Source: Fusobacterium mortiferum (lineage in GTDB: Bacteria; Fusobacteriota; Fusobacteriia; Fusobacteriales; Fusobacteriaceae). From it: DNA of 40,400 bases. The stretch lies in assembly GCF_016900045.1 (NCBI RefSeq), contig NZ_JACSNP010000016.1:1-40400 (forward strand), given 5' to 3'. Numbering within the stretch: position 1 is the first letter of the stretch; each line of letters begins with the position of its first letter. The notes under the pieces were generated by a model that worked only from the letters and a program-made list of their open reading frames with translations, was not told where the DNA came from and searched no databases. This document shows positions 1 to 40,400 of the stretch, in pieces. The translations under genes were made by a program, and so were the position numbers.

Positions 1-77
1 GGAGGTTGATAGGTTGGGGGTGTAAGGGCTGCGAGGCCTTTAGCTGACCAATACTAATAAGTCGAAGTTTTAACCTT
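1..77 (+). rRNA. rrl: 23S ribosomal RNA, 3' end (partial)
   Basis: The first 75 or so bases match the conserved 3' tail of bacterial 23S rRNA, including the segment around 46-75 that reads gaccaatactaat and ends in taacc. The gene runs in from outside the window. The exact 3' end is uncertain by a few bases. It is followed after about 40 bases by the 5S gene, the usual order of an rRNA operon. Confidence 0.9.
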
Positions 78-118
78 GAATTTACTATATAGTTTTGAAT
101 GTCTATGCAAATAGATAT

Positions 119-238
119 AGCTTGGTGAGAATAGCTACGGGGGTACACCCAGACACATTCCGAACCTGGAAGTTAAGCCCGTAAACGCTGAAAGTACTTG
201 GAGGGAAGCCTCCTGGGAGGATAGGAACTTGCCAAGCT
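119..238 (+). rRNA. rrf: 5S ribosomal RNA
   Basis: The segment has the 5S signature cagacacattccgaacctgg near 150-169 and a closing helix of agcttgg (119-125) with ccaagct (232-238). The length of about 120 bases is typical. The closing helix is followed at once by a run of T (238-245, then tatttttt). The 3' end of 5S and the operon terminator may therefore share one stem. No separate terminator hairpin is visible before gmhB. Confidence 0.93.
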
Positions 239-301
239 TTTTTTTATTTTTTGTAACTGTTTAACTATAAATAATTTTTGACTTTAAAAGGAGGGCGAAC
301 A

Positions 302-859
302 ATGAATAAAGCTATTATTCTGGATAGAGATGGAACAATAAATATAGAAAAGGATTATTTACATAAGATAGAGGATTTTGAATTTGAAGAGGGAGTAGTA
401 GAGGGCTTAAAAATTTTATCTAACTTGGGATATATATTTGTAGTTGTAACAAATCAATCTGGAATAGCTAGAGGATACTATACAGAAGAAGATTTAATAA
501 AGTTGAATAATCATATTAGTGATATTTTAGAAAAAGATGGTATAAGAATAGAGAAGTTCTACTACTGTCCTCATCATCCAGAGAAAGGTATAGGTAAGTA
601 CAAGGTAGAGTGCGAATGTAGAAAGCCTAATCCTGGAATGTTAGAAGAAGCAATAAGAGAGTTTAATATAGATAGAGAAAAGTCTTTTATGGTAGGGGAT
701 AATATCAGTGATGTAGAAGCTGGTATAAATGCAAGAGTGACACCTATTTTAGTTGAAACTGGTCATGGTATAGAGCATATAGAGAAGATAAAAAAATTAA
801 AGGTGAAGAGTTATAAAAATCTTTTAGATTTTGCAGTTGATTTGGAAAAAAATAACTAA
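302..859 (+). CDS. gmhB: D-glycero-D-manno-heptose 1,7-bisphosphate 7-phosphatase (GmhB-like, HAD family)
   Basis: This HAD-superfamily phosphatase of 185 residues is likely GmhB, which removes the C7 phosphate during ADP-heptose synthesis for lipopolysaccharide core. The catalytic motif DRDGT has Asp8 and Asp10. TNQSG (50-54) is motif II, CRKPNPGM (106-113) carries the motif III Lys, and GDNISD (132-137) is motif IV. Cys89, His91, Cys104 and Cys106 form the zinc loop typical of GmhB. I chose the ATG at 302 because aaggaggg lies just before it; an in-frame TTG at 278 has no ribosome site. Only about 60 bases separate it from 5S rRNA, and no convincing promoter is visible there. Histidinol-phosphate phosphatases of the same family are the main alternative, but no his genes lie nearby. 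Confidence 0.85.
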   Translation: MNKAIILDRDGTINIEKDYLHKIEDFEFEEGVVEGLKILSNLGYIFVVVTNQSGIARGYYTEEDLIKLNNHISDILEKDGIRIEKFYYCPHHPEKGIGKYKVECECRKPNPGMLEEAIREFNIDREKSFMVGDNISDVEAGINARVTPILVETGHGIEHIEKIKKLKVKSYKNLLDFAVDLEKNN

Positions 860-923
860 AAATAGAGTTTAAAAAGTAAATTGAAAAAACTATAAATTTT
901 ATTGAAAAATATATAAAAGTTAA

Positions 924-952
924 TTGTATTCTCACTATATTAATGGTAAAAT
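924..952 (+). promoter_or_regulatory. Candidate promoter for the murF-ftsZ cluster
   Basis: TTGTAT (924-929) and TAAAAT (947-952) are separated by 17 bases in the gmhB-murF gap. The predicted start is near 959, about 55 bases before murF. The -35 box departs from consensus at two positions, so this is a moderate call. Confidence 0.45.
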
Positions 953-1014
953 AAAATGTTCGTGATAAATTAAGGAAGGGCAGATTAGTTTTATAATTAA
1001 TTTGGGTAAAAATT

Positions 1015-2295
1015 ATGAAAATTCTTACAGAGATACTACAACAAAAATATAATTTATTAAATTTAAAAGAGATAGCAAATGTAGTTATGGATAGTAGAAA
1101 AGTAAAAGAGAATTCACTTTTTTTTGCTATAAACAATGGGAATAACTATATAGATGAAGTTTTAGAAAAGGGAGCTACATTGGTAATAGCTGATAATTAT
1201 CTAGGAAGCGATAAAAGGGTTATTAAAGTGGAAGATACTATAGTAGCTATGCAAGAACTAGCCAGAGATTATAGAAAGGTTTTAAAGCTTGTAATAATAG
1301 GTATAACAGGAAGTAATGGTAAAACAACTACTAAAGATATGGTATACTCAGTTTTATCACAAAAATATAGATGCAAAAAGACAGAAGGAAACTATAATAA
1401 CCATATTGGATTGCCATTTACAATTTTACAGTTAGAAGATGGGGATGAGATAGCTGTTCTTGAAATGGGAATGAGTGGTTTTGGAGAGATAGATAAGTTA
1501 TGCGAGATATCTAGCCCCGATTATGGAATTATAACAAATATTGGAGATTCTCACTTAGAGTTCTTAAAAACAAGAGAGAATGTTTTTAAAGCTAAGGGCG
1601 AGATGATAAAATATATTTCGGAAGAAAACTTAATAGTTTATGGAGATGATTTTTATTTAAAAAATTTGGCAGGGGTAACTGTTGGATTTGGGGATAATTG
1701 TAAAGAGCAGATAAGAGATTTCCAAGATATGGAAAGTGGTTTAGAATTTATGCTAGATGGAGAAAATTATCATGTAGGTTTAAATGGTAAGCATAATTGT
1801 CTAAATGCTGCTATGTCTGTTGTCATAGGTAAAAAATTAAAAATAGATTCCTCGTTAATTCAAAAAGGTTTTCAAAATCTTGAATTGACACCTATGAGAT
1901 TTCAAAAAATTGAGAAAGATAGTATCATCTATATAAATGATGCCTATAATGCTAGTCCTATCTCTATGAATTACTCTTTGGAGACATTTGATAAGTTGTA
2001 TAACGATAGAGAAAAGATAGTTGTTTTAGGGGATATGTTAGAGCTAGGAGAGAACGAGATAGAGTATCATAAGCAAGTACTGGAGAAAGCTTTAAGTATA
2101 AGAGTAGATAAGATATATATTTATGGAGAAAGAATGAAGGAGGCTCAATCACTTTTAGAGAATAGTGATAAAATAGAGCATTTCCAAGATAAGAAAAGAA
2201 TATCAGAGAAGATAAAAAAGAGTCCTTTAGAAAGAAAAGCTGTACTTTTGAAGGGATCTAGAGGAATGAAAATGGAAGAGATTATAGAGGGATAG
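1015..2295 (+). CDS. murF: UDP-N-acetylmuramoyl-tripeptide--D-alanyl-D-alanine ligase
   Basis: MurF adds D-Ala-D-Ala to the UDP-MurNAc-tripeptide in the cytoplasm, completing the soluble peptidoglycan precursor. The protein has 426 residues, a normal length. The ATP-binding loop TGSNGKTTTKD is at about 98-108. The Mur ligase middle-domain signature (YNNHIGLP, then EMGMSGFGEI) follows, then NDAYNASPISM, a conserved MurF segment. It opens the cluster; murE is not adjacent. The ribosome site before ATG 1015 is weak (ttgggt). mraY follows after 8 bases. Confidence 0.95.
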   Translation: MKILTEILQQKYNLLNLKEIANVVMDSRKVKENSLFFAINNGNNYIDEVLEKGATLVIADNYLGSDKRVIKVEDTIVAMQELARDYRKVLKLVIIGITGSNGKTTTKDMVYSVLSQKYRCKKTEGNYNNHIGLPFTILQLEDGDEIAVLEMGMSGFGEIDKLCEISSPDYGIITNIGDSHLEFLKTRENVFKAKGEMIKYISEENLIVYGDDFYLKNLAGVTVGFGDNCKEQIRDFQDMESGLEFMLDGENYHVGLNGKHNCLNAAMSVVIGKKLKIDSSLIQKGFQNLELTPMRFQKIEKDSIIYINDAYNASPISMNYSLETFDKLYNDREKIVVLGDMLELGENEIEYHKQVLEKALSIRVDKIYIYGERMKEAQSLLENSDKIEHFQDKKRISEKIKKSPLERKAVLLKGSRGMKMEEIIEG

Positions 2296-2303
2296 GAGAT
2301 AAG

Positions 2304-3392
2304 ATGTTTTATTTAATTGGTGAGTATGTAGAAAGTTTACAATTTTTAAAATCTATCTATTTAAGAAGCTTTATGGCATTTATGTTAGCTTTTGTAATAG
2401 TATTAATAGCTGGAAAACCTTTTATTAATTATTTAAAGGTGAAAAAGTTTGGTGAAAAGATAAGGGAAGAGGGACCAGCTTCTCATATGTCTAAGAAAGG
2501 AACTCCAACAATGGGAGGAGTTTTAATGATTTTAACAATATTAGCTACAAGTTTAATGATTACAGATATTACAAATCCTATAATAATTCTTTTATTGATA
2601 ACAATGATGGGATTTGCTGGAATAGGATTTATTGATGATTATAAGAAATTTACTGTAAATAAGAAGGGATTATCAGGGAAGAAAAAGCTTTTAGGTCAAG
2701 GTTTGATAGCTATATTGGTATGGTTATTTGTAAGTTATTTTGGACTTACAGGAGATAGAACTATAGACCTTTCAATAATAAATCCAATATATTCAGAAAA
2801 TATGTTATATATTGGTGGAGCTGGAATGTTGATATTTATCTTAATAATTCTGATGGGAACATCTAATGCAGTTAATATAACTGATGGATTAGATGGACTT
2901 GCTATAATGCCAATGGTTATCTGTTCGGCTATATTAGGAGTAGTAGCATATTTTACTGGACATACAGAATTGAGTAGACACTTAAATCTTTTCTATATAG
3001 AGGGTTCAGGAGAGATAACAGTATTTTTATCAGCAGTCTGTGGAGCGGGATTAGGATTTTTATGGTATAACTTCTATCCAGCACAGATATTTATGGGAGA
3101 TACAGGTTCTTTAACATTGGGAGGAGTTTTAGGAGTAGTAGCTATTCTACTAAAACAGGAGTTAATTTTACCAATAATAGGTGGTATCTTTGTTATGGAA
3201 GCACTATCTGTAATAATTCAAGTGGGATCTTTCAAATTAAGAGGAAAAAGAGTATTTAAAATGGCTCCAATTCATCACCATTTTGAATTGTGTGGACTTG
3301 CTGAAACTAAAGTAACTATGAGATTCTGGATAGCAACATTGATGTTTGGAATAATAGCTTTAGGAATAATAAGAATGAGAGGAATACTTTAA
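2304..3392 (+). CDS. mraY: Phospho-N-acetylmuramoyl-pentapeptide-transferase
   Basis: MraY transfers phospho-MurNAc-pentapeptide onto undecaprenyl phosphate, making lipid I at the inner membrane. The 362-residue protein has about ten hydrophobic spans. The PNPT-family landmarks are all present: GTPTMGG near 67-73, the aspartate pair in FIDDYKKF (Asp111-Asp112), NITDGLDGLA near 190-200, FMGDTGSL, and the histidine cluster APIHHHFE. The ATG at 2304 is preceded by aggagat. It is co-directional with murF and followed by a hairpin-bearing gap before murD. Confidence 0.96.
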   Translation: MFYLIGEYVESLQFLKSIYLRSFMAFMLAFVIVLIAGKPFINYLKVKKFGEKIREEGPASHMSKKGTPTMGGVLMILTILATSLMITDITNPIIILLLITMMGFAGIGFIDDYKKFTVNKKGLSGKKKLLGQGLIAILVWLFVSYFGLTGDRTIDLSIINPIYSENMLYIGGAGMLIFILIILMGTSNAVNITDGLDGLAIMPMVICSAILGVVAYFTGHTELSRHLNLFYIEGSGEITVFLSAVCGAGLGFLWYNFYPAQIFMGDTGSLTLGGVLGVVAILLKQELILPIIGGIFVMEALSVIIQVGSFKLRGKRVFKMAPIHHHFELCGLAETKVTMRFWIATLMFGIIALGIIRMRGIL

Positions 3393-3396
3393 AAAA

Positions 3397-3429
3397 TATA
3401 ACCACGGTGAAAAAATAGCCGTGGTTATA
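3397..3429 (+). repeat. Perfect 11-bp inverted repeat between mraY and murD
   Basis: Tataaccacgg (3397-3407) is the exact reverse complement of ccgtggttata (3419-3429), with an 11-base loop of tgaaaaaatag. No T tract follows, so it does not look like an ordinary terminator. It sits inside the cell-wall operon and ends about 37 bases before the murD start. It may act as an RNA processing or stability element, or as a partial terminator. Confidence 0.7.
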
Positions 3430-3466
3430 AGTATATCTAGGAGACAGTAAAAAGAGAGGTAATTTT

Positions 3467-4768
3467 ATGAGAAAAGCAATGGTTTTTGGAGCTGGGGTAA
3501 GTGGTATTGGTGCTAAAAAGCTTTTAGAATACTTAGGTTATGATGTAATCTTAGTTGATGATAAATTAGGAATAACTTCTGAAGAGGGATTAAATTTATT
3601 AGATGGAATAGAAGTGTTTATAAAGAGTCCAGGTGTTCCATATAATAAATTGGTATTGGAAGCAAAAAAAAATCAAATAAAAGTTATAGATGAAATTGAA
3701 TTATGCTATGAATATATGGTACAATATAATATTCATGCAAATATTATAGCTGTAACAGGGACTAATGGAAAAACAACTGTTACCACAAAGATAACAGAGC
3801 TACTTCAATACGCTGGTTTTAGAGCTGAGTATGCTGGAAATATTGGAAAAAGCTTTGCAGAACTTCTTTTAGAAAAGAAAGAGTTAGATTATGTGGTATT
3901 GGAATTAAGTTCATTCCAATTAGAAAATCTTAGAACATTTAAGCCATTTATATCTATGGTAATCAACCTTACTCCAGATCATCTATCGAGATACAGTAGT
4001 GTAGATGAGTACTATGATACAAAGTTTAATATCTGTAAAAATCAGAGTAAAGAGGAGTATTTTTTGTTGAATACTGATTGCCAAGAGGTAATGGATAGAA
4101 TAGCTTTAATTCCAGGTTCAAAAATAGAGTTATCACAAAAAATAAAAAAAGATTGTTATGTAATGGCGGGAAAATTTTTTTGGAAAGATGAAGAGGTTTT
4201 GGAAACTGAGAAACTATCATTAAAGGGTAAACATAATTTAGAAAATACACTTTTCATAGTTTCAGCAGGAAAGCTATGTGGAATAGAAAATAGTAAAATA
4301 AGAGAGTTTTTATATAATACAAAAACTTTAGAACATAGAATGGAGGATTTTTTCTCCTATGGTAATATTGAGTTTATCAATGATTCTAAAGGAACAAATA
4401 TAGATTCCACAGCCTTTGCAGTGGAAGCTTATAAGGATTGTATACTTATATGTGGTGGTTATGATAAAAAACTTGACTGGACACCATTAGTAGAGCTAAT
4501 AAAGGAGCATACTAGCTATGTATACTTAATTGGGGATATAGCTGAGGAATTAAATAGGAGAGTATTAGAATTAGGTTATGATAAGAATAGAGTATTTCTT
4601 TTGAAAGAGTTAAAAATCTGTCTAGAGGATATCAAAAGAAGATTTTCAAAAGATGAGAAAAGAGTTGTACTATTTTCTCCAGCTACTTCTAGTTATGACC
4701 AATTTAAAAATTTTGAACATAGAGGACAGGTATTTAAAGAATTAGTGAGAGAGATTTTCGGTAGGTGA
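3467..4768 (+). CDS. murD: UDP-N-acetylmuramoylalanine--D-glutamate ligase
   Basis: MurD adds D-glutamate to UDP-MurNAc-L-Ala in the cytoplasm. The protein has 433 residues. An N-terminal Rossmann-like UDP-binding domain begins with VFGAGVSGIGAKKLL. The ATP loop TGTNGKTT is at 97-104, LELSSFQLE follows near 145-154, and NDSKGTNIDST lies in the C-terminal domain. The ATG at 3467 has agaggt upstream. The stop codon overlaps the ribosome site of murG. In many bacteria ftsW lies between murD and murG; here it does not. Confidence 0.96.
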   Translation: MRKAMVFGAGVSGIGAKKLLEYLGYDVILVDDKLGITSEEGLNLLDGIEVFIKSPGVPYNKLVLEAKKNQIKVIDEIELCYEYMVQYNIHANIIAVTGTNGKTTVTTKITELLQYAGFRAEYAGNIGKSFAELLLEKKELDYVVLELSSFQLENLRTFKPFISMVINLTPDHLSRYSSVDEYYDTKFNICKNQSKEEYFLLNTDCQEVMDRIALIPGSKIELSQKIKKDCYVMAGKFFWKDEEVLETEKLSLKGKHNLENTLFIVSAGKLCGIENSKIREFLYNTKTLEHRMEDFFSYGNIEFINDSKGTNIDSTAFAVEAYKDCILICGGYDKKLDWTPLVELIKEHTSYVYLIGDIAEELNRRVLELGYDKNRVFLLKELKICLEDIKRRFSKDEKRVVLFSPATSSYDQFKNFEHRGQVFKELVREIFGR

Positions 4769-4773
4769 GATAT

Positions 4774-5841
4774 TTGAAAAAAGTAATCTTAACAACAGGA
4801 GGAACTGGAGGACATATTTATCCAGCACTTTCAGTGGCGGAAGCTTTAAGAAAAAAGGGTGTAGAGGTACTTTTTGTAGGAACAAGTATAAGAATGGAGA
4901 AGGACATAGTTCCTAAAGCTGGGTTTAAATTTATAGGATTGAACATAGCTCCTCCAAGAACATTAAAGAATATATTTGGATATATTAGAGGAGTATTTCA
5001 AGGAATAGCCTTAGTTTTTAAAGAGAAGCCAGATGCTATTATAGGATTTGGAAATTATATATCAATTCCAGTATTAGTAGGTGGAGTACTATTTGGTAAA
5101 AAAATCTATCTTCAGGAGCAAAATGCTAATTTAGGTGGAACAAATAAATTATTTTATAGATTTGCTAAGAAAATATTTTTAGCCTTTGAAAAAACATATG
5201 ATGATATTCCAATGAAGTATCAAGCTAAATGTTTAGTAACAGGGAATCCACTAAGAGAAGAGATATATAGTATAAAAGGGCAGAAAGAGAGAGAGAAATT
5301 AAAGGTAGAGCCTAATGAGAAAATTCTTCTGATAACAGGGGGAAGTTTAGGGGCAAAAGAGATAAATGATGCTGTTTTAAAAAATTGGGATAGAATATTG
5401 GAGGATAAGAACATAAGATTGTATTGGGCGACTGGTGAAAAAAATTATGATGAGATATCTAAAAGTATAGGAAGAGCAAAAATTCAAGACACAGTAAGAC
5501 CATATTTTGAAAATATGATAAATATAATGGCAGCTGCAGACTTAGTAGTGTGTCGTGCAGGGGCTCTTACTATTTCAGAGATAATACAGTTGGGAAAACC
5601 AGCAGTTGTAATACCTTATAATTCTATAAAAGTTGGACAGTATGCAAATGGAAAGCTTTTAAAAGATGTAGGGGCAGCCTTGATGTATAAAAATTCAGAG
5701 GCAAATTTTGCTATAGAGAAGGCTTTTGAATTATTGGAAAATAAAAATGAGTTGGATATTATGAAGATAAATATTAGAAACTTAAAGCAGGAAAATGCAG
5801 CTGAAAAGATAATAGAATCTCTTGATATTTGGAGGAAATAA
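4774..5841 (+). CDS. murG: UDP-N-acetylglucosamine--N-acetylmuramyl-(pentapeptide) pyrophosphoryl-undecaprenol GlcNAc transferase
   Basis: MurG is the GT28-type glycosyltransferase that converts lipid I to lipid II on the inner face of the membrane. The N-terminal loop TTGGTGGHIYPALSVAE is diagnostic. NPLREE, TGGSLGAKEIN and the donor-site segment CRAGALTISEI are all present. The length is 355 residues. I chose TTG at 4774, with aggtgag at 4763-4769 as ribosome site. The alternative GTG at 4765 lies inside that site and lacks one of its own. It starts 5 bases after the murD stop and is followed within 1 base by murC. Confidence 0.94.
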   Translation: MKKVILTTGGTGGHIYPALSVAEALRKKGVEVLFVGTSIRMEKDIVPKAGFKFIGLNIAPPRTLKNIFGYIRGVFQGIALVFKEKPDAIIGFGNYISIPVLVGGVLFGKKIYLQEQNANLGGTNKLFYRFAKKIFLAFEKTYDDIPMKYQAKCLVTGNPLREEIYSIKGQKEREKLKVEPNEKILLITGGSLGAKEINDAVLKNWDRILEDKNIRLYWATGEKNYDEISKSIGRAKIQDTVRPYFENMINIMAAADLVVCRAGALTISEIIQLGKPAVVIPYNSIKVGQYANGKLLKDVGAALMYKNSEANFAIEKAFELLENKNELDIMKINIRNLKQENAAEKIIESLDIWRK

Positions 5842-5842
5842 G

Positions 5843-7198
5843 TTGAAAAAGATATATTTTATAGGAATAAATGGGATAGGAATGAGTGGACTTGCAAAAA
5901 TTATGAAGTGCAAGGGTTATGAAGTAGAGGGAAGTGACTTAAGCCGTTCTTATGTAACTGATGAGTTAGAGAGTATAGGAATAGTAGTTCATAATGAACA
6001 CTCAGAAAAGAATTTAGAGGGTAAAAATTTTGATATGATTATAGCTTCAAGTGCTATAAAGAAAGAGAACCCAGAGTATATATACGCTTTAGAAAATGGT
6101 ATAAAAGTTGTTAAAAGAGGAGAGTTACTGGCTATGCTTTTAAATGAAGAGAGTGGAATAGCAGTAGCAGGAACTCATGGAAAAACAACAACAAGTTCAA
6201 TGGCAGCATCTGTAATGTTACCATTAGATCCAACTATTGTTGTAGGAGGAATCTTACCTGAGATAGGTTCAAATGCAAAACCAGGAAAATCAAGCTTTTT
6301 TATAGCTGAAGCTGATGAGAGTGATAATTCTTTCTTATATATGAATCCAAAGTATTCAATAATAACAAATATAGAGGCTGATCATTTAGAAAATCATGGT
6401 TCACTAGAAAATATAATTAAATCTTTTTCTAAGTTTATAGATCAAACTTCTGAAGAGGTATTTATATGTTCTGACTGTGAAATCTTAAGAGGATTAGCAG
6501 CAACTAAAGAGGATAAAAAGATAACTAGATATAGTATAAAAGACAGAACAGCTGATATATTTGCTGATAATATTGTAATAGAAGCTGGAAAAACAAGTTA
6601 TGATGTAATGATAAAAGGTGAGAAGGTAGGAAGATTTACTCTTTATATTCCTGGAGAGCACAATATTTTAAACTCTCTTCCAGTTATCTATTTAGCACTT
6701 GAGTTTGGACTAGAGGAGAAGGATATAGAGAGAGCCTTTGAAAAGTTTAGAGGTTCTAAAAGAAGATATGAGATATTATACAGTGGAAATGGGATAAAGG
6801 TAATTGATGACTATGCCCATCATCCTACAGAGATAAAGGCTACTTTACAAGGAGCTAGATCAATAGAAAATAGTGGAATAACTGTTATTTTTCAACCACA
6901 TCGTTATAGTAGAGTCAAGTTTCTATTAGATAACTTTAAAAATGCCTTTGATCTAGCAGATGAAGTTATACTTTTACCTATATATAGTGCTGGAGAAAAG
7001 GATAATTTTGGAGTAACAATAAAGGATCTACAAAGTGTAATTGCTAATCCTAAAGTGGTTATTGAGAAAAATCCACAAAATATAGATGAGATGTTGATGA
7101 ATTTTGAGGGGAATAGAGTATTTATGTTTATGGGAGCTGGAGATATATCGAAGATTGCCCATAGAGTTGCAGAAAAATTAGAAGGGAAATATAGATAA
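5843..7198 (+). CDS. murC: UDP-N-acetylmuramate--L-alanine ligase
   Basis: MurC joins L-alanine to UDP-MurNAc, the first peptide step of peptidoglycan synthesis. The protein has 451 residues from a TTG start at 5843. The strong site ggagga at 5831-5836 supports this start over the in-frame TTG at 5822. It shows the UDP-binding GINGIGMSGLA motif near 8-18, the ATP loop GTHGKTTTSS at 110-119, EADESDNSF, and DDYAHHPTEI with HRYSR in the C-terminal domain. It begins one base after the murG stop and overlaps murB by one base, so translation is probably coupled. Confidence 0.95.
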   Translation: MKKIYFIGINGIGMSGLAKIMKCKGYEVEGSDLSRSYVTDELESIGIVVHNEHSEKNLEGKNFDMIIASSAIKKENPEYIYALENGIKVVKRGELLAMLLNEESGIAVAGTHGKTTTSSMAASVMLPLDPTIVVGGILPEIGSNAKPGKSSFFIAEADESDNSFLYMNPKYSIITNIEADHLENHGSLENIIKSFSKFIDQTSEEVFICSDCEILRGLAATKEDKKITRYSIKDRTADIFADNIVIEAGKTSYDVMIKGEKVGRFTLYIPGEHNILNSLPVIYLALEFGLEEKDIERAFEKFRGSKRRYEILYSGNGIKVIDDYAHHPTEIKATLQGARSIENSGITVIFQPHRYSRVKFLLDNFKNAFDLADEVILLPIYSAGEKDNFGVTIKDLQSVIANPKVVIEKNPQNIDEMLMNFEGNRVFMFMGAGDISKIAHRVAEKLEGKYR

Positions 7199-8052
7199 TG
7201 AGAATACTTGAAAATCACAATATGAAAAATCACTCTAATATGAAAATTGGAGGAGTGGCAAAAAGATTTATAATAGTTGAGAATAAAAATGAATTAAAAG
7301 AGATATTTGAAAAGTACGATAATATATTTTTAATAGGAAATGGAACAAATACTCTAATAGATGAAGGAGATTTAGATATAACTTTCGTATCTTTAAAGGA
7401 ATTAAATAAGGTTGAGGAGCTAAGTGAAGGTATTGTAAAAGTTGGAGCAGGATTGGATTTTAATAAATTAACAGCTTTTATGAATAGAAACAATTATTCT
7501 GGCTTAGAGAACTTAGCTGGAATCCCAGGAAGTGTAGGAGGGCTTGTCTATATGAATGGAGGAGCCTATGGAAGTGAGATTTTCGATTGTATAAAAGAGA
7601 TAGAGATATTTGATGAAAATCATCAAATAAGAACGTTGAAAAAGGAAGAGATCAAGTTCTCTTATAGAAGTACAGAGATACAGGAGAAAAAATGGGTAAT
7701 CATAAGTGCAACATTTGAATTTAAAAGAGGATTTGATTTACAAAAAGTTATAGAGATTCAAGCTTTAAGAGAGAGTAAGCAACCATTAGACAAACCAAAT
7801 CTAGGAAGTACATTTAAAAATCCAGCAGGAGATTTTTCAGCTAGACTGATATCAGAAGCTGGACTTAAGGGAACTAGAGTTGGTGGTGCTGAGATATCTC
7901 CAAAACACCCAAATTTTATAGTAAATCATGGAGATGCAACATTTGAAGATATCTCTAATATCTTAACTTTAGTAAAATCTAAGATAAAAGAGTTATATGA
8001 CGTTCAACTTGAAGAGGAAATAATAATATTAAAAAATAATAGAGTATTATAG
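7198..8052 (+). CDS. murB: UDP-N-acetylenolpyruvoylglucosamine reductase
   Basis: MurB is the FAD enzyme that reduces UDP-GlcNAc-enolpyruvate to UDP-MurNAc with NADPH. The protein has 284 residues, with a PP-loop FAD-binding region (IGNGTNTLI near 46-54, AGIPGSVGG at 107-115, MNGGAYG). The segment NLGSTFKNPAGDFSARLI holds the serine that acts as proton donor in this family, and a C-terminal Glu region follows. The short form fits type II MurB. The start ATG (7198-7200) overlaps the murC stop TAA, and gaaggga gives a weak ribosome site. Confidence 0.95.
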   Translation: MRILENHNMKNHSNMKIGGVAKRFIIVENKNELKEIFEKYDNIFLIGNGTNTLIDEGDLDITFVSLKELNKVEELSEGIVKVGAGLDFNKLTAFMNRNNYSGLENLAGIPGSVGGLVYMNGGAYGSEIFDCIKEIEIFDENHQIRTLKKEEIKFSYRSTEIQEKKWVIISATFEFKRGFDLQKVIEIQALRESKQPLDKPNLGSTFKNPAGDFSARLISEAGLKGTRVGGAEISPKHPNFIVNHGDATFEDISNILTLVKSKIKELYDVQLEEEIIILKNNRVL

Positions 8053-8061
8053 AGGTGGAAA

Positions 8062-8928
8062 ATGAAAATAGCGGTATTTATGGGAGGGATATCTTCTGAA
8101 AGAGAGGTATCTTTAAGGAGTGGAACTGCCGTTTTAGAAAGTTTACAAGCTCAAGGATATGATGCTTATGGAGTAGATGTAACTGAGAAAAATCTTATAA
8201 CAGCTTTCACAGAAAACGAGTATGATTTAGCTTATATAGCATTACATGGAGGATATGGAGAGAATGGAACTTTCCAAGGTTTATTAGATATGTTAGGAAA
8301 ACCATATACTGGGTCTGGAGCTATGGAAAGTGCAGTAACTATGGATAAAGCTTATACTAAGGCTATAGCTGAATCTGTAGGAATAAAGACTCCCAAAACG
8401 TATAATTCTATTGAAGAGATTGAAGAGTTTCCAGTAATAGTAAAACCATCAAGAGATGGTTCAAGTGTAGGAATATATTTTTGTCATTCAAAGGAAGAGG
8501 TAAGAGAAGCTGTAAAAGCTTTAGAGGGAAGAAAACCTCTTATTGAAGAGATGATACAGGGAGAAGAGTTAACAGTTGGAGTAATTAATGACGAAGGATT
8601 AGGAGTATTGAGAATTATTCCTAAGAATAAGTTTTATGACTATGAGTCTAAATATGCAGTTGGTGGATCTATACATGAGTACCCAGCTAAGATAGATAAA
8701 AAAGCTTATGATAAGGCTATGGAAAATGCAGTAAAAATTCATAAAACTATTGGACTTAAAGGTATATCAAGAAGTGACTTTATGTTAAAAGATGGAGAGG
8801 TATATTTCTTAGAGGTAAATACATGTCCAGGTATGACAAAAACTAGCTTAGTTCCAGATCTAGGAACACTAAAGGGTTATACTTTTGATGACTTAGTTAA
8901 AATAATGGTAGATACGTTTAAAAAGTAA
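8062..8928 (+). CDS. ddl: D-alanine--D-alanine ligase
   Basis: This ATP-grasp enzyme makes D-Ala-D-Ala, the substrate of MurF encoded upstream. The 288-residue length is at the short end for Ddl. It shows MGGISSEREVSLRSG at the N-terminus, ALHGGYGENGTFQG, the ATP-grasp loop KPSRDGSSVGI, and the metal and substrate segment LEVNTCPGMT near the C-terminus. ATG 8062 is preceded by agaggtgg. The ribosome site of the next gene overlaps its stop codon. Confidence 0.95.
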   Translation: MKIAVFMGGISSEREVSLRSGTAVLESLQAQGYDAYGVDVTEKNLITAFTENEYDLAYIALHGGYGENGTFQGLLDMLGKPYTGSGAMESAVTMDKAYTKAIAESVGIKTPKTYNSIEEIEEFPVIVKPSRDGSSVGIYFCHSKEEVREAVKALEGRKPLIEEMIQGEELTVGVINDEGLGVLRIIPKNKFYDYESKYAVGGSIHEYPAKIDKKAYDKAMENAVKIHKTIGLKGISRSDFMLKDGEVYFLEVNTCPGMTKTSLVPDLGTLKGYTFDDLVKIMVDTFKK

Positions 8929-8941
8929 GGAGAGTTTTCTT

Positions 8942-9640
8942 TTGAAATTTACAATAAGACTAGTATTTATATTTTTATTTAGTTGGATGTTATATTTAAT
9001 TCCTTGTAAATTTTTAACTTTAGATTTTTTTAAAATAAAAGAGATTAAAGTAGAAAGTAATTCAAAAATATTGTCAAGTGAATTGACAGAAATGATAAAA
9101 ATAATTTATAATAGTAACATATGGACTATTGATTTAGAAAGTTTAGAAGAGTATTTGAAAAAAGATATTAGAATAGAAGATGTTAAAATAAATGTCTTAG
9201 GTTTAGGAAAATTAGAGATAGATATAAAAGAGAAAGAAACGGCTTATTATCTTCAAACAAAAAATAGAGTTTTTTTAATAGATAGTAATGGAAAGATATT
9301 TGGTTACTTAAAAGAGCAGCAAGAGAAGGATACTTATTTTTTGGTAGTGAAGGATTTTGAAGATATAGATAAGCTTTTAGAATTGAGTAAAAGATTAGAT
9401 GAAACTCTATTAAAAGTATTGATATCTCAGATTCATATTAAGGATGAAAGTTGTATAGAGATAATACTATTAGATGGAACAATTATAAAAACAAATTTAG
9501 AAGTAGAGGATGAAAAGTATAAAGTTTTAGAAACTTTGTATAATGAGCTTGCTAAAACTAAAAAAATAGAGTATATAGATATAAGATTTAATGACTTTAT
9601 AGTTAAAAGTTTGGAGGAGAAGAAAAGTGATGATAAGTAG
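8942..9640 (+). CDS. ftsQ: Cell division protein FtsQ/DivIB-like (POTRA domain)
   Basis: This bitopic division protein has 232 residues: one transmembrane segment at about 5-24, then a periplasmic POTRA-like region starting FFKIKEIKVES near 29-39, then a FtsQ/DivIB-like beta-rich part. In the divisome FtsQ links early and late proteins. Sequence conservation in this family is low. The call rests on topology, the POTRA pattern and its place between ddl and ftsA. The start is TTG at 8942 with aaggagag at 8927-8934. The 3' end overlaps ftsA by about 14 bases. Confidence 0.85.
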   Translation: MKFTIRLVFIFLFSWMLYLIPCKFLTLDFFKIKEIKVESNSKILSSELTEMIKIIYNSNIWTIDLESLEEYLKKDIRIEDVKINVLGLGKLEIDIKEKETAYYLQTKNRVFLIDSNGKIFGYLKEQQEKDTYFLVVKDFEDIDKLLELSKRLDETLLKVLISQIHIKDESCIEIILLDGTIIKTNLEVEDEKYKVLETLYNELAKTKKIEYIDIRFNDFIVKSLEEKKSDDK

Positions 9641-10958
9641 AGATAAAATTGTAAAAACTGTAATAGATATAGGTAATGGAAAAATTAAAGCCATCACTGG
9701 AGAGCTTTCTTCAAATGGAGAGGTATTAAGAGTCTTAAAGTATGTTGAGGGACCAAGTCATGGAATAGTAAAAAATGAGATTAGAGATGGAGAGTTATTA
9801 TCTAGGTCAATAAATAGTGTTGTGGAAAAATTGAGAATGGCTACAGATCAAGAGATAGAAGCTGTAACTATTGGAATAAGTGGAGATAGTATAAAATCAA
9901 GAACTATAAATATAGAGTATAATTTTTCAGAGACAGAAGTAACTGAGGAACAGATGAAAGCTCTATTAGTAGAAGCAGAGAAAAAGGTGCTTTCTCCTGA
10001 AGAACAGATAATAAAAACAGAGATATATAATATAAAAGTAGATAATTCTGGAATTATAAAAAATCCAATGGGAATATTAGGAAGTAAGCTACAAGGTGAT
10101 GTTCACCTAATTTATACAGATAAGAAGAGAGTAGCTAAATTAGTAGAGATTATAAATAGAATTGGTATAGATGTAGAGAATATAGTTTTAAATGCCTATG
10201 CTTCAGCTAAATCTACATTAGGAGAAGAGGATAAAAGAATGGGAGTAGCCCTTGCTGATATTGGAGAGGGAAGTACAGACATCATTCTTTATAAAAATGA
10301 TAAATTAATTTATACAAAAACTATTCCGTTAGGTGGAATGCATTTTAAAAGTGATTTAGTATATATTTTAAAGCTTGCAGATGATGAAGATGCAATTGAA
10401 ATTTTAAATAAGTATAGAGATAGAGATATATCACCAGATGGATATATATATTATGGAGATGGAAAGCATATAGCGGCTCTTGAATTGGAAGATTTTATAA
10501 ATGCAAGGGTTGAGGAGATAATTGATTATATAGATACTACTATAGAGAAATCTGGATTTAATGGATATTTAGGAAAAGGTTTGGTTTTAACAGGGGGAGT
10601 AATCTCTGATAAAATAATAAATACAGAAAAGTTACTAGAAAAGATAAATAAAAAAACTGGATATGTTGCAAGAAGGGTACTACCGAGTGAGTTCAGTGGA
10701 TTGGAAGAAGTTACTACAAATATGGCAACAGTAATTGGACTTTTTTATGAAGTGATGGAAGAAGAGGATAGAAAGATGAGAACAGGTAGCTATACTCATC
10801 AAGAAATACAAGTAAAAAATGAAAAAATTGTTCCACCAATAAATGTAGAAGAAGATTTAACTAAAATGTTAGAAGAAGAAATAGTAGAAGAAGAGAAAGT
10901 AGAAAAAACAAATGGAGTGGTGAAAGCTATAAAAAATTGGTTTTCTAACTTTATTTAA
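9627..10958 (+). CDS. ftsA: Cell division protein FtsA
   Basis: FtsA is the actin-like ATPase that tethers FtsZ to the membrane. The protein has 443 residues, with the N-terminal phosphate loop VIDIGNGKIKAI, phosphate-2 region LADIGEGSTDIILY, and LTGGV in the adenosine site. An acidic linker (EEEIVEEEKVEK) leads to a C-terminal amphipathic helix ending IKNWFSNFI, the usual membrane-targeting peptide. The start may be GTG 9627 or ATG 9630; ggaggag at 9613-9619 suits the GTG slightly better. It overlaps ftsQ and lies 20 bases before ftsZ. Confidence 0.95.
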   Translation: MMISRDKIVKTVIDIGNGKIKAITGELSSNGEVLRVLKYVEGPSHGIVKNEIRDGELLSRSINSVVEKLRMATDQEIEAVTIGISGDSIKSRTINIEYNFSETEVTEEQMKALLVEAEKKVLSPEEQIIKTEIYNIKVDNSGIIKNPMGILGSKLQGDVHLIYTDKKRVAKLVEIINRIGIDVENIVLNAYASAKSTLGEEDKRMGVALADIGEGSTDIILYKNDKLIYTKTIPLGGMHFKSDLVYILKLADDEDAIEILNKYRDRDISPDGYIYYGDGKHIAALELEDFINARVEEIIDYIDTTIEKSGFNGYLGKGLVLTGGVISDKIINTEKLLEKINKKTGYVARRVLPSEFSGLEEVTTNMATVIGLFYEVMEEEDRKMRTGSYTHQEIQVKNEKIVPPINVEEDLTKMLEEEIVEEEKVEKTNGVVKAIKNWFSNFI

Positions 10959-10978
10959 GAGAGGGAGGGGCGAAAAAG

Positions 10979-12046
10979 ATGTTACTTGATCAAGATTTAG
11001 TTAAAATAAAAGTATTAGGAGCAGGAGGAGCAGGAGGAAATGCTATAAACGATATGATAGCTTCTGGTGTAGGAGGAGTAGAGTATATAGCAGCTAATAC
11101 AGATGCTCAAGATTTAGGGAAGTCATTAGCGGATGTAAGAATTCAACTAGGGGAAAAACTGACAAGAGGACTTGGAGCTGGAGCAGATCCAGAGATAGGA
11201 AGACAGGCAGCTGAAGAGGATGTAGAGAAGATAAAAAATCTACTAGAAGATACAGATATGTTATTCATTACAGCAGGTATGGGTGGAGGAACAGGAACAG
11301 GTTCAGCTCCAGTAATTGCAAGAGTAGCAAAGGAATTAGGAGTATTAACAGTTGCTGTTGTAACAAGACCTTTCTCTTTTGAAGGAAGAAAGAGAAAAAA
11401 TAATGCAGATATAGGTATAGAGAATCTGAAAAAAGCAGTAGATGCTTTAGTAATTATACCAAATGATAAACTATTTGAATTACCAGATAAGACAATAACA
11501 TTACAAAATGCTTTTAAAGAAGCAAATAATATTTTAAAGATAGGTATAAGAGGTGTAGCAGATCTAATGATCGGAAACGGACTTATCAACCTAGACTTTG
11601 CTGATATTAAAGCAACAATGTTAAACTCTGGAATAGCAGTATTAGGATTTGGAGAGGGAGAAGGAGAAAACAGAGCTATAAAAGCAACAGAAAAAGCATT
11701 ATTATCTCCACTATTAGAGAAATCTATCCTTGGTGCTAGTAAGATACTTATCAATATTACAGGGGCACCAGATATTACACTTATGGAAGCTCAAACTATC
11801 TCTGATATGGTAAGAGATGCAGCTGGAAAAACAGCTGATGACGTAATGTTCGGACTTGTTATTGAACCAGAATTTGGAGATAGAGTTCAAGTTACAATTA
11901 TAGCTAATAACTTTGCTAATGAAGAGGAAAAAAATGAGCCATTCATAAGTATAGATACAGCTAAAAATGAGAAAGCTGCAACTGAAACAAGAGAAGAAAC
12001 AGAGAAGACTAACTTAGATTTACCACCTTGGGTAAGAAAAAGATAA
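10979..12046 (+). CDS. ftsZ: Cell division protein FtsZ
   Basis: FtsZ is the tubulin-like GTPase that forms the division ring. The protein has 355 residues. The tubulin signature GGGTGTGSAP is at about 102-111, AGGAGGNA at 15-22, and the T7 loop around NLDFADI supplies the catalytic Asp pair. A short charged linker ends in LDLPPWVRKR, the conserved tail that binds FtsA and other partners. ATG 10979 follows a strong gagggagggg site. This is the last gene of the division run; a new promoter begins right after its stop. Confidence 0.97.
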   Translation: MLLDQDLVKIKVLGAGGAGGNAINDMIASGVGGVEYIAANTDAQDLGKSLADVRIQLGEKLTRGLGAGADPEIGRQAAEEDVEKIKNLLEDTDMLFITAGMGGGTGTGSAPVIARVAKELGVLTVAVVTRPFSFEGRKRKNNADIGIENLKKAVDALVIIPNDKLFELPDKTITLQNAFKEANNILKIGIRGVADLMIGNGLINLDFADIKATMLNSGIAVLGFGEGEGENRAIKATEKALLSPLLEKSILGASKILINITGAPDITLMEAQTISDMVRDAAGKTADDVMFGLVIEPEFGDRVQVTIIANNFANEEEKNEPFISIDTAKNEKAATETREETEKTNLDLPPWVRKR

Positions 12047-12053
12047 AAAATAC

Positions 12054-12082
12054 TTGAAATTCTTAGTAGAGTATGATAAAAT
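12054..12082 (+). promoter_or_regulatory. Promoter for rpsF-rpsR
   Basis: TTGAAA (12054-12059) and TAAAAT (12077-12082) are separated by 17 bases, just after the ftsZ stop. The predicted start near 12089 leaves a leader of almost 60 bases before rpsF. Confidence 0.7.
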
Positions 12083-12095
12083 ATAAAACGACCCT

Positions 12096-12120
12096 GCTCA
12101 AAAACGATAGTGTTTTGGGC
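12096..12120 (+). promoter_or_regulatory. Hairpin in the rpsF 5' leader, possible S6:S18 autoregulatory element
   Basis: Gctcaaaa (12096-12103) can pair with ttttgggc (12113-12120), extended by a C-G pair, around a gatagt-containing loop, upstream of the ggaggagg ribosome site. Leaders of S6 operons in many bacteria bind the S6:S18 complex. I could not confirm the conserved bases of that motif by eye, so the regulatory role is an inference from position. Confidence 0.35.
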
Positions 12121-12146
12121 TAAAACCATAGGGAGGAGGTTAAACA

Positions 12147-12431
12147 ATGAAAAAATACGAAATTATGTTCATTATCAACCCAACTGTACTTGAAGAAGGT
12201 AGAGAGGCTGTAATTGAAAAAGTAACTGGAGTTTTAACTGCTGCAGGAGCTAACATTCAAAAGAGCGAAAAATGGGGAGAAAGAAAATTAGCTTATCCAA
12301 TTGATAAGAAGAAAACTGGTTTCTATGTATTAACTACTTTTGAAATTGACGGAACTGTATTATCAGATGTTGAATTAAAACTAAACATCGTAGAAGAAGT
12401 ATTAAGATACATCATAGTTAAACAAGACTAA
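12147..12431 (+). CDS. rpsF: 30S ribosomal protein S6
   Basis: This is S6 of the small ribosomal subunit, 94 residues. The N-terminus MKKYEIMFIINP and the segment EKWGERKLAYPIDKKKTGFYVL are typical of the family. S6 pairs with S18 in the platform of the 30S subunit, and its partner gene follows after 39 bases. A strong gggaggagg lies upstream of the ATG at 12147. The ssb gene that often sits between rpsF and rpsR is absent here. Confidence 0.97.
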   Translation: MKKYEIMFIINPTVLEEGREAVIEKVTGVLTAAGANIQKSEKWGERKLAYPIDKKKTGFYVLTTFEIDGTVLSDVELKLNIVEEVLRYIIVKQD

Positions 12432-12470
12432 TAATCGGTTAATGTTAAAAATCAAGAGGAGGTTAAAAAA

Positions 12471-12689
12471 ATGGCAGAATTCAGAAGAAGAAGAGCGAAA
12501 TTAAGAGTTAAAGCTGAAGAAATTGATTATAAAAACGTAGATCTTTTAAAAAGATTCGTATCTGATAAAGGAAAAATCAATCCTTCAAGAGTAACTGGAG
12601 CTAACGCTAAGTTACAAAGAAAGATAGCTAAAGCTATAAAAAGAGCTAGAAATATCGCTTTAATTCCTTATACAAGAATTGAAAAGTAA
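12471..12689 (+). CDS. rpsR: 30S ribosomal protein S18
   Basis: S18, 72 residues, is highly basic. The core is recognisable as [19 protein letters not shown], followed by [30 protein letters not shown] split across the middle and C-terminus. It binds S6 on the 30S platform. The ATG at 12471 follows agaggaggt. It shares the rpsF promoter, and a clear terminator ends the unit 14 bases after the stop. Confidence 0.97.
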
Positions 12690-12702
12690 TTTTAGTTAAC
12701 TG

Positions 12703-12734
12703 GGCTGGAAGACAATTCCAGCCTTTTTTCTTTT
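12703..12734 (+). terminator. Rho-independent terminator after rpsR
   Basis: Ggctggaa (12703-12710) and ttccagcc (12716-12723) form a perfect 8-bp stem with loop gacaa, followed by TTTTTT and a second T-rich stretch. Confidence 0.93.
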
Positions 12735-12814
12735 TAGATAAAATAACTAAAAAAGGAGTGGGACATATGAAAATAGGAGCTATAATAATTATATTTTGAA
12801 TAAGAGAGTGGTAA

Positions 12815-13963
12815 TTAAAATTTAAGAGTTTCTAATCTATCAAAAGCCTCTTTTAATATAGAGATATCTAGAGTACAAGCTATTCTAATATAATTAGGAG
12901 CTCCAAAAGATTCACCATTTAATAAGATAATATTCAGCTTATCAAAAACTAAATCTACAAACTCTTGAGTTGAAAGTTTTGTTTTCTCAATATTAACAAA
13001 TAGATATATTCCTCCTTGTGACTTAAAGGCTTTTAAATATGGAATATTTTTTATTCTATTATACGAGTATTCAATTCTTTCTTTAAATATAGGAACTACC
13101 TCTTTCTTTATTCTATCAAAATCTTTTAGAGCATAAAGAGCAGCTCTTTGAGACACAGAGGGAGCACTATATATAATACTCTCATTAATATACTCCATAG
13201 TCTCAATAAGATTTGGAACCTTTGATATAGTATATCCTATTCTCCACCCAGTCATAGCAAAATCTTTTGAAAAACTACAAATAGATAAAGTTCTTTTATC
13301 CATACCCTCCAGAGTAAATATTGGAGTGAAACTATTTTCATATGAATAAAAATCGTAAACATCATCAGCTATAACTAAAAGATCATATTTCTCTGCCAAT
13401 TCTTTTATGATATTTAAACTTTTCTCGTTATAACAAACTCCAGTTGGATTAGATGGAGTATTTATTACAATAGCCTTAGTTTTATCTGTTATAACCTTTT
13501 CAATATCCTCTTTTATAAGTTGAAACTCATTTTCTAATTTTGTTTCAACAATTACAGGAATACCATCAGAAAGTTTTATCTGATCAGCATATATGGGAAA
13601 ATATGGAGCGAGTAAAATAACCTCATCATCTTTGTTAAGAATAGCTTTAAAAGCTAAGTATAGAGCATGGCAAGCCCCAGTTGTGATAAAAGTATCCTCT
13701 ATAGAGAAGTTATAATTTTTAAATCTATTTTTATGATAATTTACTATCTCTTCACGAAGTTCAATGTATCCATAGGGATTTGTATAGTGAGTATATCCAT
13801 TTAAAGCATCATTCATAGCTTTTTCAACTATTTTTTTATCAGTATGAATATCTAAATCTCCTATTCCTAAATTTATCAAAGAGTAGTTAGATAAACTCTT
13901 TTTAAATTTATCTCCCATAGAATAATTTCTTACTTTAAATTTATCAGCTATTATCTCTCTCAT
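12815..13963 (-). CDS. Class I/II PLP-dependent aminotransferase (YbdL/MtnE-like)
   Basis: A fold-type I aminotransferase of 382 residues. The PLP lysine is Lys233 in CSFSKDFAMTGWRIGY. NTPSNPTG near 178-185 and IADDVY near 198-203 supply cofactor contacts, and a C-terminal Arg in YIRIACTLD likely binds substrate carboxylate. It resembles aspartate/methionine/aromatic aminotransferases; the exact amino acid cannot be read from the sequence. The start at 13963 overlaps the upstream dehydrogenase stop by 4 bases and has aggagga upstream. Pairing with a YbdH/HcxA-like dehydrogenase recalls the ybdL-ybdH neighbourhood of E. coli, where YbdL is a methionine aminotransferase. Confidence 0.85.
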   Translation of the reverse strand: MREIIADKFKVRNYSMGDKFKKSLSNYSLINLGIGDLDIHTDKKIVEKAMNDALNGYTHYTNPYGYIELREEIVNYHKNRFKNYNFSIEDTFITTGACHALYLAFKAILNKDDEVILLAPYFPIYADQIKLSDGIPVIVETKLENEFQLIKEDIEKVITDKTKAIVINTPSNPTGVCYNEKSLNIIKELAEKYDLLVIADDVYDFYSYENSFTPIFTLEGMDKRTLSICSFSKDFAMTGWRIGYTISKVPNLIETMEYINESIIYSAPSVSQRAALYALKDFDRIKKEVVPIFKERIEYSYNRIKNIPYLKAFKSQGGIYLFVNIEKTKLSTQEFVDLVFDKLNIILLNGESFGAPNYIRIACTLDISILKEAFDRLETLKF

Positions 13964-15030
13964 ACTTTCCTCCTATATAGTGCAGATTTAAATTTTTCTC
14001 TATCCAATTCAAAGCCCATCTTAAAAAGATCTGGCATATCTGGTGAGTTTATTATAATATCTATAATTTTATCTTCAATACCTTTAAAATTTTTAATCTC
14101 TATAAAATCCTCTAATTTAGTAGGATATTTCAATTTATTATAAAAATCAATAAGTTTTTCATATTCTGAATAATTATCCTCAACTAGTAGTTGAATTAAG
14201 ATACCATATGCTACAAGCTCACCGTGGAGATGATTTTTTTCAATAGAGTGTATATTTCCTAGGCCATAGCATACAGAATGAGCAATAGCTCCATTTAGAT
14301 ACTCCTCTACTAAATTAGAAGTATAACCAGTATTAACAATTATAGCGAGAATTACATTTTTAAACTCTTTTTCAATATCAGAAGAGTAGAAAGCATTCTC
14401 TCCATATTTAAGGATAAGTTCTCTGCAAAGAGTACTAATAGTTCTACCTAGAGTACTTTGATAACTTAGTTCCTTTCCAGAATTGATAGACCATCTACTT
14501 TTGATATCAACCTCATAGAATTTTGCTAAGGTATCACCCATTCCAGCCCAAATATATTTTTTAGGAGCATTTTTTAAAGTCTCTAAATCAATAAAGGTTT
14601 TTAAAGGAGGAGCTGAAAAATTTATAATTTCAGCAAAAGCTCCATTTTGATTATAAACTACAGAAAGAGATGAGGTAGCAGCACAAGTAGCAGCTATTGT
14701 AGGGATAGTTAAAATATTTATCCCTAATTTAAAAGCTACTAATTTTGCTGTATCAAGGGCTTTTCCACCCCCAATTCCAACAACGATATCAAATTTTTTA
14801 TCAAGATTTTTTGCTAAAATTCTTTCAACATTAAAATGTGAGCACTCTTTACCATAAAGTTCAATAGTATAAGTTTGGTTAGTGAGAGCATATTTAAGTT
14901 TTTTATCAATAGAAGTTAGAGAGGTTTCTCCACCTATAATCAATATGTTTTTAAAACTTTCCAATTCTTTTTTTAACTCCTCTTTAATATCTTTATCTAT
15001 TATATATGATGTAAATGAGAGTTTTTCCAT
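13960..15030 (-). CDS. Iron-containing alcohol dehydrogenase family protein (YbdH/HcxA-like)
   Basis: This 356-residue protein belongs to the iron-containing/glycerol dehydrogenase-like family. The dinucleotide loop GIGGGKALDTAK lies at about 85-96. The family metal ligands are visible: an Asp in AGMGDTLAKFYE, a His in GAIAHSVCYGLGN and a His in EKNHLHGELVAYG. In E. coli the YbdH (HcxA) branch reduces 2-oxo acids to 2-hydroxy acids, which would fit the aminotransferase encoded next to it. Glycerol dehydrogenase proper is the alternative. It starts 3 bases after the binding-protein stop and overlaps the aminotransferase gene, so all three are probably one transcript. Confidence 0.8.
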   Translation of the reverse strand: MEKLSFTSYIIDKDIKEELKKELESFKNILIIGGETSLTSIDKKLKYALTNQTYTIELYGKECSHFNVERILAKNLDKKFDIVVGIGGGKALDTAKLVAFKLGINILTIPTIAATCAATSSLSVVYNQNGAFAEIINFSAPPLKTFIDLETLKNAPKKYIWAGMGDTLAKFYEVDIKSRWSINSGKELSYQSTLGRTISTLCRELILKYGENAFYSSDIEKEFKNVILAIIVNTGYTSNLVEEYLNGAIAHSVCYGLGNIHSIEKNHLHGELVAYGILIQLLVEDNYSEYEKLIDFYNKLKYPTKLEDFIEIKNFKGIEDKIIDIIINSPDMPDLFKMGFELDREKFKSALYRRKV

Positions 15031-15033
15031 AAC

Positions 15034-15777
15034 CTACACCCCATATTTTTCTCTTAATTTAGCAATAGTACCATCATCTAAAAGCTCTTTTAAAGCTTTA
15101 TCAAATTTTTCTTTTAGAGCAACACTGTCTTTATTGAAAGCTATTGCTTTTGGTTCTCCATCAAGACAAGTAACAAGGACTAAGTCAGGATTTTTTTGGA
15201 CGAAGCTATTGGCAACACTTTCATCTACAACAATACTATCAATTTTTCCACTTTTTAAAGCAACAAGGGCAGCAGTGTTTGAAGAGAAAGGAACAACAGA
15301 AGCTCCCTCGATCTTTCTAGCTACAGCCTCTTTAGTTGTACCTAATTCAGCACCATAGGTTTTATTGATTAGATCCTCTTTTCCATTTATAGGTTTACTT
15401 TTATTAGCTATGATAGCTACATTTGAAGTAAGATAAGGGATAGAGAAGTTAACGGCCTTTGCTCTTTCAGGAGTAATACTCATTCCAGCTATGGCAACAT
15501 CGATTTTTTTAGTTTGTAAAGCTGGAATCAAACCATCAAAATTCATATTTTTCCACTCATATTTTATGCCAGTTTTTTTAGCTATTTCGCTTATAATATC
15601 CGCATCTAGCCCCACAATTTTATTATTTTCTAAATACTCAAAAGGTGGATATTCAGCATTAGTTGCAATAACATAAGTTTTTTCACTAGCTAGAGTGTTT
15701 TCACTCTCTTTCTCATTACAAGATACCAACATAAAAGCACAAAGTCCAAAAGTTAAAAGTTTTAAAAATTTTTTCAT
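15034..15777 (-). CDS. Amino-acid ABC transporter substrate-binding lipoprotein (SBP family 3)
   Basis: A secreted solute-binding protein of 247 residues. The signal peptide runs from MKKFLKLLTFG to the lipobox LVSC, giving a lipidated Cys20. The family 3 pattern follows: YVIATNAEYPPFEYLENNKI, then GLDADIISEIAKKTG, then DGLIPALQTKKIDVAIAGMS and a KLREKYG-type C-terminus. Polar amino acids or cystine are usual ligands. The start is ATG 15777 with tggaggga; an upstream in-frame TTG lies in the terminator T tract. No permease or ATPase gene is adjacent, so it must work with a transporter encoded elsewhere. It is the first gene behind the attenuator-like leader. Confidence 0.9.
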   Translation of the reverse strand: MKKFLKLLTFGLCAFMLVSCNEKESENTLASEKTYVIATNAEYPPFEYLENNKIVGLDADIISEIAKKTGIKYEWKNMNFDGLIPALQTKKIDVAIAGMSITPERAKAVNFSIPYLTSNVAIIANKSKPINGKEDLINKTYGAELGTTKEAVARKIEGASVVPFSSNTAALVALKSGKIDSIVVDESVANSFVQKNPDLVLVTCLDGEPKAIAFNKDSVALKEKFDKALKELLDDGTIAKLREKYGV

Positions 15778-15801
15778 ATTTTTCCCTCCAGATATTTTTA
15801 T

Positions 15802-15836
15802 AAAAAAAAGCACTAACTCCTAAAGGAATCAGTGCT
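15802..15836 (-). terminator. Leader terminator (attenuator) upstream of the binding-protein operon
   Basis: On the minus strand, agcactgattcc (15836-15825) pairs with ggagttagtgct (15820-15809) through 12 pairs including G-U, with loop ttta, followed by a run of T. It lies between a near-consensus promoter and the first gene, 25 bases before the ATG, with no annotated gene upstream to terminate. It must therefore act on the operon's own leader. Confidence 0.85.
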
Positions 15837-15870
15837 AAATTACATTAAAATAAAAAATATAAAATAATGT

Positions 15871-15951
15871 TTAGATAGACAGATTTATACTTAGGAATAT
15901 ACTAGAAAAATTATTTAATTTTTTGATATTCCTTAAAACCATCATAAACAT
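15871..15951 (-). CDS. Putative 26-residue leader peptide
   Basis: The ATG at 15951 follows a purine-rich aaggggga site. The reading frame encodes MFMMVLRNIKK, then a Leu/Asn/Ser/Ile-rich tail, and stops with TAA at 15871, before the leader terminator. Three of the first four codons are Met. The ORF contains both arms of an 8-bp inverted repeat (15933-15926 with 15900-15893). The arrangement looks like a leader peptide of an attenuation system. It could also be a chance ORF inside an uncharacterised RNA aptamer. Confidence 0.4.
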   Translation of the reverse strand: MFMMVLRNIKKLNNFSSIFLSINLSI

Positions 15952-15985
15952 TACTCTCTCCCCCTTGAAAATATTTATTGAAATG

Positions 15986-16014
15986 ATTATAAAATATTAT
16001 TTTTAAAAAGTCAA
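15986..16014 (-). promoter_or_regulatory. Strong promoter of the binding-protein/dehydrogenase/aminotransferase operon
   Basis: On the minus strand TTGACT (16014-16009) and TATAAT (15991-15986) are separated by 17 bases. The predicted start near 15979 gives a leader of about 200 bases before the ATG at 15777. Confidence 0.85.
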
Positions 16015-16037
16015 GTTTTTGTATTAAATTTTAATGA

Positions 16038-17372
16038 TTAATTTTTTAATTTAAAACTTTTTAATAATTTTTTTAAAAGGAAGAGTGATAAAATTCCAGT
16101 TAAAATAGAGGTTATAGATGAATTCCACCAAAGTCCTGTTAGTTTTAATCTCCAAAGAAGAGGGATAGATAGTATTGGAAAGATAAAAGTTACACACAGT
16201 GAGATAAAGGTAGCTGAGTGAAATTTTCCAATAGCAGACATAAAACTCTGTATAGCAAAGGATAACCATCTAGTGAGATATGTAGTAGCAAAAATTATAA
16301 GTGCAGGAATAGCTAAAGTAAAGGTATCATCTCTTTGTGGAATAAATAGAGAGGCAATCTCTTCAGTAAATAGGAAGATGATAGAACTTGTAACTATTGA
16401 GGTGATAGCACTTGCAATAAGACAGTATTTTTCAATAACTTTAACACGAGAATAATTTTTAGCTCCCCAGTTATAACCAAGAGCTGGTTGTAGAGCATCA
16501 CACATTCCATACAGAACTGGAAGGATAAAAGCTTCAATACACATCAATATTCCATAGATACTGACAGCTGAAACCCCTCCAAGATAGAGTAATAGATAGT
16601 TAAAAAGTATATTGGTAATACGACTGGCTACATTATTTAGAAATGTAGGCATTCCATTTGTAAATATTGATTTGAGATAAGTATACTCAATCTTAAAATT
16701 ACAAAATTTTAAACTACTATCATTTTTAAAAAATTGGGAAAAAGCTATAAGTGTACATATGAAAAATGCTATACAGTTAGCAAGGGCAGCACCTATCAAT
16801 TCAAATTTAAAAAAATAAAGAAACAAAATCTCTAAGGAGATACATAAAAAAGACATAAAAATATTTAAAAACATACTAAACTTAATCTTTCCACAGATTC
16901 TCAAATAGTTATCTACTGCAAAGATACAAGTAGTAAGCGGTGAAAATAAAGCATAAACTCTTAGATATTTTATAGATTGCCTTGCAAGTTCTCCAGTGGC
17001 TCCCAATAGATGTAAGATATTTGGTGCAAAGAAAAATAGTATAACTCCAGAGAGAGTACTAGATATAAATATGATAAAACAAGAGAGAGAAAAAAGTTTA
17101 GAAGCTTTCTCAAACCTTTTTTCTCCAAGTAAAATAGCAATACTTACAGATGACCCAATCCCTATCAAATCAGAGATACCAAAATTGAGGACAACAATAG
17201 GAATGGTCATATTAAAGGCAGCAAAGGCTATTTCACCAAGAAGTCGACTAATAATAACACCATCTAAAAAAAGATAGATAGCAGAGGCGAGCATACCTAT
17301 TGACCCTGGTATAGCAGCTTTAAAAAAAAGCTTTAGAGGTGGGGTTTTTTCAAAAAAACTTATATTCTCCAT
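16038..17372 (-). CDS. MATE family multidrug/cation efflux transporter
   Basis: A 444-residue polytopic membrane protein with about twelve hydrophobic spans. The N-terminal segment FFKAAIPGSIGMLASAIYLFLDGVII and the loop ALQPALGYNWGAKNY are typical of the MATE family (MepA/NorM-like), which exports drugs or cationic compounds using an ion gradient. The ATG at 17372 is preceded by aaggag on the minus strand. It is a single gene, with its own unusual promoter and no repressor beside it. The substrate cannot be predicted. Confidence 0.9.
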   Translation of the reverse strand: MENISFFEKTPPLKLFFKAAIPGSIGMLASAIYLFLDGVIISRLLGEIAFAAFNMTIPIVVLNFGISDLIGIGSSVSIAILLGEKRFEKASKLFSLSCFIIFISSTLSGVILFFFAPNILHLLGATGELARQSIKYLRVYALFSPLTTCIFAVDNYLRICGKIKFSMFLNIFMSFLCISLEILFLYFFKFELIGAALANCIAFFICTLIAFSQFFKNDSSLKFCNFKIEYTYLKSIFTNGMPTFLNNVASRITNILFNYLLLYLGGVSAVSIYGILMCIEAFILPVLYGMCDALQPALGYNWGAKNYSRVKVIEKYCLIASAITSIVTSSIIFLFTEEIASLFIPQRDDTFTLAIPALIIFATTYLTRWLSFAIQSFMSAIGKFHSATFISLCVTFIFPILSIPLLWRLKLTGLWWNSSITSILTGILSLFLLKKLLKSFKLKN

Positions 17373-17407
17373 AAAAACTCCTTAAATTTTTGATATATTT
17401 CAAAGAT

Positions 17408-17438
17408 AGTATAAACTATAGAATTGTTCTAAGGTCAA
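17408..17438 (-). promoter_or_regulatory. Candidate promoter with 19-base spacer for the MATE gene
   Basis: On the minus strand TTGACC (17438-17433) and TATACT (17413-17408) are 19 bases apart. The spacer holds the short dyad tagaa-caa-ttcta. Promoters with 19-base spacers carrying a central dyad are characteristic of MerR-family activators, which often control efflux genes. No merR gene lies in the window. Confidence 0.45.
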
Positions 17439-17484
17439 GTGAGGAAAAAATAAGATGAGTAAAGATAGAAAAGGAACAAAAAAT

Positions 17485-17521
17485 AAAAAAAGACATGCTT
17501 TGAATTAAGCTGTCTTTTTTA
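17485..17521 (-). terminator. Terminator after rpmB, possibly bidirectional
   Basis: Read on the minus strand, aaaaaagaca and tgtctttttt form a stem with an inner gctt/aagc pairing, and a T run follows. The flanking A and T tracts make it symmetrical, but on the plus strand there is nothing evident to terminate. Confidence 0.8.
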
Positions 17522-17532
17522 TCGACTTAAAA

Positions 17533-17790
17533 CTATTTTGCCATAGCTTTTTGAAGTCTAGTACTTAAAGTAGCTGCATTAGCTTTTAAGAACTTCATAA
17601 CTTCTACATCGTTAAGTCCTTTTAAAGTTTTTAAAGTTCTTGAACAAACTTTTACTTTAACTGGAGTTCCGTTTACATTGATAGAAGTAACTTGTAAATT
17701 TGGTTTCCAAACTCTTCTAGTTAATCTGTGTGAGTGAGAAATTTGGTTTCCGCTGATTAGTCCTACTCCTGTAATTTCACATCTTTGCAT
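17533..17790 (-). CDS. rpmB: 50S ribosomal protein L28
   Basis: L28, 85 residues. [20 protein letters not shown] is the typical N-terminus, followed by RRVWKPNLQ and a basic C-terminal part with [12 protein letters not shown]. Cys4 and the later Cys are remnants of the zinc-type pattern seen in some L28 proteins. The ATG at 17790 has aaaggaga upstream on the minus strand. It is monocistronic, with its own promoter and terminator. Confidence 0.96.
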
Positions 17791-17837
17791 TCTGATTCTC
17801 TCCTTTCTTAAAATAACTTACATACACAATGCATATA

Positions 17838-17866
17838 ATTGTATCATTAAATCAAGCAAATTTCAA
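17838..17866 (-). promoter_or_regulatory. Promoter for rpmB
   Basis: On the minus strand TTGAAA (17866-17861) and TACAAT (17843-17838) are separated by 17 bases, giving a leader of about 40 bases before rpmB. It lies back to back with the mutS2 promoter. Confidence 0.7.
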
Positions 17867-17893
17867 GTTTTTTTTAAATTTTCTTGAATAAAG

Positions 17894-17922
17894 TTAGGAA
17901 AATAAAAGATTTATGGTATAAT
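17894..17922 (+). promoter_or_regulatory. Extended -10 promoter for the mutS2 operon
   Basis: TATAAT (17917-17922) is preceded by TGG, an extended -10 element. The -35 candidate TTAGGA (17894-17899) is weak but spaced at 17 bases. The predicted start is near 17929, about 30 bases before mutS2. Confidence 0.6.
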
Positions 17923-17959
17923 AAAAAGTGAATGAAATAACAATATAGGGAGTAAAAAA

Positions 17960-20296
17960 ATGAATGGACATAGTTATAAAGTATTAGAATTTGATAAATT
18001 GAGAGAGGAATTATCAGCTTATAGTGTGATAGAAGAGAATCACTATAAGATAATGAATCTATCTCCATTAAAAGATTTTAGTTCATTGAATAGAGAATTA
18101 GATATACTTAGAGATTTTACAGATTTTATAAAATATGATGGTGGTTTTGAAACTGCAGGAATGAAAGATATTTGTAAGATGACTGAAAAATCTCAACTTA
18201 TAGGAACATACTTAGATGTAGAGGATCTTTGGGATATAAACTTTAACTTAAGAATTTTTAGACTTTTTAAGACAAGATTGGAAGACCTTGGAAAATATAG
18301 AGATTTAAAAGATAGATATCATGATGTACCAGTTATGAGAAGTATTGAAGATATCATAAATAAGGCTATAGATAATAACAAAGAGATAAAAGATGACGCC
18401 TCTTTAGATTTAAGAGATATAAGATTACATAAGAAGACTCTTTCAATGAATATAAAGAGAAAATTTGATGAGTTATTTGATGAGCCAAGTTTTGCTAAGG
18501 CGTTTCAAGAGAGAATTATCACTGAGAGAGATGGTAGAAGTGTTGTTCCTGTAAAAGCTGACTTTAAAGGACTTATAAAGGGAATAGAGCACGATAGATC
18601 TTCAAGTGGTCAAACTGTATTTATAGAACCTCTATCAATAGTAGCTTTAAACAATAAGATGAGAGAGTTAGAGTTAAAAGAGAAAGAGGAGATAAGAAAG
18701 ATACTACTTAGAATAACTGAGCATGTAAGAAATAATAGAGGAGATATAGATGCAGTAGGAGAGGCAATACTATCACTTGATATTTTAAATGCTAGAGCTG
18801 TTTATGGAATAGAGAAAAATTGTGTTATACCAAATATAAATAATAGAGAGATGTTGAGTTTGGTTGAAGCAAGACACCCATTTATACCAGCTGATAAGAT
18901 AGTACCATTGACATTCGAAATAGGAAAAGATTACAATACTCTACTTATCACAGGTCCAAATACAGGAGGAAAAACTGTAGCTTTAAAAACAGCAGGACTT
19001 TTAACTTTAATGGCTTTATCTGGAATACCTATCCCAGCTCATGAGCATACAAGTATAGGTTTCTTTACAGGGGTATATGCAGATATAGGAGATGAGCAGA
19101 GTATAGAGCAATCTCTTTCATCATTCTCAGCACATCTAAAGAATGTACAAGAGATTTTAGAAAGTGTAAATAGAAGTTCACTGGTATTATTAGATGAGTT
19201 AGGATCAGGAACAGACCCAGCTGAAGGAGCAGCTTTTGCTATGGCTGTTATAGATTATTTAAGAGATAGAAAATGTAAATCTTTTATCACAACTCACTAC
19301 AGTGAAGTAAAAGCTCATGGATATAATGAGGAGGGAATAGAGACTGCATCTATGGAATTTGATGTAAATACGCTATCTCCAACTTATAGATTATTAATAG
19401 GTATACCTGGTGAGAGTAATGCTCTTACAATAGCTAAAAGACTTGGGGTATCTGATGAGGTAATCGAAAGAGCTAAGAGCTATATAGGTGATGATAATAA
19501 AAAGATAGAAAAGATGATAGCTAATATAAAAGAGAAAGCTGATGAGCTAGAGTCTATGAAACAACAGGTTGAGTTTTTAAAGGCTGCAGCTCAAAGGGAT
19601 AGAGATGAGTATGCTGAAAAATTAAGAGTATTGGAAAAAGAGAAAAATGAGATATTAAAAGAGGCATACGAGAAAGCTGACAAGATGATGAAGGAGATGC
19701 AAGCTAAGGCTGTTGCTCTTGTTGAAAAGATTCAAAAGGAAGAGAATAAGAAAGAGGACGTTAAGAACGTACAAAAAAGTCTTAATATGCTTAGATCAGC
19801 TCTTCAAGATGATAGAAATAAAAATGTTGAACAAAAACCAAAAGTTGCTAGAAAGATTGATTACAAAGTTGGAGACAAGGTATTTGTAAATAGCTTAAAT
19901 CAATTTGCAAATGTTTTAAAAATAAATGGTGGAAAAGAGACAGTTCAAGTACAAGCTGGAATATTAAAATTAGAAGTATCTATGGATGATGTAAAAGTTG
20001 TAAAGGAAAAGGCTAAGAAGGAGTATAATACTTTCTCACATACTAAGACTTCTGTAAGAAATGAGATTGACTTGAGAGGTAAGATGGTTGATGAGGCTGT
20101 ATATGAATTGGAAACTTACCTAGATAGAGCAGTTATGAATTCATATACTGAAGTGTATGTAATTCATGGTAAAGGAACAGGAGCATTGAGAGAGGGAATA
20201 TTAAACTATCTAAAGAGATGTAGATATGTAAAAGAGTACAGAATAGGAGGACATGGAGAGGGAGGACTAGGATGTACAGTAGTAACTTTAAAGTAA
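17960..20296 (+). CDS. mutS2: Endonuclease MutS2
   Basis: MutS2 proteins bind branched DNA, suppress homologous recombination and in some species act on stalled ribosomes. The 778-residue protein has a MutS-type core and clamp, Walker A GPNTGGKT at 332-339, LLDELGSGTDPAEGAA (Walker B), and FITTHYSEVKAHGY. A coiled-coil region spans about 510-620, and a C-terminal Smr nuclease domain carries EIDLRG and HGKGTGALREG. The Smr domain and lack of a mismatch-binding N-terminus separate it from MutS. It opens a long, tightly packed operon, and ispD overlaps its 3' end by 25 bases. Confidence 0.95.
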   Translation: MNGHSYKVLEFDKLREELSAYSVIEENHYKIMNLSPLKDFSSLNRELDILRDFTDFIKYDGGFETAGMKDICKMTEKSQLIGTYLDVEDLWDINFNLRIFRLFKTRLEDLGKYRDLKDRYHDVPVMRSIEDIINKAIDNNKEIKDDASLDLRDIRLHKKTLSMNIKRKFDELFDEPSFAKAFQERIITERDGRSVVPVKADFKGLIKGIEHDRSSSGQTVFIEPLSIVALNNKMRELELKEKEEIRKILLRITEHVRNNRGDIDAVGEAILSLDILNARAVYGIEKNCVIPNINNREMLSLVEARHPFIPADKIVPLTFEIGKDYNTLLITGPNTGGKTVALKTAGLLTLMALSGIPIPAHEHTSIGFFTGVYADIGDEQSIEQSLSSFSAHLKNVQEILESVNRSSLVLLDELGSGTDPAEGAAFAMAVIDYLRDRKCKSFITTHYSEVKAHGYNEEGIETASMEFDVNTLSPTYRLLIGIPGESNALTIAKRLGVSDEVIERAKSYIGDDNKKIEKMIANIKEKADELESMKQQVEFLKAAAQRDRDEYAEKLRVLEKEKNEILKEAYEKADKMMKEMQAKAVALVEKIQKEENKKEDVKNVQKSLNMLRSALQDDRNKNVEQKPKVARKIDYKVGDKVFVNSLNQFANVLKINGGKETVQVQAGILKLEVSMDDVKVVKEKAKKEYNTFSHTKTSVRNEIDLRGKMVDEAVYELETYLDRAVMNSYTEVYVIHGKGTGALREGILNYLKRCRYVKEYRIGGHGEGGLGCTVVTLK

Positions 20297-20949
20297 CTCT
20301 CATACTTGCTGCTGCAGGAGTAGGGAAAAGAATGGGATTAGGTTATCCAAAGCAATTTCTTGAGTATAAAGGAAAACCACTTTTTATAATACCTCTTGAA
20401 GTAGCACAGAAAAGTGATATAGTTGATGATATAATAGTAGTTACAAATAAAGAGAATATTACTCTTGTGGAAAATTATTGTAAACAATATGGAATAGATA
20501 AGGTAATAAAGGTAACAGAGGGTGGAAAAGAGAGACAAAACTCTATATATAATGCACTAAAATATGATAATAAAAGTGATATAATCCTAGTTCAAGATGG
20601 GGTAAGACCATTTTTAAAGGAGAGATATATAGAGGAGTGTTGTAAGGTTGTAATCAATGAGAGAAAGGGAGCTGTAGTAGGGGTACAGGTAAAGGATACT
20701 ATCAAAGTAGTAGATGAAAATTTTGAAGTTATATCTACACCAAAGAGAGCTGATTTGATAGCTGTGCATACACCTCAAGCCTTTGAAGGAGAACTATTAA
20801 AAAGAGCCTATGAGATAGCTGAGAGTGAAAACTTCTTAGGAACTGATGATTCATCTCTAGTAGAGAGAATAGGTGGAAAAGTAAAAATTGTTCTTGGAGA
20901 TTATGACAATATTAAGGTTACTACTCAAGAAGATCTAAAGTTTTTATAA
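20272..20949 (+). CDS. ispD: 2-C-methyl-D-erythritol 4-phosphate cytidylyltransferase
   Basis: IspD makes CDP-methylerythritol in the MEP isoprenoid pathway, which also supplies undecaprenyl phosphate for cell-wall synthesis. The 225-residue protein has the nucleotidyltransferase loop ILAAAGVGKRMG, KQFLEYKGKPL, VQDGVRPF, and TPQAF near the C-terminal part. The ATG at 20272 lies inside the mutS2 coding end, with ggagg at 20261-20265 giving good spacing. The C-terminus ends KVTTQEDLKFL, a normal IspD ending. Pyrophosphorylases of sugar metabolism share the fold but lack this motif set. Confidence 0.93.
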   Translation: MYSSNFKVTLILAAAGVGKRMGLGYPKQFLEYKGKPLFIIPLEVAQKSDIVDDIIVVTNKENITLVENYCKQYGIDKVIKVTEGGKERQNSIYNALKYDNKSDIILVQDGVRPFLKERYIEECCKVVINERKGAVVGVQVKDTIKVVDENFEVISTPKRADLIAVHTPQAFEGELLKRAYEIAESENFLGTDDSSLVERIGGKVKIVLGDYDNIKVTTQEDLKFL

Positions 20950-20959
20950 GGAGATAATG

Positions 20960-21790
20960 ATGAAAGTATATATAGGACAGATAAAACCAACATTAGGAAA
21001 TGTAGAGAAAAATTTAAATATGATGTTAGAAGTGATAGATAGAGCTATTACTGAGAAAAATGATATAGTTATCTTTCCAGAATTATCACTTACGGGGTAC
21101 TCATTAGAGGATATAGTTTTTGATGTGGCTATAAAAGAGGTACCAAGTATATTATTAGAAAAAAGTAAGGAGATAAGCATAATATTTGGAGCTGTAGAAT
21201 TAGGAGAAGAGGAGTATCCATATAACACTGCTTACTATTTAGAAGATGGAAAGGTACTACATAGACATAGAAAAGTATATCTTCCAGACTACGGAATGTT
21301 TTATGAAGGAAGATACTTTATGGCTGGAGATAAAGTGAGAGCCTTTGATACAAAATTCGGAAGAGTGGGAATGCTAGTTTGTGAAGATATGTGGCATCAA
21401 TCAGCTCAATATATATTAGCTCAAGATGGAGCTAGATATATTTTTGTTCCGTTTAACTCTCCAGTGATAGTTGGAAAATCTAAAGAGGAGATGTCTGAGA
21501 ATTGGAAAAATATATGTAAGGCAAACTCTTTACTAAATGGAACTTATACAGTAGCTGTAAACAGAGTAGGAGTAGAGGATGGAATAGCATTCTTTGGAAA
21601 TTCATTTGTAGTTAATCCAGAGGGAAAAATAGTAGGAGAAGGGAAGTATATATATGAAGATGGATTTAGTTGTGCTTTAGAAGATATAGAGATAAGAAAA
21701 GCTAGATTCAAGGCTCCGATGTTTAAAACAGAAAATTTAAATCTTACTAAGAAAGAGATTGAAAGAATAGAGATTAAAAAATTTCAATAG
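20960..21790 (+). CDS. Nitrilase-superfamily carbon-nitrogen hydrolase
   Basis: A stand-alone C-N hydrolase of about 276 residues. The catalytic triad is visible: Glu in VIFPELSLTGYS, Lys in HRKVYLPDYGMF, and Cys in MLVCEDMWHQS. The last motif resembles the glutaminase domain of NAD synthetases and related amidases, so it could supply ammonia or hydrolyse an amide. The synthetase domain is absent. ATG 20960 is better spaced from aggag (20949-20953) than the in-frame ATG at 20957. It lies 10 bases before the unknown anchored protein. The substrate is unknown. Confidence 0.8.
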   Translation: MKVYIGQIKPTLGNVEKNLNMMLEVIDRAITEKNDIVIFPELSLTGYSLEDIVFDVAIKEVPSILLEKSKEISIIFGAVELGEEEYPYNTAYYLEDGKVLHRHRKVYLPDYGMFYEGRYFMAGDKVRAFDTKFGRVGMLVCEDMWHQSAQYILAQDGARYIFVPFNSPVIVGKSKEEMSENWKNICKANSLLNGTYTVAVNRVGVEDGIAFFGNSFVVNPEGKIVGEGKYIYEDGFSCALEDIEIRKARFKAPMFKTENLNLTKKEIERIEIKKFQ

Positions 21791-21800
21791 GTGATAAATT

Positions 21801-23051
21801 ATGAAAAAATTAGTAGGTTTAGTAGTTTTTATAGCAATAATTCTTGGGGGGATTTTAGGATATAAAGTAGTGTATAAAGCTTCTCCGAGAGATTTTATAA
21901 CTAAGGAAACTAGAATAATTTATGCTAATGAGGGAATAAATACAAAGAATTTTACACCATTACTATCTCTTTTAGATGATGAAAAAGAGAAGGAAGAACT
22001 AATTTCAGAGATGGCTAATTTAAAATATATATCTAAATTTTATATATTTTCAGATAAAGAGTTTTATAATGTTGGTGAAAAATCTATTACAGGAGTAGTA
22101 GATACAGGATATTGGTATTTTCTTATTTTAAAAAATGTAAATAAATATTTTGATCTAAAAGATAATGTATATATCTTAAAGAAAGAGTATAGAGAAAAAT
22201 ATTTAAAAAATACAAATTCAGATCTTTATATGAAAAATTATAAAGGATTGTTTATATTCTCTTTTGGAGAAAAAAATCTTAAAGATTTTATAGCAAAAGA
22301 TGGAAAATATCTATATAATAAAGAGATAGAAGATACTCTTGATATAAAAAGAGATAGTCTTTTAGGAACTGTTATATATAATAATAGTGGAACAGCTTTT
22401 TACGGAGTAAATCTTTTAATAAATAGTGGAACTGTTGAGAATGGAAAAGTTATATCAGATACCAAGATAGTTCTAGATGAAAAAGAGAGTGAAATTTTAA
22501 AAAATACAAAAGAGAATAGAGAACTTATAAAATATCTTGGAAAAAATGATATCTATATATCAGTTGATGATTTTTCCAAATTAGATAAAATTATATTTAA
22601 TCCAATGGTAATAGGAGCAAATGTAGATAGTAAAGCAGTATTAAATTTATGGAAAAATTTATTGGGTATAGATATAGAGGAGATTTTGAAAGAGATAGAT
22701 GGAGAGGTTATTTATAAGATTGAAAATAACTCTTTTATGGTTAAAATTAAAGATGAAGCTCCTGAAATAAGAAGAGTTTTAGCTATGGTAACAGATAAAA
22801 ATTCATCATTAAATACTGGATTTAAGATAGAGGAAAAAGATGGAATTATAAAAATTGGTGAGGATAAGTTTGAAGAAAATATTAAGCCATATAGTTTAGA
22901 TATAGATACCTTTATTTATGGAGATTTAGATTCAGTTAATGTTGTTGGTTTCAATGGAATAGAGGCTAAAATCCATGGTGAGAAGAATAAAATAGATATG
23001 AAAATGATAATCCCAGTAGAAGTTTTTAAGGAGATAATGAAAAAGTATTAG
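21801..23051 (+). CDS. Unknown membrane-anchored exported protein
   Basis: I do not recognise this 416-residue protein. Residues 5-22 form one hydrophobic segment after MKK, so it is probably anchored in the inner membrane with the rest outside the cytoplasm. The body is rich in Lys, Glu, Asp, Ile and Asn, with alternating beta-like stretches and no cysteines or catalytic motif that I can see. The ATG at 21801 has aggtgat upstream. It sits 10 bases after the nitrilase gene and 8 bases before cysS, so it is translated as part of the housekeeping operon. A role in envelope maintenance is conceivable but unsupported. Confidence 0.7.
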   Translation: MKKLVGLVVFIAIILGGILGYKVVYKASPRDFITKETRIIYANEGINTKNFTPLLSLLDDEKEKEELISEMANLKYISKFYIFSDKEFYNVGEKSITGVVDTGYWYFLILKNVNKYFDLKDNVYILKKEYREKYLKNTNSDLYMKNYKGLFIFSFGEKNLKDFIAKDGKYLYNKEIEDTLDIKRDSLLGTVIYNNSGTAFYGVNLLINSGTVENGKVISDTKIVLDEKESEILKNTKENRELIKYLGKNDIYISVDDFSKLDKIIFNPMVIGANVDSKAVLNLWKNLLGIDIEEILKEIDGEVIYKIENNSFMVKIKDEAPEIRRVLAMVTDKNSSLNTGFKIEEKDGIIKIGEDKFEENIKPYSLDIDTFIYGDLDSVNVVGFNGIEAKIHGEKNKIDMKMIIPVEVFKEIMKKY

Positions 23052-23059
23052 GAGGGAAT

Positions 23060-24478
23060 ATGATAAAGATATATAATACCTTAACTAGAAAGTTAGAGGA
23101 ATTTAAACCTATAAAAGATGGAGAGGTATCAATGTATGTATGTGGTCCTACAGTATATAACTATATTCATATAGGAAATGCAAGACCAGCAATATTTTTT
23201 GATACAGTGAGAAGATACTTTGAATTTAGAGGATATAAAGTAACTTATGTACAAAACTTTACAGATGTTGATGATAAGATAATAAAGAGAGCTAATGAAG
23301 AGGGAATAACTTGTGAAGAGGTAGCTACAAAATATATCAATGCCTATTTTGAAGATACAGCAAAGGTAAATTTAAAAGAAGAAGGTATGATAAGACCTAA
23401 GGCTACAGAGCATATTGGTGGAATGATAAAGATAATAAAATCTTTAATTGAAAAAGGTCATGCTTATGAATCTCAAGGAGATGTGTACTTTGATGTAGAG
23501 TCATATAAGGATAAGTATTTAGAGTTATCACATCAGAATATAGAGGATTTAAGAAGTGGAGCAAGAATAGAGATAAGTGAGATAAAGAAATCACCATTAG
23601 ATTTTGCACTATGGAAAAAGGCTAAAGAGGGAGAACCAAGTTGGAATTCACCTTGGGGACAAGGAAGACCGGGATGGCATATAGAGTGTTCTGCTATGTC
23701 TCATAAGTATCTAGGAGATACATTTGATATTCATGGTGGAGGTCAGGATCTGATATTCCCACACCATGAAAATGAGATAGCTCAATCAAAATGTGGTTGT
23801 GGTGGAGATTATGCAAGATACTGGATGCATAATGGTTATATAAATGTAAATGGTGAGAAGATGTCAAAATCTTTAGGAAACTTTTTCCTACTTAGAGATG
23901 TGTTAGAGCATTATGATGGAAGAGTTGTAAGACTGTTTGTATTGAGCTCACACTATAGAAAACCTATAGATTTCTCAGATAATGAGTTAACTCAAGCTAA
24001 AACTTCTCTAGAGAGAATAGAAAATGCTTTAATGAGAGGAAAAGAGGCATTAGTAGATGTTAAAACTGATGGAAACTCTTGTTCGGAATTAAAAGAGCAA
24101 TTAGCAGTGGCAAAAGAAAAATTTATATCTGCTATGGATGAAGATTTTAATACATCTATGGGATTGGGAGCTATATTTGAATTAGTTAAAGAGTTAAATA
24201 AAGCTGTGGATACTCCTATAAATGCTGAGGGAGCTGAAGTAGTAAAGGAGACAGTAGACTATATAGTTAATGTTATGGAAGAAGCTCTAGGAGTAAAATT
24301 AAAGCTTGAAACAGTTGTTGGAAATATGAGTTCTGAGTTAATAGAGTTCATTCTTGAGCTTAGAAGAGAAGCAAGAGCTGAAAAGAACTGGGCTATGTCA
24401 GATAAGATAAGAGATAGATTAGCTGAGATGGGTATTAAAATAAAAGATGGAAAGGATAAGACTACATGGACAATGTAG
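23060..24478 (+). CDS. cysS: Cysteinyl-tRNA synthetase
   Basis: CysRS charges tRNA-Cys. This class I synthetase has 472 residues, with Cys28 of the zinc site in MYVCGPTVY, HIGN at 37-40, the GWHIECSAMSHKYLG zinc and tRNA region, and the KMSKSLGNF loop near 268. The C-terminal anticodon-binding helix bundle is complete. The ATG at 23060 follows ggaggg. Its 3' end overlaps mrnC by 13 bases, and the cysS-mrnC order is conserved in many Firmicutes. A tRNA-Cys gene is encoded 2.8 kb downstream. Confidence 0.97.
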   Translation: MIKIYNTLTRKLEEFKPIKDGEVSMYVCGPTVYNYIHIGNARPAIFFDTVRRYFEFRGYKVTYVQNFTDVDDKIIKRANEEGITCEEVATKYINAYFEDTAKVNLKEEGMIRPKATEHIGGMIKIIKSLIEKGHAYESQGDVYFDVESYKDKYLELSHQNIEDLRSGARIEISEIKKSPLDFALWKKAKEGEPSWNSPWGQGRPGWHIECSAMSHKYLGDTFDIHGGGQDLIFPHHENEIAQSKCGCGGDYARYWMHNGYINVNGEKMSKSLGNFFLLRDVLEHYDGRVVRLFVLSSHYRKPIDFSDNELTQAKTSLERIENALMRGKEALVDVKTDGNSCSELKEQLAVAKEKFISAMDEDFNTSMGLGAIFELVKELNKAVDTPINAEGAEVVKETVDYIVNVMEEALGVKLKLETVVGNMSSELIEFILELRREARAEKNWAMSDKIRDRLAEMGIKIKDGKDKTTWTM

Positions 24479-24855
24479 ATTTAAGAGAGACTAGTGGAGT
24501 TGTATTAGCTTACTTAGGAGATTCAATATGGGAACTAAATATTAGAAAGTATTGGATATCTAAGGGGTTAAATCTTCAAAATTTAAATAAAAGAGTAAAA
24601 AATTGTGTAAATGCTAAGAAACAGAGTCAAGTGTATAGAGAGATTTTTCCGATGTTAGAGGAGAAATTTCAGAGATTGGGAAAGAGAGCAAAAAATGGTA
24701 ATATAAAGACTTTCCCAAAATCTTGTACCGTACAAGAATATAGAGAAGCTACGGCTTTTGAAGCTCTTATAGCTGGATTCTATATAGAAAATAGGGAGGA
24801 TTTGATAGAGTTAGCAGTAAAATTGTGTGTGGAGGAGAAGAAAGATGAAGTTTAA
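24466..24855 (+). CDS. mrnC: Mini-ribonuclease III
   Basis: Mini-III is a small RNase III-type enzyme lacking the dsRNA-binding domain; it matures 23S rRNA ends in Bacillus. The 129-residue protein has the catalytic-region motif LAYLGDSIWELNIRKYW with Asp19 and Glu23, and the second part FPKSCTVQEYREATAFEALIAG with further acidic residues. The length and the position directly after cysS both support the call. The start ATG 24466 lies inside cysS, and the 3' end overlaps the mreB start by 11 bases. Confidence 0.93.
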   Translation: MDNVDLRETSGVVLAYLGDSIWELNIRKYWISKGLNLQNLNKRVKNCVNAKKQSQVYREIFPMLEEKFQRLGKRAKNGNIKTFPKSCTVQEYREATAFEALIAGFYIENREDLIELAVKLCVEEKKDEV

Positions 24856-25879
24856 ATTCCCGAATATAGGATTTAATAGAAGTTTAGGAATAGATTTAGG
24901 AACTGCAAATACACTTGTATATAGTAAAAAACATAGAAGAATTGTTTTGAATGAACCATCAGTTGTAGCAGTTGAAAGAGAGAGTAGAAAGATATTAGCT
25001 GTAGGAAATGAAGCTAAAGAGATGTTAGGTAAGACACCAGATACAATAGTAGCTGTAAAACCACTTAGTGAAGGGGTTATAGCTGATTATGATGTTACAG
25101 AAGCTATGATAAAATATTTTATTAAAAAGGTTTTTGGTTCATATAGTTTTTTCATGCCAGAGATAATGATATGTGTTCCTATAGATGTAACAGGAGTAGA
25201 GAAAAGAGCAGTACTTGAAGCTGCTATATCTGCAGGAGCAAAGAGAGCATATTTGATAGAAGAGGCAAGAGCTGCAGCTCTTGGTTCTGGAATGGATATA
25301 TCAGTTCCTGAAGGAAATATGATAATAGATATTGGTGGTGGATCTACAGACGTAGCTGTAATTTCACTTGGAGGAACTGTTGTAAGTAAAACTATTAGAA
25401 CGGCTGGAAATAACTTTGATGCAGATATTATCAAGTATGTAAAGAAAACTCATAATCTATTGATAGGAGATAAAACAGCTGAAGAGATAAAGATAAAGAT
25501 TGGAACTGCTCTACCTTTAGAAGAGGAAGAGGTTATGACAATAAAAGGTAGAGATTTGATAATGGGACTTCCAAAGACTGTAGAGATAACTTCAGAAGAG
25601 GTAAGAGAGGCTATACATGACTCTTTAATGGAGATAGTAGAGTGTGTAAAATATGTACTAGAGCAAACTCCACCAGAACTTGCTTCAGATATAATTGATA
25701 AAGGTATGATAATGGCAGGTGGAGGTTCATTAATTAGAAACTTCCCAGAGTTAATAGCAAAACATACAAATCTAACAGTTAAATTAGCAGAAAATCCATT
25801 AGAAAGTGTTGTTAGAGGAGCTGGTTTAGCCTTAGATCAATTAAATGTCTTAAGACAGATAGAGAAGGCAGAAAGATAA
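24845..25879 (+). CDS. mreB: Rod shape-determining protein MreB
   Basis: MreB is the actin-like ATPase that guides lateral cell-wall synthesis. The 344-residue protein shows GIDLGTANTLVY near the N-terminus, IDIGGGSTDVAVISLGG in the middle, and MAGGGSLIRNFPELI near the C-terminus. I chose ATG 24845, with ggaggag at 24831-24837; the in-frame GTG at 24827 lacks its own site. Neither mreC nor mreD follows; the next gene overlaps by one base and is a DNA polymerase subunit. Confidence 0.96.
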   Translation: MKFKFPNIGFNRSLGIDLGTANTLVYSKKHRRIVLNEPSVVAVERESRKILAVGNEAKEMLGKTPDTIVAVKPLSEGVIADYDVTEAMIKYFIKKVFGSYSFFMPEIMICVPIDVTGVEKRAVLEAAISAGAKRAYLIEEARAAALGSGMDISVPEGNMIIDIGGGSTDVAVISLGGTVVSKTIRTAGNNFDADIIKYVKKTHNLLIGDKTAEEIKIKIGTALPLEEEEVMTIKGRDLIMGLPKTVEITSEEVREAIHDSLMEIVECVKYVLEQTPPELASDIIDKGMIMAGGGSLIRNFPELIAKHTNLTVKLAENPLESVVRGAGLALDQLNVLRQIEKAER

Positions 25880-26790
25880 TGATAAGGGATATAATTTCCA
25901 ATGAAGAGGTAAAAGAATTTTTTAAAAATGAGTTAAAATTGGATAAAAACTCGGGAACTTATCTCTTCTATGGAAGTGATATGAACTTACTTATGGAGTT
26001 TGCTCTGTATTTTGCTAAGGGATTGTGTTGTGAGGTATTAGAGGGGGATTTTTGTGGAGAGTGTAGTACTTGTAAAAGGATAGACAAACTACTTTATAGT
26101 GATTTAGAGATACTAGATAATCCAGATGGAATAAAGGTTGATGAAGTAAGGGAACTGACTTACAAATCCTCTTCAAGCTCTTATGAGGGAAATAGAAAAA
26201 TATTTATAATAAAAGATATAAGCAAGATGAAGAAAGAAGCAAGTAATGCTTTACTAAAGCTTATAGAGGAACCTAATCAAGGGAGTTTCTTTATTCTTTT
26301 AAATAATAATTTAAATATTTTACCAACAATAAAATCTAGAAGTATACTGGTAAAAATCAAAAGAAGAACAGCACAAGAATTAGATGTAGATGATTATACA
26401 TACTCATTTTTTAGAGGGAATAGTGAGGATATAGAGAGGTATAAACTACTCGATATTGATTTGGAGAGTGGCTATTCGTATCAGGAGATAGCAAGAGCTA
26501 TAAAAGGATATGAAGAGAGTAAAGAGTTAGAATATAAAATAGATATGTACAAAGCTATTAGAGATTTTGTAAATAATAGAAGTTATTTAAAAACCTATGA
26601 AAAAATATTTTTTGCTGAGGAGATAGTAAGAGCTTCTAGTGATAGAAATATTTATAGAGATATTGTAAGCTATTTGATTGAAGTTATGGGAGATTTAAAT
26701 GGACTGCAGGAGAGACTTACAATGAAGGGGATGCTAAGATTTCCTATAAATATGAGAGTATTTTTCATCAATCTATTTTTAGAATTATAG
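25879..26790 (+). CDS. holB: DNA polymerase III subunit delta' (HolB-like)
   Basis: This is the clamp-loader delta' subunit, 303 residues. It shows the AAA+ fold with the zinc-type cysteines CGECSTC near 55-61, KVDEVRELTYKSSSSSYEGNRKIFII, and SNALLKLIEEPNQGSFFIL, which match DnaX/HolB proteins. The Walker A loop is degenerate, as is usual for delta'. The usual SRC motif reads SRS here (TIKSRSILVKI). The start ATG (25879) overlaps the mreB stop. It is the last gene of the mutS2 operon, and a large terminator follows. Confidence 0.87.
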   Translation: MIRDIISNEEVKEFFKNELKLDKNSGTYLFYGSDMNLLMEFALYFAKGLCCEVLEGDFCGECSTCKRIDKLLYSDLEILDNPDGIKVDEVRELTYKSSSSSYEGNRKIFIIKDISKMKKEASNALLKLIEEPNQGSFFILLNNNLNILPTIKSRSILVKIKRRTAQELDVDDYTYSFFRGNSEDIERYKLLDIDLESGYSYQEIARAIKGYEESKELEYKIDMYKAIRDFVNNRSYLKTYEKIFFAEEIVRASSDRNIYRDIVSYLIEVMGDLNGLQERLTMKGMLRFPINMRVFFINLFLEL

Positions 26791-26828
26791 ATTCAACTAG
26801 AAAAATTATATAAATATTATAAAAAAAG

Positions 26829-26897
26829 AAGAGAGCTTTACTTATGATTATTACTTAGAGTTTAAATAATAGTTATCTAAGAGGAGCTCTCTTTTTT
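26829..26897 (+). terminator. Long-stem terminator after holB
   Basis: Aagagagct (26829-26837) pairs with agctctctt (26885-26893), with an AT-rich inner arm that can also fold, followed by TTTTTT. The next 100 bases (26898-26995) are almost pure A and T. They show no gene or hairpin I can support, and may act as an upstream element for the tRNA promoter. Confidence 0.8.
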
Positions 26898-26995
26898 AAT
26901 TAAATAAAAAAATAATAAAAATTTAGAAAAATAAAGATAATCAACTTATTTTATTATATTTTAAAATAATTATATATAATTCTAAATATTTTAAA

Positions 26996-27024
26996 TTGAT
27001 TTATTAAAGAAAATAAGGTATTAT
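26996..27024 (+). promoter_or_regulatory. Promoter of the tRNA Val-Asp-Phe-Cys cluster
   Basis: TTGATT (26996-27001) and TATTAT (27019-27024) are separated by 17 bases, about 28 bases before the first tRNA and preceded by a very AT-rich stretch. Confidence 0.65.
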
Positions 27025-27051
27025 ATCTAAGCACGGTAAAGAAATAAACAT

Positions 27052-27127
27052 GGTCTCATAGCTCAGTTGGGAGAGCACCTGCCTTACAAGCAGGGGGTCA
27101 CAGGTTCAAGTCCTGTTGAGACCACCA
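27052..27127 (+). tRNA. tRNA-Val (anticodon TAC)
   Basis: The acceptor stem ggtctca pairs with tgagacc, followed by A and an encoded CCA. The anticodon stem cctgc/gcagg encloses loop cttacaa, giving TAC for valine. The cloverleaf is complete. Confidence 0.96.
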
Positions 27128-27132
27128 TGAAT

Positions 27133-27209
27133 GGGGGTGTAGCTCAGTTGGTTAGAGCGCATGCCTGTCACGCATGAGGTCGCGAGTTCGACCCTCGTCA
27201 CTCCCGCCA
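27133..27209 (+). tRNA. tRNA-Asp (anticodon GTC)
   Basis: The acceptor gggggtg pairs with cactccc, allowing one G-U, then G and an encoded CCA. The anticodon stem catgc/gcatg encloses loop ctgtcac, giving GTC for aspartate. Confidence 0.96.
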
Positions 27210-27217
27210 TTATTCTT

Positions 27218-27293
27218 GCCCAGATAGCTCAGTCGGTAGAGCAGGGGACTGAAAATCCCCGTGTCGGTGGTTCGATTCCGCCTTTGGGCACCA
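27218..27293 (+). tRNA. tRNA-Phe (anticodon GAA)
   Basis: The acceptor starts gcccaga and ends tttgggc, then A and an encoded CCA. The anticodon stem gggga/tcccc encloses loop ctgaaaa, giving GAA for phenylalanine. Confidence 0.96.
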
Positions 27294-27312
27294 CTGACTA
27301 ACAATTAAATAT

Positions 27313-27387
27313 GGCGACGTCGCCAAGCGGTAAGGCAGAGGTCTGCAAAATCTCCATTCACCAGTTCAAATCTGGTCGTCGCCTCCA
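27313..27387 (+). tRNA. tRNA-Cys (anticodon GCA)
   Basis: The acceptor ggcgacg pairs with cgtcgcc, followed by T and an encoded CCA. The anticodon stem gaggt/atctc encloses loop ctgcaaa, giving GCA for cysteine. It is the last gene of this tRNA cluster. Confidence 0.96.
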
Positions 27388-27396
27388 TATGTAACT

Positions 27397-27421
27397 AACA
27401 ACTCGAAAGAGTTGTTTTTTT
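27397..27421 (+). terminator. Terminator after the tRNA cluster
   Basis: Aacaactc (27397-27404) and gagttgtt (27409-27416) form a perfect stem with a GAAA tetraloop, followed by a T run. Confidence 0.93.
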
Positions 27422-27452
27422 CATATATAAGGAAATTAAAAATAAAAATATA

Positions 27453-27481
27453 TTGAAATAAAAGTAGATATATGATATATT
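27453..27481 (+). promoter_or_regulatory. Promoter of the thiamine operon
   Basis: TTGAAA (27453-27458) and TATATT (27476-27481) are 17 bases apart. The predicted start near 27488 is about 20 bases before the TPP riboswitch. Confidence 0.7.
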
Positions 27482-27504
27482 TCAAAATGAATAGAATAAA
27501 TAAA

Positions 27505-27585
27505 AAGCTACTAGGGGTGCTATATTTGGCTGAGAAATACCCTTGGAACCTGTTCTAGATAATACTAGCGTAGGGAAGTGGCAAG
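27505..27585 (+). ncRNA. TPP riboswitch (THI element)
   Basis: The conserved THI-box core is present in order: ctaggggtgc (27511-27520), ggctgagaaatacccttgg across 27528-27546, aacctg, then the tctagataatactagcgtagggaa segment (27554-27577). The core matches the thiamine pyrophosphate aptamer. It precedes thiD, thiE and thiM, which fits a TPP-repressed salvage operon. The downstream hairpin at 27602 makes transcription termination the likely mechanism. Confidence 0.96.
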
Positions 27586-27601
27586 TGTTTTAGTATATAT
27601 G

Positions 27602-27637
27602 CCATTTCTTTATTATAAAGAGGTGGTTTTTTATTTT
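27602..27637 (+). terminator. Riboswitch-controlled terminator before thiD
   Basis: Ccatttcttta (27602-27612) can pair with taaagaggtgg (27616-27626) over 11 pairs including two G-U, followed by TTTTTTATTTT. Its 5' flank tgcca can alternatively pair with tggca at the 3' end of the aptamer (agtggcaag), giving a possible antiterminator. Confidence 0.8.
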
Positions 27638-27682
27638 CATTCTATAAACTATATATTAAATTGTTTTAGGAGGAGAATAAAG

Positions 27683-28489
27683 ATGAAAAAAGTTTTAACA
27701 ATTGCTGGGTCAGATAGTTGTGGAGGAGCTGGAATACAAGCAGATTTAAAAACAATGAGTGCTTTAGGTGTATATGGTATGAGTGTTATTACAGCGGTGA
27801 CAGCTCAAAATACTTTAGGAGTTTTTGGAGTTGAAGATATATCAAAGGAGATAGTTCAAAAGCAGATTGAAGTTATTTTCGAGGATATAGATGTAGATGC
27901 TGTAAAGATAGGAATGCTATCAAGTAGTGAATTAATAACTGTTATTCAAGAAACATTGGCTAAGTATTCAGCAAAAAATATTGTAATAGATCCTGTGATG
28001 ATCTCTAAAAGTAAATATAAATTATTAAAAGATGAAGCTATTGAGAGTTTAAAAAAATTTTTAAAAATAGGAACTCTTGTAACACCTAATATACCTGAGG
28101 CTGAGGTTTTAAGTGGAATGGAGATAAAGAGTGAAGAGGATATGATAAGAGCTGCTAAAAAAATTAAAGAGCTAGGTGTAAAAAATGTTTTAGTAAAAGG
28201 TGGACATAGAGAGGATAATTGTACAGATATTTTATTTTTAGAGAATGGCGAAATAGTTAAATTCTATGGTGAAAGAATAGAGAGTAAGAATACCCATGGG
28301 ACAGGATGTACTCTTTCATCAGCTATAGCCTCTTTATTAGGAAAGGGGTATTCTGTAGAAAAGGCTGTTGAAATTGCAAAAAAATACATTACTCTTGCAA
28401 TAAAAAACTCTTTTGAAATTGGAGAAGGTGTTGGACCTGTAGGGCATTTTATTGACCTATATAAAAAAGCTGGTGTTGATTATGAATAA
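27683..28489 (+). CDS. thiD: Hydroxymethylpyrimidine/phosphomethylpyrimidine kinase
   Basis: ThiD phosphorylates HMP to HMP-PP for thiamine synthesis or salvage. The 268-residue ribokinase-fold protein shows TIAGSDSCGGAGIQADLKT at the N-terminus, VKIGMLSS, VIDPVMISKS and the anion-hole motif THGTGCTLSSAIAS. I chose ATG 27683, with aggagga upstream. The longer in-frame start at 27578 would lie inside the riboswitch. Its stop overlaps the thiE start. No thiC is present, so the pyrimidine is probably imported. Confidence 0.95.
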   Translation: MKKVLTIAGSDSCGGAGIQADLKTMSALGVYGMSVITAVTAQNTLGVFGVEDISKEIVQKQIEVIFEDIDVDAVKIGMLSSSELITVIQETLAKYSAKNIVIDPVMISKSKYKLLKDEAIESLKKFLKIGTLVTPNIPEAEVLSGMEIKSEEDMIRAAKKIKELGVKNVLVKGGHREDNCTDILFLENGEIVKFYGERIESKNTHGTGCTLSSAIASLLGKGYSVEKAVEIAKKYITLAIKNSFEIGEGVGPVGHFIDLYKKAGVDYE

Positions 28490-29120
28490 AAAAAATGTAG
28501 ATTACTCTCTTTATCTAGTTACAGATAGAGGAATTTTGAAAGGAAGAGATATTTTAGAAGCAATAGAGGAGAGTATATTAGGAGGAGTCACTATTATACA
28601 GTTAAGAGAGAAGACAGCTTCAAAGGAGGAATTTCTAAAACTTGCTAAAGAGGTAAAAGGCATAACTGATAAATACAGTATTCCATTAATTATTAATGAC
28701 AATGTAGAGATGGCTAAAGCTATAGATGCAGATGGTGTCCATCTTGGACAAAGTGATGAAAAGCTTACAAGGGCGAGAGAGATTTTAGGAGATAGAAAAA
28801 TTATAGGAATATCAGTTGGAAATGTAGAGGAAGCTAAGTTAGCAGAGAAAAACGGAGCTGATTATTTAGGGATAGGAGCTGTATTTTATACAGATAGTAA
28901 AAAGGATATAAATGAACCTATGGGAATAGCTGGATTAAAGAGAATAGTTAAGAGTGTAAATATTCCTAATGTAGCAATAGGGGGGATACACTTATCTAAT
29001 GTGAAAGAGGTTATGGAAACAGGAACAGATGGTATAGCTGTTATATCAGAAATTTTAGGTAAAGAAAATATCAGGGAAGCAACAGTAAATTTAAAAAAGA
29101 GATTAAAAAAATCTAAATAA
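28482..29120 (+). CDS. thiE: Thiamine-phosphate synthase
   Basis: ThiE joins HMP-PP and thiazole phosphate to make thiamine phosphate. The 212-residue TIM-barrel protein carries YLVTDRG, TIIQLREKTASKEEF, LIINDNVEMAKAIDADGVHLGQ, and IGIGAVFYTDSKKD-like and AIGGIH segments of the family. The ATG at 28482 overlaps the thiD stop (ATGAATAA), so coupling is likely. The longer frame from TTG 28452 lacks a ribosome site. thiM follows after 17 bases. Confidence 0.95.
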   Translation: MNKKNVDYSLYLVTDRGILKGRDILEAIEESILGGVTIIQLREKTASKEEFLKLAKEVKGITDKYSIPLIINDNVEMAKAIDADGVHLGQSDEKLTRAREILGDRKIIGISVGNVEEAKLAEKNGADYLGIGAVFYTDSKKDINEPMGIAGLKRIVKSVNIPNVAIGGIHLSNVKEVMETGTDGIAVISEILGKENIREATVNLKKRLKKSK

Positions 29121-29137
29121 TAGGGGGAGGAAACATT

Positions 29138-29944
29138 ATGAGAGCAGAGATTTTAAATATAGTTAGAGAGAAAAATCCAGTTGTATTTCATATTACAAAT
29201 AGCGTTACAATAAATGATTGTGCAAACATCACTTTAGCATTGGGTGGGTCACCTTTAATGTCATATTGTAAAGAGGAATTAAGAGAGATTCTATCCTTTT
29301 CTTCGGCTTTAGTAATAAATATTGGAACAATGGAAAGTAAGATGTGTGAAATGGTTATAGAAGCTGGGAAACTAGCAAATGAATTAAATGTACCAGTTAT
29401 ACTAGATCCAGTTGGAGCTGGAGCTTCGGCTTCAAGGGAAAATTTGGTGAAAAAATTAATTTCAAATGTTAAATTTGCTGTTATAAAGGGAAATTTAGCA
29501 GAGATAAAAACAATAGCAGGAATAAAAAATGAAAATAATAAAGGTGTTGATTCAGTAGAAGAGTTTGAAAATAGTTCATCTTTAGCAAAGGAATTAGCAA
29601 TAGAGTTAGAGAGTGTCATAGCTATTACTGGCAAGGAAGATATTGTAAGTGATGGAAAGAGAGTTTGTAAAATAAAAAATGGAACTCCTCTTCTTAGAAA
29701 GGTTACTGGAACTGGATGTATGACTGCCTCTTTGATAGGAACAATTTGTGGAGCCTACAGAGAAGATATTTATGAAGGAGCTATTCTTGGAGTTGTTCTC
29801 ATGGGAATTGCTGGAGAGATAGCGGAAAAAAGTTTAACTTCTGAAGAGGGAAGTGGAACTTTTAGAATGAGAATTATTGATAATATTTTTAATATGACTG
29901 AAGAAAAGATAAGAGAAAATATAAAAATAAATTTTGAAAATTAA
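29138..29944 (+). CDS. thiM: Hydroxyethylthiazole kinase
   Basis: ThiM phosphorylates the thiazole alcohol THZ, feeding ThiE. The 268-residue protein shows VFHITNSVTINDCANITLA, GGSPLMSYCKEEL, ILDPVGAGAS, VIKGNLAEIKTI and the nucleotide-binding VTGTGCMTASLIG. The ATG at 29138 follows gggggagga. With thiD and thiE it forms a pure salvage set; the thiazole-making thiG, thiH and thiF are absent. About 100 bases separate it from the next gene, with no clear terminator. Confidence 0.95.
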   Translation: MRAEILNIVREKNPVVFHITNSVTINDCANITLALGGSPLMSYCKEELREILSFSSALVINIGTMESKMCEMVIEAGKLANELNVPVILDPVGAGASASRENLVKKLISNVKFAVIKGNLAEIKTIAGIKNENNKGVDSVEEFENSSSLAKELAIELESVIAITGKEDIVSDGKRVCKIKNGTPLLRKVTGTGCMTASLIGTICGAYREDIYEGAILGVVLMGIAGEIAEKSLTSEEGSGTFRMRIIDNIFNMTEEKIRENIKINFEN

Positions 29945-30002
29945 TTATAGAGTAAAAAATTAATAATATTTTTTAAATAAAAGGAATATGAGAGAGTGAA
30001 GA

Positions 30003-30029
30003 GTAAAATATAGGAAAGAAATATTTTAC
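30003..30029 (+). repeat. 27-base dyad upstream of the flavoprotein gene
   Basis: Gtaaaatat (30003-30011) is an exact reverse complement of atattttac (30021-30029), with a 9-base spacer. It lies 18 bases before the gene start and contains a -10-like TAAAAT, so it could be an operator or a leader hairpin. No T tract follows. Confidence 0.5.
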
Positions 30030-30046
30030 ATATGGAGGAGTAGGTA

Positions 30047-30598
30047 ATGAAAGTGTTATTATTAAATGGAAGTCCAAGAAAAGGAAATACATTTTCAGCT
30101 TTAAAAATTATTGAAAAAGGAATTGAAGAGAATTTAAAAGCTGATATAGAATTTATTGATATAATTAAATATAAGGTTAATGGTTGTTTAGCTTGTGATT
30201 GCTGTCTTTTAAATAATGAAAAATGTATAAATCATAATGATGATGGACAATTTTTGATAGATAAACTTGATGAAGCAGATGTAGTAATTTTTGGAACACC
30301 AGTTTATTGGTGGGGAGTATCAGCACAATTAAAAGCTGTTATAGATAGAATGTATATGAAGAGATTTAGAGAAAAAAGAAGATATAAACAAATTGGAATT
30401 CTAGCTGTTGGAGCTGCTACATTGGATGATGAGGAGTATGATTTAATAAGTAGACAATTTAGATGTATCTGTGATTATTTGGAGTGGGATTTGGTTATAG
30501 ATAAAAGTATCTCTGCTTATGAAAAAACAGATTTATTAAAAGATGAAGAGGCTGTAAAAGAATTAAAAAAAGTTTGGAAAAATATAAAATTAAAATAG
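30047..30598 (+). CDS. NADPH-dependent FMN reductase/flavodoxin-like iron-sulfur flavoprotein
   Basis: A flavodoxin-fold protein of 183 residues. The FMN phosphate loop is NGSPRKGNT (7-15), and GTPVYWWGVSAQLKAVIDR is the second flavin loop. The cysteine group GCLACDCC with a later Cys in KCINHNDDGQF resembles iron-sulfur flavoproteins and multimeric flavodoxin WrbA-like proteins. The likely role is NAD(P)H-dependent electron transfer or reduction of quinones or similar compounds. The partner is not known. ATG 30047 has ggaggag upstream. It is followed after 11 bases by the DUF1622 gene. Confidence 0.85.
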   Translation: MKVLLLNGSPRKGNTFSALKIIEKGIEENLKADIEFIDIIKYKVNGCLACDCCLLNNEKCINHNDDGQFLIDKLDEADVVIFGTPVYWWGVSAQLKAVIDRMYMKRFREKRRYKQIGILAVGAATLDDEEYDLISRQFRCICDYLEWDLVIDKSISAYEKTDLLKDEEAVKELKKVWKNIKLK

Positions 30599-30609
30599 AG
30601 GAGTTAATG

Positions 30610-30933
30610 ATGGAATTATATCAACATAGTATGATTTTGTTTAAGGAATTTTTACATATTCTTTCCTTCTTTTTTACTATTTTATCTATAGGGATCATCT
30701 GTTTTGGATTTCTTAAAAGTGTTTTTTTACTTTTACAAAATAGAACTAGCTTAGGAATAGATAAGATAATGAAAGGTGGAATGGACAAGTACATTCTTGT
30801 AGCTTTACAATTTTTAATAGTTGCAGATATTATAGATACAATTATATTAAGAGATTTACAAAATATAATACTAGTTCTATTGATAGTTATTATAAGGACA
30901 GTTATGAGTTGGGAATTGGAAAGGCAAAAATAG
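30610..30933 (+). CDS. DUF1622 family membrane protein
   Basis: A small membrane protein of 107 residues with about three hydrophobic spans. The pattern ALQFLIVADIIDTIIL and IVIIRTVMSWELE matches the DUF1622 family, whose function is unknown. I chose ATG 30610, 6 bases after gaggag; ATG 30607 is too close, and the in-frame TTG at 30574 lies inside the previous gene. It is co-directional with the flavoprotein and ends at a clear terminator. Confidence 0.82.
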   Translation: MELYQHSMILFKEFLHILSFFFTILSIGIICFGFLKSVFLLLQNRTSLGIDKIMKGGMDKYILVALQFLIVADIIDTIILRDLQNIILVLLIVIIRTVMSWELERQK

Positions 30934-30939
30934 TAAAAT

Positions 30940-30975
30940 AAAAAGCTGTTACATTTTTAATGTGGCAGCTTTTTG
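30940..30975 (+). terminator. Terminator after the DUF1622 gene
   Basis: Aaaaagctg (30940-30948) pairs with cagcttttt (30966-30974), with an inner acat/atgt stem. The A and T flanks would let it work in either direction, but only plus-strand genes lie beside it. Confidence 0.9.
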
Positions 30976-30997
30976 TGTAAAAATGATACAATAAGTA

Positions 30998-31026
30998 TTG
31001 ACAAAAAACTTTTTATGGAGTAATAT
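30998..31026 (+). promoter_or_regulatory. Promoter of the ribose operon
   Basis: Consensus TTGACA (30998-31003) and TAATAT (31021-31026) are 17 bases apart. The predicted start near 31033 falls inside the operator at 31032-31045. Confidence 0.88.
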
Positions 31027-31031
31027 CTCAT

Positions 31032-31045
31032 TGTAAACGGTTACA
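31032..31045 (+). promoter_or_regulatory. LacI-family operator at the rbs transcription start
   Basis: Tgtaaacggttaca is a near-perfect palindrome with a central CG, the form bound by LacI/GalR proteins and CcpA-like regulators. It sits on the predicted start site, immediately before rbsR. Autorepression relieved by ribose or a ribose phosphate is the simple reading. Confidence 0.75.
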
Positions 31046-31060
31046 GAAAATGGTGATAAA

Positions 31061-32017
31061 ATGAAAATGAAAGATATAGCTAAAGAGTTAGGTGTATCAA
31101 TAGCCACTGTTTCACGTGTGGTGAATGGAAATAAAAATGTAAGTGAAGAAACTAAAAAGAAAGTGGAAGATTTTATAGAGAAAAAAAGATATATTCCAAA
31201 TATGATAGCTCAAAATTTATCTAAAATGGAAAATAGAACGATTGCAGTATTGGTACCAAATATAAGTAATCCCTTCTTTGCCACACTTATAAATTATATT
31301 TGTGAAAATTTTAATAAGGGTGGTTATCAAATTGCTCTATATAATACTGTTGAAAATTTAACACAAGAAAAAGAAGCTATAAAAAATATTTTAGGTCATA
31401 GAATAGAAGGTGTTATAGCAATATTAATAAATGGAAATTATGAAGAAAATCCTTTGGAGCCACTTTTAAAACAGAAAATACCAGTATATTTATTGGATAG
31501 AGATTTTGAAAATTTTAAACTTTCAGGAGTATTTATAGATAATTATATTGGTGCTTATAAAGTTACAAAAAAATTATTGGAAAAAGGACATAGAGAAATA
31601 GCATTAATAACTGGAAATTTGGAATTTTTAAATGCAAGAGAGAGAATGAGAGGATATTTACAAGCACATCATGATATGAAGGCTAAAGTTAAAGATGAAA
31701 ACATATACGAAGGAGACTACCTATTTGAAAGTGGTTATATAGCTGGAAAAAAAATATTAAATAGTACAGCAACTGCTATATTTTCTTCAAATAACTTAAT
31801 GCTGTATGGAGTTTTAAAGGCTCTTAAAAATGAGAAAACTTTTTTGGAGTTATCTTGCTTTGAGAAGACTGAATTTATAGAATTATTAGATAAAGAAGTA
31901 ATATCATGTTCAATTCCGTTAAAAAAAATGGGAGAGGAGATTTATAAGCTATTTGTAAATAAAGAAAAAAATAAAAAGATATATATAGAACCTTTATTGG
32001 AAAAAGGAGGAGATTAA
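31061..32017 (+). CDS. rbsR: LacI-family transcriptional regulator of the ribose operon
   Basis: A 318-residue LacI/GalR repressor. The helix-turn-helix and hinge are MKDIAKELGVSIATVSRVVNG and VSEETKKKVEDFI. The effector domain is ribose-binding-protein-like (IAVLVPNISNPFFATLI near the start, ending IPLKKMGEEIYKLF). It is slightly short because the region after GVLKALKNEK lacks several residues compared with most relatives. The start may be ATG 31061 or ATG 31067; ggtga upstream is a weak site. It is the first gene of its own operon, followed 5 bases later by rbsK, so it likely represses itself. Confidence 0.88.
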   Translation: MKMKDIAKELGVSIATVSRVVNGNKNVSEETKKKVEDFIEKKRYIPNMIAQNLSKMENRTIAVLVPNISNPFFATLINYICENFNKGGYQIALYNTVENLTQEKEAIKNILGHRIEGVIAILINGNYEENPLEPLLKQKIPVYLLDRDFENFKLSGVFIDNYIGAYKVTKKLLEKGHREIALITGNLEFLNARERMRGYLQAHHDMKAKVKDENIYEGDYLFESGYIAGKKILNSTATAIFSSNNLMLYGVLKALKNEKTFLELSCFEKTEFIELLDKEVISCSIPLKKMGEEIYKLFVNKEKNKKIYIEPLLEKGGD

Positions 32018-32022
32018 TTATA

Positions 32023-32946
32023 ATGAAAAAGGTAGTTGTAGTAGGAAGTATAAATATGGATTTAGTTACTAGATGTAAAAGAGCTCCAAAGGGTGGAGAA
32101 ACACTTTTTGGTGAAGAATTTTCTCAAGTACCAGGAGGAAAAGGAGCAAATCAGGCAGTAGCTATTGGAAAGTTAGGAACAAATGTAATAATGTTAGGAA
32201 AGATAGGAAAAGACTCTTTTGGAAAAGATATGCTTGTATCTATGGAGAAAAATGGAGTTAATATTCAGCATATCGAAGAGGGAGAGAAAGCAACTGGGAT
32301 AGCTAAAATAATAGTGGAAGAAAGTGGACAAAATAGAATTTTAGTAGTAGCAGGTGCAAATAGTGAAGTAGATAAGGAATATGTAGATAGACATTTAGCC
32401 GCAATAAAAGAGAGTGATATTGTAGTAACACAGTTAGAAATTCCAATAGAAACAGTAGAATATACTCTTAAAAAGGCTAAGGAGTTTGGAAAGATAACTA
32501 TTTTAAATCCAGCTCCAGCTAGAGAATTGAGTGATGAAATAATAAAAAATAGTGATTTTATTATTCCGAATGAAAGTGAATTAGCTTTAATAACAGGGAT
32601 GGCAGTTGAAACTGAAGAGGAGATAAAAAAAGCTGGAAAAAAACTTTTAGATATGGGGGTAAAGAATCTTATAATAACACTAGGGAGTAAGGGTTCTCTT
32701 CATTTAAATAGAGATAAGTGTGAATTTCATTCAGCGTATAAAGTAAAGGCAATAGATACAACTGCTGCTGGGGATAGTTTTATAGGTGGTGTTGTAAGAG
32801 AGTTAAATGGGGATAATATATCAGAGGCAATAGAATTTGGAACAAAGGTTTCAGCTATAGCAGTAACAAAAAAAGGTGCACAAACATCAATACCAACAAT
32901 AGAAGAGGTAATAAAATTTAAGGGGGTAAAAAATGAAAAAAAGTAG
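32023..32946 (+). CDS. rbsK: Ribokinase
   Basis: RbsK phosphorylates D-ribose at O5 after import. The 307-residue PfkB-family protein shows GSINMDLVTRC, PGGKGANQAVAIGKLG near 43-58, LNPAPARELSDE, IPNESELALITG and the catalytic anion-hole motif DTTAAGDSFIGGV. The ATG at 32023 is preceded by aaggagga. Its 3' end overlaps rbsD by 14 bases. Confidence 0.96.
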   Translation: MKKVVVVGSINMDLVTRCKRAPKGGETLFGEEFSQVPGGKGANQAVAIGKLGTNVIMLGKIGKDSFGKDMLVSMEKNGVNIQHIEEGEKATGIAKIIVEESGQNRILVVAGANSEVDKEYVDRHLAAIKESDIVVTQLEIPIETVEYTLKKAKEFGKITILNPAPARELSDEIIKNSDFIIPNESELALITGMAVETEEEIKKAGKKLLDMGVKNLIITLGSKGSLHLNRDKCEFHSAYKVKAIDTTAAGDSFIGGVVRELNGDNISEAIEFGTKVSAIAVTKKGAQTSIPTIEEVIKFKGVKNEKK

Positions 32947-33340
32947 ATTGTTAAATAGTGAGTTAGCTTATGAGATAGCTAAAATTGGGCATACTGCTCA
33001 CATAACACTTTGCGATGCAGGGTTACCTATACCTAAAGGAGTAAAAAGAATAGATTTAGCAGTAGAAGCTGGATTACCATCTTTTATAGGGGTTCTAAAT
33101 CCACTATTGAGTGAAATGCAAATTGAGGAGATAATTTTAGCAGAAGAAATAAAAGAGAAAAATCCAACTATGTTGGAGAAAATTTTAAAAAGTTTTGAAG
33201 CAGCTGGAATGGATCCTAAGGTAGTTTGGGTAAAACATGAAGAGTTTAAAAAAATTACAAAAGAAAGTGAAGTAATTGTCAGAACAGGAGAGTGTTCACC
33301 ATATGCAAATATTATTTTAAAATCTGGAGTAGTTTTCTAA
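32933..33340 (+). CDS. rbsD: D-ribose pyranase
   Basis: RbsD interconverts the pyranose and furanose forms of ribose, supplying the form that ribokinase uses. The 135-residue protein carries the family N-terminus [28 protein letters not shown], split here by the catalytic His in GHTAH, and the C-terminal [13 protein letters not shown]. The ATG at 32933 follows aaggggg, inside the rbsK end. rbsA follows after 22 bases. Confidence 0.96.
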
Positions 33341-33362
33341 GAAAAGTTATTTAGGAGAGAAT

Positions 33363-34874
33363 ATGGATAAAGAAATTGTTTTAAGAATGAGTGATATAGT
33401 TAAAACATTTCCTGGGGTTAAAGCTTTAGATGGAGCGAGCTTAAATATTTATAAGGGAAGAGTTATGGCTCTTATGGGAGAGAACGGAGCAGGTAAATCA
33501 ACTCTTATAAAAGTAATGACAGGAATTTATAATATGGATAGTGGGAGTTTATATGTAGGTAGTTCTAAAGTTGATTTTAGAAATGTAAATGATTCACAAG
33601 AAAAGGGAATAGCTGTAATTCACCAAGAGTTAAATTTAATTCCAGAACTTTCAATTACTGAGAATATATTTTTAGGAAGGGAATTAACTAATAATTTTGC
33701 TAAAATAGATAGTTCTTTGATGAAAAAAGAAGCTAGGATTTTATTAGATAAATTAAATGTTAAAGAAGATGAAGAGACTCTTGTTAAGGAGTTAACAATA
33801 GGGAAGATGCAGATGGTAGAAATAGCTAAAGCTTTATCTCAAAATGCTAAAATAATAGTAATGGATGAGCCTACAGATGCATTGACAGATAGTGAAACTG
33901 AAAGTTTGTTTAAAGTTATAAGAGAGTTGACATCAGAAGGAAAAAGTGTTGTATATATTTCTCATAGATTGAAAGAAATACCAGAAATTTGTGATGATAT
34001 TACGGTTATGAGAGATGGAAAATTTATATGTGAAGCAGAAGTTAAAGATATAGATGAAGAATTTATAATCAGAAATATGGTGGGAAGAACTTTAGATGAG
34101 CAATTTCCAAGAGTTAAAGTTCCTAAAGGAAAAGAAGTTTTAAGAGTTGAAGGATTAAAAAGTCAATATATAAACGATGTAAGTTTTTCATTGTATAAAG
34201 GAGAAATACTTGGAATATCTGGTCTTATGGGAGCTGGAAGAAGTGAACTTGTAAAGACTATCTATGGACATTTAAAAAAATATAGCGGTAATATACTAAT
34301 AGAGGGTGAAAAAAAAGATATAAGATCTGCCAAAGAAGGAATAAGTAATGGAATAGCTTATGTATCTGAAGATAGAAAAGGAGATGGTCTTGTATTGGGG
34401 ATGAGTGTTAAGGAGAATATGACTTTATCAGCCTTAAAGCACTTTTCAACTATTTTTAAATTAGATCATAAAAAAGAGGAGAAAGGTGTTGGTGAATATA
34501 TAGAAAAATTTAAGGTGAAAACTCCAAATATGAATCAAAAAATAAAAAATTTAAGTGGAGGAAATCAACAAAAAGTTGCAATAGCTAAAGCACTTTTAAC
34601 AAATCCTAAAATACTTATTTTAGATGAACCAACAAGGGGAGTTGATGTGGGAGCTAAAAAAGAGATTTATGATTTTATAAATGCTCTTAAGATAAAAGGG
34701 TTGAGTATTATTATGATTTCATCGGAAATGCCAGAGATTATGGGATTAAGTGATAGAATAATTGTACTTCACAATGGAAAAATAACGGGGGAGTTTTTAG
34801 CAGAGGATGCAACACAAGAGAAAATAATGAGATGTGCAGTGGGAGGAAAAAATGTTAAAGAGAATATGGAGTAA
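33363..34874 (+). CDS. rbsA: Ribose import ATP-binding protein
   Basis: RbsA is the double ATPase of the ribose ABC importer, 503 residues. The first nucleotide domain has Walker [10 protein letters not shown] near 39-47, a degenerate signature [15 protein letters not shown], and Walker [12 protein letters not shown]. The second domain has a modified Walker [11 protein letters not shown], the intact signature [15 protein letters not shown] and [12 protein letters not shown]. This asymmetry is normal in sugar importers of the RbsA/MglA type. rbsC begins inside its last 23 bases. Confidence 0.95.
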
Positions 34875-35778
34875 TAAACCGTTAATAGGACTTATTATAT
34901 TTGCTATAGTGGTATCTATATTAAATCCTAGATTTTTAACTCATGCAAATATATTAAATGTATTGAGACAAACTTCAATAAATTCAATCATAGCAGTTGG
35001 AATGACCTTGGTAATATTAACAGGTGGTATAGATCTTTCAGTAGGTTCAATATTAGCTTTTTGTGGAGCTGTAATGGCATCTTTATTGAATGCTGGATAT
35101 GGAGCTATTTTATCACTTGGAATAACATTAATTTTAGGATTAGTTTTTGGTTTTTTTAATGGCTTTTTAGTCTCTAAAATGAAATTACAAGCGTTCATAG
35201 TAACTTTAGTAACTATGACATTTTTAAGAGGGGCAACGCTTGTTTTTACAGATGGAAAACCTATAACAGTAGATGATGGTGGTATTATTTTTGAAAATAT
35301 AGGAGGGGGATATCTTTTTGATATACCTATTCCAATATATATAATGATATTATTATTTGTAGCAGGACACTATTTGCTTATGCATACTAAATTTGGAAGA
35401 TATACCTATGCTATAGGTGGGAATGAAGAAGCTACAAAATTATCTGGAATAAATGTAGAAAAAATAAAAATATGGGTTTACGGATTATGTGGTATGTTAT
35501 CCGCTCTAGCTGGAGTAATATTGACATCAAGACTTTATTCAGCTCAACCAACAGCAGGAAGTGGATATGAATTAGATGCTATAGCAGCAGTTGTATTAGG
35601 AGGAACTTCTTTATCTGGAGGAGTTGGGAAAATAACTGGAACTGTATTAGGAGCTTTGATAATTGGTGTTTTAGGAAATGCTTTAAACCTGTTAAATGTT
35701 TCTTCATATTATCAAATGATGATAAAAGCAATAGTTATATTAATAGCTGTATTAATAGATAGAAAATCTAATAAGTAA
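34852..35778 (+). CDS. rbsC: Ribose ABC transporter permease
   Basis: RbsC is the membrane channel subunit of the ribose importer, 308 residues with eight to ten hydrophobic spans. The family segment [17 protein letters not shown] is clear, as is the cytoplasmic loop [20 protein letters not shown], which contacts RbsA, and [19 protein letters not shown] chose ATG 34852 with gggagga at 34841-34847; the frame opens earlier at 34834 without a site of its own. rbsB starts 16 bases after its stop. Confidence 0.95.
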
Positions 35779-35794
35779 TCTAGAGGTGGTTAAA

Positions 35795-36667
35795 ATGACA
35801 AAAGTAAAAAAAGTATTTGGTATGGCAGCACTTATGATGGCAGTATCTAATTTTGTTAATGCCGAAAAGATTGGATTGGTAGTTTCAACACAAAATAATC
35901 CATTTTTTGTAACATTAAAAGAAGGAGCTGAATCTAAGGCAAAAGAATTGGGACATGAATTAATAGTTTTGGATTCACAAAATGATCCTTCTAAAGAATT
36001 AGGAAATGTTGAAGATCTATTAATAAGAGGAATAGATGTCTTATTAATAAATCCAACTGATTCAGATGCTGTAGCTAGCTCTGTAAGAGCTGCAAATAGG
36101 AGTAAAGTTCCTGTAGTAACTTTAGATAGAGCGGCTAATAAAGGAAAAGTAGTAGCTCATGTTGCATCTGATAATGTATTAGGTGGTGAGATGGCAGGAA
36201 ACTATATAATAGAGAGATTAAATGGTGCTGGAAATGTTGTAGAACTTGAAGGAATTCCAGGGACTACTGCAGCTAGAGATAGAGGAGCTGGATTTAATAA
36301 AGCGGTAAATGGGAAGTTAAATATAGTTGCAAAACAAGCAGCTGATTTTGATAGAACAAGAGGACTTACAGTAATGGAAAATATCTTACAAGCTCAACCA
36401 GAAATAGATGCGGTATTTGCTCATAATGATGAAATGGCTTTAGGAGCTTTAAAAGCAATTGAAGCTTCAGGAAGAAATATAATTGTTGTTGGATTTGATG
36501 CTACTGACGACGCTGTAAATGCTGTAAAACAAGGAAAAATGGGAGCTACTGTAGCACAAAAACCGGCTGAAATAGGGGCTACAGGAGTAGAAGTGGCAGA
36601 TAAAATTATAAAAAAGGAACAGGTACCTGAAAATGTTCCGGTTGCTTTAGAACTTATAACTGAGTAA
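35795..36667 (+). CDS. rbsB: D-ribose-binding periplasmic protein
   Basis: RbsB captures ribose outside the inner membrane and delivers it to RbsC. The 290-residue protein has a signal peptide ending VNA before [10 protein letters not shown]. It follows the family pattern: [57 protein letters not shown] and [14 protein letters not shown]. No lipobox is present, so it is a soluble periplasmic protein. ATG 35795 is chosen, with agaggtgg at 35782-35789. It closes the rbs operon. Confidence 0.95.
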
Positions 36668-36679
36668 TAAGTCGTTAAT

Positions 36680-36716
36680 GAGAGTTGATAAATAACAAAA
36701 ATCAGCTCTCTTTTTT
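36680..36716 (+). terminator. Terminator of the rbs operon
   Basis: Gagagttga (36680-36688) and tcagctctc (36702-36710) pair over 9 bases with one G-U, followed by TTTTTT. Confidence 0.9.
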
Positions 36717-36778
36717 ATTTAAAAACAAGATTAAATGTAAGGAAATAAAATATATTATACGATAAATTCAAAAAAATA

Positions 36779-36807
36779 TTGACAAAATAATTTATTTTTA
36801 GTAAAAT
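36779..36807 (+). promoter_or_regulatory. Promoter of the nanA-like gene
   Basis: Consensus TTGACA (36779-36784) and TAAAAT (36802-36807) are 17 bases apart. The leader before the ATG at 36899 is about 85 bases. Confidence 0.85.
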
Positions 36808-36821
36808 GTTCTCGTGAACAT
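36806..36821 (+). promoter_or_regulatory. Palindromic operator overlapping the nanA-like promoter
   Basis: Atgttctcgtgaacat has arms atgttc/gaacat around tcgt. It covers the end of the -10 box and the predicted start, the place of a repressor site. The regulator is not in the window, and the site differs from the LacI-type rbs operator. Confidence 0.7.
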
Positions 36822-36898
36822 TAAATGATACAAGATATTTAAAGAAACTACTTGTTAATAAAATTGAATTGAAAAATAGGGAAAAGGGAGTGTTTTAA

Positions 36899-37816
36899 AT
36901 GAGAAATTTAGAAAAATATCATGGAGTAATACCGGCATTCTATGCATGCTATGACAAAGAGGGAAATATAAGTGTAGAGGGAGTAAAGGCTTTAACAAGA
37001 TACTTTATTGAAGCAGGAGTAAAAGGTGTATACGTTGGAGGATCATCAGGAGAGTGTATCTACCAAGGTAAAGAGGAAAGAAAAGTAGTTTTAGAAACTA
37101 TAATGAAAGAAGCTCAAGGAAAATTAACAGTTATAGCTCACGTAGCTTGTAATAATACTGCAGATAGTATGGAATTAGCTGCTCATGCAGAAAGTTTAGG
37201 AGTAGATGCAATAGCTGCAATACCACCAATTTATTTCCGTTTACCAGAACATGCAATAGCAAAATATTGGAATGACATTTCAAGTGCTGCACCAAATACA
37301 GATTTCGTAATTTATAATATTCCACAACTAGCAGGAGTTGCTTTAACACCATCTCTATACAAGGAAATGTTAAAAAATCCAAGAGTAATAGGAGTTAAAA
37401 ACTCATCAATGCCTATTCAAGATATTCAAACATTTAAGGCTATTGGAGGAAAGGATACAATAGTATTCAATGGTCCAGATGAACAATTCATAGGTGGATT
37501 TATGATAGGGGCTGAAGGAGGAATAGGAGGAACTTATGGAGCTATGCCTAAGTTATTCTTAAAAGCTCTAGAGTGTTTCCAAAAAGGAGATTATGAAACA
37601 GCTCGTGCTATTCAATATGATGTAAATGATATAATAACAGCATTATGTTCTTGTAAAGGAAATATGTATGGAGTAATTAAAGCTACTTTAAAAATCAACC
37701 ATAACATAGAAATTGGAGGAGTTCGTGCTCCATTAGCTAACCTTGTAGAAGAGGATATGCCAAAAGTTGAAGCAGTAGCTAAATTAATAAGAGATACAGA
37801 AGCTAAATATTTATAA
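36899..37816 (+). CDS. nanA: N-acetylneuraminate lyase-like protein (DHDPS/NAL family)
   Basis: A 305-residue class I aldolase of the dihydrodipicolinate synthase/N-acetylneuraminate lyase family. GGSSGECIYQ is the carboxylate loop near 47-56. The Tyr in FVIYNIPQLAGV and the Schiff-base Lys in RVIGVKNSS are the catalytic pair. The sequence closely recalls the lyase-like proteins of streptococcal sialic-acid loci, which supports a role in sialic acid breakdown to ManNAc and pyruvate. No other nan gene lies here, and another 2-oxo-acid aldol substrate remains possible. The ribosome site gggaaaaggga lies before ATG 36899. It is monocistronic, with its own operator and terminator. Confidence 0.85.
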   Translation: MRNLEKYHGVIPAFYACYDKEGNISVEGVKALTRYFIEAGVKGVYVGGSSGECIYQGKEERKVVLETIMKEAQGKLTVIAHVACNNTADSMELAAHAESLGVDAIAAIPPIYFRLPEHAIAKYWNDISSAAPNTDFVIYNIPQLAGVALTPSLYKEMLKNPRVIGVKNSSMPIQDIQTFKAIGGKDTIVFNGPDEQFIGGFMIGAEGGIGGTYGAMPKLFLKALECFQKGDYETARAIQYDVNDIITALCSCKGNMYGVIKATLKINHNIEIGGVRAPLANLVEEDMPKVEAVAKLIRDTEAKYL

Positions 37817-37829
37817 TATATAAAAATAG

Positions 37830-37857
37830 GTCCTCGGGATAACTGAGGACTTTTTTT
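37830..37857 (+). terminator. Terminator after the nanA-like gene
   Basis: Gtcctcgg (37830-37837) and ctgaggac (37843-37850) form a stem with one G-U and loop gataa, followed by seven T. Confidence 0.93.
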
Positions 37858-37862
37858 GTACC

Positions 37863-37891
37863 TTGATTTTTTTAAAAAATTGAGAGATAAT
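37863..37891 (+). promoter_or_regulatory. Promoter for yvcK/glmR
   Basis: TTGATT (37863-37868) and GATAAT (37886-37891) are 17 bases apart, immediately after the previous terminator. Confidence 0.6.
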
Positions 37892-37926
37892 GGGAGCAAG
37901 GAAGAAAACAACTAGGAGGAGCAGAT

Positions 37927-38898
37927 GTGAATAAAAAACCGAAAGTGGTAGTTATAGGTGGGGGAAGTGGAATATCGGTAATGTTAAGAGGATTAAAGTA
38001 TTTACCAGTAGATTTAACTGCTATTGTATCTGTAGCTGATGATGGAGGAAGTAGTGGAGCTTTGAGAAAAGAGTTTGATTCACCCCCACCAGGAGATTTA
38101 AGAAATGTTTTAATAGCTTTGAGTGATGTGGAGCCAATAATAGAGGATGTTTTCCAATATAGATTTAAAGAGGAGAGTTCTATTGGAGCACACCCTTTAG
38201 GAAATCTTTTAATAATGGCGATGAATGAAATAACAGGAAATATTGGAGATGCAGTTGATAGACTTAGAAAGTTGTTTAATATAAGGGCTAAGATATTACC
38301 AGCAACTTTGGATAATGTTATTCTTTTTGGAGAAACAGAAAGTGGTAAAATTATTGAGGGAGAATCAAATATACCCTTTGCTAAAGAAAGAATAAAAAAA
38401 GTTTTTTATAAAAATGAAAGAAAAGCTCCAATAAAAAATTTAGAGGCTTTAGAAGATGCTGATTTAATAGTTTTTGGAATAGGAAGCTTATATACTAGTT
38501 TAATTCCAAATTTACTATTGAGTGGAATAAAAGAGAGTTTAGAAAAGAGTAAAGCAAAAGTAGTATATGTTTGTAATGCAATGCAGCAGCCTGGAGAAAC
38601 AGAGGGATATACAGCTGACGAACATATAGAGGCAATATGTAAGGTTATTGGGAATAATATTATAGATGAAGTAGTTGTTGATACTAGGGATATTCCAGAA
38701 GAGATATTGGAAAGATATAGAGCTCAGAATAGTGATAGAGTTTTAGTAGATAAAGAGAGTATAAAAAGTAGAGGGATAAAGGTAAAAGATAGAGACATTC
38801 TAGAAATTGACTCAAGAGGTATGGTAAGACATCATCCGTACAAATTAGCATCAACATTATATTCTTTAATAGATAAATGGGAGGAGTTTTATGTTTAA
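37927..38898 (+). CDS. yvcK: Gluconeogenesis/cell-wall factor YvcK (GlmR), UDP-GlcNAc-binding
   Basis: YvcK (GlmR) binds UDP-GlcNAc and steers carbon towards peptidoglycan precursors in Bacillus. The 323-residue CofD-like protein shows VVIGGGSGISVMLRGLK, VSVADDGGSSGALRKEF, SPPPGDLRNVLIALS and HPLGNLLIMAMNE. The start is GTG 37927 with taggagga upstream; the overlapping ATG at 37925 is in another frame and ends at once. Its last 8 bases overlap the radical SAM gene. It is away from rapZ and whiA, its usual neighbours in Firmicutes. Confidence 0.93.
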   Translation: MNKKPKVVVIGGGSGISVMLRGLKYLPVDLTAIVSVADDGGSSGALRKEFDSPPPGDLRNVLIALSDVEPIIEDVFQYRFKEESSIGAHPLGNLLIMAMNEITGNIGDAVDRLRKLFNIRAKILPATLDNVILFGETESGKIIEGESNIPFAKERIKKVFYKNERKAPIKNLEALEDADLIVFGIGSLYTSLIPNLLLSGIKESLEKSKAKVVYVCNAMQQPGETEGYTADEHIEAICKVIGNNIIDEVVVDTRDIPEEILERYRAQNSDRVLVDKESIKSRGIKVKDRDILEIDSRGMVRHHPYKLASTLYSLIDKWEEFYV

Positions 38899-39721
38899 AC
38901 ATGTATTTGGACCGGTTCCGTCTAGAAGATTGGGTGTTTCTTTAGGAGTGGATTTAGTAACACCTAAAAGTTGTAATATGAACTGTGTATTTTGTGAGTG
39001 TGGAGCTACAAGAGAATTAAAATTAAAAAGAGAGAGCTTTAAAGATATAGATGAAGTAAAAAATGAGATCTTGGAAGCTATAAAAATTGTAAAACCTGAT
39101 TATATAACTTTTTCTGGTAGTGGAGAACCGACTTTAAGTAAGGATTTAGGTAAAATTATTGAGTGGATAAAATCTAATTTAGAAATTAAAGTTTGTGTAA
39201 TTACAAATAGTTTATTGTTAGAAGATAATGAAGTGGTAAAAGAATTAGAAAAAGCAGATTTGATAATGCCAACATTGAACAGTGTAGACAATTTGATCTT
39301 TAAAAAAATAAATAGACCTTCAGCTCAGATAGATGTATCTCAAGTTATGAGAGGGTTAGAAAATTTAAGTAAGAAATATAAAGGAAAAATATATATTGAA
39401 AGTTTTATAATAGAGGGATTAAATGACTCTAATGAACATACAGAGAAAATGGTCGCATTCTTAAAAAATATAAATTTTACTAAACTGCAATTAAATACTT
39501 TGGATAGACCAGGTACAGAGAATTGGGTTCAACCAGCTAGTTATGAAACGATGCAAAGAATAAAAAATAAATATTTAGAATTGGGAATAAGTAATGTTGA
39601 AATAGTAAAAGAGATGAAAGAGTTAGATAAAAAAATAGAAGTTAATGAAGAATTATTAAAAAATATGAAAGAAAAAAGAGAATATTCTGAGAAAGATTTA
39701 AAGAAAATTTTTAAAATTTAA
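38891..39721 (+). CDS. Radical SAM protein (COG0731-like)
   Basis: A 276-residue radical SAM enzyme. The cluster motif CNMNCVFC fits CxxxCxxC, the N-terminus FGPVPSRRLGVSLGVDL is typical of COG0731-type proteins, and TFSGSGEPTL is the SAM-binding GGE-like region. A partial TIM barrel follows, with a charged C-terminal extension (KMKEKREYSEKDLKK-like) that may be coiled. Substrates in this family are poorly known; archaeal relatives modify tRNA wyosine. The ATG at 38891 overlaps the yvcK stop, with gggaggag upstream. After its stop, a weak 6-bp hairpin (39749-39771) lacks a T tract; nothing else is evident before 39815. Confidence 0.85.
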   Translation: MFKHVFGPVPSRRLGVSLGVDLVTPKSCNMNCVFCECGATRELKLKRESFKDIDEVKNEILEAIKIVKPDYITFSGSGEPTLSKDLGKIIEWIKSNLEIKVCVITNSLLLEDNEVVKELEKADLIMPTLNSVDNLIFKKINRPSAQIDVSQVMRGLENLSKKYKGKIYIESFIIEGLNDSNEHTEKMVAFLKNINFTKLQLNTLDRPGTENWVQPASYETMQRIKNKYLELGISNVEIVKEMKELDKKIEVNEELLKNMKEKREYSEKDLKKIFKI

Positions 39722-39814
39722 TAAATTTTTATAAAAAAATATATTTGAAAACCTTTGAAAATACTAGGTTTGTAATATGGTTTTTAAAAAATATAAAATT
39801 TTTTAAAAAAGTTG

Positions 39815-39843
39815 TTGACAGTTTTTATATTATGTGGTAATAT
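39815..39843 (+). promoter_or_regulatory. Strong promoter of the tRNA-Thr-Glu-Tyr (tuf) unit
   Basis: Consensus TTGACA (39815-39820) and TAATAT (39838-39843) are 17 bases apart, preceded by a strongly AT-rich stretch. About 70 bases separate the predicted start from tRNA-Thr. Confidence 0.87.
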
Positions 39844-39917
39844 TATATATGTCAGCGGGACACGAAAGCGAAAAATGAAAACGTAAAAGTGAAACGATGG
39901 CGAAATGAATAGCAAAT

Positions 39918-39993
<76 letters not shown>

Positions 39994-39996
39994 GAT

Positions 39997-40071
39997 GCCC
40001 CGTTCGTTCAGTGGTAAGGACATCAGATTTTCACTCTGGAAACAGGGGTTCGATTCCCCTACGGGGTACCA
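39997..40071 (+). tRNA. tRNA-Glu (anticodon TTC)
   Basis: The acceptor gccccgt pairs with acggggt, with a G-U first pair, then A and an encoded CCA. The anticodon stem tcaga/tctgg encloses loop ttttcac, giving TTC for glutamate. It starts 3 bases after tRNA-Thr. Confidence 0.95.
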
Positions 40072-40090
40072 CTATAAAAACTTAATAATC

Positions 40091-40175
40091 GGTGAGGTTC
40101 CCGAGTGGCCAAAGGGATCAGACTGTAAATCTGCCGGCTCTGCCTTCGAAGGTTCGAATCCTTCCCTCACCACCA
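40091..40175 (+). tRNA. tRNA-Tyr (anticodon GTA)
   Basis: The acceptor ggtgagg pairs with cctcacc, then A and an encoded CCA. The anticodon stem cagac-type arm encloses ctgtaaa, giving GTA for tyrosine. The 85-base length reflects the long variable arm expected of bacterial tRNA-Tyr. Confidence 0.96.
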
Positions 40176-40183
40176 CTTAACAA

Positions 40184-40224
40184 CTACACTGAAGTGCATA
40201 AGCATAATGTGTGGATTTTTTTTT
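40184..40224 (+). terminator. Probable terminator between tRNA-Tyr and tuf
   Basis: Ctacac (40184-40189) pairs with gtgtgg (40209-40214) with one G-U, an inner tgc/gca pairing is possible, and a run of nine T follows after one A. The stem is weak, so partial read-through into tuf is plausible. Confidence 0.6.
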
Positions 40225-40324
40225 ATCAAAATAAAAAACTTGTTAAGAAATAAGTAGAAATTTTGTAAAAATAGTAGTAAAATAAACTTATAGTATTATA
40301 AAAACATTTGGAGGTATAACCACA

Positions 40325-40400
40325 ATGGCTAAAGAAAAATTCGAAAGAAGCAAACCGCACGTTAACATCGGAACAATCGGACACGTTGACCACGGAAAAA
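40325..40400 (+). CDS. tuf: Elongation factor Tu (partial, N-terminus)
   Basis: The first 25 residues are visible: [19 protein letters not shown], then HVDHGK, the start of the GTP-binding P-loop (GHVDHGKT). EF-Tu carries aminoacyl-tRNA to the ribosome. The ATG at 40325 follows ggagg at 40310-40314. The gene runs out of the window. Codons such as atc, aac and cac are more GC-ended than in neighbouring genes, as expected for a highly expressed gene. Confidence 0.96.

Follow-up and report, generated by a model that had tools for sequence, protein, structure and literature searches.

An arginine-codon leader with features of a transcription attenuator ahead of uptake and conversion operons in the Fusobacteriaceae

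Attenuators of the trp, his and ilv type combine a leader peptide containing control codons with mutually exclusive hairpins and an intrinsic terminator ahead of the first gene, and the control codons are placed where a stalled ribosome masks the first of the pairing segments. A 2010 survey names Proteobacteria and Actinobacteria as the only groups with leader-peptide systems known until then, and adds Firmicutes (PMC2965389); a survey of noncoding RNAs in 26 genomes, Fusobacteria included, reports other uORF motifs (PMC8632094). Among leaders with arginine codons, SpeFL (orf34), which precedes speF-potE in Salmonella and E. coli (DUF2618), has early rare Arg codons and arginine-dependent expression; its codons 12 and 13, both Arg, fall in a conserved HIRRT core, termination depends on Rho, and decay involves RNase G (PMC6386406). 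In Staphylococcus aureus, the AGA and rare AGG codons of the rbfL leader report arginine limitation; rbfL blocks the next ribosome site, such that translation initiation is affected and expression is lowered (PMC13009471). The hflX leader uORFC-6-1 of Bacillales is a short ORF with Arg-Leu-Arg, lies within an RNA structure with covariation, and is thought to respond to antibiotics (PMC8632094). Our literature search, covering few subscription journals, revealed neither a Fusobacterium example nor an intrinsic-terminator attenuator controlled by arginine, and arginine attenuation in this phylum is apparently undescribed.

Here we describe a leader in Fusobacterium mortiferum that, judging from sequence comparison and modelled folding, is probably a ribosome-mediated transcription attenuator sensing arginine supply. 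It lies within a 40,400-nucleotide stretch (the window; positions 1 to 40,400 of contig NZ_JACSNP010000016.1) of a 2.04-Mb genome in 283 contigs (G000), between a MATE gene (16038-17372, minus strand) and the gene for an ABC-transporter binding protein (SBP). It shares the general layout of the trp, his and ilv attenuators but differs in that the proposed control is by arginine through few codons (1-4), mostly rare AGG inside segment 1, in that the predicted antiterminator appears to engage the loop and 3' arm of the terminator and not its 5' arm, and in that Fusobacteriaceae uptake and conversion genes follow rather than a biosynthetic operon. Unlike in SpeFL, the Arg codons are mostly at positions 3-8 and the terminator is intrinsic, and the HIRRT core is absent from the leader peptides examined. 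Whereas rbfL acts on translation initiation and lowers expression, the response predicted here is transcription antitermination, which would raise it; and the Arg-Leu-Arg motif of uORFC-6-1 is not general in these leaders.

The first-pass annotation had taken this segment for an attenuator of no characterised kind, with a mini-ORF and pairings that exclude one another, and the promoter, ribosome site, 26-codon ORF and terminator that it reported are all in place on the minus strand (Table 1). Comparison with related leaders gives good support to both this anatomy and the predicted alternative pairings. The leader has a folding energy of -43.6, compared with -32.8 for dinucleotide shuffles (sd 3.9, z -2.8). 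It had also been noted that no known riboswitch was recognisable, and this holds: Rfam 15 gave no family match in the window leader at curated thresholds and chance-level matches only at permissive ones, none of its leader and riboswitch covariance models (T-box, SAM, lysine, and glycine among them) matches, and the leaders of relatives have no match either.

Table 1. Features of the leader and of the operon that it precedes, in window coordinates.
Feature	Position	Strand	Remarks
Sigma-70-type promoter, TTGACT-17-TATAAT	15986..16014	-	11/12 consensus matches
Promoter boxes	TTGACT 16014-16009; 17-base spacer; TATAAT 15991-15986	-	
Shine-Dalgarno site of mini-ORF, AAGGGGGAG	15958..15966	-	Read from sequence
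Leader peptide ORF, 26 codons, MFMMVLRNIKKLNNFSSIFLSINLSI	15871..15951	-	Predicted; counterparts in 18 leader groups; ATG at 15951, TAA stop codon 15873-15871
Candidate regulatory Arg codon 7 (AGG)	15931..15933	-	First triplet of segment 1
Segment 1, AGGAATAT	15926..15933	-	Basis: pairing with segment 2
Segment 2, ATATTCCT	15893..15900	-	Basis: comparative pairing
Predicted antiterminator, 5' half (segment 2 and flanks)	~15903-15890	-	
Intrinsic terminator	15809..15836	-	12 bp, then T run; -16.8 kcal/mol
Predicted antiterminator, 3' half (terminator loop and 3' arm)	~15824-15811	-	
Amino-acid binding protein of ABC transporter (SBP_bac_3), first operon gene	15034..15777	-	
Iron-alcohol-dehydrogenase family protein (glycerol dehydrogenase / PRK10586-like)	13960..15030	-	
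Class I/II PLP aminotransferase (PRK06348-like)	12815..13963	-	

Comparison with related genomes shows that the architecture is kept. It precedes related operons in 18 leader groups from about 20 Fusobacteriaceae genomes, with sequences that have largely diverged, and the shared layout consists of a promoter, a Shine-Dalgarno site, an ORF of 19-27 codons, and a terminator. Most of the relatives' leaders have a similar promoter ahead, a purine-rich ribosome site occupies the same place, and the mini-ORF is homologous or analogous in all 18 groups. BLASTN with the whole leader matched close relatives alone, a loose DNA pattern for segment 1 performed no better than its reversed control, and a profile search of genome contigs gave no match with a single-protein query and mostly distant binding proteins with an alignment query. 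A covariance model of the ORF hairpin, run on 96 genomes of the order, matched leaders on which it had not been trained upstream of SBP paralogues in six genomes (G024, G025, G027, G005, G009, and G011), and another upstream of an operon for an M20 amidohydrolase and SBP in G020; matches L181-L184, L188, L189, and L191 were rejected by context, being intragenic or lacking an Arg leader. A mechanical scan of Fusobacteriota loci for a Shine-Dalgarno site, mini-ORF, terminator and gene, blind to arginine content, detected 29 architectures, of which three fall outside the arginine class (one leader is listed twice through an inner ATG). Those detected include a second copy on contig C207 of the window genome and leaders ahead of the separate dehydrogenase gene of G004, G005, and G009; the scanned loci had mostly been retrieved for related genes, so the scan is not an unbiased survey. 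Likewise, most loci were picked by SBP homology, and the regulon is thus sampled with bias.

The early codons of the mini-ORFs are rich in arginine. Codons 2-8 in 13 leader groups include 30 Arg codons among 91, compared with a background of 3.6% at the same codon positions of ordinary genes (p=4.5e-21), and AGG, which makes up 7% of background Arg codons, accounts for 21 of these 30 (p=4.7e-17). At least one AGG lies within codons 2-10 in every one of the 18 groups; in the window it is codon 7, the only Arg codon of that leader. The five groups found later are enriched when taken alone (10 of 45 in codons 2-10, p=3e-6). Because arginine is in places written AGA, CGT, CGC or CGG, it is the amino acid that is kept and not merely the letters AGGA. 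Control codons for one amino acid are conserved and enriched here, as they are in attenuators of the trp and his type.

The pairings were compared in two ways. Across 11 aligned leaders, a shallow alignment, the helix between segments 1 and 2 is paired in 92.6% of cells; two of its pairs are changed on both sides, and all slid registers score worse. In a swap test, each segment was paired either with its own partner or with the partner from another leader group; own partners win for segments 1 and 2 (z -7.5, with 0 of 5000 permutations as good) and for segment 2 with the terminator loop and 3' arm (z -3.1, 13/5000), figures that are not strict probabilities because the leader groups share ancestry. 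The control pairing of segment 1 with the terminator 3' arm has no own-partner advantage (975/5000), and neither the 5' UTR nor the gap between the stop codon and the terminator has a specific pairing with the terminator. The fit of segment 2 is better to the 3' arm and loop (4/2000) than to the 5' arm (53/2000). Comparison supports a mutually exclusive antiterminator pairing, moderately so for segment 2 with the terminator. The first-pass annotation had named the helix between segments 1 and 2 and the opening of the terminator by segment 2 when segment 1 is masked, both of which agree with the swap test and the latter also with modelled folding. Its further pairing, of segment 1 with the 5' arm of the terminator, is present in the sequence but has weaker comparative support (25/2000), and may just mirror the two other pairings.

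A mask the size of a ribosome was placed on each codon in turn, and the relative stability of the terminated and antiterminated folds was computed each time with soft penalties. In the window, the largest shift toward antitermination (-7.0 kcal/mol) occurs with AGG codon 7 in the A site, and masks from codon 14 to the stop codon give practically no shift. The strongest mask position falls within codons 2-8 in 12 of the 13 groups, and shuffling upstream of the terminator reached the native shift in 2 of 520 cases. Most of the later-found leaders behave alike, with G006d strongest at codon 8 and G030d at codon 10, both Arg codons; the exceptions are G007d, which is strongest at a late codon, and G022m, which is weak. 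The effect is also weak in G029 and G025p. With the ribosome on AGG-7 the terminator is still favoured by 4.4 kcal/mol at equilibrium, and the attenuation model therefore needs co-transcriptional kinetics.

We infer from these patterns that the mini-ORF is translated, that charged tRNA-Arg is sensed, and that scarcity raises expression. The promoter would give rise to the leader RNA, on which a ribosome would translate the 26-codon peptide. With ample arginyl-tRNA, the ribosome would reach the stop codon, segments 1 and 2 would pair, the terminator would form, and RNA polymerase would halt ahead of the operon. With scarce arginyl-tRNA, the ribosome would pause at the rare AGG codon 7, covering segment 1, and the freed segment 2 would pair with the terminator loop and 3' arm, allowing transcription of the SBP-dehydrogenase-aminotransferase operon. 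The rare codon would act as the sensor while also belonging to the RNA switch, and the model yields directly testable codon and pairing predictions.

The genes behind the leaders bear on the signal. The window SBP most resembles Lys/Arg/Orn binders, with a TIGR01096 score below cut-off, and its nearest solved structure is the ancestral AncQR, a Gln/Arg binder, followed by other amino-acid binders; these similarities suggest arginine as the substrate of the SBP, and that of the operon is probably arginine or a derivative. The first-pass annotation had proposed control of an amino-acid cassette; the cassettes point to arginine, not methionine. The window gene order is also present in G020, G024-G027, G029-G031, G035, and G056, and G049-G051 have the SBP and aminotransferase genes without the dehydrogenase; overall, the leader-linked genes comprise an arginine-type SBP with dehydrogenase/aminotransferase, racemase-like, amidohydrolase or dimethylargininase genes. 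The leader lies ahead of SBP-dimethylargininase operons in G018 and G032, whose dimethylargininases score 378 and 358 bits with NF045658, below its cut-off of 450; phmmer gives E 2e-98 to a solved dimethylarginine dimethylaminohydrolase. Among 61 genomes there are five copies of the dimethylargininase, and an Arg leader is ahead of all five. In G006, G007, and G030, which were inspected only after the link had been proposed, there is an SBP gene preceded by an Arg leader and terminator in 3/3; AGG occupies codons 3 and 8 in two of these leaders and codons 8 and 10 in the other. This outcome links the leader to arginine by a route separate from the codon counts. A search of the family for arginine deiminase (arcA) gave no match, and none of the retrieved argS genes had an Arg leader ahead of it.

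An alanine-racemase-like gene directly follows the leader-controlled SBP gene in two loci (L192:4245-5318 and L193:8629-9690). Their TIGR00492 scores (144 and 160 bits) fall short of the 168-bit cut-off, and a different amino acid, perhaps arginine, may therefore be the substrate.

The arginine codons could alternatively be the motif of an arrest peptide that senses free arginine, ornithine or citrulline within the ribosome, as SpeFL does for ornithine and TnaC for tryptophan. Many groups have arginine at similar positions (codons 3-4 and 6-8), several share QLN or KLN following it, and the genes concern arginine-type compounds, all in keeping with arrest; however, beyond the Arg codons the peptide is hardly conserved between groups, the arginine spacing is variable, and a nascent chain after 3-8 residues is too short to fill the exit tunnel. 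The strong preference for rare AGG also fits tRNA sensing better, and we think an arrest peptide unlikely. Rare codons may also report slow translation in general, and a +X+ motif (Arg/Lys-X-Arg/Lys) is the kind used by macrolide-responsive leaders to sense a ribosome-targeting drug. R-L-R, R-I-R or R-F-R is present in some leaders (G025p, G051, and G032), and an Arg-Leu-Arg leader of hflX is known in Bacillales (PMC8632094), but +X+ is absent from the window (MFMMVLRN) and from G024-G027 (FKNLRS), and the inspected downstream genes are metabolic, with no resistance or ribosome-rescue gene among them, making this very unlikely.

An unknown metabolite aptamer, or a mere terminator of the upstream MATE gene accompanied by a chance ORF, is highly improbable. 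The stretch from the MATE stop codon to the leader promoter yielded no terminator-like site, so the leader hairpin can also serve the MATE gene; yet the ORF with its Arg codons, as well as both pairings, is seen again ahead of operons whose neighbours differ. No conserved core was seen across leader groups outside the ORF hairpin and terminator, and the new aptamer once considered for this leader is therefore not needed. The first-pass annotation supposed stalling at the early Met codons (1, 3, and 4), but the chance that the leader responds to methionine in this way is close to negligible. The window peptide does start MFMM, and in Cetobacterium-like genomes an SBP homologue follows a metQ-like gene; however, the Met-rich start is not conserved, being present in this species alone, and Met accounts for three of the 91 codons at positions 2-8 in 13 groups, against 30 for Arg, and for 5 of 162 at positions 2-10 in 18 groups.

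If arginine attenuation is correct, classical attenuation operates in the Fusobacterium phylum, known for amino-acid fermentation, with arginine as the signal, and a set of uncharacterised operons is marked as arginine-related. We tentatively extend this to a family-wide arginine regulon under one portable attenuator, a possibility that we hold somewhat doubtful, in which low arginyl-tRNA would lead to the import of arginine derivatives and their conversion into arginine or citrulline. Each operon would provide an arginine-type SBP and a different enzyme—dimethylargininase, racemase-like, M20 amidohydrolase, or dehydrogenase plus aminotransferase—and the derivatives imported would be methylated, D-form, acylated, and 2-hydroxy or 2-oxo compounds. 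Such a regulon would define a class of attenuators specific for arginine, in which the terminator is intrinsic and the antiterminator forms on its 3' arm.

A second Arg-codon attenuator is present in the genome of the window (L198; contig C207, first 6 kb, minus strand), with the leader peptide MLLRTLKLRKFNIKLNTLSLYIPSINIALSL ahead of an operon for an M20 amidohydrolase and SBP. In the Cetobacterium-type genomes G005, G004, and G009 (L040, L042, and L044), the dehydrogenase gene stands apart from the SBP operon and has its own Arg leader, beginning MSLRKVRAMFWFMYYFKT..., and in L040, L042, L044, and L046 a leaderless SBP homologue lies directly after a gene resembling a metQ-type lipoprotein. 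The G005 locus also contains a c-di-GMP-I riboswitch on the minus strand (L040:2681-2756, 65.1 bits). Elsewhere in the window, at 27503-29944, a TPP riboswitch (76.7 bits) is ahead of genes reading as thiD, thiE, and thiM.
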